Origin: Collinsella sp. An2
Lineage (GTDB): Bacteria > Actinomycetota > Coriobacteriia > Coriobacteriales > Coriobacteriaceae
Assembly (NCBI RefSeq): GCF_002160065.1
Contig: NZ_NFJW01000001.1
Coordinates: 248,001-312,000 of the forward strand
Direction of reading: 5' to 3'
Length of the DNA: 64,000 nt
Notes under the pieces: generated by a model
The model's input: only the letters and a program-made list of their open reading frames with translations
Databases searched by the model: none
What the model was told of the DNA's origin: nothing
In this document: positions 1 through 64,000 of the stretch, piece by piece
How positions within the stretch are numbered: position 1 is the stretch's first letter
Layout: every line of letters begins with the position of its first letter
Position numbers and translations under genes: made by a program

Positions 1-205
1 CTGATGCGGTGCACCGGTGATGCCTGTGTGGTCGGAGGGGTGTCGGATGGGTTCTGGGCAGGGGGTCAGACCTGGTAGGTCTCTCGTCCGGTATTCCCCG
101 GTGCATTTCGTAAGGAGCGTGCCCCTCGGGATACCCCTAGGGAGTAGGGGAGGCGCCTGCCTTTTTCGAGATGTCCTCTGAGGAGTGGGTTCGGCCCCCA
201 CGTAC
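1..205. other. unassigned left-edge sequence
   Basis: No gene is recognised here. The first plus-strand frame is open from the window edge to a TAG at 76-78, so the tail of a gene that begins outside the window cannot be excluded, but the residues match nothing I know. A short hairpin with CCCCTA/TAGGGG arms lies near 135-152. The region could also be the leader or 3' part of a structured RNA. Confidence 0.3.
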
Positions 206-211
206 GTCTTG

Positions 212-410
212 AGTTGCCTACCTCGAATTCAAGTTGCGTGCGCGCTTTAAAAGTTGATAGAGGTTTTCGGCCATAATCACCTCCAATTGAGGGCGATTAT
301 GGTCGTATCGCGCACGCAATTTTCATCGGGCGCACGCAATTTCAGTTGGGCGCACGTAACACCTGCCACGCGCACGTAACTCGACAACGGGGTACGCAAC
401 TCGCGTGGAG
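212..410. repeat. 20-bp-periodic inverted array B1
   Basis: The left side carries AGTTG-type words at 212, 232 and 252, exactly 20 bp apart. The right side carries five adjacent 20-bp units starting at 311, 331, 351, 371 and 391. Each of these begins with a 10-bp word close to CGCACGYAAY, the reverse complement of the left word, followed by ten variable bases. The centre is a hairpin with stem CCATAATC (271-278) against GATTATGG (295-302). The whole can fold into a long imperfect cruciform. A second copy of the design is at 62431-62700. There is no coding potential. Confidence 0.8.
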
Positions 411-520
411 CAGCGCGTCTCGGGTCCTCCGGAAGGGTCCTTCAGGAAGGTCCTTGGGGAATTCTCTTGTTGACAACACTGCGGGCAAGAAGGCGTGCAG
501 CCGGTCCGCCCCTATGGCCG

Positions 521-526
521 TATACT
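521..526 (+). promoter_or_regulatory. candidate luxS -10 box
   Basis: TATACT lies 57 bp before the luxS start, in otherwise GC-rich DNA. There is no convincing -35 box at normal spacing; a TTGACA at 470-475 is too far upstream. That hexamer lies inside the 11-bp palindrome TGTTGACAACA, which may be an operator instead. Confidence 0.35.
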
Positions 527-582
527 CGGTGCGTACGTATGATTCGCGCTTGGGCAGCCTTGCCCGCCCGGAAGGACTCATC

Positions 583-1065
583 ATGGAGAAGATCGCCAGC
601 TTCACCGTCAACCACCTCGTACTCAAGCCGGGGGTGTACGTCTCGCGCATAGACACCGACCCCGCCACGGGTGCGCAGGTAACCACGTTTGACCTGCGTC
701 TTACCGAGCCGAACCACGAGCCGGTGATGAACACCGCCGAGTGCCATACTATCGAGCATCTGGGCGCGACGTTTTTGCGGAACCATCCCGATTGGGCCTC
801 GCGCGTGGTCTACTTTGGGCCCATGGGATGCCGGACCGGCTTTTACCTGGTGGTGTTTGGGCAGGTGAGTTCTCAGGAGATTCTCCCGCTTGTTCGTGAG
901 CTCTTTGCGTTCGTTCGCGACTTTGAGGGCGAGATTCCGGGCGCGCGCCCCGAGGAGTGCGGTAACTACTTGGATCAGAACCTCCCCATGGCCAAATGGC
1001 TGGCGGCGCGCTATCTGGAGCGCGACCTGGACCACGCCGACGAGACGCGCCTGCAGTATCAGTAG
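583..1065 (+). CDS. luxS: S-ribosylhomocysteine lyase LuxS
   Basis: LuxS cleaves S-ribosylhomocysteine to homocysteine and DPD, the precursor of autoinducer-2, in the cytosolic activated methyl cycle. The 160-aa product has the usual family length. The metal-binding HTIEH motif places His at 55 and 59. Cys83 in the GCRTGFY segment matches the catalytic cysteine and Cys126 in EECGNY the third metal ligand. The ATG at 583 follows GGAAGGA at 570-576; the frame stays open upstream to about 346 but that part has no homology to the family. It stands alone, with the B1 repeat array and a candidate -10 box upstream. Confidence 0.97.
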   Translation: MEKIASFTVNHLVLKPGVYVSRIDTDPATGAQVTTFDLRLTEPNHEPVMNTAECHTIEHLGATFLRNHPDWASRVVYFGPMGCRTGFYLVVFGQVSSQEILPLVRELFAFVRDFEGEIPGARPEECGNYLDQNLPMAKWLAARYLERDLDHADETRLQYQ

Positions 1066-1229
1066 GGGCGCCCGACCACCAGCAGGAACGCAAGAACCCG
1101 CGCGCCGAGCCACCAGCAAACACGCCGCGCCCCATCGCGCGCCGAGCATCGCCTGTTTGTTTCGCGTGGTCTCGCGCCAGCGGCTACAATGAAATGCGCA
1201 TCTGCGTCCACTCCAAAAGGAGCTGTTCC

Positions 1230-2147
1230 ATGGCCCATACCGTCCTGCCCGAAACGCCAACCGGCGAGCTGCGCGACCGCTTGCGGCGCGTCCGCTACAT
1301 CTTCACCGACCTCGACGGCACCATGTTGGGGCCGGGATCGTGCGTGCTTGCGAATGCTTCTGGCGAGCCAAGCCTCGACTTTGTGCGCGCGCTGCTCGAA
1401 CTCAAGCAGGCGGGCATCGAGGTCATCCCGTGCTCGGGACGAAATCGCTCGATGCTCCACGAAGATATTCGCCTGCTGGGCCTCAACTCCTTTATCGGCG
1501 AGATGGGCGGACTGCTCATGCTCGACAACAGCGAGAGCCGCTGGGAGTACTACACGGCCGACATGCCGTTCAATCCCGCCTGGGGCTACTCGCCGCACGA
1601 GTGCATCGAGGCCACGGGCATCCTCGACGAGTTCTCGACGCGGTGGCCGGGTCTTCTGGAATACCACAACGACATGTCGACGGGCTACAAGCACCGCGAG
1701 GTCACCGTCGGCCTGCGCGGCGAGATTCCCGATGAGGAGGCGCGCGCCATCATTGAGCAGTCCGGCGCGGAGCTCGACTGGGGAGACAACGGCTTTCTGA
1801 ACTACATCTCGGCTCCGACTACGCTCAAGCTGCCGGAAGGCGTGCGGGGCCGTGCGTTCAACATCATGCCTCGCGGCCTGAACAAGGGGCGCGGCATCAA
1901 GCGCTTCTGCAGCCTGCGCGGCATCGACTTGTCGGAGACGCTCGCGATCGGCGACGCTCCGTCCGACTTTCTCATGGCGGACACGTGCGACACGTTCCTC
2001 CTGGTGGAGAACGGTCTTAAGAGCTCTTCGGCCGAGGAGTTCCTGGCGAGCCACGATAACGCGTTCGTCGCGCCTGGCCGCTTGGTGGACGGTTGGGTCA
2101 ACGGCATGCGCTGCGTGCTGGCGGCGCAGGACCGAGTGGAGGGCTGA
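1230..2147 (+). CDS. HAD-superfamily hydrolase (Cof-like phosphatase)
   Basis: This 305-aa protein is a haloacid-dehalogenase phosphatase. The nucleophile motif DLDGT lies at residues 27-31, a Ser-Gly-Arg motif II follows in the PCSGR segment, and a GDAPSDF motif IV lies near the C-terminus. The cap and overall length resemble the Cof / mannosyl-3-phosphoglycerate phosphatase group, but the substrate cannot be read from the sequence. The ATG at 1230 is preceded by AAAAGGAG at 1215-1222. It lies five bases upstream of murI and is probably cotranscribed with it. Confidence 0.85.
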   Translation: MAHTVLPETPTGELRDRLRRVRYIFTDLDGTMLGPGSCVLANASGEPSLDFVRALLELKQAGIEVIPCSGRNRSMLHEDIRLLGLNSFIGEMGGLLMLDNSESRWEYYTADMPFNPAWGYSPHECIEATGILDEFSTRWPGLLEYHNDMSTGYKHREVTVGLRGEIPDEEARAIIEQSGAELDWGDNGFLNYISAPTTLKLPEGVRGRAFNIMPRGLNKGRGIKRFCSLRGIDLSETLAIGDAPSDFLMADTCDTFLLVENGLKSSSAEEFLASHDNAFVAPGRLVDGWVNGMRCVLAAQDRVEG

Positions 2148-2152
2148 GGCGC

Positions 2153-3124
2153 ATGCAGCAGCAACGTGCCGAGGCGGGCTTCGTCGGACCGGGAAGCCTG
2201 GTCACGCCCCATCCGTCGGCTACCGACCCCCTGGCGGCCGAGCGCGGCGGCAACAGCCGACCGATCGGCGTCTTTGACTCGGGGCTGGGAGGCCTCACGG
2301 TGGCCCGCGCCATGGCTCGCGCCCTTCCGCACGAGTCCATCTACTACCTGGGCGACACGAAGCGCTGCCCGTACGGTCCGCGCGACGAGGACGAGGTGCG
2401 CTCTTTCGTGATACAGGCGGGGCGATGGCTCGAGGCGCACGACGTCAAGATCATGGTCATTGCCTGCAATACCGCGACGGCCGCCGGCCTGCACCTTGCG
2501 CAGCAGCTGCTGCGTGTGCCGGTGATCGGCGTCATCGCACCGGGCGCCCGCGCCGCCATCAACACCACGCGTACGCGCAAGGTGGGCGTGCTGGCAACCG
2601 AGCTCACCGTGCGGTCGGGCGCCTATCGGCGCGCCATCCACAGCCTGGATGCCGGCGTAGACGTGTATGGCTGCCCTGCGCCCAGCTTCGTCGAAATCGT
2701 TGAGCGCGAGCTAGCCACGGGCGCGCATCTTCAAGAGCGCTGGCTGGAAAACGGCGACATTTTCGATACGCCCGAGAACCGAGCCGAAGTTTGCCGCACG
2801 CTGTCGCCGCTAGCCGATCGCGACGTCGATACGGTGGTGCTGGGCTGCACGCACTTCCCGCTGCTTGCCGGCCCCATTCGCGCCGCGCTGGGTCCGGGTG
2901 TGCACGTGGTGTCCTCGGCCGAGGAGACCACGCGCGAGCTCACCGATATCCTGCAGCGCCGCGAGCAGCTGGCCTCGGCCGATGTGGAGCCGCAGCATCG
3001 CTTTGCCACCACGTCGGACAACATCGCCGCCTTTGCGGCGGCGGGCAGCTTCATCTTTGGCCAGCCGCTGCGCAGCGTGGAATACGTGGGCCTCGATGAG
3101 CTGGAAGCCCTCGACCGGCGATAG
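2153..3124 (+). CDS. murI: glutamate racemase
   Basis: MurI interconverts L- and D-glutamate and supplies D-Glu to peptidoglycan precursors. The 323-aa product has the FDSGLGG motif at 41-47 and both catalytic cysteines: Cys105 in ACNTATA and Cys232 in LGCTHFPLL. An N-terminal extension of about 35 residues before the conserved core is longer than in most homologues, so a later start is possible; the ATG at 2153 has GGAGGG at 2138-2143. The HAD gene lies directly upstream and rph downstream. A murI-rph-rdgB order is common in Gram-positive bacteria. Confidence 0.95.
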   Translation: MQQQRAEAGFVGPGSLVTPHPSATDPLAAERGGNSRPIGVFDSGLGGLTVARAMARALPHESIYYLGDTKRCPYGPRDEDEVRSFVIQAGRWLEAHDVKIMVIACNTATAAGLHLAQQLLRVPVIGVIAPGARAAINTTRTRKVGVLATELTVRSGAYRRAIHSLDAGVDVYGCPAPSFVEIVERELATGAHLQERWLENGDIFDTPENRAEVCRTLSPLADRDVDTVVLGCTHFPLLAGPIRAALGPGVHVVSSAEETTRELTDILQRREQLASADVEPQHRFATTSDNIAAFAAAGSFIFGQPLRSVEYVGLDELEALDRR

Positions 3125-3335
3125 CGAAGCGGCCGGGTAGAGCTTGGCTCGCTGAGGAATCGGTCGGGTGAGGTTCGGTTCACCGAGGGCTTGACCTGGT
3201 GGGGCCCGACCCGAAGGCGCCGCCCCGCAGTCCCGCGAAAACCTGCCCGGTAAAGGTTGCTCTTGACGATGGATGTTCGTAGGGACCACCCCACAGCGGT
3301 CCTGTTACATAAGGTACGAAAGGTTTAGGAACGAC

Positions 3336-4070
3336 ATGCTGACCACCGATTCTGTGCGCGCAAACGGGCGCGCCGCCAACGAGATGCGCCCTGTGAAGCT
3401 CACGCGCGACGTCATGAAGCACGCGCTGGGGTCGTGCCTGGTGGAGTTTGGCGACACGAAGGTGCTGTGCGCCGCCACCATCGAAGAGGGACTTCCCGGT
3501 TGGCGCAAGGCGAGTCGCGCCGGTTGGGTGACGGCGGAGTATGCCATGCTGCCCGCCTCGACCAACCGCCGGAGCCGCCGCGAGACCGGACAGCGCAAGG
3601 GCCGCTCCATGGAGATCGAGCGTCTGATCGGTCGCAGCCTGCGCACCGTCACCAACCTGCGCGCCCTCGGCGAGTACACCGTCACCGTGGATTGCGACGT
3701 GTTGCAGGCCGACGGCGGAACCCGTACGGCAAGCATCACGGGCGCTTGGGTCGCCCTGCACGACGCCCTCATGGCGTGGGTCGCCGCGGGAAAGATTCCC
3801 CGCCTGCCGCTGGTCGACCAGGTTGCGGCCGTGTCCATGGGCGTCGTTGATGGCGAGAACCTGCTGGATCTCGACTACTCCGAGGACTCCAACGCCGAGG
3901 TCGACATGAACCTGGTCGCGACGGGCTCGGGAGAGATCATCGAGATCCAGGGCACGGGCGAGCGCACCCCGTTTGATCGTGCGCGTCTGAACACCCTGCT
4001 TGACCTGGGTGACCTTGGTATCAAGCATCTCATTGCCCTGCAGGACGAAATCACGGCATTCCAGGACTAA
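3336..4070 (+). CDS. rph: ribonuclease PH
   Basis: RNase PH is a phosphate-dependent 3'-5' exoribonuclease that trims tRNA 3' ends; the family is hexameric. The 244-aa product has the family length. Its N-terminus is typical ([13 protein letters not shown]), followed by the EYAMLP segment, the [14 protein letters not shown] basic stretch and the EIQGTGER phosphate-binding region. The ATG at 3336 follows AGGTTTAGGA. Upstream, 3125-3335 contains no gene. It is followed by rdgB after 150 bp and is not fused to it, unlike in some relatives. Confidence 0.96.
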
Positions 4071-4220
4071 CGGGGTTGCCCCACGGCGCGGACGTCAGGC
4101 TGCAAGTCAAGGGGGCAAGGGCGCCCGCCCGGTCAGCGCACCGATGCCCCAGCCGCATGGCGGGGCACTTACCGACACGCGGGCATCACACTGCAGCGTA
4201 TTGTGAGAGGAGCGAACAAC

Positions 4221-4937
4221 ATGGCGCTTGAGCACATCGATATCGCGGAGCTCGACCCCGCCCACACCGTGGTGGTGGCAACGGGCAACGCGCATAAGCT
4301 TGTTGAGATCGAGGATATCCTGGGGCGTGCCCTGCCGGGAACGCGCTTTGTCGCGCTTGGCCAGCTGGGCGACTTCGAAGAGCCCGAGGAGAACGGCACG
4401 ACGTTCGCCGAAAACGCGATCATCAAGGCCGAGGCCGCGGTCGCCGCGACGGGCCTTACCGCGGTCGCAGACGATTCGGGCCTGGTGGTGGACGCGCTCG
4501 ACGGCGAGCCGGGCGTATACTCTGCGCGCTATGCGGGCGTTCACGGCGACGATGCCGCCAACAACGCCAAGCTGCTCGCAAACATGCGTGACGTCCCCGA
4601 TGCCGAGCGCACGGCGCGTTTCATGAGCGTGGTCGCGCTGATCGAGCCGAGCGGCCTGGTGCGCCTGGGCGAGGGCGCGTGCGAGGGCACGGTGGGCCAC
4701 GAGGGAAGGGGAGAGCACGGGTTTGGATATGACCCACTGTTCCTGCCCGCCGACACGCCGGGAAAGACCATGGCAGAGCTCATGCCCGAGGAGAAAAACG
4801 CCATCAGCCACAGGTTCCATGCACTGCAGGACCTGTGCCAGAAGCTCGCAGCAGAAGACCGAGGCGCCGACGGGACGGCCGATTCCGCCGCTGCTACGAC
4901 GCCCGAGGCGTCCTGCAACGCCGCCGAGGAGGCGTAG
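4221..4937 (+). CDS. rdgB: XTP/dITP diphosphatase (RdgB/HAM1)
   Basis: RdgB hydrolyses non-canonical purine nucleoside triphosphates (dITP, XTP) to monophosphates and so keeps them out of DNA. The 238-aa product carries the ATGNAHK substrate-binding start, the [11 protein letters not shown] segment, SARYAG and the GFGYDPLF motif. The C-terminal ~35 residues are Ala/Glu-rich beyond the normal fold. The ATG at 4221 is preceded by GAGAGGAG at 4204-4211. It sits between rph and dtd; dtd starts four bases after its stop, so coupled translation is likely. Confidence 0.95.
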
Positions 4938-4941
4938 AGCC

Positions 4942-5388
4942 GTGCGCGCGGTTGTTCAGCGGGTGCTTTCCTCCAGCGTCACCATCGGTGGCGAAGTCGT
5001 AGGAGCAATCGATAAGGGCTACCTCATCTTACTGGGCGTGGGGCACGACGACACTCGCGCCCAGGCCGAGCAGCTCTGGCACAAGATCTTCTCGCTGCGC
5101 ATCTTCGAGGACGAGCAAGGCAAGACCAACCGGTCGCTCGACGACGTGGGCGGCAGCGTTCTTGTGGTGTCGCAGTTCACGCTGTACGCCGACTGCAGGC
5201 GCGGCCGTCGTCCCTCGTTTACCGACGCCGGATCGCCCGCGCTTGCCAACGAGCTCTATGAGTACTTCGTCTCGCTCGTGCGCGCCGACGTCCCCCGTGT
5301 CGCTACCGGCAGATTTGGCGCCGACATGCGCGTCGAGCTCGTGAACGACGGACCGTTCACCATCGTGCTCGACACCGACGACCTGTAG
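4942..5388 (+). CDS. dtd: D-aminoacyl-tRNA deacylase
   Basis: Dtd removes D-amino acids (and mischarged glycine) from tRNA. The 148-aa protein shows the family start RAVVQRV, the SQFTL motif that forms part of the active site and the NDGPFT motif near the C-terminus. In the known family a Gly-cisPro pair in the NxGPxT loop enforces chirality; GP is present here. A GTG start at 4942 is chosen because it gives the family N-terminus and follows GAGGAGG, which overlaps the end of rdgB. Confidence 0.95.
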
Positions 5389-5462
5389 CGCCGCAGGTCG
5401 CAGGGTGTTTCGCCACACCCTCACCACATGCCGCCGAGTTGCGAGCTCAAGCACCGCGAGGC

Positions 5463-5471
5463 TGCTATACT
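5463..5471 (+). promoter_or_regulatory. extended -10 promoter of veg-ispE
   Basis: TG-C-TATACT forms an extended -10 element 67 bp before the veg start. A TTGCGA at 5439-5444 is 21 bp away, too far for a standard -35, but extended -10 promoters need little -35 contact. Confidence 0.55.
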
Positions 5472-5538
5472 CTTGTACGTTTGACTTTATGTTGGGGATA
5501 TTCTGCCCTGATTGCACAGCAAGTGGGAGGCATCGTAC

Positions 5539-5835
5539 ATGGAAGAGCTGGTAGTCAACCACGTCGAGGAGATTCACGAGCATCTGAGCCAGATGGTGGG
5601 ACAGCGCGTGAAGGTGAAGGCCAACATGGGCCGCACGCGCGTCATCGAGCGCATGGGCGTCATCAAGACGGTGCACCCGGCGGTCTTCATCGTCGAGGTC
5701 AACGAGCGCCGTGGCCGTACCTCGCGTCAGTCGTACCAGTACGTGGACGTGCTCACCGGGTCTGTCGAGCTCTTCGACCCCGAGACGGGCGAGCACATCT
5801 TCACTCCGCTTGGCAACCAGTCCGAGGAGCACTAA
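5539..5835 (+). CDS. veg: Veg family protein (DUF1021)
   Basis: This 98-aa protein is a Veg-family member, a small SH3-like cytosolic protein known from Bacillus, where Veg stimulates biofilm gene expression. Recognisable parts are the VKVKANMGR segment and the FIVE stretch followed by the SYQYVDVLTGSVEL region near the C-terminus. The ATG at 5539 follows GGGAGG. ispE begins one base after its stop, so the two genes form an operon driven by the extended -10 promoter at 5463-5471. veg next to ispE is also a Gram-positive gene order. Confidence 0.9.
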   Translation: MEELVVNHVEEIHEHLSQMVGQRVKVKANMGRTRVIERMGVIKTVHPAVFIVEVNERRGRTSRQSYQYVDVLTGSVELFDPETGEHIFTPLGNQSEEH

Positions 5836-5836
5836 G

Positions 5837-6730
5837 ATGCCTGCGCGGTTCATGCTTATTACCGCTCCGGCAAAGATTAACCTCTACCTGGGCGTGCACA
5901 CGCAGAAGGACGCACGCGGCTACCATCGGGTCGATTCCGTCATGACGACGATCGACCTGACCGACACGCTTGCCATTGCGCCTGCCGACGAGCTCGCGGT
6001 TCATACCGTGCCCGAGGCTGACTTTCCCATGGAGGAGAACACCGCCTATCGTGCGGCGGTCGCCATGGGCAAGGCATTTGAACGCGAGCCCAACTTCACG
6101 ATCCTGATCGACAAGCACATTCCTATTCGGTCTGGCCTGGGCGGTCCGTCGACCGATGCGGCGGCGGTCATCATGGCGCTGTGCCGCGCATGGCATCTCG
6201 ATCCCACCGACCCCAAGATCGATGAGATCGCGCGCTCCATCGGGGCCGACGTGCCGTTCTTTTTGTACGGTCCCCCTGCGTATCTTGCCGGCGCCGGCGA
6301 TGAGATGCGCGAGCTGTTTCGCCCGCTGACCGGCACGCCGGTCGCGCTGGTCAAGCCGCTTGCCAGCGGCGTGACGGCGCGCGACGCCTACGTGCGGTTT
6401 GACGAGAGCCCGATTGACGCGGCTCCGCTCGACCCCATGCTCGAGGCGCTGCGCCTGCATGACGAGACGGCCATTTTTAACAGCGTCGCCAACAACCTGG
6501 CGCCTGCTGCCTGCTCCATCGAGCCCGAGATCGCGCAGATCCTCGATTGGATTCGCGAGCAGCCCGAGGTTCGTGCGGCAGACGTGACCGGCTCCGGCGC
6601 GTGCGTATTTGCGATATGCAACACCCAGATGGCCGCCGACGCCATCGCGCTTTCCGCGCTCAACGAGCACGGTTGGTGGGGTCAGTCCGCAAAAATGGAG
6701 AACTCGGGACCTTATGTTGCTGCGGGCTAG
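5837..6730 (+). CDS. ispE: 4-diphosphocytidyl-2-C-methyl-D-erythritol kinase
   Basis: IspE phosphorylates CDP-methylerythritol in the MEP isoprenoid pathway. The 297-aa GHMP kinase has the N-terminal APAKINLYL motif, an ATP-binding loop at GLGGPSTDAA and the C-terminal SGACVFAI motif. The loop departs from the usual GLGGGSSDAA at two positions, a Pro for Gly and a Thr for Ser. The ATG at 5837 overlaps the veg operon with GAGGAGC at 5824-5830. ispD and ispF of the same pathway are together at 28602-30016. Confidence 0.94.
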   Translation: MPARFMLITAPAKINLYLGVHTQKDARGYHRVDSVMTTIDLTDTLAIAPADELAVHTVPEADFPMEENTAYRAAVAMGKAFEREPNFTILIDKHIPIRSGLGGPSTDAAAVIMALCRAWHLDPTDPKIDEIARSIGADVPFFLYGPPAYLAGAGDEMRELFRPLTGTPVALVKPLASGVTARDAYVRFDESPIDAAPLDPMLEALRLHDETAIFNSVANNLAPAACSIEPEIAQILDWIREQPEVRAADVTGSGACVFAICNTQMAADAIALSALNEHGWWGQSAKMENSGPYVAAG

Positions 6731-6767
6731 CATCCCGCACAGGCTTGTGCTAAGATAGCCTCCGCTT

Positions 6768-6844
6768 CGGGTTGTGGCTCAGTTTGGTAGAGCACCGCGT
6801 TCGGGACGCGGGGGTCGCTGGTTCAAATCCAGTCAACCCGACCA
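6768..6844 (+). tRNA. tRNA-Pro (CGG)
   Basis: A 77-nt cloverleaf with acceptor CGGGTTG pairing CAACCCG (6834-6840), discriminator A and encoded CCA (6842-6844). The anticodon stem CCGCG/CGCGG encloses the loop TTCGGGA with anticodon CGG at 6802-6804. The T loop has TTCAAAT. It reads Pro CCG codons, which are frequent in this high-GC DNA. Confidence 0.97.
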
Positions 6845-6853
6845 TTTGAATGT

Positions 6854-6884
6854 AAAGGCCTGCCGCTTGTCGGCAGGCCTTTTG
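6854..6884 (+). terminator. intrinsic terminator after tRNA-Pro
   Basis: A 12-bp perfect stem, AAAGGCCTGCCG (6854-6865) against CGGCAGGCCTTT (6871-6882), closes a 5-nt loop and ends in a short T run. Confidence 0.85.
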
Positions 6885-6985
6885 CGTACGAAGGGATACG
6901 AGGGGCAGGACACCGCTGCGATTTGGGGGAAGGGGAGCTTCGCTCTCATTGGGCCCGCGTCGCAGATGATGAAAGGAGTCCTCCG

Positions 6986-7657
6986 ATGAAAAGCGGTATG
7001 CCGCGACATGGCTATGCTCGGGTCAACGAAAAGATCGGAAGGCATCTGTCGGACCTAGAGCTGACCGAGCGCCTGCAGGAGCCTGACGCCGAAATCGCCC
7101 TGACCGCATTCGACGGGGAGTCGTTTGAGCGCCTCGATCCCGACGCCGCCTCCTTTTCCGAGGTCGTGTTCCATAACTGTTTGTTCGAGGACGGCGACTT
7201 TTCGGGCTGCACTTTCACAGACATCCTGTTTGTTGGCTGCCGTTTTATATCCTGTTCCATGGAGCGAAGCTGGCTCAACCGCGTCGATTTCCGGGCGTGC
7301 TCGGCACCGGGTCTGGGGTTTGGCCAGGGCAGGTTGACCGGCGTCTCGTTTACCGACTGCCAGCTGCGATACGCCGACTTCTCGGAGGCATCCGTGCGCG
7401 GTGTTGTTGCACGGGACACCTGTCTGGCCGAGAGCGTGTGGCGGGCAGTCAAGCTTGGCCGCGTCGAGCTCGAGCGCTGCGACCTATCACGGGCGGATGT
7501 CATGAGGACGTCGCTCGAAGGCGTGGATCTCTCATCGTGCAACATAGGAGGCCTCGTGGTGTCGAGCGGCTTGCGCGAGCTGCGTGGAGCCATCATCGCG
7601 CCCGAGCAGGCCTTGGACCTCGTTGGCTTTCTGGGCGTACGTATCAAGGACGAATAG
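6986..7657 (+). CDS. pentapeptide-repeat protein
   Basis: This 223-aa protein contains tandem pentapeptide repeats of the A(D/N)LxX type from about residue 60 to 190, for example FEDGDFSGCTF, YADFSEAS and CDLSRADV. Such repeats form a right-handed beta helix. Some family members (Qnr, MfpA) mimic DNA and protect gyrase; most have no known role and nothing here decides between them. There is no signal peptide. The ATG at 6986 follows AAAGGAG at 6972-6978. It is monocistronic between the tRNA-Pro terminator and tatA. Confidence 0.85.
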   Translation: MKSGMPRHGYARVNEKIGRHLSDLELTERLQEPDAEIALTAFDGESFERLDPDAASFSEVVFHNCLFEDGDFSGCTFTDILFVGCRFISCSMERSWLNRVDFRACSAPGLGFGQGRLTGVSFTDCQLRYADFSEASVRGVVARDTCLAESVWRAVKLGRVELERCDLSRADVMRTSLEGVDLSSCNIGGLVVSSGLRELRGAIIAPEQALDLVGFLGVRIKDE

Positions 7658-7777
7658 GGCGGCGCCATTCCAGCCCGTCGCCTCCTGCCTTCGCAGTCCG
7701 TCCTCATATGGCGTCTTCTTCATTTTTTACACGGCTTTACATACGGATTACCTGCGCGCGTGTAAAATATGGCGATG

Positions 7778-7806
7778 TTGTCCATGCCACGCGTGCGCGG
7801 TATACT
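7778..7806 (+). promoter_or_regulatory. sigma-70-type promoter of tatA
   Basis: TTGTCC (7778-7783) and TATACT (7801-7806) are 17 bp apart, 38 bp before the tatA start. The -10 matches consensus at five of six positions. Confidence 0.7.
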
Positions 7807-7843
7807 CGACCGAGCACGTTTTGGCGCACATATGGGAGGAAAC

Positions 7844-8107
7844 ATGTTCCCTAAGGGTTTTGAGTGGATCGTCATCCTGGTTGTTGTCCTGATCATCTTC
7901 GGGCCCAAGAACCTTCCGAAGCTCGGCAAGTCGCTTGGTTCCACGGTCAAGAACCTGCGCGAGGGCATGGAGGGCACCGACAGCTCCACCGATGAGCCTG
8001 CAGAGGAGAGCGACGAGGACAAGGAGATCCGCGAGCTCGAGGAGAAGCTGGCCGAGGCCAAGAAAAAGAAGGAAGCCGAATCCGACCAGGGTCCCATCTC
8101 TGAGTAG
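7844..8107 (+). CDS. tatA: Sec-independent translocase component TatA
   Basis: TatA/TatE-type subunit of the twin-arginine translocon, 87 aa. One N-terminal membrane helix (about residues 4-20) is followed by the [14 protein letters not shown] hinge and amphipathic helix and by a charged, Glu/Lys-rich tail. TatA oligomers form the protein-conducting part of the complex in the cytoplasmic membrane. The ATG at 7844 follows GGGAGGA. No tatC is in the window, so the partner must be encoded elsewhere. A TATACT promoter lies upstream and a terminator downstream. Confidence 0.9.
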
Positions 8108-8127
8108 GAACGCATAACGTCGGGTAA

Positions 8128-8167
8128 GCGGCGGCCGGTTACCACATGGTCAGCCGGTCGCTTTTTT
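8128..8167 (+). terminator. intrinsic terminator after tatA
   Basis: A hairpin with GCGGCCGG against CCGGTCGC and an inner ACCA/TGGT stem is followed by TTTTTT (8162-8167 region). Confidence 0.75.
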
Positions 8168-8214
8168 CTCCCGTGGGATTTGGACGCACACCGCGACAGC
8201 AAGGAGTTTTCTGC

Positions 8215-8688
8215 ATGGATGCAAGCGAGATCGTACTGACAGCCGAAGGCCGCCAGAAGCTGGTTGACGAGCTTGAGTGGCGCGAGGGCGACCTCACGAA
8301 AGAGATCGTCGAGCGCATTCGCACCGCCCGCGACTTCGGCGACCTCTCGGAGAACTCCGAGTACGACGACGCCAAGGAGGAGCAGGCCAAAAACGCCGCC
8401 CGCATCGCCGAGATTCAGTCTATTCTCGCCAACGCCAAGGAGGCCGAGTCGCTCGATCACAACCTGATCGTCTCCATTGGCTGCACGGTCGGTCTGGTTG
8501 ACGGCGACGGCGTGGCCACCGAGGTCACCCTGGTTGGTACCACCGAGACCAACTCGCTCGAGCACAAGATCTCGAACGAGTCCCCCGTCGGCCGCGCCAT
8601 CATCGGCCGCGCCGAGGGCGACACCGTCGAGGTCGTGACGCCGTCCGGCAAGTCCCGCATCTACACCATTACGAAGATCACGCGCTAG
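8215..8688 (+). CDS. greA: transcription elongation factor GreA
   Basis: GreA binds the RNA polymerase secondary channel and stimulates cleavage of backtracked RNA. The 157-aa product has the N-terminal coiled coil with acidic tip residues in the ARDFGDLSENSEYDDAKEEQ segment, and the C-terminal FKBP-like domain containing SPVGRAIIGR. The ATG at 8215 follows AAGGAG at 8201-8206 with eight-base spacing. lysS follows after a strong hairpin at 8718-8752. greA-lysS is a common pairing in Gram-positive genomes. Confidence 0.96.
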   Translation: MDASEIVLTAEGRQKLVDELEWREGDLTKEIVERIRTARDFGDLSENSEYDDAKEEQAKNAARIAEIQSILANAKEAESLDHNLIVSIGCTVGLVDGDGVATEVTLVGTTETNSLEHKISNESPVGRAIIGRAEGDTVEVVTPSGKSRIYTITKITR

Positions 8689-8717
8689 GCCGCGGCCCGG
8701 TGCGAACAAACCTGTAC

Positions 8718-8752
8718 GCTCCCCGGGACCGCAAGGCCCTGGGGAGCTTTTT
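8718..8752 (+). terminator. intrinsic terminator between greA and lysS
   Basis: GCTCCCCGGG pairs with CCTGGGGAGC across a short loop and is followed by TTTTT. lysS expression may depend on readthrough or a promoter in the 50 bp that follow. Confidence 0.75.
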
Positions 8753-8801
8753 CGTTGAAGAGATTCCGTTGGCATAACGGAAGACGCAGCAAGGAGCAAG
8801 C

Positions 8802-10817
8802 ATGGCAGAGAACCAGACCGAGCAGGTCGCCGAGGGCGCACAGGCTCCGGATACCCTGAACGACGAGCGCGCGCATCGTCTGAGCAAGCGCGAGGCGCTG
8901 TACGCCGCCGGACGCAACCCCTATCCCGAGCACTCCGACGTGGAAGACCACGTCGAGGACATCGAGGCCAAGTACGCGGACCTCGAGGCCGGCGTTGACA
9001 CCGAGGACGTCGTACGCATCGGCGGGCGTGTCATGGCCAAGCGCGGCCAGGGCAAGATCGCCTTCGTGGTGGTTCGCGATGCCACCGGCGACATTCAGCT
9101 CTTCTGCCGCATCAACGACATGCGCGAGGAGGATTGGTCGCTGCTGCAGGAGCTCGACCTGGGCGACATCGTGGGCGTCGAGGGCGTCGTGGTGCGTACG
9201 CGCCGCGGTCAGCTGTCGGTGGCTCCGAAGCGCATCGAGCTCCTCTCTAAGGCGGTGCGCCCCCTGCCCGAGAAGTTCCATGGCCTCTCCGACAAGGAGA
9301 CCCGCTATCGCCAGCGCTACGTCGACCTCATTGTGAACGAGGACGTGCGCTCCACGTTTGCCAAGCGCTCCGCCATCGTCTCGGCGTTCCGTCGCTACAT
9401 GGAGGGCAACGGCTACATGGAGGTCGAGACGCCCATTCTGCAGACCATCCAGGGCGGCGCCACGGCCAAGCCGTTCATCACGCACTTCAACGCGCTCAAC
9501 CAGGAGTGCTACCTGCGCATCGCTACCGAGCTGCACCTGAAGCGTCTGCTCGTGGGCGGATTTGAGCGCGTGTTCGAGATCGGCCGCATTTTCCGCAACG
9601 AGGGCATGGACCTTACGCACAACCCCGAGTTCACCACCATGGAGGCGTACCGCGCCTTCTCCGATCTCGAGGGCATGAAGCAACTTGCCGAGGGCGTCAT
9701 CAAGGCGGCCGCGGCTGCTATCGGCGCGGGCGAGAAGATCGTGTACCAGGGTACCGAGATCGACCTGTCGGGCACGTGGCCGAGCCGCCCCATGACCGAG
9801 ATCGTCTCCTCCGCGCTTGGACGCGAGGTTACGCTTGATACCCCGGTCGAGGAGCTGCGCGCCGCCTGCGCCGAGCACGATATCGAGGTCAAGCCCGAGT
9901 GGACCGCTGGTAAGCTCATCGCCGAGCTCTACGACGAGATTGGCGAGCCTTCGATCGTGAACCCGACCTTCGTGGTGGACTATCCCATCGAGGTGAGCCC
10001 GCTTGCCAAGCGCTTCGAGGACGACCCGCGCCTGACGCATCGCTTCGAGCTTGTCATTGCCGGCCATGAGTACGCCAACGCGTTCTCCGAGCTCAATGAC
10101 CCCGTTGACCAGGCGGAGCGCTTCGCCAAGCAGATGGAGGAGAAGGCCGGCGGCGACGACGAGGCCATGGAGTACGACGAGGACTACGTGCGCGCCCTCG
10201 AGTATGGCATGCCGCCTGCGGGTGGTATCGGCATCGGCATCGACCGCGTGGTCATGCTGCTCACCGATTCGGCGAGCATCCGCGACGTTCTGCTGTTCCC
10301 GCACATGAAGCCCGAGGGCAAGGGCAACGCTGGCATTGCTGCGGCGAAGGCGAAGCAGGAGGCCGAGGCTGCCGCTGCGTCCGCCGAGGCTGCCGAGGTC
10401 GCAGCTGGCGTGGCCGTTGCCCCCAACAAGGTGCCGACGCTCGACTTCGACAAGGTCGCCGTCGAGCCGCTCTTTGCCGACTTCGTGGACTTCGAGACGT
10501 TCAGCAAGAGCGACTTCCGTGCGGTCAAGGTGAAGGCGTGCGCCGCCGTGCCTAAGAGCAAGAAGCTGCTGCAGTTCACGCTTGACGACGGCTCGGGCAC
10601 GGACCGCACCATTCTCTCCGGCATCAGCATGTACTACGAGCCGGAGGACCTTGTGGGCAAGACCTGCATCGCCATCACGAACCTGCCGCCGCGCAAGATG
10701 ATGGGCATCGATTCGTGCGGCATGCTGATTAGCGCCGTGCACGAGGAAGATGGCGAGGAGCGCCTGAATCTGCTCATGGTCGATGACGCGATTCCTGCGG
10801 GCGCCAAGCTCTACTAA
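8802..10817 (+). CDS. lysS: lysyl-tRNA synthetase with C-terminal tRNA-binding domain
   Basis: Class II lysyl-tRNA synthetase, 671 aa against about 500 for the usual enzyme. An N-terminal OB-fold anticodon-binding domain (about 60-170) precedes the catalytic core with motif 2 around RIFRNEGMD and motif 3 GIGIGIDRVVML. An Ala/Glu-rich linker of about 60 residues (505-563) leads to a C-terminal EMAPII/Trbp111 domain (564-671) with the signatures LSGISMYY and LPPRKMMGIDSCGM, as normally found at the C-terminus of MetRS. This extra domain probably raises tRNA affinity. The ATG at 8802 follows AAGGAGC. Confidence 0.95.
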   Translation: MAENQTEQVAEGAQAPDTLNDERAHRLSKREALYAAGRNPYPEHSDVEDHVEDIEAKYADLEAGVDTEDVVRIGGRVMAKRGQGKIAFVVVRDATGDIQLFCRINDMREEDWSLLQELDLGDIVGVEGVVVRTRRGQLSVAPKRIELLSKAVRPLPEKFHGLSDKETRYRQRYVDLIVNEDVRSTFAKRSAIVSAFRRYMEGNGYMEVETPILQTIQGGATAKPFITHFNALNQECYLRIATELHLKRLLVGGFERVFEIGRIFRNEGMDLTHNPEFTTMEAYRAFSDLEGMKQLAEGVIKAAAAAIGAGEKIVYQGTEIDLSGTWPSRPMTEIVSSALGREVTLDTPVEELRAACAEHDIEVKPEWTAGKLIAELYDEIGEPSIVNPTFVVDYPIEVSPLAKRFEDDPRLTHRFELVIAGHEYANAFSELNDPVDQAERFAKQMEEKAGGDDEAMEYDEDYVRALEYGMPPAGGIGIGIDRVVMLLTDSASIRDVLLFPHMKPEGKGNAGIAAAKAKQEAEAAAASAEAAEVAAGVAVAPNKVPTLDFDKVAVEPLFADFVDFETFSKSDFRAVKVKACAAVPKSKKLLQFTLDDGSGTDRTILSGISMYYEPEDLVGKTCIAITNLPPRKMMGIDSCGMLISAVHEEDGEERLNLLMVDDAIPAGAKLY

Positions 10818-10886
10818 GGCGCTGCGCGGCCGAGCTAAGGCGTTGCGTGCCCGAACTGAGGCAGCTCAGAACTGAAGCCACAAGAT

Positions 10887-10934
10887 GGTCCCTCACCTCC
10901 CGTCCGAAAGGGCTTGGAGGTGGGGGACCTTTCT
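10887..10934 (+). terminator. intrinsic terminator after lysS
   Basis: A 14-bp stem, GGTCCCTCACCTCC (10887-10900) with GGAGGTGGGGGACC (10916-10929), is followed by TTTCT. Confidence 0.8.
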
Positions 10935-11049
10935 ATACGCGGGTGCGAGTGCGCAGAGGTGGGCGCGAGCAACGCCGTCTATTTCCTCATGACCGTCTGC
11001 TGTGGCGTATCCCTTCTATAATGGACGCGTTGGATAGGAGGGGTTGTCA

Positions 11050-12447
11050 ATGGCAGACGGAGAGAGACCGCGACTCACGGCGGCTCAGCTGCACGTGGTG
11101 GTTACGTTGGGGTTCTGCGGACTTGTGTCCGCAGCGGATAACTGGTTTGTTTCTCCGGCGCTGCCTGCTATAGCCCATACGCTTTCTGTGGCCCCGACAG
11201 CTGCGGCAATCGTCTTAACTGCCTACCTGTTGCCGTATGGTGCGCTGCAGCCGGTCTGCGGCAGGCTGGGCGACGGGGTGGGGCGTCTGCGCCTGCTTCG
11301 CATCATCGTGCTGGGCCTTTGCGTGGGTACCTTTCTGTGTGCCGTGGTGCCCAACCTCGAATTCTTGGTGGTCGCGCGCGTGGTAACGGGCTGTTTTGCG
11401 GCGGGCATCATCTCGGTGTCCCAGGCGTTTGTGGGCGATGTGGTTGGACCCGACCGTCGCGCGGGCGCCGTGGGTATCCTCATGGGCATCACCTTCACCG
11501 GGCAGGGACTGTCGGCGGGTCTTGGCGGCATCCTGACTGATCTTGTGGGCTGGCGTGCTGCCTTTGCGGCGTTTGGCGTGCTGGCGGCGCTTGCATGGCT
11601 GGGGTTGTTTACCTTGCGCGAGCCGAAGCATCAGGGGAGCCTCGATTGCAGAGATGGCCGAGATGGCTGCGACGACACCGGCACCGGCGAATCGCGTGTA
11701 ACGGCCCAGGATGTTGATGCGACGAGCATTGCCGCGCCGACTGCGCAGATGCCCTCTGCGGATGCGGTGAGCGCTGCCGCGCACGATTCTTCAGAGCCCA
11801 TTGCGGCGACCAACAAGGCCGTCAATCCCAACAAGACCGTCAATCCCAACAAGACCGTCAACCCCATCGTTGCGTTCTTCCGCGATGCCCTGCGCATCTT
11901 TTTTGGTCCGCATCGGGCAGTGTTCCTGCTTGCATGCAGTACGGGCCTGCTCTTTTTGGGCGTCTATGGTCTTATGGGAACGTTTCTTTCCGAGGCGTGT
12001 GGGCTCACTTCAACGCAGTCCGGCCTGGTGATGATGCTCTACGGCGTCTTCTGTCTCATCGGCGGGGCGCTTTCCGGACGCCTTGGCGCAGGCCGCGGCC
12101 TTGCACATGTTATCGGCATCGGTGAGGTATCGGGGTTGGTGTCTTCCTTAGCGCTTGTCCTTTCGGCCGTATCGGGTTCGTGGGTGCCGGCGCTCGTCGC
12201 TGCCGCCGCGCTCGGCTTGGGCTATATCCTTGTTCAGCCCACGCTTGTTACGCTTTCCATGGAGGCCGATCCAAATCAGGCAGGACTTTGCACCGGTCTC
12301 ATCGGCTTTGCGGTTTTTGCCTGCGGCGGCGTGGGCTCGGCGCTCGGCGGTGCGCTGCTGCAGATGGGCGGCTATCCGCTGCTGTGGGGCATCGCCGCGC
12401 TCTGCCTCGTTCTTCAGCGCATCATCTCTCAGCGCGTCCTCGCCTAG
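11050..12447 (+). CDS. MFS transporter (drug:H+ antiporter-like)
   Basis: A 465-aa major facilitator with about 12 membrane segments split by a long hydrophilic loop (about residues 195-280). The conserved loop 2-3 motif appears as GRLGDGVGRLRL, and ARVVTGCFAAG resembles the segment of multidrug exporters. The substrate is unknown. The central loop carries three exact 18-bp tandem units (11812-11865) encoding repeated NKTVNP. The ATG at 11050 follows AGGAGGGG; a TTG two codons upstream is also possible. A TATAAT at 11017-11022 is a candidate -10. Confidence 0.85.
   Translation: MADGERPRLTAAQLHVVVTLGFCGLVSAADNWFVSPALPAIAHTLSVAPTAAAIVLTAYLLPYGALQPVCGRLGDGVGRLRLLRIIVLGLCVGTFLCAVVPNLEFLVVARVVTGCFAAGIISVSQAFVGDVVGPDRRAGAVGILMGITFTGQGLSAGLGGILTDLVGWRAAFAAFGVLAALAWLGLFTLREPKHQGSLDCRDGRDGCDDTGTGESRVTAQDVDATSIAAPTAQMPSADAVSAAAHDSSEPIAATNKAVNPNKTVNPNKTVNPIVAFFRDALRIFFGPHRAVFLLACSTGLLFLGVYGLMGTFLSEACGLTSTQSGLVMMLYGVFCLIGGALSGRLGAGRGLAHVIGIGEVSGLVSSLALVLSAVSGSWVPALVAAAALGLGYILVQPTLVTLSMEADPNQAGLCTGLIGFAVFACGGVGSALGGALLQMGGYPLLWGIAALCLVLQRIISQRVLA
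11812..11865 (+). repeat. three 18-bp tandem repeats inside MFS gene
   Basis: Units at 11812-11829, 11830-11847 and 11848-11865 differ at two positions in all. They encode a repeated Asn-Lys-(Ala/Thr)-Val-Asn-Pro in the cytoplasmic central loop. The length is a multiple of three, so copy-number change would keep the frame. Confidence 0.9.
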
Positions 12448-12534
12448 CAGGCGTGGCTACCGCATTTCGTTTCGTTCCAAGCTCTGTGCTCGGTTTTGGT
12501 ATCTAGGCTCGGCTGTCAAAAGGGCAGGACGGCC

Positions 12535-12570
12535 ACGGCCCAAAAGCCCCGGCAGGGGCTTTTGGGCCGT
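12535..12570. terminator. perfect 16-bp stem hairpin downstream of MFS gene
   Basis: ACGGCCCAAAAGCCCC (12535-12550) and GGGGCTTTTGGGCCGT (12555-12570) are perfect inverted copies with a GGCA loop. No T run follows the full stem, but the A/T tracts lie inside the arms, so a shorter stem with CTTTTGGG could end transcription in either direction. Confidence 0.55.
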
Positions 12571-12662
12571 GTGGTTCGTGTCGAAAGGGGCACCGCCCGG
12601 CGCCTTGCGTTTATAGCGCTCGGCTACGAGGTGTTTTTTCGGGTGCGGGCGGTGCTCTGTGC

Positions 12663-12807
12663 ACGTTCGTTTCGGAAGAGGGCGTCCAAACGGCGAACTG
12701 CCAAGTAGCCCAATTTGCATCACCTCTTCTACCTGCGGGTTTTTTCTTTGAAACGCCCGGTCTACTCGCCACATCGCGTTTTGGACGCCCTCTTCCGAAA
12801 CGAACGT
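12663..12807. repeat. palindromic element A, copy 3
   Basis: A perfect 28-bp inverted repeat (12663-12690 and 12780-12807) encloses conserved boxes GAACT (12695-12699), AGTAG (12704-12708) and GGTCTACTCG (12759-12768). The outer ends CGTTTCG/CGAAACG and the inner boxes match copies at 24209-24350 and 50529-50670, whereas the rest of the outer stem has an unrelated sequence that still pairs. It lies between the convergent MFS and EamA genes. The remainder of 12448-12979 shows no gene. Confidence 0.85.
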
Positions 12808-12979
12808 ACAATCGGTGGGTTCAAAAGGCTCTGATGGGGTGTTTTCGGGGAGGGCGGCGCCAAACGCGCTGCCTCGGCTGTGCTTGATTTCTCCTGAGGT
12901 GGGCCGGCAAACTGTTCTGTAAGCGGCTGAATGGCTACCAAGATGCTCAAATAGTGCGGCGTTGCATGGGCGCAGCAAG

Positions 12980-13963
12980 TTACCGCTTCTGCGGTCGCGG
13001 CGCATTTACGACGATGATGCCTGCCACAACGAGTACAAGGGCAAGCGCGGTCTGCTGCCACGGTATCGTCGAGGCCTCGTTGAGAAGTAGGCTCGATAAC
13101 ACCACGCCGAAGACGGGCAGGCTAAACTCATAGATCACCACGCGTGAGGTGGGGTTGTGCTTGAGCAGAAGCGACCAGAGCGAATAGGCGATGCCCGACA
13201 CGCAGGCCAGGTAGGAGAGCATGCCCAGCCCCTGAGGTGTCACTTGCCCCAGGCTGCCGCCCAGAACGAGTCCCGCGACCGTGAGCACGGCTCCGCCCAG
13301 TACAAACTGCCAGCCGCTCAGCGCCACGGGGTCATCGCCCTGGGCAAACATATGGATGAGCGCGGCCGAGACAGCGCTTGACACCGAGGCGACCAGAATG
13401 AAGCCCTCGCCGGTGACCGTCATGCTGCCGCCCAGATCCCCACCGGTAAGGTTCGCGATGATAACGCCGGCGAACCCCACGATGCAGCCCACCACCTTGC
13501 GGGCATCGAGTCGCTCCTGGTGAAATACGAGCGCCGCGACGAGAATGGCGAAGAAGGTGCTCGAGCCGTTCACGATTGATCCTCGCACGCCCGGCGCGTT
13601 TGCCACTCCGATATAGAAAAACGCGTACTGCACGATGGTCTGTGCCAGCGCAAGCTTGACGACCTTGTGCCACGACGCGCGGGGCACGCGGGGGATGCCG
13701 CGCCTTCCGATGCCCGCTGCGACCAGTGCGATGACGCCTGCCAGCATAAAGCGAAGGCCGGCGAACAGGAAGACCGATGGAACGTCTGCGGTATCGATGG
13801 CGAGAAACTCGTATCCGAGCTTGATGCACGGTATGGCGCTGCCCCACAGAAGGCAGCTTGCCAGGGCAAGGAGGCATACGCACCAGGTTCGGGAGAGAAG
13901 CGGCGGCCGGTCCCGAGGAACCGTCTCGTGGTCTGCCGTTGCTGCAACCTGCTGTCGCTCCAT
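12980..13963 (-). CDS. EamA/DMT-family exporter
   Basis: A 327-aa drug/metabolite transporter-superfamily protein with ten predicted membrane helices arranged as two EamA repeats (about 30-165 and 180-315). WGSAIPCIKLGYEF and the SxxxYxLWSLLLK-type segment are typical. Substrates in the family include amino acids and metabolites; none can be assigned. The ATG at 13963 is used because the upstream 89 codons of open frame have no membrane character. The ribosome site is weak (GAGAGG/ACGAGG). It converges with the MFS gene across the A3 palindrome. Confidence 0.82.
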   Translation of the reverse strand: MERQQVAATADHETVPRDRPPLLSRTWCVCLLALASCLLWGSAIPCIKLGYEFLAIDTADVPSVFLFAGLRFMLAGVIALVAAGIGRRGIPRVPRASWHKVVKLALAQTIVQYAFFYIGVANAPGVRGSIVNGSSTFFAILVAALVFHQERLDARKVVGCIVGFAGVIIANLTGGDLGGSMTVTGEGFILVASVSSAVSAALIHMFAQGDDPVALSGWQFVLGGAVLTVAGLVLGGSLGQVTPQGLGMLSYLACVSGIAYSLWSLLLKHNPTSRVVIYEFSLPVFGVVLSSLLLNEASTIPWQQTALALVLVVAGIIVVNAPRPQKR

Positions 13964-14305
13964 GAACCTCGTGCCTCTCGTTTGCTTCGCTTGGTGTCGG
14001 CGTGCCGTATGGCGCCCGATATATTGTGGGACATTGCGACGGTGAGGGCCATGCTCAATTGCGCTTCGGTACGAGTTGCCACAACCCCCGCGCCCTCCGC
14101 TGTCCGTTTCGACCGTATGCTCCGCAGCGCCCCGGCCATACACCCAAGTCGCCCGCTCAGTCGCCGCCTCCGTGCGCCCTGGTGCCGCACGAATTTCACC
14201 CACGGCAGAGGCTTGCCGAGGCATCATCACAAACCTTCCACTTACATTGAGCGGAAAAACTTGTTAGGCTAATCCGCACAGCTGCACAACCGACTACATA
14301 TTCAG

Positions 14306-14343
14306 GCTGGCGTCACCGCGCGAATCGGGACGCCAGCTTTTTT
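14306..14343 (+). terminator. terminator hairpin in the leader of the DUF2798 gene
   Basis: GCTGGCGTC (14306-14314) pairs with GACGCCAGC (14329-14337), followed by TTTTTT (14338-14343). No plus-strand gene lies upstream; the nearest is the minus-strand exporter at 13963. The hairpin therefore sits in a 5' leader 68 bp ahead of the 14411 gene and may be an attenuator or the end of a small RNA. Nothing else is recognised in 13964-14410. Confidence 0.7.
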
Positions 14344-14410
14344 GTGGCGCGCGTGCGAAAGTCGGCCCGTCGCGAGAGGCGGGACAACGTCGAGAAAGGT
14401 TATGTCATTC

Positions 14411-14986
14411 ATGCCCACCAATAAGCGAGAGAGCCTCATCTTCACCATCATCATGTGCTTCTGCATGGTGCTGTGGATGTCCGTCTATAACGTCATGCGC
14501 GTTCATGGATGGCAGTTCGACCTCGGTATTCTTGCCGAGGCCTGGGTCGGCTTCCCGCCCGCGTATATCGTGGCCATGCTGCTGGACGTGTTTGTGGCCA
14601 GCCGCTTTGCCAAGTGGTTCGCGTTCCGTTTCCTCGTGACGCCCGGCAAGAGCTCCAAGCTTGCCATCACGCTTTCCATCTCCACCATGATGGTGTTCCC
14701 CATGGTGTTCTTCATGTCGCTGTATGGTGCGCTTGAGGCCTTCACCCATGTGGGGAACCCTGCCATGATCCTGCCCACGTGGATCTCGAACATTCCGTGG
14801 AATTTCATTGCTGCGCTGCCGTGGAACCTCATCGTTGCGGGCCCGTTCTCGCGTTGGCTGTTCCGCCGCGTCTTCCCGGAGGGCACCGTGCTCGCTGAGC
14901 CCCTGGCGGCTGCCGGCACCATGGAGTCCGGCGCTCATGTCTCCGATGCTGCCATGCCGCAGCAGGTTGTCGCACAGGAGCTGTAA
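14411..14986 (+). CDS. DUF2798-type small membrane protein
   Basis: A 191-aa integral membrane protein with four hydrophobic segments in two similar pairs (about 8-28 and 50-68; 88-112 and 130-150). The repeated pattern of hydrophobic segments with FMSLYGALE and SVYNVMR motifs resembles a duplicated DUF2798 domain. Function is unknown. The ATG at 14411 lies 11 bases after AAAGG (14395-14399); an ATG at 14402 is too close to it. A leader terminator at 14306-14343 suggests regulated expression. Confidence 0.7.
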   Translation: MPTNKRESLIFTIIMCFCMVLWMSVYNVMRVHGWQFDLGILAEAWVGFPPAYIVAMLLDVFVASRFAKWFAFRFLVTPGKSSKLAITLSISTMMVFPMVFFMSLYGALEAFTHVGNPAMILPTWISNIPWNFIAALPWNLIVAGPFSRWLFRRVFPEGTVLAEPLAAAGTMESGAHVSDAAMPQQVVAQEL

Positions 14987-15059
14987 GCCCTATCAAGCCC
15001 TGTCGGTCCGACGCAACAGCACGATCTGGCCAGATACGGCAAGGCCCACTAAAACCAAG

Positions 15060-15097
15060 AAGGCCGCGCGCCCCACAGCAGGGACGCGCGGCCTTTT
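15060..15097. terminator. bidirectional terminator
   Basis: AAGGCCGCGCG (15060-15070) and CGCGCGGCCTT (15085-15095), with inner CCC/GGG, carry T/A tracts on both sides. It separates the convergent DUF2798 gene and accC. Confidence 0.8.
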
Positions 15098-15127
15098 GCC
15101 TACATGTTGAGAAACGATTCCGAGCTG

Positions 15128-16483
15128 CTATGCCAGGAATTGCGGCATGTGCGTGGGGATGAAGTCGGTATACACGATGCCGGCTGCGTAGTCGGGTTCA
15201 CGTACGACCGCGCGATGGAACGGCAGCGTGGTCTTGATGCCCTCGATCTGGAACTCGTCGAGCGCGCGCTTGGCGCGGGCGAGCGCCTGCTCGCGGGTGG
15301 GTCCCCATACGATGAGCTTTGCGACGAGCGAATCGTAGGTGGGCGGAATCTTGTAGCCCTCGTACACATGGGTATCCACGCGCACGCCGGGGCCGCCGGG
15401 CAGGCGCAGCTTGGTGATGGTGCCCGGGCACGGACGGAAGGCATGCTCGGGGTCTTCGGCGTTGATGCGGAACTCGAAGGCGTGTCCGTCGGGCGTGTCG
15501 ATGCCGCCATCGGGGATGGTCATGGGCTCGCCGGACGCGATGCGCAGCTGCTCGCATACCAGGTCGGTACGGGTGATCTCCTCGGTCACGGGATGCTCCA
15601 CCTGAATACGGGTGTTCATCTCCATGAAGTAGAAGCTGCCGTCCTCGTCGAGCAGGAACTCGATGGTGCCGGCGTTGGTGTAGCCCGTGGCGCGCACGGC
15701 CTTCACGGCCGTCTCGCACATCTTGCGGCGCAGCTCGGGCGTGAGCGCTGGGCTCGGCGCCTCTTCGCAGAGCTTCTGGTGACGGCGCTGCACAGAGCAG
15801 TCACGCTCGCACACGGCTGCTGCGTGACCAAAGTTGTCGGCCATGACCTGCACCTCGACGTGGCGCGGGCGGGTGATGAGCTTCTCGAGGTACACCTCGT
15901 CGTTGCCAAAGGCAACGCGGGCCTCGGAGCGGGCGGCATTGTACTCGTGTTCCAGGTCGGCGGGGTCGTGCACCTCGCGCATGCCCTTGCCGCCGCCGCC
16001 GGCGCTCGCCTTGATGAGCACCGGGTAGCCGACCTCCTCGGCGAACTTCGCCGCTTCCTCGACGGTTTCGACGGCGCCGTCGGAGCCGGGCACGGTGGGC
16101 ACGCCGGCGGCCTTCATGGTCTGCTTGGCGTTGCTCTTCTCGCCCATGCGGTCAATGACGTCGGGGTCGGGGCCAATGAAGGTGAGCCCGTTCTCCAGGC
16201 ATTTGCGGGCAAACTCGGCGTTCTCAGACAAAAAGCCGTAGCCGGGATGCACGGCCTCGCAGCCGCGTGACACGGCGGCGCCCACAAGGCGCGCCATATC
16301 CAGATAGCTCTGGGCCGAAGGGGCGGGGCCGATGCACACGCGTTCATCGGCCTCTTCGACGGCGGCGGTGTTGCGGTCGGCGGTCGAGTAGGCTACGCAG
16401 GCGGTGACGCCTAGGTCCTTGCAGGCGCGCACCACGCGCAGGGCAATCTCGCCGCGGTTGGCGATGAGGATCTTCTTGAACAC
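15128..16483 (-). CDS. accC: biotin carboxylase subunit
   Basis: ATP-grasp biotin carboxylase, 451 aa, which carboxylates the biotin of a carrier protein with bicarbonate and ATP. Visible motifs are the N-terminal FKKILIANRGEIA, the glycine-rich ATP loop GGGGKGMR, EMNTRIQVEHPVTEE and GHAFEFRINAED. It starts 18 bp after the carboxyltransferase-biotin carrier gene on the same strand, so the two form an operon and probably one two-subunit carboxylase, pyruvate carboxylase-like or, with other carboxyltransferases, acetyl-CoA carboxylase. Confidence 0.95.
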   Translation of the reverse strand: MFKKILIANRGEIALRVVRACKDLGVTACVAYSTADRNTAAVEEADERVCIGPAPSAQSYLDMARLVGAAVSRGCEAVHPGYGFLSENAEFARKCLENGLTFIGPDPDVIDRMGEKSNAKQTMKAAGVPTVPGSDGAVETVEEAAKFAEEVGYPVLIKASAGGGGKGMREVHDPADLEHEYNAARSEARVAFGNDEVYLEKLITRPRHVEVQVMADNFGHAAAVCERDCSVQRRHQKLCEEAPSPALTPELRRKMCETAVKAVRATGYTNAGTIEFLLDEDGSFYFMEMNTRIQVEHPVTEEITRTDLVCEQLRIASGEPMTIPDGGIDTPDGHAFEFRINAEDPEHAFRPCPGTITKLRLPGGPGVRVDTHVYEGYKIPPTYDSLVAKLIVWGPTREQALARAKRALDEFQIEGIKTTLPFHRAVVREPDYAAGIVYTDFIPTHMPQFLA

Positions 16484-16501
16484 AGCTATCGCCTCGCTCC
16501 C

Positions 16502-18415
<1,914 letters not shown>

Positions 18416-18546
18416 AAGCCAGCCTCCTCTCATGGTGTTCCTTTGCTGGGTCCGAATGACCCGACTCGGCCTTGCCCCCAACTATAGGAGCCGCGCAAGG
18501 GGTTGGCGGCGTTTTATCGGTGAGCGCCCGATGCGGTCCGTGACAG

Positions 18547-18738
18547 GCGTGCCGGACAGGGGGGGCAGACTGACCAGGTGCGGCGCGTACAGGTGGGGCG
18601 GATGGCGCGCGGGCGGCGTGCCGGACAGACTGACCGGGCGCGGTGCGGGCGTGCGTGCCGGACGAAGTTCGCATGGCCGCATCGGGCGGGGCGGACGGCT
18701 GCACCTGCCATGCGTGCCGGACGGACGGCGTGCCGGAC
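18547..18738. repeat. five copies of an 11-bp word in the 18416-18954 spacer
   Basis: GCGTGCCGGAC occurs at 18547, 18616, 18653, 18712 and 18728, all in the same orientation with irregular spacing. Two of the copies extend to a shared CAGACTGACC-like tail. The spacer separates two divergent genes. A direct-repeat operator region or a degraded repeat array are both possible. Confidence 0.65.
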
Positions 18739-18794
18739 GGGGCGTTTATCACACTGGCTTGCGAGAAGCCTGCGGAAAAATAAAACTCAACAGT

Positions 18795-18823
18795 TTGTTG
18801 TATTTCCATTGGTGGTATATATA
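18795..18823 (+). promoter_or_regulatory. candidate promoter of the activase gene
   Basis: TTGTTG (18795-18800) and TATATA (18818-18823) are 17 bp apart in a short AT-rich patch, about 130 bp before the start at 18955. Confidence 0.45.
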
Positions 18824-18954
18824 CGCGAGACAAATTCGATGCCGTGTCATGTAATCGGCAACACCCCCGGGGGTCGGTGCAGGTCACGGGCCCAATCGGG
18901 GGCAACGCGGACACGCCGAGGTGCGCCCGCAACATGGAAATAGATGAGGAGCAT

Positions 18955-21900
18955 ATGGCGCAGACAACCGACTATGCTGGCCGCCTTCTGCACGTTGGTC
19001 TTGACATCGGATCAACCACGACGAAGGCGTTTGTTTTGGATCCCTCGAACAACGAAACGCTCTTCTGGCGCTACAAGCGCCACAACGCCCGTCAGGCGGC
19101 CAGCGCCGCCGAGGCGCTGCGCGATGTGGGCGAGCGCTTTCCGGGCGCGCGCCTGCGTGTGGCGGTCACGGGATCGGGCGCCCGCGACATCGCCCAGGCG
19201 CTCAACGCGTCCTACATTCAGGAGGTCGTGGCCAACTCCATCGCCATCCGCGAGCTGTATCCCCAGGTCCGCTGCGCGATCGAGCTGGGCGGTCAGGACG
19301 CGAAGATGATCTTCTTCCACGCCGACGACTCGGGCACGCCTACGGTCTCGGACATGCGCATGAACGGCAGCTGCGCCGGCGGTACCGGCGCTTTCATCGA
19401 TGAGATGGCAAAGCTCCTGGGCGTGCCGAGCGAGGGCTTCGAGGAGCTCGCCGCGCAGGGCACCACGGTGTATGAGATCTCCGGCCGCTGCGGCGTCTAC
19501 GCAAAGACGGACGTCCAGCCGCTGCTCAACCAGGGCGTCTCGCGCGCCGACCTCGCGCTTTCCGCCATGCATGCCGTGGCGCGCCAGACCATCGGAGGGC
19601 TCGCCCAGGGCATCGATATCGAGGCACCGGTCATCTTCGAGGGCGGCACGCTCGCCTACAATCCCACGCTCGTGAAGGTGTTCCGCGAGCAGCTTGACCT
19701 TACAGATGACGATGTGGTGGTGCCGCAGGACCCGCAGGTCATGATTGCCCGCGGCGCGGCGCTCTCGCTTGCCGGCCTGTTTGCCGACGAGCAGGACGAT
19801 GTGGACCCCGTCGCCGGCGTGGCCGCGCTCGAGGAGCTGCAGGCGCATCCCGTAGAAGATCCTGACATCGCCGCTGCGGCGCCCTTCTTCGCGACCGATG
19901 AGGAACGCGAAGAGTTCGAGCGCCGCCATCCGGCCGAGCAGCCGGCGCCCGGTCCTGCCGCCTATCGGCGCGGCGAGGTGGTCCATGCGTATCTGGGCAT
20001 CGACTCGGGCAGTACCACGACCAAGTTTGCGCTCGTCGACGCCGAGGGCGGCCTCATCGACTCGTTCTACGCGTCCAATGAGGGAAAGCCGCTCGACGTT
20101 GCGCGGCGGGGTCTTCTGGACCTTAAGCGCCGCTGGGACGAGGCCGGCGTCACCCTCGCCATCGACGCGGTGGGCACGACGGGCTACGGCGAGATGCTCT
20201 TCGCCCGCGCGCTCCATGCGGACTATCACACCGTCGAGACCGTCGCCCACGCCCGCGCCGCCGCCATGTGCGTGCCGGACGCCACGTTCGTGCTCGACAT
20301 CGGCGGCCAGGACATGAAGGCCATCTGGCTGGACAAGGGAGTGCTTACCGACATCGTGGTGAACGAGGCGTGCTCGGCCGGCTGTGGCTCCTTCCTCGAG
20401 GGGTTCGCCGCGAACTTGCACATCCCCGTAGACGAGATCGCTCGCGCCGCCTTCCGTTCCGAAGAGCCGGCGAGCCTGGGCAGCCGCTGCACGGTGTTCA
20501 TGAACTCAAGCGTAGTGTCCGAGCAGCGCCGCGGCAAAGGTCCCGACGACATCATGGCGGGCCTTTGCCGTTCCATCATCGAAAACGTGTTCACGAAGGT
20601 GATTCGCGTATCCAACCTCGACCGCCTGGGCGACCGCATCGTGGTCCAGGGCGGTACGTTCCGCAACGACGCCGTGCTGCGCGCCTTCGAGCAATATCTC
20701 GGCCGTCCCGTCACGCGCGCGCCGCACCCCGGCCTCATGGGAGCGATCGGCGTCGCGCTGCTTGCGGCCGAGCATGCCACGGGGCAGGAGGAGCGCGGAG
20801 GAGAGGCCTGCGCATCGAGCTTCATCGGCCTCGACGCCATGGAGGGCTTTGCGCACGAGGAGTACGCCGGCGTCACCTGCCGCCGTTGCGGCAACCACTG
20901 CTCGCGCACCGTCATCGCGTTCTCTGACGGTTCGCTCTATGTGACGGGCAACCGCTGCCCGCGCGGCGAGGAGATTGACTGGGCCGAGCTCACGCGTGAG
21001 GTCCCCGATGCGGTGGCACCCGTCCAGGACCCCAAGGGCAGCGACGACCCCGCGCCCGGCACCCGTGGGCTTCCCGCCGACGATGCGGAAGCGTCCGCAC
21101 GTCCGAAGCCTGCGGCGAACCTCTTTGATGAGCGCGAACGGCTGCTCTTCCAAAACTGGCCCTGCACGCCGGTTGCCCCCGCCCGCGGCGTGACCATCGG
21201 CATTCCGCGCGTCCTTGAGTTCTGGGACAACATGCCCTTCTGGTCGACCATGTTCCGCGCCCTCGGCTTCACGGTGCGCATTTCACGCCCCAGCACGCGC
21301 CGCACCTTTGAGCGCGGTTTGGCTCACGTGACCTCCGACACCATCTGCTTCCCGGCAAAGCTCGTGCACGGACACGTGCGTGAGCTCGTGGACGCGCATG
21401 TGGACCGCATCTTCATGCCCATCATCACCACCGTGCCTACGGAGAACACCGCCAAGACAAGCGAGTGGATGTGCGCCGTGGTGAAGGGCTATCCCTACGT
21501 GATGAAGAACTCCGACAACCCCGAGGAACGCTACGGCGTGCCCTTCGACGCGCCGCTGTTCCACTGGTACACCGATCGCGACCGCGTGCGCCAGCTGACA
21601 GATTGGCTCGGCGAGACCTTCGGCGTGTCGGAAGACGCAGCCCATGCAGCCATTCGACAGGGTGACGAAGCGCAGCACGCCTTTGCCGACCGGATTCAGC
21701 AGCGCGGCCAGGAGGTGCTGGACCAGGTGCACGCTGCCGGGACCTATGCCGTGGTCATGGCGTCGCGCCCCTATCACAACGACCCGCTGGTGAACCATGG
21801 TCTGCCGAAGCTCTTCTGCAACCAGGGGATTCCGGTGCTCACCCCCGACGCCGTGCCCGGCGTGCGCGACGTGGACCTCTCGAAGAGCCGCCTCGACATC

Positions 21901-23523
21901 GTGAACAACTTCCATGCGCGCATGCTCTCCGCGGCCGTGATCGCCGCGAGCTCGCCCGACCTCGAGTACGTGCAGCTCGTGAGCTTTGGCTGCGGCCACG
22001 ACGCCTATCTTTCCGACGAGATCGTGCGCCTCATGCGCGAGATCTCGGGCAAGGCGCCGCTCATCCTAAAGATTGACGAGAGCGATGCCACCGGCCCGCT
22101 GCGCATCCGCGTGCGCTCCTTCATCGAGACCACCGAGCGCCGCCGCCGTGACGAGGCGGGCAGTCCTGCCGCGTCGAGCGCCCCGCGCGAGCTGCCCGAC
22201 CCCTATGAGGTCAAGTACGTCCGTGAGGATCGCAAGCGCAAGGTGGTGCTCGTGCCCAACACGAGCCACGCCTTCTGCCGCCTTATGACGGCCGCCATGA
22301 GGCGTGAAGGCGTGCGCGCCGACCCGCTGCCGGTGGGCCGCGAGGAGGCGATTCGTCTCGGTAAGCGCTACGTGCACAACGACATCTGCTTCCCGGCGCA
22401 GATCACCATCGGCGAGTCCCTTGCGGCGCTCGAGAGCGGCAAGTACGACTCCGACGAGGTCGCCATCGTGACCGGCAAGTATATTGGCGACTGCCGTCTG
22501 ACGCACTATATGCCGCTGCTGCGCCGCGCGCTCGACGACGCGGGCTACGCCAACGTGCCCGTGCTCACAAACGACGACGTGGACGCGCACGATGCGCATC
22601 CGGGCTTCCGTCTGAGCCTTCCGGCGAGCCTCGAGATCGCCTGGGGCCTTCCCATGATCGATGCGCTTGAGGCGCTGCTGCGCCGCATGCGTCCCTACGA
22701 GCTCGAACCGGGCGCGGCCGACCGCGCCTTCGACGCCGCGCTTGACGAGGTGATTCACGGCATCGAGGACCATGGCCTGCGCGGTGCCGAGCAGGGCTTC
22801 AAGCGCGCCATCGAGATTATGAAACAGGTGCCCTACGACCGCTCGAACCCACGGCCGACGGTGCTCATCGTGGGCGAGTACCTGCTCAACTTCCACCCTG
22901 GCGCCAACCACGAGATCGAGCGCTACCTGGAGCAAAACGGCCTGGAGATCATCGAGGCACGCATGACCGACGTCATTCGCAAGAGCTACTTCTACAAGCA
23001 TGCCCAGTCGCGCGAGTACCACGTCGACATTCCGCTGGCAGACCGGGTGTGGTACGCCACGGCCGACAACCTGTTCGACATCGCGCACGACCGCTGCGAC
23101 CGCATTGCCAAGGCGCACCCGCTCTACGAGCCGCCTGTGCGCATGCCCGAGCTCGTGAAGGTGAGCGACGACGTGCTGCACCATACCTTCGACGCAGGCG
23201 AGGGCGTGCTGATTCCGGCCGAGATTTTGGAGAACGCGGCGCGGGGCTGCCGCGCCTTCGTGATCCTGCAACCCTTCGGTTGCCTTCCCAACCACGTGGT
23301 GGGACGCGGATTGGTGCGCGCTTTGAAGGAGCGCTATCCCGACGCTCAGATTCTGCCGCTGGACTACGATCCCGACGTGAGCTTTGCAAACGTCGAGAAC
23401 CGCCTGCAGATGCTCATCATGAACGCGCGCGAGCGCGGCAACGCCGCCGCCCACGCCGAGGAGGCTCCGAACGTCGGTGTGGGCGCGGTCGACGAGGGGG
23501 CCGATCATGGCACGACCGCGTAA
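18955..23523 (+). CDS. giant acyl-CoA dehydratase activase-related protein
   Basis: This 1522-aa protein combines two BcrAD/BadFG-type ATPase modules and a DUF2229/HgdB-like C-terminus. Module 1 has the phosphate loop DIGSTTTK (18-24) and Cys140 and Cys179 in NGSCAGGTGAF and GRCGVYAK. Module 2 has DSGSTTTK (350-357) and Cys473/Cys512. These cysteines fit the 4Fe-4S ligands of 2-hydroxyglutaryl-CoA dehydratase activators. A cysteine-rich linker (CRRCGNHC) precedes the DUF2229 part. The family is thought to couple ATP use to low-potential electron transfer, but its substrate is unknown. The ATG at 18955 follows GAGGAG; 18934 is an alternative. Confidence 0.88.
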   Translation: MAQTTDYAGRLLHVGLDIGSTTTKAFVLDPSNNETLFWRYKRHNARQAASAAEALRDVGERFPGARLRVAVTGSGARDIAQALNASYIQEVVANSIAIRELYPQVRCAIELGGQDAKMIFFHADDSGTPTVSDMRMNGSCAGGTGAFIDEMAKLLGVPSEGFEELAAQGTTVYEISGRCGVYAKTDVQPLLNQGVSRADLALSAMHAVARQTIGGLAQGIDIEAPVIFEGGTLAYNPTLVKVFREQLDLTDDDVVVPQDPQVMIARGAALSLAGLFADEQDDVDPVAGVAALEELQAHPVEDPDIAAAAPFFATDEEREEFERRHPAEQPAPGPAAYRRGEVVHAYLGIDSGSTTTKFALVDAEGGLIDSFYASNEGKPLDVARRGLLDLKRRWDEAGVTLAIDAVGTTGYGEMLFARALHADYHTVETVAHARAAAMCVPDATFVLDIGGQDMKAIWLDKGVLTDIVVNEACSAGCGSFLEGFAANLHIPVDEIARAAFRSEEPASLGSRCTVFMNSSVVSEQRRGKGPDDIMAGLCRSIIENVFTKVIRVSNLDRLGDRIVVQGGTFRNDAVLRAFEQYLGRPVTRAPHPGLMGAIGVALLAAEHATGQEERGGEACASSFIGLDAMEGFAHEEYAGVTCRRCGNHCSRTVIAFSDGSLYVTGNRCPRGEEIDWAELTREVPDAVAPVQDPKGSDDPAPGTRGLPADDAEASARPKPAANLFDERERLLFQNWPCTPVAPARGVTIGIPRVLEFWDNMPFWSTMFRALGFTVRISRPSTRRTFERGLAHVTSDTICFPAKLVHGHVRELVDAHVDRIFMPIITTVPTENTAKTSEWMCAVVKGYPYVMKNSDNPEERYGVPFDAPLFHWYTDRDRVRQLTDWLGETFGVSEDAAHAAIRQGDEAQHAFADRIQQRGQEVLDQVHAAGTYAVVMASRPYHNDPLVNHGLPKLFCNQGIPVLTPDAVPGVRDVDLSKSRLDIVNNFHARMLSAAVIAASSPDLEYVQLVSFGCGHDAYLSDEIVRLMREISGKAPLILKIDESDATGPLRIRVRSFIETTERRRRDEAGSPAASSAPRELPDPYEVKYVREDRKRKVVLVPNTSHAFCRLMTAAMRREGVRADPLPVGREEAIRLGKRYVHNDICFPAQITIGESLAALESGKYDSDEVAIVTGKYIGDCRLTHYMPLLRRALDDAGYANVPVLTNDDVDAHDAHPGFRLSLPASLEIAWGLPMIDALEALLRRMRPYELEPGAADRAFDAALDEVIHGIEDHGLRGAEQGFKRAIEIMKQVPYDRSNPRPTVLIVGEYLLNFHPGANHEIERYLEQNGLEIIEARMTDVIRKSYFYKHAQSREYHVDIPLADRVWYATADNLFDIAHDRCDRIAKAHPLYEPPVRMPELVKVSDDVLHHTFDAGEGVLIPAEILENAARGCRAFVILQPFGCLPNHVVGRGLVRALKERYPDAQILPLDYDPDVSFANVENRLQMLIMNARERGNAAAHAEEAPNVGVGAVDEGADHGTTA

Positions 23524-24130
23524 GGACGCAGAGGGGGTCTGCGCGAGGCAGCGCATCATCGACGCCTTCTGGCAGCTGCTACAAGACCGCCCCATCCACG
23601 AGATCGTGGTGGGGGCGGTCGCCGACACGGCGTGCTGCAACCGCGGCACCTTCTACTATTACTTTCCCGACATGGACGCGCTTGCTGCGAGTGCCATCCG
23701 CGAGGAGCTCTTTGCCGACGACGCGCTTGCGCGCGCGATGTCGGGGATTCTGGCGGGAGGGGACGCCAAGGCGCTCATGCGGTCGCTCTCTCCCCGGCGC
23801 ATTCGGCGCATCTCGTTGGTCATGCGCGCCGGTGCCACGCGGACAGTCGAGGTCGCGGTGCGCGAGGCCGTTCACGCCCGGTGGCAAGAGCTACTGTGCG
23901 ACGAAGGCGACGACTTGGCGCCGGCTGCGACGTTCGCGATTCAGTTTATGGTCGGCGGCCTGCTGGGGTATTTCTCCTACATGCTGAACGCCGACGGCGC
24001 CATTCCCCTGGATGCCGATGCCCGCGCGTATCTGGGACAGGTGGCGCACGCGACCATCGAGGCCGTGGCGAGGGCACAGGGCATGCAGCCCGAGGAGGTC
24101 AAGAAGCGCCTCCACTGCAGAGCTGCCTGA
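23507..24130 (+). CDS. TetR-family regulator
   Basis: A 207-aa TetR-type repressor. The N-terminal helix-turn-helix spans about residues 15-55 (RQRIIDAFWQLL to CCNRGTFYYYFPDMDAL), with the characteristic FYYYF motif. The C-terminal ligand domain is unassigned. The start overlaps the last 17 bases of the activase gene, preceded by GAGGGGG, so the two are translationally coupled and the regulator probably controls this operon. There are two adjacent Cys (CC) in the recognition region. Confidence 0.88.
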   Translation: MARPRKDAEGVCARQRIIDAFWQLLQDRPIHEIVVGAVADTACCNRGTFYYYFPDMDALAASAIREELFADDALARAMSGILAGGDAKALMRSLSPRRIRRISLVMRAGATRTVEVAVREAVHARWQELLCDEGDDLAPAATFAIQFMVGGLLGYFSYMLNADGAIPLDADARAYLGQVAHATIEAVARAQGMQPEEVKKRLHCRAA

Positions 24131-24208
24131 CGAGGCGCACCGGGGCGCGCCGCAGAACGTGTTGGCCCGGACAGTGCAGCAACAGGCCCTTCGGCGGCAG
24201 TCAGCAGA

Positions 24209-24350
24209 AACTCGTTTCGGTTTTATGCAGTTATTTCGCAACTCGCCGAGTAGCCGCTTGATTTTGGCAACGAAAGCCCAGGATTCCGAGGTGCTATAAC
24301 TCGCTCTACTTTGCAGATCGCGAATAAACTGCATAAAAACGAAACGAGTT
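24209..24350. repeat. palindromic element A, copy 1
   Basis: A 142-bp imperfect palindrome. AACTCGTTTCG (24209) is matched by CGAAACGAGTT ending at 24350. The arms contain TTTTATGCAGTT and its complement. Inner boxes are AACT (24240), CGAGTAG (24247-24253) and CTCTACT (24304-24310). It has the same length and design as the copy at 50529-50670. It fills most of 24131-24519 between the TetR gene and clpC; the remaining bases hold a direct CGACTATT repeat near 24444 and 24456 before clpC. Confidence 0.9.
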
Positions 24351-24519
24351 GTTTTCGGGGCGGGGCTATAGGCCTTGTTGGCGCAGCAATGCGCCCTTGT
24401 CGGTGGGGCTATACGCCCTCGTTATGCCAGTATTCACGTAGAACGACTATTTGTTCGACTATTATGGTACGTCCCTGGGTACACATCCGGGGTACCAACA
24501 CGCAAAAGAGGTGTAGAGC

Positions 24520-27153
24520 ATGCTAGACAGATTTACCGACCGCGCCCGTCGCGTCATGGCGATGGCAAAAGAAGAGGCGGTCGCGCTTTCGTCCACCAAG
24601 GTGGGCACGGAGCACCTGCTGCTGGCCCTCGCCAAAGAGGAGGAGGGCATCGCTGCCGAGGCGCTGCGTTCGCTGGATATCTCCTACGACGACATTCTGA
24701 CTCAGCTCAAGGAGACGCTCACCACCCAGCCGGGCGACGTCGACGACGATGCCGAGCAGGCCAAGCTCGCCTTCACCCCGGCGGTCATCTCGGTTATGGA
24801 GCGCTCCTTCCGCTTGGCGCGCGAGAACAACCAGACCTACGTTTCAACGGAGCACCTGCTGCTGGGTGTGGTCGACGAATCCTCCTGCAAGGGTGTCGAC
24901 CTGCTCATGCGCCTGGGTGTCACCGCGGCTTCGGTGCGCGTGGCGGTCGAGAAGCTCACGTCCAAAGATCAGAGCAGCAAGCGCCCCATGGCGGGCGCCG
25001 GCGCGGGGCGTCCCGGTGCAGGTCTGCCGTTCTTCTCGGGCGAGGCCGCGCAGAGCAAGGGCGGCGAGACGAGCGTTCTTAAGCAGTTCGCGACCAACCT
25101 TACGCAGGAGGCGCGCGAGGGCAAGCTCGACCCGGTCATCGGGCGCGAGAAAGAGATCTCCCGCATGATGGAGATTCTGTCCCGTCGCACCAAGAACAAC
25201 CCGCTTATTCTGGGCGACCCGGGCGTGGGCAAGACGGCGATCGTCGAGGGCCTGGCGCAGGAGATCGCTGCCGGCAACGTGCCGGAGAACCTTATCAACC
25301 AGAATATCTGGTCGCTCGACCTGCCCGGGTTGGTTGCCGGTGCAAAGTATCGCGGCGAGTTCGAGGAGCGCCTGAAAGGCGTAATCCAGGAGGCCACCGA
25401 TGCCGACGACGTGATTCTGTTCATCGACGAGATGCACACGCTGATCGGCGCCGGCTCGGCCGAAGGCTCCATCGACGCGAGCTCCATGCTCAAGCCGGTG
25501 CTTGCCCGCGGCGCCTTCCAGATCATCGGTGCTACCACCGCCGAGGAGTTCCGCAAGTACCTCACCAAGGATCCGGCGTTCGAGCGTCGCTTCCAGTCCA
25601 TCGATGTCGAGGAACCGAGCATCGAGGATACGGTGAAGATCCTGAACGCCCTGCTGCCGCGCTATGAGGAGCACCATCACGTGCACTACACGCCCGAGGC
25701 CGTCGAGGCCGCGGCGAAGCTCTCTGCGCGCTATATCCAGGACCGCTACCTGCCCGATAAGGCCATCGACCTCATCGATGAGTCGGGCGCTCGCGCGCGC
25801 ATCGCGGCCAATCATGCCCCGCAGCCGGTGCGTGACGCCGAGGCGCGCGTGGCCGAGCTCAAGGAGCAGGTCGAGGACGCCACGGACCGCGACGACATGA
25901 ATCGCGCCGCCGAGCTTAAGGAGCAGGAGCACGCCGCCGAGATCGAGCTTTCCGAGGCCCGCGCCTCCTGGAACGCCCAGATGGATGCAAGCCCCATCGT
26001 CATCGACGTGCCCCAGATCGCCGACATCGTGTCGGTGACGTCGGGCGTGCCGGTGTCGTCGCTCACCGAGGACGAATCCCGTCGCCTGCTGGCCTGCGAA
26101 GACGTGCTCAAGACGCGCATCATCGGTCAGGACGAGGCCGTGTCGCTGGTGGCCAAGGCCATCCGGCGTTCGCGCTCGCCGCTCAAGGATCCGCGCCGTC
26201 CCGGCGGCTCGTTCATCTTCCTGGGCCCCACCGGCACGGGTAAGACCGAGCTTGCCAAGACGCTTGCCGAGTACCTGTTTGGCAGCAAGGACGCGCTCAT
26301 CAGCTTCGACATGTCCGAGTTCGCAAGCCAGTACGAGGTCTCGAAGCTCATCGGTTCGCCCCCGGGCTACGTGGGCCACGAGGAGGGCGGCCAGCTCACC
26401 AAGGCGGTTCGCCGACATCCCTACTCGGTCGTGCTCTTCGACGAGATCGAAAAGGCGCATCCCGACATCTTCAACATCCTGCTGCAGGTGCTCGACGAGG
26501 GTCGCCTCACCGACGGACAGGGCAAGACGGTCGACTTCCGCAACACCGTGGTCATCATGACTTCCAACGTGGGCGCTCGCGAGATCTCGCAGGAGTCCAG
26601 CGTGGGCTTTGGAACCACGGGCGAGTCGGGGCTGTCCACCAAGGAGATCAAGAGCCGCGCCATGGGCGAGCTCAAGCGTCTGTTTAGGCCGGAGTTCCTG
26701 AACCGTGTGGACGACATCGTGGTCTTCCAGAAGCTCTCGGGCGAGAGCCTTACCTCGATTGCCGAGCTCCTCATCGACGACCTGCGTCAGCGACTCATTG
26801 CCAACGGCATGAACATTGTGACGACGCCGGCAGCCATCGAGAAGATCGTCGCCGAGGGCACCGACCTCACCAACGGCGCTCGTCCGCTTCGCCGCGCCAT
26901 CCAGAAGCTCATCGAAGACCCGCTTTCCGAGGAGCTGCTGGCAGGCGAATGGAGCGAGGGCGATACGGTTTTGTGCGACGTGGTGGACGGCGAGTTTGTG
27001 TTCTCGCACACCACGGGCGAGATTCCCGCTCCGCGGCCGCAGGGGGCGCTGGGCGCTTCCTTCGAGCCCGCTCCGCATTCGGGTGGTGGGGCTCCCGCGC
27101 TTACGGGCAGCGGCCCCGGTGGCGTCGCGCAGTCCGGCGCCGGGGCGTGCTAG
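24520..27153 (+). CDS. clpC: ATP-dependent Clp protease ATPase ClpC
   Basis: ClpC is a double-ring AAA+ unfoldase that feeds substrates to ClpP. The 877-aa product has two N-terminal Clp repeats (about 1-145), AAA domain 1 with Walker [10 protein letters not shown], a middle coiled coil (about 420-480, UVR-like), and AAA domain 2 with GPTGTGKTE. An [14 protein letters not shown] pore/loop region and the ClpP-binding C-domain follow. The last ~50 residues are Gly/Ala/Pro-rich and variable. The ATG at 24520 follows AAAGAGGTG. It stands alone; no ctsR or mcsAB is next to it. Confidence 0.96.
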
Positions 27154-27538
27154 GTCGACCGACCTGTAGCAGCCCCGTTTGCCTGCGCAAGCGGCGGGCA
27201 TACCACAACGGCAGCTGGCGCACCACAACAGGGCAGATGAGCGTCGACTCATTGCGGTAAGAGAAGGCGGCGGATCTTTGGGTCCGCCGCTTTTGCATAT
27301 GTCGTGGGTATGCGTCGTGGGATTGCCGTCGTGGGATTGTGCTGTCCGGTGGGACATAGAGCTACAGATTCGCGACCCCTCCAACATGCGCTCTGTACTG
27401 CGGCGCCACGGGCAGGAGGTTATTTCTGTTTCAATCTGCGATTGTGGGGGTGGATTTATGGATGGGCGTGCGAAAATACCTGTATGACTGTGACTGACGA
27501 GCCAAACAATATGCGAGCGCATGGGATGGGGGAGCACA
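27154..27538. other. spacer between clpC and disA
   Basis: Apart from the terminator at 27267-27294 the spacer contains two 12-bp direct copies of GTCGTGGGATTG (27314 and 27328). No gene is supported. Confidence 0.4.
27267..27294 (+). terminator. intrinsic terminator after clpC
   Basis: GCGGCGGA (27267-27274) pairs with TCCGCCGC (27283-27290), followed by TTTT. Confidence 0.75.
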
Positions 27539-28600
27539 TTGGATAAAGAGCGGGTCCAAAAGCGTATGAACGAGGCGATTCGACTGACCGCACCAGGACA
27601 GCCGATTCGCACCGCCCTCGACATGATTATCGCAGGTCACCTGGGTGCCCTCATCTGCGTGGGCGACACCGAGCATGTGCTTGCGGCGGGCAACGACGGT
27701 TTTCCGCTGAACATCTCGTTCACAAGCAATCGCCTGTTTGAGCTCTCCAAGATGGACGGCGCCATCGTCATCGACGACGACGTCACCCAGATTCTGCGCG
27801 CGAACTTCCACCTGAATCCTGACCCCTCGCTCGCCACGAGCGAGACGGGCATGCGTCACCGCACCGCCGCGCGCATGAGCGTGCTGACCGACGCCATCGT
27901 CATCTCGGTCTCGGCTCGCCGCGCCGTGGTGAACGTCTACGTGCATGGCAAGTCCTACACCATCCAGCCCGTTCCGGACATCATGAGCTCCGTGAACCAG
28001 CTGGTGTCGACGCTTCAGACCACGCGCACCTCGCTCGACCGTGCCCTGCTGCGTCTCACCGCGCTTGAGCTGGACGACTACGTGACGCTTGCCGACATCA
28101 CCGACATCTTCTCGAGCTTCGAGATTCTGCAGCAGGCCAAGGGCGAGCTGGAGTTTTGCATCGTGAAGCTCGGCACGCAGGGCAAGCTTGTCCAGATGCA
28201 GCTTGAGCAGCTGGCGGGCACGAGCATCGATACCGAGTACACCCTGATGATTCGCGACTACGCAAGCGACTCCTCAGAGGAGAACGCGCGCCGCATTCGG
28301 GACAAGTTCTCGTCCATGACGCCGCGGGATCTTACCAATCCGCAGCGTGTGGCCGAGGTGCTTGGATACGACGACCTGGACGAGGACTCCGTCATGACGC
28401 CTTTGGGCCTGCGTACCCTGTCGCAGGTGTCGGTCGTGCGCGATGGCGTTGCCGAAAAGATCGTCGACGAGTACGGCTCGCTGCAGGACCTCATGGACGA
28501 CATCCGCAAGGACCCGGAGCGCCTGGGTGACTTCGGCGTGAACAACCCCACGATCCTGGCGGATTCGCTCTATCGTATGCAGGGCAAGCGGGGGGCATAA
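27539..28600 (+). CDS. disA: diadenylate cyclase DisA
   Basis: DisA makes c-di-AMP from two ATP and scans DNA for branched structures. The 353-aa product has the catalytic DGA motif (KMDGAIVIDDD) and the RHRTAARMS motif, a central helical spine, and a C-terminal DNA-binding helix-hairpin-helix region (about 285-345). I prefer the TTG at 27539 because LDKERVQKRM matches the family N-terminus and GGGGGAG lies just upstream; an ATG at 27521 is in frame. ispD starts one base after the stop. disA-ispD-ispF is a familiar actinobacterial/Firmicute order. Confidence 0.93.
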   Translation: MDKERVQKRMNEAIRLTAPGQPIRTALDMIIAGHLGALICVGDTEHVLAAGNDGFPLNISFTSNRLFELSKMDGAIVIDDDVTQILRANFHLNPDPSLATSETGMRHRTAARMSVLTDAIVISVSARRAVVNVYVHGKSYTIQPVPDIMSSVNQLVSTLQTTRTSLDRALLRLTALELDDYVTLADITDIFSSFEILQQAKGELEFCIVKLGTQGKLVQMQLEQLAGTSIDTEYTLMIRDYASDSSEENARRIRDKFSSMTPRDLTNPQRVAEVLGYDDLDEDSVMTPLGLRTLSQVSVVRDGVAEKIVDEYGSLQDLMDDIRKDPERLGDFGVNNPTILADSLYRMQGKRGA

Positions 28601-28601
28601 G

Positions 28602-29369
28602 GTGCTGCAGGAAAGAGTGCCGTCGCGTCCGCCGGTATGCGCGGTTATCGTTGCAGGCGGATGCGGCTCCCGCTTTGGGAACCCAGGCGGCAAGCAGCTG
28701 GTAAACGTGGCAGGACGTCCACTGGTGACGTGGTCCATCATGGCGTTTGACCGGTCATGCCTGGTGGGGCACATCGTTGTCGTGTGTCCGCAGGCGAAGC
28801 GCGCCGAGATGCGTCGTCTGGCCATAGACCCGTTTGACTTCAAGACGCCCATCACCTTTGCCGATGCGGGGGAGACCCGCCAGGATTCTACGGCGTCGGG
28901 CGTGGACGCCGTGCCCATGGGGTTCGAGTACGTTGCCATCCATGACGGCGCCCGCCCGCTCATTACGACCGCGGCCATCGACAACGCCATCCAGGTGCTG
29001 CTGCACGACCGCTCGCTCGACGGGGTGGTGTGTGGCCAGCCGGCCATCGACACGCTCAAGATCGTCGATGGCGAGCAGATCGTAAAGACGCCGCCGCGCA
29101 GCATGTATTGGGCGGCGCAGACGCCGCAGATCTTCAGCGTCGACGTCATGCGTCGCGCACACGCCGCCGCGGTGGCCGACCAGTTTGTAGGGACCGACGA
29201 TGCCTCGCTGGTGGAGCGCATGGGCGGTACGGTTCACTGCGTTGCAAGCCCGCGCGACAATCTGAAGGTTACCGTGCCCGAGGATCTGCGTCCGGTGACG
29301 GCGATCCTTCTTGGCCGCATGAGCGACGCCGAAAGTGCCCAGGATACGGGAGTCATGCCGCGTCTCTAG
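28602..29369 (+). CDS. ispD: 2-C-methyl-D-erythritol 4-phosphate cytidylyltransferase
   Basis: IspD joins MEP with CTP to form CDP-methylerythritol. The 255-aa product shows the nucleotide-binding start VIVAGGCGSRFG, GKQLVNVAGRPL, the HDGARPL motif and the TPQIF segment. The GTG start at 28602 is one base after the disA stop, with GGGGGC as ribosome site inside disA. The N-terminus is about ten residues longer than usual. It functions with ispF (next gene) and ispE (5837). Confidence 0.94.
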   Translation: MLQERVPSRPPVCAVIVAGGCGSRFGNPGGKQLVNVAGRPLVTWSIMAFDRSCLVGHIVVVCPQAKRAEMRRLAIDPFDFKTPITFADAGETRQDSTASGVDAVPMGFEYVAIHDGARPLITTAAIDNAIQVLLHDRSLDGVVCGQPAIDTLKIVDGEQIVKTPPRSMYWAAQTPQIFSVDVMRRAHAAAVADQFVGTDDASLVERMGGTVHCVASPRDNLKVTVPEDLRPVTAILLGRMSDAESAQDTGVMPRL

Positions 29370-29518
29370 GGGATCTCTAGCGGACGCGCCTTGAGCCTGT
29401 TGTGGTTCGAGCAGCGGGGCGCAAAGCGGCTGCCGGGCCCTGCGCTATCATGGTTCGGTATCTAACTGCTGGCGCGCGGTGCTGGCGCGTGGCGCCGCTT
29501 AGGCACAAGGAGTTCTTC

Positions 29519-30016
29519 ATGTCGCTGCGTATCGGTCATGGCTATGACGTACATCGACTGGTGGAAGGAAGGCGCTGTATCATCGGCGGGGTGGACATCC
29601 CGCACGATAAGGGGCTGCTGGGGCATTCCGATGCCGATGTATTGGCGCATGCTCTCGCCGACGCTATCTTGGGCGCCATGCGCGGGGGAGACATCGGAAA
29701 ACTCTTCCCCGATACGGACCCTGCCTACGAGGGCGCGGACTCGCTGAAGCTGCTTGCAGCCGTTATGGCCTATACGCGAAGCGAGGGCTTCGAGCTTGTG
29801 GATGCCGACTGTACTATCGCCTGCCAGGAGCCGAAGATAAGTCCCTATCGCGACCAGATGCGCGAGAACCTTGCCCGGGCGCTGGGCGTTTCCGTCGAGA
29901 ACGTCGGTGTCAAGGCGACCACGACCGAACGGCTGGGTTGGGAAGGCGCCGGCGAGGGCATTGGGGCCTGGGCGGTTTGCCTGCTTGAACGTCGCGTCAT
30001 CAAGCATCAGGCCTAG
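29519..30016 (+). CDS. ispF: 2-C-methyl-D-erythritol 2,4-cyclodiphosphate synthase
   Basis: IspF cyclises CDP-ME-2-phosphate, releasing CMP; the family is a homotrimer with zinc. The 165-aa product has the metal-binding DVH motif in GYDVHRL, HSDADVLAHALADAILGA and the C-terminal KATTTERLG segment. The ATG at 29519 follows AAGGAG at 29507-29512. It is separated from ispD by 149 bp without a recognised gene, so it may have its own promoter. Confidence 0.95.
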   Translation: MSLRIGHGYDVHRLVEGRRCIIGGVDIPHDKGLLGHSDADVLAHALADAILGAMRGGDIGKLFPDTDPAYEGADSLKLLAAVMAYTRSEGFELVDADCTIACQEPKISPYRDQMRENLARALGVSVENVGVKATTTERLGWEGAGEGIGAWAVCLLERRVIKHQA

Positions 30017-30277
30017 GGCCGGGCTGCTGGACGCCGCTGGTCGGTTTGGGATTCCAGTATGGCTTCCGGTGGCGTGGACGCATTCGGCATGGTGATGAAT
30101 ATCCGACCGGCATGGCGGGTTGTTAACTCACCCTTTGTGCTTCCTTCCCGCTCAGGTAGGATATGCTCAAGAACGGTCTATCAATGGGGTGTTGACGTTT
30201 CGCAGAGCTGGCGATCCATCTGGCTTCGACAGCGACTTATACGGCGTGGACGATTGCACCTCTTCGAGAGGATTCTC

Positions 30278-31750
30278 ATGAAGATATATAACAGCGCAAC
30301 GCATCAAAAAGAAGAGTTCAAGCCCATCGAGGAGGGCAAGGTTCGCATGTATGTTTGCGGGCCCACCGTCTACGACAACATTCATATCGGCAATGCACGT
30401 ACGTTCATCAGCTTCGACGTTATTCGCCGCTGGCTCATCGCGAGTGGCTACGAGGTCACGTTCGCCCAGAACCTCACCGACGTGGACGACAAGATCATCA
30501 ACCGCGCCAACGAGCAGGGTCGCACGGCCGCCGAGGTCGCGGAGGAGTTCTCGACCAAGTTCATCGACGTCATGCACCGCGCGAACGTGATGGACCCCGA
30601 TATTCGTCCGCGCGCCACCAAGGAGATCGGGCCTATGATCGGCATGATCAAGAGCCTGATCGAGCAGGGGCATGCCTATGCCGCCGACAACGGCGACGTG
30701 TACTTTGCCGTGCGCAGCGATCCCGCCTACGGTGAGGTTTCCGGCCGCAAGGTGGACGAGCTCATGGTGGGTGCGCGCATCGCTGCGGGCGAAGAGAAGC
30801 GCGATCCGCTCGACTTCGCGCTGTGGAAGGCCGCCAAGCCCGGCGAGCCCAGCTGGCCGAGCCCCTGGGGAGACGGACGTCCCGGCTGGCATACCGAGTG
30901 CGCCGCCATGGTGCACCGCTATCTTGGATGCCCCATCGACATTCACGGCGGCGGGTCCGACCTTGCGTTCCCGCATCACGAGAACGAGTGCGCTCAGGCC
31001 ACGTGCTGCTGGCACGAGGGCTTTGCGAACACTTGGATGCACACGGGCATGCTGCTCGTGGACGGCGAGAAGATGTCCAAGAGCCTGGGCAACTTCTTCA
31101 CGCTCGAAGAGGTGCTCGAGAAGCATTCGGCCGCGGCGCTCCGCCTGCTCATGCTGCAGACCCACTACCGCTCGCCGCTCGACTTCTCGTGGGAGCGCCT
31201 GGACGGTGCGGAGAGCTCGCTTGCGCGTATTGCCGGCACGGTCGAAAACCTGCGCTGGGCGGCTCGCCACGCGGCGGGCAACCCCGATGTCGCCGCGGCC
31301 GACGCGCTGGGCGAGGACCTTGCGGCATTTGGTCGTACCTACACGTCCTGCATGGATGATGACTTCAATACGGCCGGAGCTATCGCGGCGGTCTTCGAGG
31401 CCGTGACGCGCGCCAATCACTATCTTGAGGACACACAAGCGCGCGATGCCGTGGACGAGGGCGCTGCGCTTGCTGCTGCGGGCGTGCTTGCCAACTGGCT
31501 GGGGACGCTTGGTATCGAGCTGCCGGAGCCCAAAGAAGAGCTGCCGGTGGGGCTGCTGGGAGTCGCAGCCGGTCTGGTGGGCTATACCGGAGACGACGTG
31601 GACGAGGCCGCCGAGCGGATTCTTACGGCGCGCGCCGATGCCCGCGCCGCCAAGAACTGGGAGCTGGCCGACGCGATTCGCGACCAGCTGCGCGATATGG
31701 GGTTGGTGATTGAGGATACGGCTGCCGGCTCCCGCCTCAAGCACTCCTAG
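30278..31750 (+). CDS. cysS: cysteinyl-tRNA synthetase
   Basis: Class I CysRS, 490 aa. The HIGH-type motif is HIGNART near residue 37 and the KMSKS loop is present as KMSKSLGN. Zinc ligands fit Cys in YVCGPTVYD, Cys in the WHTECAAM region and His/Glu in HHENECAQ. A helical-bundle anticodon domain is C-terminal. The ATG at 30278 follows GAGAGGA. The 261-bp leader shows no T-box signature. Repeat F begins inside the stop codon. cysS-rlmB-yacP is a conserved order. Confidence 0.96.
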
Positions 31751-31849
31751 GTGCTGAGGCACACCATCTTGCCGCTCAAGCCTTCGGGCATGGCCCTAAG
31801 GCCAATGCCCTCGGCTTTCGCGGCAACCTGGCGCACCTCAGCGCCTAGG
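31746..31849. repeat. palindromic element F, copy 1
   Basis: A 104-bp imperfect hairpin runs from CCTAGGTGCTGAGG (overlapping the cysS stop) to CCTCAGCGCCTAGG (ending 31849). Inner pairs are TTGCCG/CGGCAA and CGGGCAT/ATGCCC. It may end cysS transcription, but there is no T run. Confidence 0.75.
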
Positions 31850-31899
31850 TGGACCGGGCGCCCAGCCCTTGCGTCGGGGTAGTCGGCTGCCGCACGCGT

Positions 31900-31968
31900 G
31901 GCGTGCTCCCTCCTCTTTCGCGGCAACCTGGCACGCCTCAGCGCCTAGGAGCCGTAGTGGAGCACGCC
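31900..31968. repeat. element F, copy 2 and flanking duplicated segments
   Basis: GGCGTGCTCC (31900-31909) pairs with GGAGCACGCC (31959-31968). The interior repeats, with few changes, the 33-bp segment found 100 bp upstream (31817-31849 versus 31917-31949). A further segment around 31979-32014 repeats 31779-31814, 200 bp apart. A separate inverted repeat, GACCGTAGGCG/CGCCTACGGTC, lies at about 32062-32104. No gene is seen in 31751-32279. Confidence 0.7.
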
Positions 31969-32279
31969 TTCTTGTCCAGGCCTTCGGGTATGGCCCAAGG
32001 CTAATGTCCTCGGATTGAACGGCAGTCTGCGAGACCCCAGAACAGGAAATATGCATTCGTAGACCGTAGGCGTCTGGTCCATAGCGGATCGGGCGCCTAC
32101 GGTCATATAGGCACATATCGTTGTCAGGCCCCCGTGTGCGACCGTGCAATCCAAGGGAATGCCGCCTCTGCAGCTTCTGCCCGGACAACGGGTGTCGTCG
32201 GGATTTTTCTCGATGCTGTAAAGGCGCGGGTCGTTTGATGTGACAATAGGTGCGGTCAAACGAATCGAAGGGATAGAGA

Positions 32280-33212
32280 GTGGCAGATAAGACAAGGGCG
32301 GGCTCGAAGCGTTCGTCAAAAGAGGGGAATCGACCGAAGGGCCAGGGTAAAGGCTCTTCGCGCCGAAGCGCATCGCGGCCAGCAACCGGGTTTGAGTCTT
32401 CGGGGCGTCAGGGGGCCCGGCAACGGTCGACGCGACCGGTGGCTTCAGGGTCCTACCTCGAAGGACGGCGTGCGGTGGCCGAGGCGCTGCGTACGGGCTT
32501 TCCCATCAAGCGGGCGTTGGTTGCAGACGCCGAGCGCGCCCGCGACGCAGGCCTGTCGCAGCTGGTAGCCGGCCTGTGTGCTGCCGGAGTGTCGGTCGAG
32601 TATGTCTCGCAAGACCAGCTCGACGCGATCTCAAGCCATGGGGCACACCAGGGCATCGTGCTCGAGGTGGGTGCGTTCCCCTATGCCGAGCTTGCCGATA
32701 TCGTCTCGCGTTCCGGGGACGGCCCGGCGTTGGTGGTCGTGCTCGACCATGTGACCGACGCCGGCAACTTCGGCGCCATCGTGCGCTCTGCCGAGGTGGT
32801 CGGTGCGGCGGGCGTCGTCATTGCCAACAAGCGGGCTGCCGAGGTCAACGTGGGTGCCTACAAGACATCTGCCGGAGCTGTCATGCATCTGCCCATTGCG
32901 CGCGTACCCAACATCGCCCGAGCGCTCGAGGAGCTGAAAGCTGCGGGATTCTGGGTTGTCGGAGCAAGCGAGCATGCGCAGGCAAGCTGCTGGGAGACCG
33001 GCTTTGAAGGTCGTATTGCGCTGGTTATGGGCTCCGAGGGCGACGGAATCTCGCGCCTGGTCCTAGAGAGTTGTGACGACCTCACCAAACTGCCGCAGCT
33101 TGGCGTCACGGAGAGCCTCAATGTGGCCCAGGCAACCACGGCGCTGTGCTATGAATGGCTTCGCCGCAACGTCGAAAGCCTCTCAGGGGCACGCGGCAGG
33201 GAGGCGATGTAG
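32280..33212 (+). CDS. rlmB: 23S rRNA 2'-O-ribose methyltransferase (TrmH/RlmB family)
   Basis: A 310-aa SPOUT methyltransferase of the RlmB type, which methylates G2251 of 23S rRNA. A basic, Ser/Arg-rich N-terminal extension of about 55 residues precedes the substrate-binding L30e-like domain (YLEGRRAVAEAL). The knotted domain follows with motif 1 DHVTDAGNFGAIVRSAE, motif 2 ALVMGSEGDGI and motif 3 SLNVAQATTALCYEWLRR. The GTG start at 32280 follows AAGGGATAGAGA. It is followed within two bases by the NYN gene. Confidence 0.93.
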   Translation: MADKTRAGSKRSSKEGNRPKGQGKGSSRRSASRPATGFESSGRQGARQRSTRPVASGSYLEGRRAVAEALRTGFPIKRALVADAERARDAGLSQLVAGLCAAGVSVEYVSQDQLDAISSHGAHQGIVLEVGAFPYAELADIVSRSGDGPALVVVLDHVTDAGNFGAIVRSAEVVGAAGVVIANKRAAEVNVGAYKTSAGAVMHLPIARVPNIARALEELKAAGFWVVGASEHAQASCWETGFEGRIALVMGSEGDGISRLVLESCDDLTKLPQLGVTESLNVAQATTALCYEWLRRNVESLSGARGREAM

Positions 33213-33214
33213 GC

Positions 33215-33901
33215 ATGTCGAAGAAGAGCCGGGCAAAAGCCAAGGCCAAGCGATTTGGCGAAGGGTCGGCCAAGCCCATCGTCTCGGCCAGCACCTTTGG
33301 CGTGGGCAACGCATTCGCGGCTCCGAGCTATGACATCACGCTTCCGGCACGTCGCAAGCCGGGCGAGCGCGAGCTCTTGGTGGTCGACGGCTATAACATC
33401 ATCCACGCGACGCCGCGATACGAAAAGCTCATCTACGACCGCTCAGACGACCCCTACTCAAACGACGTCTACGTATCGGCACGCATGGCGCTCATCCGTG
33501 ACGTGGCGGCGTTTGCACAGAGGCGCTATGAGGCGGTTATCGTGTTCGATGGCGCTGGCAACGTGTCGGCCGATCGCCCCAACATTCCGCAGGCGGGCGT
33601 TCGCATCGAGTTTTCTCCGACGGGGGTGTCGGCCGATACCGTGGTGCAGCGCCTCTGCACCGAGGCCCGTGAGGCGGGGAGGGCGTGCTCGGTCGTCACC
33701 AGCGATGGGACGATCCAGGCTACGGTCATGGGGAAGGGCGTTACGCGCATCTCCGCACGTATGCTTGTCGACGAGATCAAACAGATCGATGCCGATGTGG
33801 CGGCGGCTGAGGACGCTCCGCCTATGAAGATGACGCTGGGAAGTAGGCTGTCGCCCGAGGCCCGTGCAAAGCTCGATGCGCTGCGCGGCCGGGTTCGCTA
33901 A
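33215..33901 (+). CDS. YacP-type NYN domain protein
   Basis: A 228-aa protein with a PIN-like NYN nuclease fold. The core begins with LLVVDGYNIIHA (about residue 54) and contains EAVIVFDGAG and VVTSDGTIQ, with acidic residues placed as in the YacP (Rae1) group. In Bacillus, Rae1/YacP is a ribosome-associated endonuclease. The first ~45 residues are basic and probably disordered. The ATG at 33215 follows GGGAGG and lies two bases after the rlmB stop, so the pair is cotranscribed. Confidence 0.88.
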   Translation: MSKKSRAKAKAKRFGEGSAKPIVSASTFGVGNAFAAPSYDITLPARRKPGERELLVVDGYNIIHATPRYEKLIYDRSDDPYSNDVYVSARMALIRDVAAFAQRRYEAVIVFDGAGNVSADRPNIPQAGVRIEFSPTGVSADTVVQRLCTEAREAGRACSVVTSDGTIQATVMGKGVTRISARMLVDEIKQIDADVAAAEDAPPMKMTLGSRLSPEARAKLDALRGRVR

Positions 33902-33956
33902 GCGAGGCCGATGGATCGCGGCGTGCCGCATAACGTCGATGCGCAGGTAGCGAATT

Positions 33957-34084
33957 GCGGCATTTCACACGCTCACATGCGCTCAGGTAGCTATGTTGTA
34001 ACAATCCACACGCTCAAGGGCCCATTTTGGGGGTCCGAGCGTGTGGATTGCCACAATATAGAATTCGAGCGTGTGATATGCCGC
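33957..34084. repeat. nested palindromic element C
   Basis: Outer arms GCGGCATTTCACACGCTC (33957-33974) and GAGCGTGTGATATGCCGC (34067-34084) match at 17 of 18 pairs. Inner arms 33991-34015 and 34037-34061 are 25 bp each and nearly perfect, differing by G-U-compatible changes. The 9-bp word CACACGCTC occurs twice on the left and as its complement twice on the right. It has no coding potential. It lies downstream of the YacP gene. Confidence 0.85.
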
Positions 34085-34207
34085 AGATCTTGAGTGAGGG
34101 GTGCTAGTGGATGCGCCTCGGGCTGGTGCGCTCCCTCAGCTGCGGGCGGCTTTCGCCGCCCTTGCGCGCTTCGCTGGAAAACGCCCGCGCGTTTTCGCAG
34201 CTCCGCG

Positions 34208-34237
34208 CCCGTAATCGGGTTCGATTCCCGGCTCTGT
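34208..34237 (+). other. tRNA T-arm-like fragment
   Basis: A stem-loop with TCGGG/CCCGG around the loop TTCGATT looks like the 3' part of a tRNA, but no matching 5' acceptor, D or anticodon arm lies upstream. Instead there are GC-rich hairpins (GGGCGGC/GCCGCCC and GAAAACG/CGTTTTC). It could be a tRNA remnant left by an integration or rearrangement event. Confidence 0.3.
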
Positions 34238-34285
34238 GTAGAAGAAGGGCCCATCACCGCAAGGATGACAGGCCCTCAAGAACAA

Positions 34286-34360
34286 TGGAGCCAGCGACAG
34301 GAATCGAACCCGCAACCCAGTGATTACAAATCACTTGCTCTACCGTTGAGCCACGCTGGC
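34286..34360 (-). tRNA. tRNA-Thr (TGT)
   Basis: On the minus strand the acceptor GCCAGCG (34360-34354) pairs with CGCTGGC, followed by discriminator T and encoded CCA (34288-34286). The anticodon stem AGTGA/TCACT encloses TTTGTAA with anticodon TGT. It is divergent from the tRNA-tuf block. Confidence 0.96.
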
Positions 34361-34561
34361 GCAGGGAACATCTTACCCGAAAAGCGCTCGCGGGCCAACG
34401 GCTGCACAGGCAGAGCAAAACCGGAAGGCCTTCTCATAAGAGGCGACCGGAACGTTTGAACCAATACCAGCGGCATTCATAAAGTGTTCATCAAATAGAA
34501 ATATAAAACCGCAGGTCAACGGATATAGATACGCCCGGCACCGTGTATTCAGGCAATTTGG

Positions 34562-34591
34562 TTGACATGCCCGCGGCGAACGTCGTACTAT
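34562..34591 (+). promoter_or_regulatory. promoter of the tRNA-tuf operon
   Basis: A consensus TTGACA (34562-34567) and TACTAT (34586-34591) are separated by 18 bp, 64 bp before the first tRNA. It is one of the best sigma-70-type promoters in the window, as expected for stable RNA and EF-Tu. Confidence 0.8.
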
Positions 34592-34655
34592 TCACCTGCT
34601 CGACGCGAGAGCGGGCTTATGCATGAGCTTGCAAAGCGTCGGGACTTGCACTTAT

Positions 34656-34740
34656 GGGAGTGTGCCCGAGTGGTTAATGGGGACGGGCTGTAAACCCGTT
34701 GGCTCTGCCTACCAAGGTTCGAATCCTTGCGCTCCCACCA
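34656..34740 (+). tRNA. tRNA-Tyr (GTA)
   Basis: An 85-nt class II tRNA with a long variable arm, acceptor GGGAGTG with CGCTCCC, discriminator A and encoded CCA. The loop CTGTAAA gives anticodon GTA. Confidence 0.97.
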
Positions 34741-34746
34741 GCAAGT

Positions 34747-34822
34747 GCCTGTGTAGCTCAGTCGGTAGAGCACCTCGTTGGTAACGAGGAGGTCACCGGT
34801 TCAAGTCCGGTCGCAGGCTCCA
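34747..34822 (+). tRNA. tRNA-Thr (GGT)
   Basis: A 76-nt cloverleaf with acceptor GCCTGTG/CGCAGGC and encoded CCA. The anticodon stem CCTCG/CGAGG encloses TTGGTAA with anticodon GGT. Confidence 0.97.
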
Positions 34823-34826
34823 GTAC

Positions 34827-34903
34827 GGCGGTGTAGCTCAGTTGGTTAGAGCACACGGTTCATACCCGTGGCGTCACTGGTTCGAATCCAGTCACCGCTA
34901 CCA
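34827..34903 (+). tRNA. tRNA-Met (CAT), elongator type
   Basis: A 77-nt cloverleaf with acceptor GGCGGTG/CACCGCT and encoded CCA. The anticodon stem CACGG/CCGTG encloses TTCATAC with anticodon CAT. It lacks the GGG/CCC anticodon stem and mismatched first pair of initiator tRNA. A lysidine-modified Ile tRNA with CAT cannot be fully excluded. Confidence 0.93.
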
Positions 34904-34992
34904 CGGTAACACGGTGGCTTTCCCATCATGGGGAGGCCACTATGGTTAAGAAGGCATGTCCCGCCAGGGACGACCTTAAGGAGGAGGGCTTT

Positions 34993-36183
34993 ATGGCCAA
35001 GGAAAAGTTCGAGCGTACTAAGCCGCATGTTAACATCGGCACCATCGGCCACGTGGACCACGGCAAGACCACGCTGACCGCCGCCATCACCAAGGTTCTC
35101 TCCGAGACCCCTGGCTGCAAGGCTGACTTCACCGCTTTCGAGAACATCGACAAGGCTCCCGAGGAGCGCGAGCGCGGCATTACCATCTCCGTCGCCCACG
35201 TCGAGTACGAGACCGAGACCCGTCACTATGCTCACGTCGACTGCCCTGGTCACGCTGACTACATCAAGAACATGATCTCCGGTGCTGCTCAGATGGACGG
35301 CGCTATCCTGGTCATCGCTGCTACCGACGGCCCCATGGCTCAGACCCGCGAGCACATCCTGCTCGCCCGTCAGGTCGGCGTGCCCTACATCGTCGTGTTC
35401 CTGAACAAGTGCGACATGGTCGACGACGAGGAGCTCATTGACCTCGTCGAGATGGAGACCCGTGAGCTCCTCTCCGAGTACGACTTCCCGGGAGACGACA
35501 TCCCCGTCATCCGCGGCTCCGCTCTTGGCGCCCTCAACGGTGACGAGAAGTGGTATGACTCCATCCGTGAGCTCATGCACGCTGTCGACACCTACATCCC
35601 GACCCCCGAGCGTGACGACGCCAAGCCGTTCCTGATGGCCATCGAGGACACCATGACCATCTCCGGCCGTGGTACCGTTGCTACCGGCCGTGTCGAGCGT
35701 GGCGTGCTCAAGCTCAACGAGCCCGTCGAGATCGTCGGCATCAAGGAGACCCAGTCCTCCGTCGCCACCGGCATCGAGATGTTCCGTAAGACCATGGACT
35801 TCTGCGAGGCTGGCGACAACGTCGGCATCCTGCTCCGTGGTATCAAGCGCGAGGACATCGAGCGCGGCCAGGTTCTCTGCAAGCCCGGTTCGGTGCACCC
35901 GCACACCAAGTTCACCGGCGAGGTCTACGTCCTGACCAAGGAAGAGGGCGGTCGTCACACCCCGTTCTTCAACGGCTATCGTCCGCAGTTCTACTTCCGT
36001 ACGACCGACGTTACCGGCACCGTCAAGCTGCCTGAGGGCACCGAGATGGCCATGCCTGGCGACCACATCACCATTGAGGGCGACCTCATCCACCCGATCG
36101 CCATGGAGGAGGGCCTGCGCTTCGCTATCCGCGAGGGTGGCCACACCGTCGGCTCGGGCGTCGTCAGCACCATCATCGAGTAA
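34993..36183 (+). CDS. tuf: elongation factor Tu
   Basis: EF-Tu delivers aminoacyl-tRNA to the ribosome as a GTPase. The 396-aa product has G1 GHVDHGKTT, the switch [10 protein letters not shown]3 DCPGHADY, G4 NKCD and the C-terminal beta-barrel domains. The ATG at 34993 follows AAGGAGGAGGG, a very strong ribosome site; an in-frame ATG at 34942 is not needed. Three tRNA genes upstream share its promoter, as in the tRNA-tufB arrangement of other bacteria. Codon use is biased towards C-ending codons, as expected for a highly expressed gene. Confidence 0.99.
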
Positions 36184-36217
36184 CTTAGTCTCTAAGATAC
36201 TCTGAGCTGATTTGTTG

Positions 36218-36250
36218 GAACCCGGTTCCTGTTACGGGAGCCGGGTTCTT
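36218..36250 (+). terminator. terminator after tuf
   Basis: GAACCCGG pairs with CCGGGTTC (with extra TCC/GGA pairs), followed by TTTCT. Confidence 0.75.
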
Positions 36251-36471
36251 TCTGTGAGAGACCAGCGAGGCACGTTGCACGTTGCCTTCTATCGCGGTGT
36301 AACGTCGTGTAGCATGTTCTTACTAGCGCGTGACGTGCCACGCTGGTCTGGGTTATGTGTCGAATCTGCGGAAAGCGGCCGAAACCCACTTTGTCGTTGA
36401 CGCGACAGTTTCCAGATGATAATGTGTTCCATCGTGCCCGTACGGGGCGGTATTTGGAGGTAATGAGTTTC

Positions 36472-36621
36472 ATGCGTACATTAGTCACCCTTGCGTGCAC
36501 TGAGTGCAAGCGTCGCAACTACACGACCACCAAGAACAAGGCGAACATGCCTGATCGTATGGAGATCAAGAAGTATTGCCCCTGGTGCCGTCGTCACACC
36601 GTGCACAAAGAGACCCGCTAG
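36472..36621 (+). CDS. rpmG: 50S ribosomal protein L33
   Basis: L33, 49 aa, of the zinc-binding (C+) type: two Cys-X2-Cys pairs in [10 protein letters not shown] and YCPWCRRH. The ATG at 36472 is about ten bases after GGAGGT (36456-36461) and gives the usual family N-terminus ([12 protein letters not shown]); the ATG at 36463 is too close to the ribosome site. It is followed by tRNA-Trp, secE and nusG, a conserved rpmG-tRNA-Trp-secE-nusG order. Confidence 0.96.
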
Positions 36622-36633
36622 TCTCACATACAT

Positions 36634-36709
36634 ACGCCAGTAGTTCAATTGGTAGAGCATCGGTCTCCAAAACCGAGTGTTGAGGGTTCGAGTCCTTCCT
36701 GGCGTGCCA
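36634..36709 (+). tRNA. tRNA-Trp (CCA)
   Basis: A 76-nt cloverleaf with acceptor ACGCCAG/CTGGCGT, discriminator G and encoded CCA. The loop CTCCAAA gives anticodon CCA. It sits between rpmG and secE. Confidence 0.97.
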
Positions 36710-36719
36710 GCACCTATCC

Positions 36720-36745
36720 CGTAAGCCTCGGAAACGAGGCTTACG
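36720..36745 (+). terminator. GAAA-tetraloop hairpin after tRNA-Trp
   Basis: CGTAAGCCTCG (36720-36730) and CGAGGCTTACG (36735-36745) form a perfect 11-bp stem with a GAAA loop, followed by GTTTCT. The weak T run suggests a partial terminator or an RNA processing/stability hairpin before secE. Confidence 0.55.
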
Positions 36746-36787
36746 GTTTCTAACTGTCAAGCGCTTTTGCGCCGGAGGTTCAGCATC

Positions 36788-37165
36788 ATGGCCAACAAGA
36801 AGAACAAGAAGAAGGCACAGCAGAAGAGCAGCCAGCCTGCTGCGGCTGCCGCGGCCGATGCTAAGGTCGAGAAGAAGGCTGTAGCCAAGAAGGCCGATGC
36901 GAAGGGCAAGCCTGCCAAGGAGACCTCCAAGGCTGCAAAGGCCAAGAAGAACAAGGGCGGCAAGCCCGGCCTGTTCGCCCGCGCCAAGAAGTATCTTGGT
37001 TCGGTTCGCTCCGAGATGCGCCGCGTCACGTGGCCCAGCAAGAAGGAGCTCATTAATTACTCCGTCGCCGTTTGCGTCTCCCTGGTGGTCGTCGGCGTCG
37101 TTATCTTCGTGCTCGATATGGCTATCGGCGAGGGCCTGGCCCTCTTTGCAGGATTGAGGGGGTAG
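36788..37165 (+). CDS. secE: preprotein translocase subunit SecE
   Basis: SecE is the clamp subunit of SecYEG. The 125-aa protein has the conserved amphipathic segment YLGSVRSEMRRVTWPSKKEL (about 76-95) and one membrane helix (about 97-118). The first ~70 residues form a Lys/Ala-rich, probably disordered extension that is common in actinobacterial SecE. The ATG at 36788 follows GGAGG at 36774-36778. nusG follows after three bases. Confidence 0.95.
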   Translation: MANKKNKKKAQQKSSQPAAAAAADAKVEKKAVAKKADAKGKPAKETSKAAKAKKNKGGKPGLFARAKKYLGSVRSEMRRVTWPSKKELINYSVAVCVSLVVVGVVIFVLDMAIGEGLALFAGLRG

Positions 37166-37168
37166 GCC

Positions 37169-37705
37169 ATGTCGAAGCGTTGGTATGTCGTTCACACCTA
37201 CTCGGGCTACGAGAAGAGCGTCAAGACCGATCTTGAGCATCGTATCGAGACGATGGGCATGCAGGATCGCATCTTCGATATCGAGATTCCCACCGAGACC
37301 GTCACCGAGATCAAGGAAGGCGGCAAGCGCGAGACCAAGGACGTCAAGATCTTCCCGGGTTATGTGCTGGTCCGAATGGAGATGGATGACGATGCTTGGA
37401 CGTGCGTGCGCAACACGCCTGGCGTCACGGGATTCCTGGGCGCCAACGGCAAGCCTTCTCCGCTTTCGCGCGACGAGTACAACAAGATGATGCGTCGTTC
37501 CAAGAAGGGCGATGCTCCTAAGCGTACGGCCGTCAATCTTGAGGTCGGTACCTCGGTCAAGGTCACCTCTGGTCCTCTTGCCGATTTCGATGGCCAGGTT
37601 TCCGAGGTCAACGCCGAGTCCGGCAAGGTCAAGGTCAACCTCCTCATCTTCGGTCGCGAGACCCCTGTGGAGCTTGGCTTCGATCAGGTTGCCGTTATCA
37701 GCTAA
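37169..37705 (+). CDS. nusG: transcription termination/antitermination factor NusG
   Basis: NusG binds the RNA polymerase clamp through its NGN domain (WYVVHTYSGYEKSVK start) and contacts Rho or S10 through a C-terminal KOW domain (VKVTSGPLADFDGQV). At 178 aa it lacks the large insertions of some actinobacterial homologues. It starts three bases after secE and leads into rplK. Confidence 0.97.
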   Translation: MSKRWYVVHTYSGYEKSVKTDLEHRIETMGMQDRIFDIEIPTETVTEIKEGGKRETKDVKIFPGYVLVRMEMDDDAWTCVRNTPGVTGFLGANGKPSPLSRDEYNKMMRRSKKGDAPKRTAVNLEVGTSVKVTSGPLADFDGQVSEVNAESGKVKVNLLIFGRETPVELGFDQVAVIS

Positions 37706-37819
37706 TTCGTTTGTTCGCGAGCGCGTGTTTCCACGAGGTCCGCTCAACCTCGCAGGTGCTTCTAGCACGTGAACGCTGACGATATGTTCTGCAAGTATTT
37801 TTCCAGGAAGGTTTGAAAG

Positions 37820-38248
37820 ATGGCTGAGAAGAAAGTCACCACCGTCATCAAGCTTCAGATTCCTGCCGGCCAGGCCAACCCGGCTCCTCCCGTGGGCCCC
37901 GCCCTCGGTGCCGCTCAGGTGAACATCATGCAGTTCTGCCAGGCGTTCAACGCTGCTACGCAGGACAAGATGGGCGACGTTATCCCTGTCGTCATCACCG
38001 TGTACGAAGATCGTTCGTTCACCTTCGAGTGCCACACTCCGCCTGCGGCTCACCTCATCAAGAAGGAGCTCAAGCTCAAGAGCGGTTCTGCTGTCCCGCA
38101 GCGTGACAAGGTTGGCCAGCTCACTCAGGAGCAGCTCACCAAGATCGCCGAGATCAAGATGCCGGACCTCAATGCCAACGACATCGAGGCCGCTAAGAAG
38201 ATCGTCGCTGGTACCGCCCGCTCCATGGGCGTTACTATCGCCGGGTAA
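37820..38248 (+). CDS. rplK: 50S ribosomal protein L11
   Basis: L11, 142 aa, forms the GTPase-associated centre with 23S rRNA. The N-terminal Pro-rich motif [16 protein letters not shown] and the C-terminal rRNA-binding domain ending in [10 protein letters not shown] are typical. The ATG at 37820 follows AGGAAGG. The 114-bp leader after nusG contains no gene; r-protein L1 often represses translation at such rplK leaders, but I cannot identify the site with confidence. Confidence 0.97.
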
Positions 38249-38260
38249 CCATTTGGTATC

Positions 38261-38292
38261 AACGGGTGCGTCAAAGGGGCGCACCCGTTTAA
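38261..38292 (+). terminator. hairpin between rplK and rplA
   Basis: AACGGGTGCG (38261-38270) pairs with CGCACCCGTT (38280-38289) and is followed by TAAT. It probably lowers, rather than abolishes, readthrough into rplA. Confidence 0.5.
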
Positions 38293-38355
38293 TGTGCAAT
38301 ACCGCACATGTTCGATGTGGGAGGGCAGGAGCCCGTTTACCACAGGAGGTGTAAC

Positions 38356-39063
38356 ATGCCGAAGCATGGAAAGAACTACCGCGCCGCTGCCGAGAAGGTC
38401 GATTCTCTGAAGCTCTACACGCCGCTCGAGGCTGTGAAGCTCGTCAAGGAGATCGCTCCGGCCAAGTTTGACGAGACCGTCGAGGCTCACTTCCGTCTGG
38501 GCATCGATACCCGTAAGGCCGACCAGAACGTTCGTGGCTCCATCTCGCTGCCTCACGGCACCGGCAAGACCGTTCGTGTCGCCGTGTTCGCCGAGGGCGA
38601 GAAGGCTCGCGAGGCCGAGGCTGCTGGCGCTGACGTCATCGGTGCCGACGACCTGGTCGCTCAGATCCAGGCTGGCGAGATCAACTTCGACGCCGCGATC
38701 GCTACCCCGAACATGATGGCCAAGGTTGGCCGCATCGGTAAGATCCTTGGTCCCCGTGGCCTCATGCCCAACCCCAAGCTGGGCACTGTGACCATGGACG
38801 TCGCCAAGATGGTTGCCGAGCTCAAGGCTGGCCGCGTGGAGTATCGTGCCGACCGTTACGGCATCTGCCACGTGCCGGTGGGCCGCATCTCCTTCGACGA
38901 CCAGAAGATCGTTGAGAACTACGCTGCTCTCTACACCGAGATCCTGCGTGTCAAGCCGTCTTCTGCTAAGGGCCGCTATGTGAAGAGCATCTCGCTGTCT
39001 TCCACCATGGGCCCGGGCGTCAAGGTCGACCCCGCCGTTCAGCGCAACTTCATGGCTGAGTAG
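38356..39063 (+). CDS. rplA: 50S ribosomal protein L1
   Basis: L1, 235 aa, forms the L1 stalk and usually autoregulates the L11 operon. Recognisable segments are [34 protein letters not shown] and the C-terminal [11 protein letters not shown]. The ATG at 38356 follows AGGAGGTG. In most bacteria rplJ-rplL follow; here a terminator and an IS element follow instead. Confidence 0.97.
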
Positions 39064-39090
39064 CGCGCCTGTACCATATGCGCTTGCATT

Positions 39091-39124
39091 CGCCCGTCTG
39101 CCGTTTGGCAGGCGGGCGTTTTTT
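39091..39124 (+). terminator. terminator of the rplKA operon
   Basis: CGCCCGTCTGCC pairs with GGCAGGCGGGCG across GTTT, followed by TTTTTT ending at 39124, one base before the IS inverted repeat. Confidence 0.9.
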
Positions 39125-39199
39125 AATATGAGTCGAACATTGTCAAGCGGCAATACGGCCCCGACCGCTCGCGGGTCAAACGCGACCGGTCGGGGCCCC

Positions 39200-39440
39200 C
39201 TATCTGAACCGGCTTCCCCGTCGTTTTAAAAGGCGTGTGTCGACGCAGTGGTGTCTGTCAGTTTAATATCCGCGGGTCGGGACCGCATTTCGTCTGTCCG
39301 GCTGGGGGCCTACGGTCGTATGACAGTCTGTGTGTCGGGCGTGCCGGTCCCCCGGTGCCCAGAAAAAGTCGCCCGAATGGCCCCCGGCTGCCTCGAATCC
39401 GCTGGGTCGCCGGTGGAGATACGGTATGCGGCGCCCGGGC
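39200..39440 (-). ncRNA. candidate bridge/seek RNA region of the IS
   Basis: This non-coding stretch within the IS, downstream of the transposase, is where IS1111-type elements encode their target-choosing RNA. GC-rich inverted segments are present, but I cannot define the RNA ends or guide loops by eye. Confidence 0.4.
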
Positions 39441-40544
39441 CTACCCGGCCATGCGGGCGAGCGCCCACGCCCAGCACGCCATCTCGCGCGCGGTCGCGCA
39501 GTTCGCCACGCAGGGGCGCTTCCCGGACAGGCGCATCGCCTCGCGCCTGTCCTGCAGCCTCCTGTTCCCCTTGGTCGCGTGCCGCCTGACGGCCGGCGCC
39601 ACCGACTGGCCGCTCGCCAGCGCCTTCGGCGCCCTGCCGGACATGGGCACGTGCCACGCGGCCTCCACGAGGGCCGCCCTCGCGTGGGCGTTCCCGGCCC
39701 TCGTGATGCCCCCGCGCGACACGGTCTCCCCGCTCGAGCGCTCCGAGGGCGTCAGCCCGCACCACGACGCGAAGGACGGCGCCGTCGGGAAGCGGCCGAA
39801 GTCGCCGGCCTCGGCGGCGAGGCAGAAGGCGGTCGCCGACTCGACGCCCTTGAGGCAGCGCAGCGCGTCGCACACGGGCTTCCACTCGGGGCGCCCCGCC
39901 GCCTCGGCGACCCTGCGCGCCAGGTCCCTCCACGCCTCCTCGGCGCGCCTCACGCAGTCGCGGTAGTACTCGAGGACGCAGGCGTCGTCGGCCTCCGCGA
40001 ACGAGATCGAGCCGACCCACCTGCAGTAGGCGGCGGTCCAGTTGCCCCTGCGCCTGCCGGCCGGCGTCCTCTCGTCGAAGACGTGGCCGTGCCTCAGCAG
40101 GAACTTGCCCATGCGCTGCTTGGCGCGCCGGAGGTCGTCGCGCGCGTCGGCCAGCGCGCGGGAGAGGTCGCGGGCCGCCTCGGTGCGCTCGTCGGGGACC
40201 CACACCTCGGTGACGTTCCTGGTGGCGAGCAGGCGCGCCAGGAACTCGGCGTCGCGCCTGTCGGTCTTCCTGCGCCTGTCGGCGGCGGGCCGCTGCATCT
40301 TGGAGACCGCGCCGACGACGCAGTCGACGCCGAGCGCCCGCAGCGCGCGGCAGAGGTGGAAGCCCGTGACGCCGCTCTCGTAGACCGCCTTGGGCTCCTC
40401 GAACCCGAGGGCCCACTCCGCGACGGACACGGGGTCGTACCCGAAGCGGGCGCTCTCGCACTCGCCGGTCATCGGGTTGAAGGCGAATGCGGAGATGCTG
40501 CGCGCATGGACGTCGAGGCCGATGGAGGTGACATACTGGGACAT
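39441..40544 (-). CDS. IS110-family transposase
   Basis: A 367-aa DEDD transposase. The N-terminal RuvC-like domain starts with SIGLDVHARS and includes KTDRRDAEFLARLL. A coiled-coil region and the C-terminal Tnp_20 (helix-hairpin-helix and Ser) domain follow, with LKGVESATAFCL and the GLTPSERSSG motif. Intact and full length. The ATG at 40544 follows AGGGAGG. Base composition is even more GC-rich than the host genes, a sign of recent acquisition. Confidence 0.93.
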   Translation of the reverse strand: MSQYVTSIGLDVHARSISAFAFNPMTGECESARFGYDPVSVAEWALGFEEPKAVYESGVTGFHLCRALRALGVDCVVGAVSKMQRPAADRRRKTDRRDAEFLARLLATRNVTEVWVPDERTEAARDLSRALADARDDLRRAKQRMGKFLLRHGHVFDERTPAGRRRGNWTAAYCRWVGSISFAEADDACVLEYYRDCVRRAEEAWRDLARRVAEAAGRPEWKPVCDALRCLKGVESATAFCLAAEAGDFGRFPTAPSFASWCGLTPSERSSGETVSRGGITRAGNAHARAALVEAAWHVPMSGRAPKALASGQSVAPAVRRHATKGNRRLQDRREAMRLSGKRPCVANCATAREMACWAWALARMAG

Positions 40545-40752
40545 GGGTCCTCCCTTGTCGCATGTGGCGCGCGGCCACGGCTTGCTGGAACTGCCATTGT
40601 CGCCCGACCCACGGAGCCGCGGCAAGCGGGGGGCCCAATGTTCGACTCATATCGTCTGTATCGGGCTGCCGGAGTTGCTGTGAGGTGTGGCGTAACGATG
40701 AGCTCACTGCCTAGACCTAAAGCTGAAATAACACTTAAGTAGAAAAAGTATA

Positions 40753-40781
40753 TCGACACACATAGTACTCTGTGATAGATT
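40753..40781 (+). promoter_or_regulatory. PadR promoter with overlapping operator
   Basis: TCGACA (40753-40758) and TAGATT (40776-40781) are 17 bp apart. Between them lies the near-palindrome CACATAGTACTCTGTG (40759-40774), whose halves CACA-AGT/ACT-TGTG are symmetric. Binding of the PadR product here would block the promoter. Confidence 0.6.
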
Positions 40782-40820
40782 GAGCGTAGCAACACAAGCG
40801 CCAACCTAGGAGGTGACGCG

Positions 40821-41171
40821 ATGGCAGCGCGAGATGCGGTGAGCGACTTGATTCGCGGAAACATCGACGCGATCATTCTCTGCACGCTCTCCCGAGGCGA
40901 CAGCTATGGATACGAGATTCTCAAAGAGGTCGCCGAGACCAGCCAGGGTCAGTACGAGATGAAAGAGCCTTCGCTCTACACCTGTCTGAAGCGGCTGGAA
41001 AATCAAGCGTTCGTAGAAAGTTACTGGGGTGATGAGACCCAGGGGGCACGTCGAAAGTATTATCGAATCACCCCCGCGGGTCTAAAAGAACTCCGTGAGG
41101 CGACCGACCGATGGGTTCGGGTTCGCGACATCATTGACAAGCTGCTCAACCAGAATGGGGGAGACCGATGA
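40821..41171 (+). CDS. PadR-family transcriptional regulator
   Basis: A 116-aa winged-helix repressor. The core LSRGDSYGYEILKEV, EPSLYTCLKRLENQAFV and ARRKYYRITPAGLKELRE segments are diagnostic of PadR. The ATG at 40821 follows AGGAGGTGACGC. Its stop overlaps the start of the next gene (ATGA), so it is coupled to the membrane protein it probably controls. A palindromic operator lies in its promoter. Confidence 0.93.
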   Translation: MAARDAVSDLIRGNIDAIILCTLSRGDSYGYEILKEVAETSQGQYEMKEPSLYTCLKRLENQAFVESYWGDETQGARRKYYRITPAGLKELREATDRWVRVRDIIDKLLNQNGGDR

Positions 41172-42310
41172 ATGAACTTCGTATGTATGTGGAGCATCTC
41201 TTCGAAGGCAAGGTGCTCACCTCCGAGAACATCGAGCTAAAAGAAGAAATCTACGGCAATCTGGTTGCTCGGTACCAGGATTATGTTGCGAGTGGCATGT
41301 CCGAAGCTGAGGCGCTTGAGAAGACCAAGGCGAGTGTGCCAAGCGTAGATGACGTGCTGCGCGGCGAGGATGCGGCCGGGGACGCTTCGGCAGAAGAAGC
41401 GGCAGCTGCGGTGCCGACGCCCCAGACTGAAGCCGTGGGGCAACCCGCTCCCACTGCCGCGCCTGCGCAGGATGCGTCCGCAGCGCCCGTGTCTTCGACG
41501 GTGGCGGGTGCACCGACTCGTCCTTCTGACTATGGCACAGAAGCTGCGACTCCGCCAAAGAAGAAGTGGCCGCTTGTCGTGGGCATCGTCGCGGCTGTAC
41601 TAGTTGTTCTGACGGTCGTGGTCGTAGCGTTCAACGTGGTAGTCGAGCCAGCGCTCGACTACGCGGAGGACACGGTTGAAGACGTGCTGGAAAACAATTC
41701 CAACAAGGGCGGTACGTCGAATACAAACGGCGGCACCACCGGCGGCAACGCCTCAGCAGGACAGCAGCAGACGCCCACCTTCACCGACCCGGAAGATCAG
41801 CGTGAGTACGAGGCGACCATGGCACTCCTGCAGGAGATTGATAGCAGCGATGCTGGCCTGCTGCAGGTCTATGCCGGCCGCGGGACAAGCTCCGAGGTGT
41901 CCGAGCTTGCTTCTGAGCTTCCGCTCGGTGCGAACCGTCGTGAGGCCGGTCTTGACAATACGGTCGCTGCGACGGCCTACATCGACTACACCAACGTGTC
42001 CGAGGATATCGATGGGGATGCCATCGATCGCGCGCTTACCTATAACGCGCTCGCCATCTTCTCGGTGTATCCCGAGGTCTCGACCCTGCGCGTTACGCTG
42101 CAAGAGGTCAACGACAGCCAATGGGACGCCGACACCTACTCCTTCGATCGCACGAGGGTGGAGCAGAGCCTTGCTGCTGCAAGCAACAATGCGATCACAC
42201 AGCTCAACAGCTCGCTCTTCGAGAGCGCCGATGCTTGGAACCAGGTGAAAAGCTACCTCGATTATCCGGATTTCGCCGATCATGTGGTTGAGTGGGCCGA
42301 GACCAACTAG
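41168..42310 (+). CDS. PadR-coupled single-pass membrane protein
   Basis: A 380-aa protein not recognised beyond its layout. The N-terminal ~65 residues form a helical domain resembling the permease-prefix/DUF1700 region (EHLFEGKVLTSENIELKEEIYGNL). A Pro/Ala-rich linker follows, then one membrane helix (about 137-160: WPLVVGIVAAVLVVLTVVVV). An Asn/Gly/Thr-rich spacer leads to an extracytoplasmic domain of about 170 residues. It overlaps the PadR gene by four bases. Such PadR pairs often respond to envelope stress or antibiotics; that is inference. Confidence 0.7.
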   Translation: MNELRMYVEHLFEGKVLTSENIELKEEIYGNLVARYQDYVASGMSEAEALEKTKASVPSVDDVLRGEDAAGDASAEEAAAAVPTPQTEAVGQPAPTAAPAQDASAAPVSSTVAGAPTRPSDYGTEAATPPKKKWPLVVGIVAAVLVVLTVVVVAFNVVVEPALDYAEDTVEDVLENNSNKGGTSNTNGGTTGGNASAGQQQTPTFTDPEDQREYEATMALLQEIDSSDAGLLQVYAGRGTSSEVSELASELPLGANRREAGLDNTVAATAYIDYTNVSEDIDGDAIDRALTYNALAIFSVYPEVSTLRVTLQEVNDSQWDADTYSFDRTRVEQSLAAASNNAITQLNSSLFESADAWNQVKSYLDYPDFADHVVEWAETN

Positions 42311-42350
42311 CTGTAAGGACGAGCGAATAGACCGTACGCCGGATTGTCGC

Positions 42351-42378
42351 TTGCGTGGCTACTTTAGTTTGCTACACT
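42351..42378 (+). promoter_or_regulatory. promoter of the leu operon
   Basis: TTGCGT (42351-42356) and TACACT (42373-42378) are 16 bp apart, with TG-C before the -10 as an extended element. It lies 52 bp before the leader peptide. Confidence 0.65.
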
Positions 42379-42430
42379 ACAAACCATCGCCACGTCCGCA
42401 AGGCCGGCGAGAGACGAAGGGAAGCACCGC

Positions 42431-42550
42431 ATGGAGTTCATGTCGAACATCGCAGCACAGGCCGCAACGGCTCCTGCCGCCATGCTCTCGCTATCCCTAG
42501 ACGCCCTACTACTAGGTGCATGCGCGCCGAGGGTGTCGGCCAGCCTGTAA
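42431..42550 (+). CDS. leuL: leucine operon leader peptide
   Basis: A 39-codon open frame (stop TAA at 42548-42550) lies between the promoter and a terminator hairpin ahead of leuA. Codons 19-28 contain six leucines: one CTC and five CTA, with three CTA in a row (codons 26-28). CTA is rare in this high-GC DNA. Stalling at these codons when charged Leu-tRNA is scarce would be expected to favour antitermination, the classical attenuation mechanism. An AAGGGAAG ribosome site precedes the ATG; the ATG at 42440 is an alternative start. Confidence 0.85.
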   Translation: MEFMSNIAAQAATAPAAMLSLSLDALLLGACAPRVSASL

Positions 42551-42578
42551 GGCCCGTCTGGACGATAGAATTCACCAG

Positions 42579-42644
42579 AGGCACCCGCGACGCGTATCTG
42601 CCCATCGCCCTGCAGGGCTTGGCGGACCGTCCGGGTGCCTTTTG
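42579..42644 (+). terminator. leu attenuator terminator
   Basis: AGGCACCCG (42579-42587) pairs with CGGGTGCCT (42632-42640), followed by TTT. The intervening bases contain CCCTGCAGGG and can form the alternative structures needed for attenuation. It lies about 75 bp before leuA. Confidence 0.75.
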
Positions 42645-42718
42645 CGTAAGCGCGGCATGAACGTCATCCTCCTGCAGAGCTCGATTGTATGCAACGGCTC
42701 GAATGTGTAGGAGGAACC

Positions 42719-44254
42719 ATGACCCGTAAGATCGCCATCTTTGACACCACGCTGCGTGACGGCGAGCAGTCGCCCGGCGCGAGTATGAACACCGAAGAGA
42801 AGCTCATCATCGCGCGTCAGCTCATTCGCATGAACGTGGACGTTATCGAGGCGGGTTTCCCCATTTCCAGCCCCGGCGACTTCAAGAGCGTCTCCGAGAT
42901 CGGCCGCATCGCTGGCGACAAGTGCACCGTCTGCGGCCTCACGCGTGCGGTGGACAAAGACATCGAGGTCGCGGCCGAGGCGCTCAAGACCGCCAAGCGC
43001 CCGCGCATCCACACCGGTCTGGGCGTTTCTCCGTCGCATTTGCACGAGAAGCTTCATATGACCGAGGACGAGGCCATCGAGCGCGCCATCCATGCCGTGA
43101 AGCTCGCGCGCAATTTTGTGGACGACGTTGAGTTCTACGCCGAGGATGCCGGCCGTGCCGACCAGGACTTCCTGGTGCGCATCGTCGAGGCGGCCGTAAA
43201 GGCGGGCGCCACTGTCATCAACATTCCCGATACCACCGGGTACAACCTGCCCTGGCACTTCGGTGCGCGCATCCGCGACCTGCGCGAGCGCGTGGACGGC
43301 ATCGAAGACGTGACCATCTCCGTTCACACCCACAACGACCTGGGCATGGCGACGGCGCTGGCGCTCGAGAGCGTGCGCAACGGCGCTACCCAGATCGAGT
43401 GCACCATCAACGGCCTGGGCGAGCGCGCGGGCAACACCTCGCTCGAAGAGGTCGTTATGGCCATCAAGATGCATGGCAAGGAGCTCGACGCGCATACCGA
43501 CATCGTGACGCAGGAACTCACCCATGCGAGCAAGCTCGTGAGCTCGATCACCGGTATTAACGTCCAGCCCAACAAGGCCATCGTGGGCGCCAACGCCTTC
43601 GCTCACTCTTCGGGCATTCATCAGGACGGCGTCCTCAAGGCGCGCGACACCTACGAGATCATCGACCCGGCAGACGTGGGTGCCGCCGGCTCGCAGATCA
43701 TCCTCTCTGCCCGCAGTGGCCATGCAGCGCTGCGCCATCGCATGTCCGAGCTGGGCTACACCTTCTCCGATGAGGATTTCGAGGGCATTTACCAGGCGTT
43801 CCTCGAGGTCGCAGACAAGAAGAAGGAAGTCTACGACGAGGACCTGGAGTCCATCGTTCACGAGCGCGAGCGCGTGAGCACGGCTATCTGGAACCTCGAC
43901 GCGCTGCAGGTTTCCTGCGGCTTCCCGCTCACGCCTACGGCAACCATCAAGCTCGCCGATGTGGACGGGAATGTCTTCACGGCGTGCGAGTACGGCGTGG
44001 GCCCGATCGACGCGGCGTTCAAGGCGGTCGACAAGATTGTGGCCGTGGCGAACGACCTGCAGGAGTTCTCGGTCAAGGCCGTGACGCGTGGTATCGACGC
44101 TCTGGGCGAGGTCACGGTACGTGTGACGGCCGAGAACGGTGAGGTGTACATCGGTCGCGGCAGCGACGGCGACATCATCGTGTCCTCGACGAAGGCCTAT
44201 ATCAACGCGCTCAACCGTCTGATCTCTGACCAGAACGAGCGGGCGGGGAAGTAG
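42719..44254 (+). CDS. leuA: 2-isopropylmalate synthase
   Basis: LeuA condenses acetyl-CoA with 2-ketoisovalerate, the first step of leucine synthesis. The 511-aa enzyme has the N-terminal [13 protein letters not shown] motif, the metal-binding [22 protein letters not shown], and the C-terminal regulatory (leucine-binding) domain from about 390, so feedback inhibition by leucine is expected. The ATG at 42719 follows TAGGAGGAACC. It heads the leuA-C-D-B cluster under the leader peptide. Confidence 0.97.
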
Positions 44255-44263
44255 CCATTGGAC

Positions 44264-44341
44264 GGGGTCCGGCCGTTTCATCCTTCGCTGGTCCTCGCGC
44301 TTCGCGCTGCGGAATCGCTCAGGACGAAACGGCCGGACCCC
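44264..44341. repeat. palindromic element D, copy 1
   Basis: GGGGTCCGGCCGTTTC (44264-44279) and GAAACGGCCGGACCCC (44326-44341) are perfect inverted arms. The core reads CGCTGGTCCTCGCGCTTCGC and GCTGCGGAATCGCTCAGGAC. The same core, inverted, occurs in copy 2 with a different arm sequence. It lies directly downstream of leuA. Confidence 0.9.
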
Positions 44342-44393
44342 TCTCGAGTGTTCTCCGCGGCGCGTTGATTCGGCCTACGTGCTCGGGGGCTTA

Positions 44394-44465
44394 AAATAAA
44401 GATGGTGCACCGCTTCGCGGTGCCCTGAACAAAACGCGAGGCGTAGCCTCGCACCAACTTTATTT
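44394..44465. repeat. three-way-junction-like element
   Basis: The outer stem AAATAAAG-TGGTGC with GCACCA-CTTTATTT encloses two hairpins, GCACCGC/GCGGTGC and GCGAGGC/GCCTCGC. The predicted fold is a compact three-way junction between D1 and D2 in the 363-bp leuA-leuC spacer. No gene is present in 44255-44617. Confidence 0.65.
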
Positions 44466-44511
44466 CATCTATCAATGCGCTAGATGGAGTACCTGAAAGA
44501 AACGGTTCGTA

Positions 44512-44587
44512 GAGCCCTGGAGCATCGTCCCGAGCGCTTCCGCAGCGCGTAGCGCGAGGACCAGCGAGGGATGATGCTCCAGGGCTC
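44512..44587. repeat. palindromic element D, copy 2
   Basis: GAGCCCTGGAGCAT and ATGCTCCAGGGCTC are perfect inverted arms at the two ends. The core is the reverse complement of the D1 core with two or three changes, while the arms share no sequence with D1. Confidence 0.9.
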
Positions 44588-44617
44588 CCGAGAGGTATAA
44601 GAAAGGAACGCACAGCT

Positions 44618-45883
44618 ATGCCTAGACCCATGACGGTGGCAGAGAAGATTCTTGCAGCCCATGCCGGGCTCGACGAGGTGCGCCCCGGCCAGCTTGTCGA
44701 GTGCGACCTGGATCTCGTGCTCGCCAACGACATCACCGCTCCTATCGCCATCGACGTGTTTCACGAGCTCGGGGCCAAAGAGGTCTTCGACCGCGACCGC
44801 GTGTGCCTTGTGCCCGACCACTATGCGCCAAACAAGGACATCAAGAGCGCCGAGCAGACCAAGAAGATGCGCGACTTCGCCCACGAGCAGAAGATCACCC
44901 ATTACTGGGAGCAGGGCTGCGCGGGCATTGAGCATGCCCTGCTGCCCGAGCAGGGCGTCGTGGTGCCGGGCGACCTGGTGATCGGTGCGGACTCTCACAC
45001 CTGCACGTACGGCGCGCTCGGCGCGTTCTCTACGGGCGTAGGCTCCACCGATGCCGGCGTGGGTCTCGCCACGGGCCGTGCGTGGTTCAAGGTCCCGCCC
45101 ACCATTCGTTTTGAGATCGATGGCGACCTGGTCGATGGCGCCTCTGCCAAGGACATCATCCTGCACATCATCGGCCTTATCGGCGTCGACGGCGCTCTGT
45201 ACCAGGCCATGGAATTTGCCGGCTCCACCATCGAGAGCCTGTCCATGGAGGGTCGTATGACCATCTCCAACATGGCCATTGAGGCCGGCGGCAAGGCGGG
45301 CATCATGGAGGTCGACGACGTTGCTCGCGCCTGGCTCGAGGGCCGCTGCCAGCGTCCGTACGTCGAGTACCATGCCGACCCGGACGCCGAGTATGCGCGC
45401 GTCATCAAGATCGATGCAGCCGACATCAAGCCCTGCGTGTCCTGGCCGCACCTTCCTTCCAACACCCATCCGGTAAGCGAGAGCACCCATATCCAGATTG
45501 ACCAGGCGGTAATCGGTTCGTGCACGAACGGCCGTATCGAAGACATGCGTGCCGCCGCGGACGTGCTGCGTGGCCGCAAGGTGAACGAGAACGTTCGCTG
45601 CATCGTGATTCCCGCCACGCAGGCCGTCTTCAAGCAGTGCATGGCCGAGGGTCTCGCCGACGTGTTCATCGATGCGAACTGCGTCTTCTCGACCCCGACT
45701 TGCGGGCCGTGCCTGGGCGGCTACATGGGCATCCTCGCTGCCGGCGAGCGCTGCGTGTCGACTACGAATCGCAACTTCGTGGGCCGCATGGGCGACACGA
45801 CCTCTGAGGTCTATCTGGCAAGCCCGGCCGTCGCCGCAGCCAGCGCCGTAGCCGGCCACATTTGCGCTCCGTCAGACCTGTAG
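44618..45883 (+). CDS. leuC: 3-isopropylmalate dehydratase large subunit
   Basis: LeuC carries the 4Fe-4S cluster that isomerises 2- to 3-isopropylmalate. The 421-aa product has GADSHTCTYGALGAF, IGSCTNGR with one cluster Cys and the CGPC pair further on, as in the shorter bacterial/archaeal homoaconitase-like class. The ATG at 44618 follows GAAAGGAA. leuD lies downstream, past D element 3, and encodes the partner subunit. Confidence 0.97.
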   Translation: MPRPMTVAEKILAAHAGLDEVRPGQLVECDLDLVLANDITAPIAIDVFHELGAKEVFDRDRVCLVPDHYAPNKDIKSAEQTKKMRDFAHEQKITHYWEQGCAGIEHALLPEQGVVVPGDLVIGADSHTCTYGALGAFSTGVGSTDAGVGLATGRAWFKVPPTIRFEIDGDLVDGASAKDIILHIIGLIGVDGALYQAMEFAGSTIESLSMEGRMTISNMAIEAGGKAGIMEVDDVARAWLEGRCQRPYVEYHADPDAEYARVIKIDAADIKPCVSWPHLPSNTHPVSESTHIQIDQAVIGSCTNGRIEDMRAAADVLRGRKVNENVRCIVIPATQAVFKQCMAEGLADVFIDANCVFSTPTCGPCLGGYMGILAAGERCVSTTNRNFVGRMGDTTSEVYLASPAVAAASAVAGHICAPSDL

Positions 45884-45892
45884 CTCCCCAAA

Positions 45893-45978
45893 GGCCTCGG
45901 CAGCATCGTCCGCTGCTCGGGCAGTCCTCGCTCGCTACGCTCGCTGCGGAACTCGCGGCGGACGATACTGCCGAGGCC
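45893..45978. repeat. palindromic element D, copy 3
   Basis: GGCCTCGGCAGCATCGTCCG and its complement GGACGATACTGCCGAGGCC form arms of about 21 bp with one mismatch. The core contains GTCCTCGCTCGCTACGC and CGCTGCGGAACTCGC, clearly related to the D1 core. It lies directly downstream of leuC. The rest of the 269-bp spacer to leuD shows nothing recognisable. Confidence 0.85.
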
Positions 45979-46152
45979 AGCGCTACAAAATCTACTTCGC
46001 CTGACAAAATCACGCGAGGGGCTTTGGGTTGCAAGGGGCTCTCTAGCGCGAGGTCCTGAGCATGCGCGCAGTTTCCGCAGGCCGAAAGCCGAGGACTGTT
46101 TGAGCAGCGAATGATATGCCCAAGCCTCCCGGGGAAGGAAAGGAAATCTAAC

Positions 46153-46650
46153 ATGAAGTTCGAGGGAACCGTTTTTAAGTATGGGCGCGATGTCGATACT
46201 GACGTCATCATTCCGGCCCGTTACCTCAACAGCTCTGATCACGCTCACCTGGCGGCGCATGCCATGGAGGATATCGATCCCACGTTTGCCACGACGGTGA
46301 AGCCGGGAGACATCATCGTCGCCGAAGAGAACTTCGGCTGCGGGTCGAGCCGCGAGCATGCGCCCGTGGCGCTCAAGGCGGCGGGTGTTTCCTGCGTCAT
46401 CGCCAAGAGCTTCGCGCGCATCTTCTACCGCAATGCCATCAACGTCGGCCTGCCCATCATGGAGTGCCCCGACGCCGTCGATGCCATTGAGGGCGGCGCC
46501 CGCGTGGCGGTGGATACTGAGACTGGCACCATCACCAACCTCGACACCGGCGCCACCTTCACGGCCGAGCCGTTCCCGCCGTTCATCGCCGAGATTATCG
46601 AGGCGGGCGGGCTGGTCGAGCGCACGCGTCGCAAGCTTGCCGCCAAGTAA
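46153..46650 (+). CDS. leuD: 3-isopropylmalate dehydratase small subunit
   Basis: LeuD, 165 aa, is the swivelling domain of the LeuCD isomerase. It has the family start [24 protein letters not shown], the [10 protein letters not shown] substrate loop and [18 protein letters not shown]. The ATG at 46153 follows AAAGGA. Tandem 34-bp repeats follow within seven bases of the stop. Confidence 0.97.
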
Positions 46651-46656
46651 CATCTG

Positions 46657-46724
46657 CCATTGGGGACGGGTACATTTGGCAGATGTTCCGCCATTGGGGA
46701 CGGGTACATTTGACAAATGTTTCG
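46657..46724. repeat. two 34-bp tandem repeats (E)
   Basis: Units 46657-46690 and 46691-46724 are directly adjacent and nearly identical (CCATTGGGGACGGGTACATT at the start). AACATCTGCC (46649) and GGCAGATGTT (46678) form a stem over the first unit. GGGGACGGGT-type extragenic repeats are seen in many gut bacteria and may relate to REP-associated elements. Confidence 0.8.
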
Positions 46725-46853
46725 CCCAGCTTCGCCTCTGTTCTATGGTGGGACAATCGCTCCAGATATCTTTGTCCCATTTCAAGGGGAGGACGCATGC
46801 CGCTCGATAATCCATTTGCTGCGGGTCCAAGCTCGCAAGATTGGAGTTGTAAC

Positions 46854-47963
46854 GTGAAGAAGACCTATAAGATCTGCCTTCTGCCGGGCGATGGAATCGG
46901 CCCGGAGATCATCGCCGAGGGCGTCAAGGTCATGAACGCCGTGGGCAAGAAGTACGGCGTGTCGTTTGATTGCGCCGAAGCTTTGATCGGTGGATGTGCA
47001 ATCGATGCGACGGGCACGGCGCTGCCCGACGAGACGCTTGAGACCGCCCAGGCCTCGGATGCCGTGCTGCTTGCGGCGGTGGGTGGCCCCAAGTGGGACA
47101 CCACCGACCCCTCTAAGCCGCGTCCCGAGCAGGGGTTGCTTGGCATTCGCAAGGCGCTTGGGCTGTATTGCAACCTTCGCCCCGTCCAGATCTTCGGTGC
47201 GCTTTCCGATGCGTCGACGTTGCGCCCCGAGGTCATCGACGGCGTTGACATGATGATCGTCCGCGAGCTCACCGGCGGCCTGTACTTCGGTCGTCGCGAG
47301 CGCTTCTACGACGAGGAGGGCGCCGGCACGGACGGCAAGCCCGGCCAGCGCGCCTACGATACGCTTGAGTATCGCGAGTACGAGATTGAGCGCATCGCGC
47401 GCCAGGCATTTGAGGCTGCCCGCAAGCGCCGTGGCAAGGTGTCGAGCGTCGACAAGGCCAACGTGCTCGAGACAAGCCGCATGTGGCGCGAGATCGTGCA
47501 TCGTATCGGCGAGCAGGAGTACCCGGACGTCGAGTTCGAGGACGTGCTGGTGGACAACGCCGCCATGCAGCTCATCAATCGCCCCGCGACGTTCGACGTC
47601 GTGGTGACCGAGAACATGTTCGGCGACATCCTGTCCGATGAGGCCGCGCAGATCACCGGCTCGCTCGGCATGCTCGCCTCCGCGAGCCTGGGTGACGGTG
47701 TGGCGCTCTACGAGCCGAGCCACGGTTCGGCGCCCGATATCGCAGGGCAGGGCATCGCCAACCCGCTGGCGCAGATTCTCTCCGTCGAGATGATGCTGCG
47801 TTACAGCTTTGACATGGGCGATGCGGCCGACGACATCCGCCGCGCCGTGACCGCTGTGCTCGACGAGGGCTGGCGCACGCGTGACATCGCCGACGACGCC
47901 ACGCCTGCCGACCACGTGCTTGGCACCGAGGCCATGGGCGATGCCGTGGCTGCTCGTCTGTAG
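46854..47963 (+). CDS. leuB: 3-isopropylmalate dehydrogenase
   Basis: LeuB oxidatively decarboxylates 3-isopropylmalate with NAD+. The product has [11 protein letters not shown], the [10 protein letters not shown] loop, [15 protein letters not shown] and the NAD-binding [27 protein letters not shown] segments. The GTG at 46854 gives the family N-terminus (369 aa) and has GGAG at 46843-46846. An in-frame ATG at 46797 with GGGGAGG just upstream would add 19 residues unlike the family, so the true start is uncertain. An inverted repeat TGGGACAA/TTGTCCCA lies at about 46748-46780. Confidence 0.95.
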
Positions 47964-47976
47964 CGAGGCCTTTGAT

Positions 47977-48006
47977 CGTTCGTTCGAGTGACGGACGAAC
48001 GTTTAT
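47977..48006 (+). terminator. candidate terminator of the leu operon
   Basis: CGTTCGT (47977-47983) pairs with ACGAACG (47995-48001), followed by TTTAT. A second, T-less hairpin CGTGGCGCC/GGCGCCACG follows at 48007-48044. Confidence 0.55.
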
Positions 48007-48121
48007 CGTGGCGCCTGGATCCAGTACAGGGTCTGGGCGCCACGCGCTGTCGTAGTGGTGTTACGAGCGGTCTAAGTCGTACACTTGAGTCCCGGTACAT
48101 AGCTTAGGGGAAGGAGGGGCC

Positions 48122-48643
48122 ATGGCGTTGCCGGAGGAGCGGCTGACCGAAGACTTGCTCAAACGGCTGCTCGAGGCCGAGACGCCCGAGGCCTACCTCG
48201 ACCAGGGCGAGACGCTTGGCCGCGACCTAGCGGATTACCTACGCGAGTTGCTTGCCGACCGAGGCATCAACCGATCGGAGCTGGCGCGTCGGTCCGGCGT
48301 CAACGGAACCTTTGTTTACGACATCTTCAACGGCAAGAGCCTTCCCCGCCGGGATAATTCCATCATGCTGGCGTTTGGTCTTTCATGCAGCCTGATCGAG
48401 ACACAGCGGCTTCTGCGTCTCGCGGGCGTGTCGGAGCTCTGGCCCAAGCGCCGGCGCGACGCCATCATCATCTGGTGCATAGAGCATGGCATGACCTACG
48501 CCGCTTGCGACGATGAGCTTGCGCGTCTGGGCGAGCGGACGCTCTTTCACCCCGAGAAGGACAACGTAAGCACGAGCGCACACCCAACGGCGAACAAGGG
48601 CGGTGCTGCTATAGAGGGGCATCGCATGAAGGGGCTCGGATAG
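48122..48643 (+). CDS. XRE-type helix-turn-helix protein
   Basis: A 173-aa protein with a Cro/C1-type HTH at about residues 37-100 (LADYLRELLADRGINRSELARRSGVNGTFVYDIFNGK). The remainder is helical and unassigned. The ATG at 48122 follows AAGGAGG. It ends six bases before the kinase gene, so the two are one operon. The regulator may be a kinase substrate or control the operon; both are inference. Confidence 0.75.
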   Translation: MALPEERLTEDLLKRLLEAETPEAYLDQGETLGRDLADYLRELLADRGINRSELARRSGVNGTFVYDIFNGKSLPRRDNSIMLAFGLSCSLIETQRLLRLAGVSELWPKRRRDAIIIWCIEHGMTYAACDDELARLGERTLFHPEKDNVSTSAHPTANKGGAAIEGHRMKGLG

Positions 48644-48648
48644 CGGCC

Positions 48649-50400
48649 ATGGACGACCTGCAGGTACGACATGCGATGAGTATCGACGACGCCTATGTGG
48701 TCGAGCGTGTGCTGGCGCGTGGCGAGCGTGGTATCACCGAGCTCGTGACGCTCGACGGCGCAGGGCCTTTTGTGCGAAAGCGCATGCCGCATGCCGCTGC
48801 GCGCCGCATGGTGTGGGCGGCGCTTGCCGAATGCTCGTCCCCGTATCTGCCTCGTGTGCAGGCGACCTACGATATGCCTGACGAGTTCGTGGCAGTGTAC
48901 GACTTCGTTGCCGGCGAGACCTTGTCCGATGTCATGAATCGGCGCGGGAAGCTGTCGCTCGACGAGGTTGCTGACATCGTTGCCGCCGTGTTCAATGCGG
49001 CGTCGGATCTGCATGCGCACCATGTTGTGCATGCCGACATTGCCCCTTCGAACATCATTGTTGCTGCTGACGGGGCACATCTCATCGATTTTGACATTGC
49101 TCGCATGACCTATGACGCGCCCGCATCGGGCGAGCAGACGTGGGGTACGTATGGCTTTGCCGCGCCCGAGCAGCACGGTTTTGCTCCCATCGACACGCGG
49201 TCCGATATCTATGCGATTGGTCGGTTGGCCGGCTACCTGCTTGTGGGCACGCTTCTGGATGAGCGCACGTACGAGGCTGCGCTGCGCTGCACGGGGCTTG
49301 TTCCCGAGGCAGTGTGCTCCGTTTTGGGGCGGGCATGCGCCTTTGAGCCGAGCGCGCGGTTTCAGACGGCCGATGCGCTTGCTTCGGCATTTGCGGACGC
49401 GGTAAGGGGCGAGGCCTCCGATATGGGACCCGAGGATTCGTCGGAGATGCCTTCTTCGATCTCTGCGGCTACCTCACGGCATGCTGCGGACGTCGCGGAA
49501 AAGCCTCCGCTAAGTACGGATGATGCGGGGCGTACGGAGCTGTCTGGCGCGGAGACGGGGCATGCCTCATCGAAAAGTTCCCATATGTCATCTGCGACGC
49601 GGCGAATGCTTGTAGGGGTCCTGGCCGTGGTCGTGGTTGTGCTGGGAGCGCTTGGATTTTGGATGCTCGGTGGGCGTGCACAAGACAGCGGCACGGATGC
49701 TCACGACGATGCTTCGCCTGTGGCCACCGCTACGGATGACCTTTCCGGATTCTCGGACGCTCCCGATGAGCTGGGAGGCAGCGCGCTGCCCGAATCGAGC
49801 GAACCTGCGTCCGAAGAGGCACAGGCATGCTTGAAGATCGTCGATTCCGGCTGGTCGGTCGACGCGGCCGGCTACATCAATTATGGGGTTGCTATTCAGA
49901 ACACAAGCGAGGACCTGACCATCGAGTTTCCTGCTTATACGATTACGGGTCGAAGCGAGGATGGATCGATCCTCTACTCCGACACGCAGGCGCTCTCTGT
50001 CATCTATCCAGGGGAAACAAGGTACTTTGGCTCTATTGCGGGGAATGGTAACGCTCCGGCGACGGTGGAATTTGCCACCGTTGCACCGTATGAATGGGCG
50101 GTTTCAACAGCTGCTGGGCGGCCGAGTACGTTCGATATTGCCCACCTGTCTGCTGTTTCCAATGGTATTGGTGGCACGTCCATAACCGGTGAGGTCACGA
50201 TGACATCGAAGGGAAACGATGCGGAAGGTGCGTCCAATATTGAGCTGACGCTGATTGCGCGCAACGACAGCGGCAGCATTGTGTACGGTGCCGATGCGTT
50301 TATCACGATGCCTGCAGAAGGGGCAGCGACGCCTTTCGAAATTTTCTGCTACGACCTTCCGAGTTATAGCTCATTTGAGATTTATGCCCAGCCGTGGTAG
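48649..50400 (+). CDS. membrane Ser/Thr protein kinase with atypical catalytic loop
   Basis: A 583-aa protein: an N-terminal Hanks-type kinase domain (about 14-255), a Ser/Ala-rich linker, one membrane helix (about 320-341) and an extracytoplasmic domain of about 190 residues with FxLYD-like features. The ATP-anchoring Lys is probably Lys44. The catalytic loop reads HADIAPSN (128-135), so Asp130 and Asn135 are kept but the Arg of HRD and the following Lys are not. The metal motif is DFD (147-149) instead of DFG. An APE motif (172-174) is present. Activity is plausible but not assured. Confidence 0.78.
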   Translation: MDDLQVRHAMSIDDAYVVERVLARGERGITELVTLDGAGPFVRKRMPHAAARRMVWAALAECSSPYLPRVQATYDMPDEFVAVYDFVAGETLSDVMNRRGKLSLDEVADIVAAVFNAASDLHAHHVVHADIAPSNIIVAADGAHLIDFDIARMTYDAPASGEQTWGTYGFAAPEQHGFAPIDTRSDIYAIGRLAGYLLVGTLLDERTYEAALRCTGLVPEAVCSVLGRACAFEPSARFQTADALASAFADAVRGEASDMGPEDSSEMPSSISAATSRHAADVAEKPPLSTDDAGRTELSGAETGHASSKSSHMSSATRRMLVGVLAVVVVVLGALGFWMLGGRAQDSGTDAHDDASPVATATDDLSGFSDAPDELGGSALPESSEPASEEAQACLKIVDSGWSVDAAGYINYGVAIQNTSEDLTIEFPAYTITGRSEDGSILYSDTQALSVIYPGETRYFGSIAGNGNAPATVEFATVAPYEWAVSTAAGRPSTFDIAHLSAVSNGIGGTSITGEVTMTSKGNDAEGASNIELTLIARNDSGSIVYGADAFITMPAEGAATPFEIFCYDLPSYSSFEIYAQPW

Positions 50401-50528
50401 GCCATTATGTGGTTCGGCTGCCTCGCTGTTCTGCCGCCGTTCCGGCGGTGGTCGCATGCGTCGCTTTTTAGGAGCCTATTGTAGGGACCTATTGCCTGCT
50501 TTTTATTGTGGCGAAGGGGCCTTGGAAG

Positions 50529-50670
50529 AACTCGTTTCGTTTTTATGCAGTTAATTCCGAACTTCTCGAGTAGACGGCCGATTTCGTCGGCAAGGCCCCA
50601 GGATTTTGGGACCCGAAAACCGGGTCTACTCGGCAGGTCGTGAAATAACTGCATAAAAACGAAACGAACA
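50529..50670. repeat. palindromic element A, copy 2
   Basis: A 142-bp palindrome with AACTCGTTTCG at the left, CGAAACGA near the right end and TTTTTATGCAGTTA arms. The inner boxes are GAACT (50559-50563), CGAGTAG (50567-50573) and GGTCTACTCG (50623-50632), with a perfect CGAGTAG/CTACTCG inner stem. It lies in the 680-bp spacer 50401-51080, in which I see no other gene or element. Confidence 0.9.
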
Positions 50671-51080
50671 GTCATTGGTACAGGCTGGACACGTCCATAA
50701 AGGGGTGCGACACCATCTAGATTTTGTGCAAATCAGGCCGGCTTCCATCGAATCGGGTGCGAATGCTCCCCCTAGGTGTCACGAGCGGGCTCTCGGTCTG
50801 GTGGGCACACGCCGCTGAAGCGAGGCGTTCGGGCCATCGGTTTCAGTTGCCAACTGAGGTTATCTGCGAGAGCGTTCGCGAAAATATCACCGCCTATAGA
50901 GGAAGGGCCGCATAGCGGTCGACCTCACGAGAAAGGCGATGTATGAAGCAGACGAAGAACGGGCAGTTCAGCGGTGGTAAAGCGCATGGGGCGGCCTCGC
51001 ATCGGCTGGCGGGGGAATCTCGCTGCTTCCTTGCCGCCCGGTTGCCGGGCGGTACAGGATGGGATGGGAAGGAGGTGCCG

Positions 51081-51998
51081 ATGTGGAAGCGGTCGGAGGT
51101 TGAGCAGCTAACGGGGCTCACACGTCACATGATTCAGGACCTGTGCAACCAGAACACGTCGGGCGATGGCCTGGCGTTTTGGGTGCCGGCGGTCTCTAAG
51201 CCGGGATACTCCCGGTTCGATGAAGGCGATTTATTCATGTTCTATCTGGTCAAGCAGCTCAGTAAAGCAGGCTTCGCGCTTATTGAGATTGAACCGGTTG
51301 TACAGAGTATGCTTGAGGATGGCCGGGAGTTTCAGGCGCGCCTTCAACAGAAACAGCTCGAGCTTGCTGCTCGCAGAAGGGAGCTCGACGCTAAGCTTCG
51401 CGCGGTTGCAACATTGGAGGATGCAGCTGATGCAGCGCCGGAAGATCGACCTTATGTGATGGCCGCTCGTGCCTTGCATGCTGGGGCATTCCGCTCATTG
51501 GCGTGGGCAGCTCGGGAGACCAGCGCGGACGATGAGATGCATCAGGCTGTTGGCAACGCGATCAATTACGTGTTTCCCATCGCAATTGAGGTGATGGGAT
51601 GGGATACCGCTGGGGAGCGGTCGCGCAATTGCGCTCAGAATGACGCGCTCTCCGCTGGTAAGGATGACCACACGCGCATAAGACACGCTTTGGATGCATG
51701 TAGGATGCATGTTTCAAGGTTGGTACAGGATTGCTCTAGATCCGATGATGCGAGCGGGCAGAGGTTTGTGCAACATGTCGTCGATGGCTTCTGTTCGCTG
51801 ACACGAAGTATTGCGAGTCCCCTCCGTTTGCACACCCCCGCCCTGGAATGTCTCGTTGCAACGACATTGGTGCACTTTTTCTCGCAGGCCGAGAACGGTG
51901 TGCCCGTCGAGCTTGCCTGTGGAAAGGGGTCCTTTGCATTTTTGAAACGGGCGGCATGTGCGTATTTGAGCAAGGTAGCTGCCAGCGTGTGCACGTAA
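51081..51998 (+). CDS. MerR-like regulator with unassigned C-terminal domain
   Basis: A 305-aa protein. Residues 1-75 resemble a MerR winged helix (WKRSEVEQLTGLTRHMIQDLC, then SRFDEGDLFMFYLVKQLSKAGF). A coiled coil follows (about 85-115, ARLQQKQLELAARRRELDAKL), then a Cys/His-containing helical domain I cannot assign. The ATG at 51081 is chosen because of AAGGAGGTG just upstream; an in-frame ATG at 50943 would add 46 low-complexity residues with a weaker site. It precedes two exported-protein genes. Confidence 0.65.
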   Translation: MWKRSEVEQLTGLTRHMIQDLCNQNTSGDGLAFWVPAVSKPGYSRFDEGDLFMFYLVKQLSKAGFALIEIEPVVQSMLEDGREFQARLQQKQLELAARRRELDAKLRAVATLEDAADAAPEDRPYVMAARALHAGAFRSLAWAARETSADDEMHQAVGNAINYVFPIAIEVMGWDTAGERSRNCAQNDALSAGKDDHTRIRHALDACRMHVSRLVQDCSRSDDASGQRFVQHVVDGFCSLTRSIASPLRLHTPALECLVATTLVHFFSQAENGVPVELACGKGSFAFLKRAACAYLSKVAASVCT

Positions 51999-52257
51999 GG
52001 GGACTGAAGGCGACCGGAGCCTGACTGAGATACTGGAATGCATAGCGCACCGTTTGCCGATGAATCCCCACACGTTCATCCAGCAGCCTTATGCCTAGAG
52101 ATGGCTGTGCGCTTGCATGCTATAACATGGCTCACTAAAGAGAGCATATCTCAGGAGAAGGGGAGAACGGCGAAGCCGGGCGATTGCGCTGGGCGGGCAT
52201 TCTGCACCGGGTATGGCAATCGCTTTGAAACGACGGCACCTCGACGGGGGGATACTA

Positions 52258-54195
52258 ATGGGATTTATGGATGAATTCAAACGAAGCGCTGGTCTTGATG
52301 ACGAGAAGCTGGAAAAGAGCAAGGAGCGTCTCAAGGGCAGTGTTAAGGCTATCGGTGAAGAACTGAAGCGAAGCGGTGCGGTTCTGGCCCGCAACGCTGC
52401 AAAAAGCGTTGGCGACTTGGCGGAGGAGGCGCTGGCGAATTCACGCCAGGAGGAGAGTCGAGCGAAGCCTCGCGAAAGCGTCGTCGATTGCTCTGCTGCC
52501 ACGCCCGACCTTGAATCCAGAAGCGAGGCGGATGATAACGAGGCGCCGGCTAAACAGACAATGGTGCTTCCTCATGTTGACGAAGACGAAGATGAACCGT
52601 TCGTCACGTCGTCGGAGCAGGTATCGGAGGCGGCGGAGGCTGAGGAGTCCCAGCCTGATTCTGTTGCAGGCAGCGCGCGTCAAGAGAGCGCCCAGAAAAA
52701 GAGGGCGACGCCAAAGCTCCAAAAGAAATGGCTGTATGCAGCGGCGGGGGTGAGCATAGCCCTTATCGCGGCAATTGCTATCGGCGCCGTGGCTTGTTCT
52801 GGTGGCCAAGGAGGTGCAAGTGATAGTGAGCCCGACATGACAGAGCCGGCTGAGGAGTTCGACGTTGCTTTGCATCTTGAGTGTGAGCGGAATCTCTTCT
52901 TTAGCACCTACAACTTGCGCGTTCTTATTGATGATGACGAGCAAGGAATACTCGCGCACGGCGATTCGGCGGATTACGACCTTGAGCTTGAGAAGGGAGA
53001 GCATCAGCTTCGACTGGAAAAGGAGGATGACCCCGAGGTAGCGGGAGAACTGGCGTTCAAGGTCGATGAGGATGAAGAGCTGTACTTCCATGCGAAGTGT
53101 ACGAGTTCGGGCGTCGAGGTGGCGTCGGCGTCTCAGGATGAAATCGCGCAAATCAGAGCGCGAAACAACGCCAAAAAGTATCTTGAGATTGCGAATAAAC
53201 CTGGTACCCGGGCAGATGAGATTATTGCTGAGTTGGAGCAAGAGGGCTATGCCGACGAAGGGTTCGAGCTAATCTGCCTCGACGGCGATGAGCGGCTGAA
53301 GGATTTTAATCCGGAAGAGTACAACGTCGAGAGTGCCGAGACCGATGCTGACAGCAAGACGATCACGCTTCACCTTGTGACGAATATTGAGGTTTCGTTT
53401 GATCAGGAGACCGCTACCCGTGCAGCCGTGGTTGCCATGACGAACTGCTATGCAACTGACGTTTTCACAGCAGATGGGTCCGCTTACGATGTGACCAAGT
53501 TTCATTCATATGCCGATATGGGAGGGTATTACCTTACGGTTGAGTCCTCGGGTACATGGAGGCCTAAAGACGCGCAGACGTGGCATGTCGAAGGGCTTCG
53601 CCTCAAAGCTGCAGGTGGCGATTTTCGTATTGAATTCAAGGGAGACGTCACGTTCGATGGGGCGAACTACATCATTTCGGGTGAAGCCAAGACTGCGAAC
53701 TCCTTTGACGCCATTGACTCAGGTGGAGAGAACGTTGGGACAGACACCTTCCAGCCAAGTGAAACGGCGCCGTATTTGACGGTATCCCCGGCGCTGGTGG
53801 CAGACGCACGCGATACAGCTGCTGAATCGGCCGCTCGCGATGCGGAGAATGCGGCTCGTAAGGAGCAGGAGGATTACAACGACTGGGTTTCATCTCAGTT
53901 TAGCTTCTGGAGTGGCAGCAACGATGCTTTTGTCGATGCGGTGAAGTCGATGCTGAACGATGAGCGTTCCTTCCATCATGAGGAGACGAAATACCTGCCG
54001 ATTCGTGATGCCGAGACGCTCGACAGCGTCAACTCTTCCTTCTCGCAAAACGGCAGTGCAGTTGCAAGCATGAATGACGTTCTGCTGACCATGGACTTCA
54101 CGGCCAAAAATGGGTTCAACGCAACGATCAAATGCCAAGCTTACGGAATCATGCATTACCCAGACGGCAACGTCGACGTTCTGGGCATTCAATAG
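52258..54195 (+). CDS. membrane-anchored protein of unknown function
   Basis: A 645-aa protein not recognised. It has an amphipathic, Lys/Glu-rich N-terminus (about 1-70), an acidic low-complexity stretch (about 75-145) and one membrane helix (about 158-181, ending in VACSGG). The large extracytoplasmic part begins with a beta-rich segment like a PEGA/carrier domain (DVALHLECERNLFF) and later has a helical Ala/Glu segment. The ATG at 52258 follows GGGGGG. The lipoprotein gene 25 bp downstream suggests a joint role at the cell surface. Confidence 0.6.
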   Translation: MGFMDEFKRSAGLDDEKLEKSKERLKGSVKAIGEELKRSGAVLARNAAKSVGDLAEEALANSRQEESRAKPRESVVDCSAATPDLESRSEADDNEAPAKQTMVLPHVDEDEDEPFVTSSEQVSEAAEAEESQPDSVAGSARQESAQKKRATPKLQKKWLYAAAGVSIALIAAIAIGAVACSGGQGGASDSEPDMTEPAEEFDVALHLECERNLFFSTYNLRVLIDDDEQGILAHGDSADYDLELEKGEHQLRLEKEDDPEVAGELAFKVDEDEELYFHAKCTSSGVEVASASQDEIAQIRARNNAKKYLEIANKPGTRADEIIAELEQEGYADEGFELICLDGDERLKDFNPEEYNVESAETDADSKTITLHLVTNIEVSFDQETATRAAVVAMTNCYATDVFTADGSAYDVTKFHSYADMGGYYLTVESSGTWRPKDAQTWHVEGLRLKAAGGDFRIEFKGDVTFDGANYIISGEAKTANSFDAIDSGGENVGTDTFQPSETAPYLTVSPALVADARDTAAESAARDAENAARKEQEDYNDWVSSQFSFWSGSNDAFVDAVKSMLNDERSFHHEETKYLPIRDAETLDSVNSSFSQNGSAVASMNDVLLTMDFTAKNGFNATIKCQAYGIMHYPDGNVDVLGIQ

Positions 54196-54220
54196 CAACA
54201 AACAGCGGATAGGAGGCATC

Positions 54221-55027
54221 GTGAACAGTTTTAGAAGCAATGTGGTGTTGCCGGCGTTGGTATTGGTGTTGGCCGGGAGCCTGACCGCCTGCTCTCCAGG
54301 TGCATCAAGTGGATCGGTTGAACCAGACTATGCTGACGATGAGGCCATGGCGGTTGTCGCAGATGGATTGGAGGCAAGGTTCGACGTAGCCGATGAACAC
54401 GAGGAGTCGGGGGAGGAATCCACAGGCGAATCGTATGCCGAGGCAATCCAGGCGGAACTGGACTATGTGGAGCCGCTCAAGAAGCGTCCCTTCGAAGATT
54501 CCAAGCTTCAGGAGGGAATTTTGGCATATGTCAATGTGCTTGATGACTCAATGGCTGCCGTTGATACATATCCCATCAACAGCCAAGAGTTTTATGACGC
54601 TTGGACCGACCTCTACAACGAGCGGACCGTCATGCTGAAGAACTTTGTCGACAACTATGGGCTTGAGGTCGACTTTGCACATGAGGACACATTGAAAGAC
54701 ATGTTGAGAAACGCCAACACCGTAACTGAACAGCGTGAGACGGAAAAGGCGCTTGATGCCCTTGTTTCGACCATTGTGTTTGAAAAACAGGACGACGGAT
54801 ATGGGTTCTATACCTATACTGCGACTGTGCAAAACACATCTGGCATCAATCTTGAAAATGTCTCGCTCACGCTGGGACTCTATGACAGCGCAGGTGTAAA
54901 GGCGGACGAAACGTTTACAAGCTGCTCTTCGTGGGCGGCAGGGGAGACGGTCGTTTTCGATGCGATGTCTCAAACAGATGCTGCCCAAATCAAAGTCTCG
55001 CTTGACTACTACACAATTGCTGAATAA
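54221..55027 (+). CDS. lipoprotein with FxLYD-like C-terminus
   Basis: A 268-aa exported lipoprotein. The signal peptide ends in the lipobox LTAC (Cys at about residue 22). An acidic spacer, a helical middle domain and a C-terminal domain (about 180-268) follow, with VQNTSGINLENVSLTLGLYDSAG, the FxLYD pattern also suggested in the kinase ectodomain. The GTG at 54221 follows AGGAGG. It is probably cotranscribed with the 52258 gene. Function is unknown. Confidence 0.7.
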   Translation: MNSFRSNVVLPALVLVLAGSLTACSPGASSGSVEPDYADDEAMAVVADGLEARFDVADEHEESGEESTGESYAEAIQAELDYVEPLKKRPFEDSKLQEGILAYVNVLDDSMAAVDTYPINSQEFYDAWTDLYNERTVMLKNFVDNYGLEVDFAHEDTLKDMLRNANTVTEQRETEKALDALVSTIVFEKQDDGYGFYTYTATVQNTSGINLENVSLTLGLYDSAGVKADETFTSCSSWAAGETVVFDAMSQTDAAQIKVSLDYYTIAE

Positions 55028-55031
55028 GCGG

Positions 55032-55247
55032 CTAGAAATCAAAGAGGCTATGAACAGGGATATCGAGAGCCTTCGCGATTTTAATGAGCACGTCGATTCC
55101 TACATCGGCCGTTCCTGTCTCGATTTTCCAGAGATAGGAACGGCTGATGCCGGTCATGAGTGCGAGCTGGCGTTGCGAGATGTTGCGCTCCGCTCGCACC
55201 GAGCGGATGCTCGATCCAAGCATCCTCTTTTCGTGCACGTTGTCCAT
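55032..55247 (-). CDS. small XRE-family repressor
   Basis: A 71-aa Cro/C1-type HTH protein comprising little more than the DNA-binding domain (IRSVRAERNISQRQLALMTGISRSYLWKIETG). It ends four bases from the stop of the convergent lipoprotein gene and diverges from the membrane-protein gene at 55349. A 17-bp palindrome in the shared intergenic region is its likely operator. Confidence 0.85.
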   Translation of the reverse strand: MDNVHEKRMLGSSIRSVRAERNISQRQLALMTGISRSYLWKIETGTADVGIDVLIKIAKALDIPVHSLFDF

Positions 55248-55300
55248 GCCTCTTAGCGTACGTGCGCAAGGAAAAGGGTCGGCTCACTATAGAGAGCCAA

Positions 55301-55324
55301 TACAATAGAACAATGGGATTGTTC
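55301..55324 (+). promoter_or_regulatory. promoter -10 and palindromic operator
   Basis: TACAAT (55301-55306) is followed at once by GAACAATGGGATTGTTC (55308-55324), a perfect 7-3-7 inverted repeat covering the likely transcription start of the 55349 gene. A second inverted repeat, GGCTC/GAGCC, lies at 55281-55298. Confidence 0.65.
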
Positions 55325-55348
55325 GGGATAGAGAGAGGAGATTCTCAT

Positions 55349-56341
55349 ATGGACGAGCACATTGATGCAATCATATCGGCCGAGTCCGACGAGATAACTG
55401 TAGGCAGCGGAATGTCGGCAGACCTCTCCGGAAGGTCGCGAGGTCTTTCGAAGGCGCGTATCGTGGGCATAGTCTTGCTTGTCGCCTTGGCGCTCATATC
55501 GGTGTTTCCACTGAGGGGGACGTTTACGAATCCTGCAACATATGAGGCGCAGATTCAGACTCTTGACGAGAAGAAGGGCAATGTCACCGCTCTCGTCGCT
55601 ATGTCTACTGCGGCATCTGCTGGCATTTCCCTCATTCCCGACGATGTGGGAACGCCTATCGCCAACAAACTGATGGATCTCAGCAGCAACCTCATGGTTA
55701 TCCTTGCGGTTATTTACTTGGAAAAATATCTGCTCACCATTTTTGGTATGGCGACCTTTGCCATTTTAGTGCCGGTCGCTTGTGTGCTTGGAATCGCCGC
55801 AATTGTATTGTGGAACCGAGCGGCGATTTCGAGGGCGGCGGTGCGTCTAGCCATGAAGCTTGTCGTGCTGGGTGCTGTGCTTATGTTTACAGTGCCTACC
55901 AGTGTGGCTGTGACCAATATGATCGACGAAACCTATGACATAACGGCGAGCATTCAAGAGGCAAATCAGGCAGCTGCGGAGGAAGAGGACACCGACGAGG
56001 CACCTTCCGACCCGCTCAGTTTCATCGCCTCTATTCCGAACATGGTTGCCGATGGTCTTGCGAGCGTTTCAAACGAGATGCTCGATGAGGTGAATAGCCT
56101 CATCGAGAGCGCGGCGGTCATGATCGTGACTTCGTGCGTGATTCCTATCGTCGTGCTCGTCTTTTATCTATGGGTTGCGAACATGCTGCTGGGAATTGAC
56201 GTTTCGACGCCCAAGAACTTCCTTTCAGGACGGATGGCCCGTATGGGCGGCGGACGAGAGGTCATCGCAGAGTCTGGCCAGAGGGTGCGTGAGGCGCGGG
56301 CTGGGCGCCGTGAAAAAACGGAGATGCAAGACGCGCGATAA
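55349..56341 (+). CDS. polytopic membrane protein, unassigned
   Basis: A 330-aa protein with about five membrane helices (near 36-54, 105-125, 128-150, 165-190, 255-280). A large extracytoplasmic loop lies between helices 1 and 2, and an acidic loop precedes the last helix. The C-terminal ~45 residues are basic and cytoplasmic. No family is recognised. The ATG at 55349 follows AGAGGAG. The gene is divergent from the small XRE gene and probably repressed by it. Confidence 0.65.
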   Translation: MDEHIDAIISAESDEITVGSGMSADLSGRSRGLSKARIVGIVLLVALALISVFPLRGTFTNPATYEAQIQTLDEKKGNVTALVAMSTAASAGISLIPDDVGTPIANKLMDLSSNLMVILAVIYLEKYLLTIFGMATFAILVPVACVLGIAAIVLWNRAAISRAAVRLAMKLVVLGAVLMFTVPTSVAVTNMIDETYDITASIQEANQAAAEEEDTDEAPSDPLSFIASIPNMVADGLASVSNEMLDEVNSLIESAAVMIVTSCVIPIVVLVFYLWVANMLLGIDVSTPKNFLSGRMARMGGGREVIAESGQRVREARAGRREKTEMQDAR

Positions 56342-56356
56342 CGCTGCAGTTCTCAC

Positions 56357-57055
56357 TTACCCCATCAGCGAGCCGTTGTAGTACACGATGGCTCCTAAGG
56401 CGCCGGCGAGGCTTGCCGCAAATACGATGACGCCCGCCACAAGCACTACGTTGCTCCAGCGCGGCGCGGGTCGACGAAGGGCCGCGCCGCCAAAGCCGAC
56501 CATGCATATCAGAAAACTGACGCCCAGTCCGATCATGCAGATGCCTTCGGCGCGGGCGAGCAGCGGAATGTCGGCGGGCGCGACGTTGACGTAGTGATAA
56601 TCGTGCAGCGAGCTTACATCTCCCGTCGCGATCATATGGATGCCTGGGACAAAACCTATGAGCGAAAGGGCGATTCCGATGATCGTGCACGCCAGCATGA
56701 CGACCCACGGTTTCTGTCCGGTTATGAGGGGCCAGCTGCTGTTGGGAGCAAGGGTCACAAGCCCGCCATTGTGTCGAACGATGGCGGCGAACATGCCCAC
56801 CAGGCCCGCCACGAGCAGCACGACGCCTATAACAGAGACCCAGCCGGGCAGAACCGTCGGGACGATAAGCGCAACGGAGACACCGCATGCAATGAGCGAC
56901 GCGCCGACTTCGCGTGCTAGTATGGGTCGCTCGGCAGCCGGAGTGGTGGCGTAATGGTAGCTGTGTAGCAGCGAGCAGTTTCCGCTTACCAGCATATAGA
57001 AGCCACTAAGCGCCACGCATACGCCTATGCCGCAGCCAATGATGATGCTTCCCAT
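56357..57055 (-). CDS. duplicated six-helix membrane protein with SLHxYHY motif
   Basis: A 232-aa membrane protein made of two similar halves (about 1-110 and 118-232). Each half has a helix, the motif SLLHSYHY or SLHDYHY, a short Pro-containing loop with L(L)AR, and two more helices. Internal duplication is clear by eye. Function is unknown. The ATG at 57055 follows AAGGAG on the minus strand; a TTG at 57085 would add ten residues. It converges with the gene at 55349. Confidence 0.65.
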   Translation of the reverse strand: MGSIIIGCGIGVCVALSGFYMLVSGNCSLLHSYHYATTPAAERPILAREVGASLIACGVSVALIVPTVLPGWVSVIGVVLLVAGLVGMFAAIVRHNGGLVTLAPNSSWPLITGQKPWVVMLACTIIGIALSLIGFVPGIHMIATGDVSSLHDYHYVNVAPADIPLLARAEGICMIGLGVSFLICMVGFGGAALRRPAPRWSNVVLVAGVIVFAASLAGALGAIVYYNGSLMG

Positions 57056-57245
57056 AGCGACTCCTTCAACCGAACCTCGCCTCAAATGCGGGGGCTGTAA
57101 TTCGTTGCCACGGGATTATAGGCAGCCACATGCAAAAGACAAGGGCTTGTACCAGCGAAAATAGAAAATTGGCGAGCGGTTGCATGGAGCGATGCGGCCA
57201 GCCAGATGGTTGGCCGATGATGCGCTCGTCTCTGTCGTCTGGTCG

Positions 57246-58115
57246 CTATTCCAGCTCGCGCGCAATAGCCCGTACGACGGCATCGGCAGCGGCAGAGGTC
57301 TTCGAGGCGTCCTCGATCGTAAAGATGACCTTGCCCTTGATGCCAAGCTCACTCACCTCGGAGAAGAAGACCTTGGGGCCGTCGGTGATGGGCGAGATAT
57401 CGCCTGCGGCCTCGCGTGCCTGGTCGACGATAGTCGCGGAGAGCTGGTCCAGGTCGCGCGCAACCTGGGTGGCCTGCACGCTGGGGCCAGGCGTGGGCTG
57501 ATCCGCGGGTGCCGAGTCCAGTGCGCCGGTGCTCTCGTCAACGTTTATGGACGCGCCGATGCTCACGTTTCGCGACACGGCGAACGGCACGCTCACGCGG
57601 CTTGGCGGCAGAAGATGGACTAAGGCCGTCTTGGATATCACCGAATTGGGGATGATGACCGTCTGCCCAAGGCTGTCACGGATGGTGGTGTGCCGCCAGC
57701 TCACGTCCTGCACTACGCCCGACGATGATCCGACCTCGATGTTGTCACCAGGCTTCACAATGCCCATAAGCGTGACCTGCAAGCCGCCGATAAGGTTGGA
57801 GAGCGTGTCCTGAAAACCCAGGGAGACCGCGATGCCTCCAACGCCCAGGGCGGTGACGATGGCGTTGACGTCTTGATGAAAGCAGGTGCTCAGGATAAAG
57901 CATGCGCCCACCACGTAGATGGTGGCGCGAACGATGTTGATGATGATGCTCGAGCTCGGTAGGGGGTTGCTATCGTGGTGGAGCAGATGTCGCACCGCGC
58001 GGGTGGCGACGCGGGCAACCAGGAGGGTGATGGCGGCAAAAATGCACGCCCATATGACGCTCTGCACGAGCGGAATCTGTAGGAAGTCGACAATATCGAC
58101 AAGAAGCTGCGGCAT
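57246..58115 (-). CDS. mscS: small-conductance mechanosensitive channel (MscS family)
   Basis: A 289-aa MscS-type channel that releases solutes on hypo-osmotic shock. Three N-terminal helices are followed by the pore-lining TM3 (ALGVGGIAVSLGFQDTLSNLIGG), the beta domain with VKPGDNIEVG and the NSVISKT segment, and an alpha/beta C-terminal domain. About 35 residues rich in Ala/Pro/Gln (about 200-235) are inserted in the C-terminal domain relative to short homologues. The ATG at 58115 lies on the minus strand. Confidence 0.92.
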   Translation of the reverse strand: MPQLLVDIVDFLQIPLVQSVIWACIFAAITLLVARVATRAVRHLLHHDSNPLPSSSIIINIVRATIYVVGACFILSTCFHQDVNAIVTALGVGGIAVSLGFQDTLSNLIGGLQVTLMGIVKPGDNIEVGSSSGVVQDVSWRHTTIRDSLGQTVIIPNSVISKTALVHLLPPSRVSVPFAVSRNVSIGASINVDESTGALDSAPADQPTPGPSVQATQVARDLDQLSATIVDQAREAAGDISPITDGPKVFFSEVSELGIKGKVIFTIEDASKTSAAADAVVRAIARELE

Positions 58116-58316
58116 GAAGGTCCTTTCGTCCTTTCGCGAGGAAGGTTTCCCTCATGATACCCATGGAGGGGCGGGTTCTCATGCGAGGCTACGTGCGGCA
58201 CGGTGCGGATTGCGGCAAGGCGAGGGCGACCGTGCAGACCGGCGCGGATGGCTGCTCGGATGCTGCGCGGCGAACGCCGCCGCGCAGGCCAATGCCACTT
58301 GTCGGCGGCGACCCCT

Positions 58317-59555
58317 TTAGGCCGCCTGGCGGCGCGTCCGGCGGTCCAGCAGCAGCGTGATTGCAACAAGGGCGAGCGCAACGAGCGAGAACGCGCCGCC
58401 TACAAGCCCCACCTGCGCCATGCCGGGCCCGGATACCACTGCGCCACCCACGGCCGTGCCAAACGCAATCCCCGTGTTAAACGACATGGGTTCAAGCGAG
58501 CTGGCCAGCGTGAGCGCCTTGGGGTGCCGCTGGCGCGCGACCCTCATAAACAGGCTGATGCACGGCACCGAGACGACATACATCGAAAGGCCGATGAGCA
58601 GCACGATCGCAAGCGCGGCCGGCATGGTCGGCCCCAGCAGGAAAAGCGCAAAGAGCAGCGCTGCCTGGATAAGGAAGCTTGCCAGCAGCGCCTTCATGCC
58701 TACGCGGGCATCGAACCACCCCGAGAGCAGGTTCGAGAAGAAGCAAGCCACGCCATATGCCATGAGGACCGTGCTGGCCCCGAGCGCGTCCATGCCCAAA
58801 ATGGTTTCCAGATACGGCGTGACGTACCCGTAGAACACATAGACCGAGCCCACGCCAAAAATGAAGATAGCCATGCCAGTCAGGATCTGGGGCTCGCAGA
58901 AAAGGACCGCCTGCTCGCGCATGGTGGCGGGTTCGTCGGTGCTGCCGGATCGTGGCAGCACCAGCAGCAGCGCCACGCTCGTGACCACGGCAAGTACGAG
59001 AACGCCCATCATGGCCACATGCCAGTCCATGGTCTCGGCAATCATCTTGCCTGCCGAGGTCGAGATCACCATGGCTACGGAGAACGCAGCATACACGATA
59101 GAGATCATCATCGATGTCCGCTGCACGCCGACAAGCTCGGGAATAAAGGTGACGCCAACTGCCAGCAGGGCACCCGAGACCGCTCCCAAGAGCACGCGGG
59201 CCGCCAGAAGAAGCTCGAAGCTGGGCGCGAACGCCATGGCGATATTCGAAAGGATGAAGATAACCGCATAGGCAGCAAGCAGCTGAAAACGCTTGAAGCG
59301 CCCCGTAGCGATTGCAAGCAGCGGGGTGCACACCGCGTAGGTGATGGAGAAGAAGCTGATGAGCTCGCCTACGCGAGCGATGCTCACACCAAAGGTTTCG
59401 GCAAGTTCGGTCTCGATGCCGATGACCACGAATTCCGAGCACCCGAGCGAAAAACCCAGCAATGTGAGCAGCGCCACACAGACAAGGGCGTGGGGTGTAA
59501 GGCGCTCGGCGCGGTCGGCAGATGCGCTCGATGACGCGGAGGTGATATCGGACAT
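58317..59555 (-). CDS. MFS transporter (AraJ/sugar-efflux-like)
   Basis: A 412-aa major facilitator with 12 predicted helices. GFSLGCSEFVVIGIETELAETFGVS and the RVLLGAVSGALLAV segment resemble the AraJ/DHA1 exporters of the arabinose-efflux group. The substrate is unknown. The ATG at 59555 has GGGAGC upstream. An extended -10 (TGCTACAAT on the minus strand, 59606-59598) is a good promoter candidate. The gene is divergent from uvrA2. Confidence 0.86.
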   Translation of the reverse strand: MSDITSASSSASADRAERLTPHALVCVALLTLLGFSLGCSEFVVIGIETELAETFGVSIARVGELISFFSITYAVCTPLLAIATGRFKRFQLLAAYAVIFILSNIAMAFAPSFELLLAARVLLGAVSGALLAVGVTFIPELVGVQRTSMMISIVYAAFSVAMVISTSAGKMIAETMDWHVAMMGVLVLAVVTSVALLLVLPRSGSTDEPATMREQAVLFCEPQILTGMAIFIFGVGSVYVFYGYVTPYLETILGMDALGASTVLMAYGVACFFSNLLSGWFDARVGMKALLASFLIQAALLFALFLLGPTMPAALAIVLLIGLSMYVVSVPCISLFMRVARQRHPKALTLASSLEPMSFNTGIAFGTAVGGAVVSGPGMAQVGLVGGAFSLVALALVAITLLLDRRTRRQAA

Positions 59556-59597
59556 GATGGCTCCCGAAGACGTTCTGTATGGCAGAGGGCAACGCGT

Positions 59598-59606
59598 ATT
59601 GTAGCA
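59598..59606 (-). promoter_or_regulatory. extended -10 of the MFS gene
   Basis: On the minus strand TGC-TACAAT lies 43 bp before the ATG at 59555. No strong -35 is present. Confidence 0.5.
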
Positions 59607-59730
59607 GGGGCAACAGGGGCATTCATGCACGTCTTGCATCGTGGAGACTCAGTCTCGCTTGAAGCGGCGTAAGATGGTCTCAATCGATATTCCGAGCATT
59701 TGCAATCGTCGTGGGTTTGAGGAGAATCAC

Positions 59731-62337
59731 ATGGGCAACGGCAAGCGAGTGCGCCGTCAGGCGCCGGACGCCATCTTGGTGCGTGGCGCGCGCGTGCACA
59801 ACCTGAAGGACATCGACGTCGACATTCCCTTGCGCAAGCTGGTGGGCATCGCCGGCGTGTCGGGCTCGGGCAAGAGCTCGCTTGCTCTGGGTACGCTCTA
59901 CGCCGAGGGCTCCCGCCGCTACCTGGACGCGCTTTCCACCTATACGCGGCGTCGCATTTCACAGGCGGCCCGCGCCACCGTGGACGAGGTGCGCCACGTG
60001 CCAGCGGCACTCGCCCTGCGACAGCGCCCCGGCATCGGCAGCGTGCACTCCACCTTTGGCACCTCGACCGAGCTCCTCAACTACCTGCGCCTTATGTTCT
60101 CGCGCCTGGGTAGCCACCGCTGCCCGCACTGCGGCGCGCACGCCGAGCCTTCCATGGCCGTGGCGCTCATGCAGCCCATCACATGTCCTAGCTGCGGTCG
60201 CGAATTCTTTGGGCCCGGCGCGGAGGACCTGGCCTTCAACAGCGCCGGTGCGTGTCCAACGTGCGGCGGCACCGGTGTGGTGCGCACGGTGGACGAGGCG
60301 AGCCTTGTGCCGGATGAGTCCATCAGCATCGATGACGGGGCAGTCCTTCCGTGGGGAAGCCTCATGTGGGACCTCATGAAGCAGGTCTGCGGCGCCATGG
60401 GCGTGCGCACGAACGTGCCGTTCAACCAGCTTACGCCCGAGGAGCGCGAGATCGTGTTCCACGGACCCATGGAGAAGAAGCACATCCTCTATAAGGCTAA
60501 AAAGGGCGATGCGTTCGCCGAGATGGACTTCACCTACTACAGCGCCGTCAACACGGTGAAAAACGCCCTTGCGAAGGCCAAGGACGAGAAGGGCCTCGCG
60601 CGCGTGGCGAAATTCCTGCGCGAAGACGTGTGCCCCGACTGTGGCGGCACGCGCCTGTCGGAGGCGGCGCGCGGTCCCGTGATTGACGGCATGACGCTTG
60701 CCGATGCGACCGCGATGACGTTGGACGAGCTGAGTCGCTGGGTGCCCGGCGTGCCTGCCCTCATGCCCGCCAAGCTGCGCCCCATGGCTCAGTCCATCGT
60801 GGCCGAAATGGAGGAGCCTGTTCAGCGTTTGCAACAGCTGGGGTTGGGATATCTGTCGCTCGACCGCGCGAGCTCGACGCTTTCCACCGGTGAGCGTCAG
60901 CGCGTGCAGTTGGCGCGTGCCGTGCGCAACCGCACCTGCGGCGTGCTCTACGTGCTGGACGAGCCGTCGATCGGCCTGCATCCCTCCAATGTCGAGGGAC
61001 TGCTTGGGGTGGTGGACGACCTGTTGGACGACGGCAACTCGGTGGTGCTTGTAGACCACGACGTGCGCGTGCTGCGCCATGCGGACCATCTCATCGAAAT
61101 CGGTCCCGGGTCGGGCGCCGAAGGCGGGCAGGTCATTGCGCAGGGTACGGTCGAAGAGGTCGAGGCGGCGTCGGCCACGCGTATCGGGCCGTTTCTCTCG
61201 GGCGAGCGACGTATTCGCACGCGTGAGCGCGCTGCTTCCAACCAGGTGTTCGAGCAGGGGGCCATTCGTCTGGAGACGGACGCCATCCACACGGTGAAGC
61301 CGCTGTCGGTCGAGATTCCGCGCGGACGCCTCACTGCGGTTACGGGTGTTTCCGGTTCGGGCAAGACGACACTGGTGCTCGAGAGCCTCATACCCGCGCT
61401 CAAGGCGGAGGCGGCGGGGGAGGCGTTGCCGTCGCATGTGCGGTCTGTGGGCGCTGCGGGTATCGCTCGGGCGAACCTCATCGACGCGACGCCTATTGGT
61501 GCCAACGTGCGCTCGACGGTTGCCACGTATTCTGGCGTGCTCGACGACCTGCGCCGCGCCTACGCCAAGCTGCCCGATGCTCGCGAGCGGGGTTACAAGG
61601 CAGGGGTGTTCTCGTATAACACGGGATCTCTCCGCTGTCCTACGTGCGACGGCACAGGGCAGATCTCGCTCGACGTGCAGTTTCTGCCCGACGTGGACAT
61701 TCCCTGTCCGGATTGCGATGGGGGACGATATGCACGAGCGGCCTACGAGATACGGCTCATCTGTCCCGACGAAGGCCAGGCGTCACGTGGGGCATCCTCC
61801 GGAGGTGCCCAAGCGGGGGACGACCGCGTCGAGCGCTCTCTCGCCGAGGGCGTCAGTCTTCCCGATTTGCTCACCTGCACGGTGGACGAGGCCCGCGCCA
61901 TCCTTGCGGGAACCAAGCTCAAGTCGGCCAAGGCCAAGCTGCAGGTTCTTTCCGACCTGGGTCTTGGCTATCTCACGCTTGGCGAGGCGACCCCGGCGCT
62001 CTCGGGTGGCGAGGCGCAGCGTCTCAAGCTCGCCAGCGAGCTCACCCGCAACCAGGCAGACGCGCTCTTTGTGTTCGATGAGCCGACGATCGGCCTGCAT
62101 CCGCTTGACGTGGAGGTGCTGCTTGGCGTGTTGCAGCGCTTGATTGACAACGGCGCGACCGTTGTGGTGATTGAGCACGACCTGGACATGATTGCCAACG
62201 CCGATTACGTGATCGACATGGGGCCCGGTGGCGGCAATGCCGGCGGACGTGTTGTCTGTGCGGGAACGCCCGAGGAGGTCGCGGCATGTTCCGATAGCAT
62301 CACCGGCAGCTACATCGCCGAGGAGCTGGGGTTATAA
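59731..62337 (+). CDS. UvrA2-type excinuclease ABC ATPase
   Basis: An 868-aa UvrA paralogue with two ABC ATPase halves: Walker A GVSGSGKSS and GVSGSGKTT, and signature motifs LSTGERQRVQLA and LSGGEAQRLKLA. Zinc CxxC pairs are present (CPHC, CPSC, CPTC, CPDC in each half). Between the first zinc pair and the AFNSAGACPTCGG segment only about 40 residues remain, where UvrA1 has about 170, so the UvrB-binding domain is largely absent. Class II UvrA proteins of this build are linked to drug tolerance or self-resistance. The ATG at 59731 follows GAGGAG. Confidence 0.88.
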   Translation: MGNGKRVRRQAPDAILVRGARVHNLKDIDVDIPLRKLVGIAGVSGSGKSSLALGTLYAEGSRRYLDALSTYTRRRISQAARATVDEVRHVPAALALRQRPGIGSVHSTFGTSTELLNYLRLMFSRLGSHRCPHCGAHAEPSMAVALMQPITCPSCGREFFGPGAEDLAFNSAGACPTCGGTGVVRTVDEASLVPDESISIDDGAVLPWGSLMWDLMKQVCGAMGVRTNVPFNQLTPEEREIVFHGPMEKKHILYKAKKGDAFAEMDFTYYSAVNTVKNALAKAKDEKGLARVAKFLREDVCPDCGGTRLSEAARGPVIDGMTLADATAMTLDELSRWVPGVPALMPAKLRPMAQSIVAEMEEPVQRLQQLGLGYLSLDRASSTLSTGERQRVQLARAVRNRTCGVLYVLDEPSIGLHPSNVEGLLGVVDDLLDDGNSVVLVDHDVRVLRHADHLIEIGPGSGAEGGQVIAQGTVEEVEAASATRIGPFLSGERRIRTRERAASNQVFEQGAIRLETDAIHTVKPLSVEIPRGRLTAVTGVSGSGKTTLVLESLIPALKAEAAGEALPSHVRSVGAAGIARANLIDATPIGANVRSTVATYSGVLDDLRRAYAKLPDARERGYKAGVFSYNTGSLRCPTCDGTGQISLDVQFLPDVDIPCPDCDGGRYARAAYEIRLICPDEGQASRGASSGGAQAGDDRVERSLAEGVSLPDLLTCTVDEARAILAGTKLKSAKAKLQVLSDLGLGYLTLGEATPALSGGEAQRLKLASELTRNQADALFVFDEPTIGLHPLDVEVLLGVLQRLIDNGATVVVIEHDLDMIANADYVIDMGPGGGNAGGRVVCAGTPEEVAACSDSITGSYIAEELGL

Positions 62338-62430
62338 AACTGGGTCTGAAGAATCGGGTCTGGAAAATTGAGGCCGTAAAGCCTGGCCTGTAAGCAGCGC
62401 CGGGCTCGCGATGCCGTCATGTGTCCGCTT

Positions 62431-62700
62431 GATGCGTGTTCGTGCTGATAGTTGCGTGCGTCCGGCACGAGTTGCGTGCCCCGTTTTCAAGTTACGTGCG
62501 CCAAACGAAAGTTGCGGGCGCAATTCAGCCATTTCGGGCCCCTTGGGAGGCGTTTTTTGGACGAAATCCTCCATCAACTTTTGCTGGGCGCACGCAACGG
62601 CGACGGGGCGTACGAAACTCGCATCGGGCGCACACAACTCCGACAAGGGGCGCGCAACGAGCGGTGGAGCGTACGCAACACTGATGGAAAGCGTGCAACA
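62431..62700. repeat. 20-bp-periodic inverted array B2
   Basis: The left side has GTTGCGTGCG-like words at 62451, 62471, 62491 and 62511 (and a decayed one at 62431), each 20 bp apart. The right side has complementary CGCACGCAAC-like words at 62589, 62609, 62629, 62649, 62670 and 62690. The centre (62521-62588) contains ATTTCG/CGAAAT and GGAGG/CCTCC inverted pairs. The word and period equal those of the array at 212-410. No gene is present in 62338-62794. Confidence 0.85.
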
Positions 62701-62794
62701 CGGGGTTTCCTTGCCGCGATGTTCGCGCAACCTGTCTCTAGGCAAGGTATCAGGTAGGATGTGAAGAAGGGGGTCGCGATATAGGGAGGCCAGC

Positions 62795-63532
62795 GTGTTT
62801 ACCGTCGATGAGATCAAGAGTCTGAATGAACTCGAGCTATGTGTCTACCGCTATGTTGCCACGCATCAGGAAGATGCCTGCTATATGAAAATTCGCGACC
62901 TTGCTGAGGCGGCCCATGTGTCTACGACGACGGTTCTTCATTTTTGCAAGAAGATGGGCTGCGACGGTTTTGCCGAGTTTCGGCTGAGATTTCGAGACTA
63001 TCGTCGATATCTTTCGGGGCATCGACAGCGTTACGATGCGAGTGAAATCACGCATTTCTTCCAGCGCGTAGGTGATTCTTCCTACCAGGCAGAAATCGAT
63101 CAGGTGGCATCGGTGCTCAAGGCCGCTCCATGCATCATTTTTGTAGGCGTAGGAAACTCGGCGTTCACAGCGCAATATGCCGCACGCTATTTTTCGAATG
63201 CCGGTGCCTTCAGCCTAAGCGTTACCGATCCATTCCATCCTGCAGAAATCAGCCAGGATCTTCCGGTCACCATAGTGGTGATTTCCGTTTCAGGAGAGAC
63301 GACTGAGACGTTGGACATTGCAAACAAGTTCAAGTTTCGTGGTTGTCCCATCGTGAGCATTACGATGAGTGAAAACTGCACGTTGGCACGGCTTGCCGAT
63401 TACCATTTGAGCTGCTATCTCACGCAAGTGAAGAAAGGCACGCTTGACCTTACAACGCAGGTTCCCATTTTGTATCTTGTGGAGCAGCTCGGTTATCGCA
63501 TGCTCGAGGATGGCGCCCCGGCCTCAGAGTAG
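62795..63532 (+). CDS. RpiR-family transcriptional regulator
   Basis: A 245-aa regulator. Its N-terminal HTH_6 domain (about 1-77, MKIRDLAEAAHVSTTTVLHFCKKMGCDGFAEFR) is followed by a SIS sugar-phosphate-binding domain (about 105-225; IIFVGVGNSAFTAQYAARYF and VVISVSGETTETLDIANKFK). RpiR proteins sense phosphosugars. The GTG at 62795 follows GGGAGG. It lies upstream of a PTS gene in the same orientation and probably controls it. Confidence 0.92.
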   Translation: MFTVDEIKSLNELELCVYRYVATHQEDACYMKIRDLAEAAHVSTTTVLHFCKKMGCDGFAEFRLRFRDYRRYLSGHRQRYDASEITHFFQRVGDSSYQAEIDQVASVLKAAPCIIFVGVGNSAFTAQYAARYFSNAGAFSLSVTDPFHPAEISQDLPVTIVVISVSGETTETLDIANKFKFRGCPIVSITMSENCTLARLADYHLSCYLTQVKKGTLDLTTQVPILYLVEQLGYRMLEDGAPASE

Positions 63533-63911
63533 GTCGATGCTTCGTCAGGGATATGCCGACGAGTCTTGAAATGCTTGGCTTCGCCTGCCGTGTTCACAAG
63601 GCTCGGCTCCATTGTTCATGCCTGGGCCGTCAAGGTTTGCATGCCATGTTTTTTGTTGACGTTGGGCGATCTCTTGCGTCCTTGTGTTTTCGCTTGCTTT
63701 GACCGCTCACGGAGGGTTTGTAACCGGTCGCGCCCGGGGAGGAAATAACGGCTGTTGCCTGTAAAAAACAGGTCGCTTTTATGGGAAACAAGTCACCCAA
63801 TATCCGTTTACCTCAACAAAATGCCTGGTTAAGGCCTATAACAGATGCACCGGGAAAAGCGACGTGCAACGCTTCAACCCAGGCACAGTTTTTTCAATGG
63901 GAGGAGAGCAT
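63533..63911. other. spacer and leader of the PTS gene
   Basis: No gene is seen. A small inverted repeat CCTGT/ACAGG with an A-rich loop lies near 63758-63769, and a TATAAC at 63837-63842 is a possible -10. An RpiR operator could lie here but no confident site stands out. Confidence 0.35.
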
Positions 63912-64000
63912 ATGGATTATCGGGATGCGGCGAAGAGCATCGTTGATGCCGTCGGCGGCGTCGGAAACATTTCCGAAGTCGTGCACTGTGCGACCCGACT
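63912..64000 (+). CDS. PTS enzyme II, EIIB domain start (partial)
   Basis: Only the first 29 codons are in the window. The N-terminus VDAVGGVGNISEVVHCATR is the EIIB domain of the glucose/beta-glucoside/N-acetylmuramate PTS family, with the phosphorylated Cys at residue 26 in the HCATR motif. The ATG at 63912 follows GGGAGGAG. The sugar cannot be deduced from this fragment; the RpiR neighbour suggests a sugar or amino-sugar phosphate inducer. Confidence 0.88.
   Translation, partial: MDYRDAAKSIVDAVGGVGNISEVVHCATR

Follow-up and report, generated by a model that had tools for sequence, protein, structure and literature searches.

Correia elements are an example of MITEs, and the usual MITE pattern is the reverse of a conserved interior with exchanged ends. 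QMITE1/2 are a further example, described in PMC5896051. REPINs and BIMEs are REP doublets moved by RAYT, and compensatory changes in them are reported in PMC3116915. Palindromes of A. variabilis, T. roseum and H. neapolitanus can contain REP elements or dimers; where the dimers are tagged by GTAG, the outer palindrome presents one consensus per species (PMC3733652). The candidate RNAs reported in PMC8040213 include some from Collinsella, and 250 that are palindromic; the Coriobacteriaceae repeat presented here may be among these candidates, and no published description of it was found in the literature, including queries naming Collinsella or Coriobacter. About 50 copies of this hairpin-shaped repeat are present in the genome of Collinsella sp. 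An2, of which a stretch of 64,000 nucleotides (the window) was analysed. Covariation of a whole stem is usually taken as proof of RNA structure. Our preferred reading, with chances slightly better than even, is a mobile DNA element, non-autonomous, in which the two arms serve as a pair of recognition sites specific to the lineage.

Copy 3 of the repeat is flanked by two convergent genes, one for an MFS transporter (11044-12447, +), the other for an EamA transporter (12980-14230, -). As claimed by the first-pass annotation, positions 12663-12690 and 12780-12807 form a perfect inverted repeat, 28 of 28 bases being complementary on direct reading; the inverted-repeat listing has a longer imperfect pair around them (12660-12711/12759-12810, 52 nt, 85 %). 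The left arm (12663-12690, +) is of the subfamily B type, ACGTTCGTTTCGGAAGAGGGCGTCC followed by AAA, the arm type of 22 B copies, the right arm (12780-12807, +) is its complement, and an A-to-G change individual to this copy is present on both arms. The inner left spacer (12691-12701, +) contains GAACT and is low in identity and pairing. It is followed by the core of 69 nt (12702-12770, +) with the CAAGTAGCCC box, the central ACCTGCGGG and the GGTCTACTCG box; the ACCTGCGG motif in its centre (12731-12738, +) gives the core its direction. The annotation had itself raised the case against its reading, an unrelated terminator with boxes matching by chance. This is ruled out: in a search of the window the core model R1 matched the core of copy 3, one of the 31 sequences used to build it, with 63.7 bits (E 1.1e-13), and the sole terminator-like match in its vicinity (12643-12662, 1.1 expected) lies outside the arms. 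The boxes common to A and B are not due to chance, and therefore the terminator explanation fails. Within the element of copy 3, no GC-rich hairpin followed by a T run, as in an intrinsic terminator, was present.

Over all copies the core reads CGAGTAGACC...ACCTGCGG.TTTGT...GGTCTACTCG, with GAGTAG/CTACTC (AAGTAG in copy 3) and ACCTGCGG as conserved boxes; the motif columns CC, G and TTT are invariant or nearly so in the core alignment A1. GAACT had been taken for a conserved inner box, a view that did not hold, as few parts of the element are less conserved than this spacer and its pairing exceeds the background little. Visual inspection had suggested a hairpin inside the core; this was dismissed, the consensus fold yielding box pairs only. 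Of the 31 cores that went into the covariance model R1, 25 came from this genome (including copy 3) and six from other genera. The model gave 70 matches at E <= 10 in the own genome, a count in which some copies appear a second time through their other strand, and in a search of 65 genomes of the family Coriobacteriaceae, matches at E <= 1e-4 were obtained in 39 (the own one included) and in five of six genera. A strict core pattern was found in 13 stretches of an 84,980-species collection from which the source genome was possibly left out, all of them named Collinsella or Coriobacteriaceae, and in none of a viral collection. Conservation of the core is family-wide.

The 48 copies aligned from the own genome carried A arms on both sides (26 copies) or B arms on both sides (22 copies), and hybrids with one A and one B arm did not occur among them. 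Judged by its arms, copy 3 is a member of the 22-copy subfamily B. The first-pass annotation had described it as a copy of element A with a swapped stem; the common core stands, the lone swap is excluded by the B membership. Its observation that the outer stem differs from A on both sides was correct, for the inner arm is unrelated to the A arm while CGTTTCG is common to both, and the distances between ends and boxes, said to be kept within one base, proved to be 13/11 nt from arm to core in A and 14/12 nt in B in nearly all copies. With an A copy of the window as query (50526-50670), 88 matches at E <= 10 were obtained in the own genome, many of them one copy counted on two strands; copy 3 gave 39, mostly at other places, and its full-length relatives elsewhere in the genome had a best E of 2.4e-52 (BLAST). 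Subfamily A copies of the window are located at 24212-24347 (-; core 24245-24313, -; with a gene downstream) and at 50532-50667 (-; core 50565-50632, -), both recovered by inverted-repeat, genome and R1 searches.

The arms were compared in 157 copies, the 48 own ones and 109 from 31 other genomes. The latter were located by their core and not by their arms, so that arm pairing was not built in. Their left flanks aligned to the reversed right flanks with a median local score of 42 (minimum 11), against a median of 14 and a 90th percentile of 22 for random flank pairs, a null with a swollen tail because the random pairs include pairs of one arm type. At distances of 15-31 nt from the core edge, 80-98 % of the copies were paired per position, and the pairing fell to background by ~42 nt, all in a single register (offset 2) that is continuous with the register of the core boxes. 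The copies were assigned to 28 arm clusters, an approximate number since they were grouped crudely, at 64 % identity across 22 nt; B has probably been merged with a look-alike from other genomes in one large cluster. For one representative per cluster, Watson-Crick pairing at 15-31 nt was observed in 82 % of 476 cells at the fixed register, versus 21-35 % at ten other offsets. The annotation's claim that a whole stem covaries is confirmed as real and far more general than could be seen from the window, with 28 clusters in one register and two orthologous pairs changed on both arms. In C. tanakaei ET30 (G008) and ET10 (G068) a copy is present at the same place, in the same orientation and with a nearly identical right flank. 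Its arms are TTTAGGGGACGG and TTTACGGTTCGG, respectively, with three changes on the left and three exactly complementary ones on the right; two more changes, close to the edges of the arms, affect one side only. In the ET10 genome, the arm type of this copy is the prevalent one. The second pair is the A copy at 24212 and its counterpart in G002, with GCAGTT changed to GCAGAT in both arms. At the syntenic site in G001 the element is absent, as is a counterpart of copy 3 at the syntenic site in both G001 and G002. G015 is ~145 bp shorter at a site compared with G011, the alignment being too diverged for a clean empty site; among the sites compared, none was clean to the base, the flanks being too diverged.

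The further conclusion of the annotation, that such covariation is strong evidence for the fold itself, is not supported as stated, and an ordinary RNA structure makes the weaker explanation. Stem covariation is weak evidence for an RNA fold because inverted recognition sites such as terminal repeats leave the same signature. Were the fold itself selected, as a long hairpin RNA or a structure at the transcript end, the stem sequence would be free as long as it paired, an explanation that we consider distinctly unlikely. It would agree with the 28 clusters paired in one register, with the very stable fold predicted for copy 3 on both strands (-78.2 kcal/mol, z ~ -10 on the + strand; -89.2 kcal/mol, z ~ -10.7 on the - strand; 200 shuffles each) and with a small excess of matching within copies in four of 15 groups. 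RNA stems are expected to contain wobble pairs in excess. In the 28 representatives, however, the arms had no such excess at 15-31 nt: the 269 cells without Watson-Crick pairing comprised 58 GT and 51 AC, 41 % versus 37 % in the flanking control. A clear strand preference was likewise lacking, the arms share one sequence per genome rather than drifting with compensation, and covariation was found for none of the five predicted pairs of the core boxes. Over the element of copy 3, no Rfam family reached its gathering score; one miRNA match, with 19.2 bits against 90, was weak and chance-like.

Between copies of one genome the arms were mostly 79-97 % identical (60 % in one three-copy group), the loops 52-77 %. 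Identity profiles of nine groups were highest in the arms (mostly 0.8-1.0), lower in the core (0.59-0.83) and near background (0.20-0.37) from ~56 nt outward; the drop occurred just outside the arms, and later for groups in larger units or with longer arms. The arms are inverted in a fixed register, different between lineages and alike within a genome. The lack of a wobble excess and the near-invariant arms beside diverging cores lean towards recognition at the DNA level. Matching within copies exceeded matching between copies in A (0.960 vs 0.947, p 0.017), B (0.964 vs 0.940, p 0.001), G008 (0.952 vs 0.866, 0 of 5000) and G064 (0.905 vs 0.831, p 0.03), p values that are inflated by relatedness, as are those of the A and B columns below. 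In the other 11 of the 15 groups there was no excess at p 0.05, and in G015 and G068 the sign was reversed. The excess could result from pairing or from shared descent, and relatedness alone can produce one of this kind. The commonest polymorphism of the A arm (column 12) was uncoordinated, being the same on both sides in 15 of 26 copies with 12.5 expected (p 0.28), and at most individual positions of the A and B arms there was no coordination between left and right; the few that did were column 7 in A (p 0.004) and columns 4 and 8 in B (p 0.02-0.03). In three groups (G006, G047 and one of those in G002), left arms were more alike among each other (0.91-0.98) than to their own right arms (0.81-0.87). 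This and the uncoordinated A polymorphism again favour DNA-level recognition. In these comparisons taken together, both arms follow a single sequence throughout the genome, to which is added a weak coupling within the copy, some of which may be real. Recognition of a DNA cruciform or a single-stranded DNA hairpin, in replication, recombination or chromosome structure and without mobility of its own, would suit the continuous register from core boxes to arms, the symmetry on both strands and the intergenic position; we regard it as unlikely, however, as the arm sequence is constrained within a genome, which a role of structure only does not need, the presence is patchy (39 of 65 genomes) and the similarity stops sharply at the arms.

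The unit ends at the arms and has no target duplication: in five of six group tests, the longest direct repeats flanking the arm-bounded unit were no better than with shuffled pairing, and the sixth, G002, was slightly higher (4.12 vs 3.66, sd 0.30). An ordinary DDE transposase is therefore unlikely for this unit. Eleven B copies are part of a larger unit of 222-225 bp with the ends GGAAACGCTGAA...TCAGCGTTTTC and, in seven of the 11, identical 4-bp duplications (CTAG, CTAA, CTTG, CCAG). By its ends and duplications this larger unit is a real MITE carrying the hairpin; the duplications are of the type CYWR. Neither copy 3 nor L032 and L033, the copies closest to it, have clear ends of this unit on both sides. 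The outer B repeat matched the own genome 11 times, always adjoining B copies, and an autonomous element or transposase with these ends was not seen in the own assembly. It is very unlikely, in our view, that only the core is mobile and inserts into pre-existing palindromes, the arms being target sequence. This has the precedent of PMC3733652, and arms that differ around a common core as well as GTAG at the core edges are consistent with it. Yet single-arm matches in the own genome were paired around cores, except for a few weak isolated ones, and so provide no clear empty palindromes; the arms are, moreover, the most conserved part within a genome, and an orthologous site changed its arms while the copy was retained.

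Ten A copies reside inside another larger repeat, X..Y, with L006 having only Y recognisable. Measured against X and Y, five copies have the interior in forward and five in reverse orientation. The tree of these interiors has four orientation changes (bootstrap 3-4, with weak branch support), and none of 200 bootstraps gave a one-change tree; the repeated changes indicate that in this subset the interior inverts between its arms. Empty X..Y units did not appear, the X flank being found only beside A copies and in one weak match (E 0.02). The flipping would be expected if the arms were recombination sites of a dedicated invertase of the phase-variation type, one enzyme serving many sites. Such a role seems highly improbable to us: around copy 3 no promoter of the sigma-70 pattern was found in 12400-13050, of 157 copies, 36 have convergent genes as neighbours but only 15 divergent ones, and the recognisable B units keep one orientation throughout. 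Moreover, classical invertases act on sites farther apart than the ~95 bp that separate these arms.

Among the 157 copies, codirectional neighbours had little strand bias (>> 44, << 35); of the remaining copies, 24 were called inside a frame by the crude GC-frame script used for all gene calls, and are taken as false frames, and three had one neighbour only. The element is intergenic. No common neighbour or partner gene emerged from 497 predicted flanking proteins, the top clusters of which were household-like by eye. In several genomes of genus g2, copies occur in apparently equivalent gene neighbourhoods (L107, L112, L113, L116, L117; a second set L114, L186, L187, L188), one of them adjoining apparent ribosomal protein S12/S7 genes, near which the own B copy L075 is also located. 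Paired elements 160-240 nt apart were observed at L052, L092, L128, L136, L142, L143 and L144, sometimes with different arm types and in both relative orientations. Further repeats were noted: CCATTGGGGACGGGTACA... in tandem at 46653-46720 of the window and as an inverted pair at L064 (2046-2178) beside the gene of the own genome for a 251-aa Y1_Tnp (RAYT-like) protein; a large inverted repeat (44278-44574 of the window; 50 nt, 92 %) around a stretch of 197 nt, itself repeat-bearing (AAATAAAG...CTTTATTT); and GCGCACGTAAC... in inverted copies at 330-403 and 62468-62521, 62 kb apart.

The mobile element that we favour would be a unit of ~140 bp, hairpin-capable and confined, as far as seen, to Coriobacteriaceae. 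It is built in two layers: the core, which is universal and consists of the GAGTAG box, the ACCTGCGG motif and the CTACTC box, and lineage-specific inverted arms of ~20-35 bp. A trans-acting recombinase or transposase would bind and pair both arms, so that both have to carry the same sequence, and with a change of the enzyme or of its specificity both arms would change together. Arm exchange inside a copy, by inversion or template switching, probably adds to the matching. The repeat looks like a DNA parasite that changes the address by which its enzyme recognises it. Against the mobile reading stand the conserved asymmetric core, which arm recognition alone does not explain, and the lack of an enzyme or partner gene, of a clean base-exact empty site and of a target duplication, as well as the small surplus of within-copy matching in four of 15 groups; the neighbour clusters, the search with the outer B ends and the census and loci of Y1_Tnp proteins offered no candidate. 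A repeat of an undescribed kind is conceivable, though fairly unlikely, in which one conserved factor reads the central module and fast-changing recombinases read the arms as an address, the unit moving via a hairpin without target duplication and inverting its interior. If so, its recombination chemistry would be new, with ends that can be re-addressed. Should the element be mobile, the lineages provide a natural series of end swaps for finding and testing the recombinase. Paired DNA recognition sites explain the covariation of the 28 clusters at least as well as RNA structure, and repeats of this type could be mistaken for RNAs by motif finders with a covariation score.

With respect to REPINs, Y1_Tnp proteins are encoded in 53 of the 65 family genomes. 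They are absent from G011, G015 and G047, which carry 13, 6 and 13 copies, and no core was found within ten Y1_Tnp loci. A REP stem-loop was detected neither in the arms, where the 28 representatives folded no better than shuffles (mean z 0.18), nor beside the GTAG of the core, where the adjacent 22 nt of the 157 copies were shuffle-like (mean z -0.05 and -0.38). For these three reasons, a REPIN or a RAYT-driven element was rejected. The element behaves as a mobile inverted-repeat element would, and by the tests applied it falls outside the REPINs and outside the DDE-type MITEs as well. Like MITEs such as QMITE1/2 (PMC5896051), it is small and non-autonomous and has terminal inverted repeats where the repeat unit ends, and part of B is inside a true MITE. 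Unlike them, its arm-bounded unit has no target duplication, and its interior is the conserved part, with the ends exchanged. The GTAG-tagged REP dimers (PMC3733652) resemble it in GTAG/CTAC at the edges of the central unit and palindromic arms outside, but differ in that it has 28 arm clusters and no stem-loop adjacent to GTAG. With REPINs and BIMEs, according to PMC3116915, it shares the form of a short, intergenic, hairpin-forming inverted-repeat unit and genome-specific conserved ends with several types per genome, whereas in the Coriobacteriaceae the core is common across genera while the ends change.

Follow-up and report, generated by a model that had tools for sequence, protein, structure and literature searches.

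Dispersed intergenic arrays of inverted 10-bp words on a 20-bp lattice in Collinsella sp. An2

The window, a stretch of 64,000 nucleotides from Collinsella sp. An2, carries near its right end an array of short words (L039, 62430-62700) just ahead of the gene for an RpiR/SIS regulator (62795-63532, plus strand), the first gene of a beta-glucoside PTS operon. The left arm of the array (62430-62519, plus strand) holds words of the AGTTRCGTRC type that start at 62450, 62470, 62490 and 62510, preceded by a weaker one at 62430 (TGATGCGTGT). The right arm (62590-62700, minus strand) holds the inverted words, starting at 62590, 62610, 62630, 62650, 62671 and 62691. Steps within the arms are 20 bp throughout, save a single step of 21 bp between 62650 and 62671. 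Between the arms lies a core (62520-62589, minus strand; GCAATTCAGCCATTTCGGGCCCC..GCGTTTTTTGGACGAAATCC) with an inner word, TCCATCAACT, at 62570-62579, and the 20-bp lattice therefore continues through the core. Outside the right arm is a decayed part (62701-62732) that ends in GCAACCTG and is common to L040, a direct duplicate of the array that lies beyond the window, about 6.2 kb further downstream. Relative to the element as defined below, this copy is reversed, its A side being the right side, and a covariance model matches its core on the minus strand at G000:C1:310477-310609 (E 3.3e-22; G000 is this genome). This map agrees with the preliminary description, which placed a 20-bp-spaced array with one 21-bp step at 62431-62700. 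That description treated the centre as a mere turning point; the orientation does turn there, with plus-strand words on the left and minus-strand words on the right, but the centre is itself a conserved core with an inner word.

Matches to a pattern of two words at 20-bp spacing number 13 in the 64-kb window, compared to 0.56 expected from shuffles, and none of 100 window shuffles reaches 13, so that the preliminary description withstands its own test of word density against shuffled DNA. All 13 matches fall in two spots, namely the array above and a second one at 212-401, upstream of luxS. The second array has two words in its left arm (212-241, plus strand; words at 212 and 232), a core that forms a near-perfect hairpin (242-311, plus strand; AAAGTTGATAGAGGTTTTCGGCCATAATCACCTCCAATTGAGGGCGATTATGGTCGTATCGC), and five inverted words in its right arm (312-401, minus strand; words at 312, 332, 352, 372 and 392). 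It is matched by the covariance model at G000:C1:248222-248354 with an E of 1.2e-27.

These two arrays are members of a dispersed family. Genome-wide, the pair pattern is matched 91 times and its reversed control not once. Loci read individually, together with a covariance-model search, give about 30 elements of about 150-300 bp, all in gaps between genes, which bears out the earlier proposal of a class of extragenic elements. Their plan is (AGTTRCGTRC + 10)n, core, (GCACGYAACT + 10)m, in which the core follows the form AGTTGATAGAGG n TTTCGGCCA ~25 bp TGGCCGAATC or, read in one orientation, AAAGTTGATAGAGG n TTTCGGCCA - about 25 bp - TGGCCGAATCGC, with the consensus AGTTGATAGAGGnTTTCGGCCA..TGGCCGAATCGC. 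Two landmarks in the core lie 51 apart in 18 of 20 A-B copies; by eye, two A sides are present in L033 and L056 and two B sides in L031, L032 and L048. Among 168 units, word spacing is 20 bp in 122 cases and 21 bp in one, and information amounts to about 0.9-2.1 bits at each of the ten word positions, with little in the spacer.

Other sequences lie beside some of the arrays. Another dispersed repeat (CACGGTTCCCGGCATGCATAATATCGCGCCCG..; L036:1530-1700, L044:2024-2190 and G000:C43:44726-45209) adjoins two arrays and occurs elsewhere too. Tandem repeats of 19 bp (CACCCAGCCGACCGATAT-type, L145:1525-1618) immediately adjoin the array at G000:C1:127.8 kb. A short open frame between two arrays (L038:2522-2860) resembles, by eye, the end of a Schlafen/AlbA_2-type protein.

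Comparison of copies shows that arrays duplicate whole and gain and lose units. L031 and L032 have 174 bp in common at 88% identity, from first to last word, and do not share flanks. L039 and L040 (G000:C1:316.6-316.9 kb) have 308 bp in common at 84%. The arrays of each pair align with a single gap, exactly one 20-bp unit long. Words are conserved after copying: in four pairs of recent copies, changes occurred at 17 of 230 word sites compared to 73 of 541 other sites (Fisher p 0.009). Spacers of different copies are 56-66% identical beside the core, a value that drops to about 27-32% at the fourth or fifth unit; the initial view of the spacers as unconserved thus applies to the outer units, which approach background (about 27%), but not to the innermost ones. 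The drop from the core outward, coupled with the whole-unit differences, suggests that the core and inner units are copied and that outer units are gained or lost.

The word array is specific to this species. Neither 149 further genomes of the class nor two congeners, G025 and G150, contain it, and the orthologous sites checked in these two hold no array of the present family. A scan of 84,980 species found 71 scattered places, nearly all of them single matches, at about chance level. The preliminary description had proposed a search of related genomes for CGCACGYAAY-type words; none was found there, and relatives use other words. For example, the family in G025 has a 17-bp word (ACTTCTTRTGCAGAATG) at a 31-bp period, with a centre gap of 34 bp in 11 of 12 copies. 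In another genus, G022 and G176 have the word TGTCGCSCTRGGG at a 20-bp period, and G063, G171 and G178 have GTGCACCGAG at 19 bp around TTCTCGACCATTTT..AAAATGGTCGAGAA; G022 and G178 probably belong to Collinsella. The core of the 19-bp family is similar to the present one (TTTCGGCCATTTT..AAATGGCCGAA), and the present covariance model picks up one copy of that family at E 3.5e-4, making distant common descent possible. Relatives were sampled as stretches, and a de novo array detector, applied to 187 kb of G150 and to 600 kb drawn from five more genomes of the family, yielded one clear further array, L272, the remainder being GC-rich noise. The arms of L272, from another, Collinsella-like genus, match almost base for base, which could be due to a young inverted duplication or to arm correction. 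In IMG/VR there were six single chance-level matches for the present family, three for the 19-bp family and none for the 31-bp family; the array at 62430-62700 had no plasmid match and that at 212-401 no phage match. On these grounds a phage or plasmid origin was rejected.

Between species, the orthologous sites checked are empty or occupied by another element. G025 carries its own array (L192) at the site orthologous to L033, and the nlpA intergene is common to L206 of G025 and L049. These could be old shared sites at which the words were replaced, instead of fresh insertions. Two other long inverted repeats in G025 (G025:C27:1499-1570, AAAAGCGTGTCACAACTGACA..; G025:C2:70306-70628, GGAGGGCTGTCGGGGAAGGGG..) are also intergenic, at sites orthologous to arrays of this genome. 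Given its dispersal over about 30 gaps and the similar elements in relatives, the array looks like a mobile repeat that changes quickly, not an isolated curiosity. We speculate, as an idea that is probably wrong, that bacteria of this taxonomic family have one element plan in common, a conserved core with inverted arms on a 19-, 20- or 31-bp lattice, in which the word is replaced whole, genome-wide, between sister species. If so, a binding protein and its scattered target words would evolve in step, as in an arms race, and some sites would keep an array while the array's words change.

The placement of the arrays among genes bears on whether they act as RNA. The 27 placed arrays lie between 20 tandem and seven convergent gene pairs and no divergent ones, although this lack is not significant compared to a small genome sample, in which 4 of 55 intergenes are divergent. 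Arrays are usually found on the 3' side of genes; in 17 of the 20 tandem gaps the array is closer to the 3' end of the gene before it than to the gene after it (p 0.001, our count from the placement table). One interpretation is that the arrays are transcribed RNA elements, long hairpins with internal loops at mRNA ends that act in termination or 3' stabilisation. The agreement with gene direction of 10 of 13 A-B copies beside tandem genes (p 0.046, our count) fits this interpretation, as does folding that exceeds shuffles, with a z of -4.5 for the array at 62430-62700, -4.9 for the core region of the second array (228-360) and -12 for L272; any inverted repeat, however, would fold better than shuffles. 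We nonetheless regard an RNA element as rather unlikely. Six arrays stand past a clear intrinsic terminator (L035, L036, L049, L051, L052 and L053), including L035 after tmRNA and L051 after rpsJ, and no Rfam family matches the element. Two-sided changes are present in just 2 of 24 consensus pairs. When the arms of 20 copies are paired with those of other copies instead of their own, pairing is equally good in each 20-bp block, and A-C mismatches between arms are not avoided; 11 copies of the G025 family likewise lack arm covariation.

A selected long RNA hairpin is thus not supported for the present family, and the words appear to be conserved as DNA, not as paired RNA; they are best seen as putative DNA sites. 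The preliminary description had offered two explanations for the spacing. The long RNA hairpin with periodic bulges was rejected, as pairing within compared to between copies gave no signal in two species. The alternative, a protein reading one face of the DNA, fares better in that DNA binding fits the data better than RNA does, but the helical-face part is weakened by the 19-, 20- and 31-bp periods of related families.

We estimate an even chance, roughly 50%, that the array belongs to a REP/BIME-like repeat that is specific to its lineage and dispersed between genes, and in which each arm is a row of putative sites for a protein that binds DNA, possibly a transposase. The core and the inner one to three units would be the part copied around the genome, presumably by transposition, and outer units would be gained and lost in whole 20-bp steps. 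Each 10-bp word may be a separate site for a DNA-binding protein, and a fixed 20-bp lattice that turns at the centre would allow a symmetric protein assembly on both arms. The likeliest reader would be the enzyme behind the spread of the element, a transposase or recombinase; alternatively, a domesticated nucleoid protein is possible.

The search for the mover covered several signs of transposition. No target-site duplication was recognised by eye at L031, L032, L039 or L040, whose ends are decayed and for which relatives are too diverged to provide clean empty sites. No word array was found to enclose a long interior with genes, and a transposase search that covered the Y1 family found no cognate transposase. 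The genome's one RAYT-like gene (L144:1050-2175; G000:C3 near 37.4 kb) is flanked by inverted CCATTGGGGACGGGTACAAATG-type repeats, with which it forms a REP-type system of its own in this genome. Both Y1 genes were read, and no words are near the RAYT-like gene or the IS200 gene; both were rejected as movers, the RAYT-like gene also because its flanking palindrome is a different one. The element class appears undescribed, based on a literature search that covered few subscription journals and returned no match. Its setting is gut-type actinobacteria, and its architecture is unusually clear and countable. Because the word, the period and the set of copies differ between close species, the spread of the element and the protein that reads it can be tested directly.

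A different role for the same protein-DNA arrangement is that of a host chromosome-organising or insulator site, in which a nucleoid- or partition-type protein binds the words and arrays are kept for this function. There are plasmid centromeres whose repeats of about 20 bp are read by ribbon-helix-helix proteins, and the fixed lattice, the conservation of words after duplication, the position of arrays between transcription units and the species-specific words common to the whole genome are all consistent with such a role. However, systems of this type are normally conserved between sister species, whereas here, among members of a single genus, the word and the period change completely. The roughly 30 scattered copies, some of them recent local duplicates, are also more suggestive of spread, and the binding protein is a putative one. 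We therefore find this role unlikely.

Direct copies of arrays bracket several operons or genes. L039 and L040 enclose RpiR - PTS EIIBC - GH1 - GH5 - EIIA; the genes on either side, uvrA and def, are next to each other in both congeners, G025 and G150. Similarly, L031 and L032 bracket a GntR - mannose-type PTS - BtpA operon, absent from G150, between dnaX and ybaB-recR, and a fic gene, in a segment absent from relatives, stands between L034a and L034b. These direct copies may be the homology through which operons are gained or lost, and arrays around sugar-uptake operons suggest a route for the gain or loss of metabolic operons. In its strongest form, this reading makes each array a portable homology or attachment site of recombination-borne cassettes: an array on incoming DNA would recombine with one in the chromosome, and the operon inserted in this way would be left with direct copies on both sides. 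Most arrays stand alone, however, and no recombinase was found. In G025 the mannose-type operon adjoins ybaB-recR with no array detected there, suggesting that this cargo did not need an array. This last observation sets a cassette system back as the main explanation, and we judge it quite unlikely. An ordinary degenerate tandem repeat or a chance cluster of words, without function, is highly improbable: slippage is expected to add and remove 20-bp units, but it leaves dispersal unexplained, and chance is refuted by one core at some 30 loci with inverted arms and near-constant length, by words conserved where spacers are not, and by the lack of such arrays in shuffles and reversed-pattern controls.

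As a dispersed repeat of the kind we favour, the element can be compared to several known systems. REP, BIME and REPIN sequences are, like it, dispersed, extragenic, palindromic, often species-specific and arranged in variable modular clusters, and its roughly 30 extragenic loci and its 20 tandem, seven convergent and no divergent gaps extend the likeness. REPs are likewise placed between unidirectional or convergent genes, downstream of coding regions (PMC3733652). They are hairpins of 20-40 bp with an unpaired GTAG or CGTC tag, and the GTAG types go with RAYT transposases (PMC3733652, PMC3116915). Unlike REPs, the present core consensus, AGTTGATAGAGGnTTTCGGCCA..TGGCCGAATCGC, has no GTAG or CGTC tag at the base of the palindrome, the arms are lattices of 10-bp words without selective pairing, and the RAYT of this genome goes with the CCATTGGGGACGGGTACAAATG-type repeat and not with the present words.

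Other modular repeats share parts of this architecture. The BOX elements of pneumococcus have the structure boxA-boxBn-boxC, with units of about 45-60 bp in one orientation. As described, they are modular intergenic repeats with a variable number of internal units, as is the present element, which differs in that its units are 20 bp long and make up two opposed arms on either side of a core. The ends of Tn7-, Tn552- and Tn5053-type transposons carry several transposase sites. The element resembles such ends, and MITEs, in its inverted arms of sites repeated at about 20 bp, its small size and its intergenic position, and like MITEs it is copied as a unit, as in L031 and L032, which have only the array in common and end at the outermost words; unlike either, its arms have a variable number of units. 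The regular spacing of repeats with variable bases between them is reminiscent of CRISPR, which was rejected, as in the preliminary description, based on a degenerate repeat of only 10 bp and the turn in orientation, to which about 30 dispersed copies can be added. The element thus works like a REP/BIME or a MITE, departs from REPs in lacking their tag and their link to a RAYT transposase, and is distinguished by a turned lattice of short DNA words.
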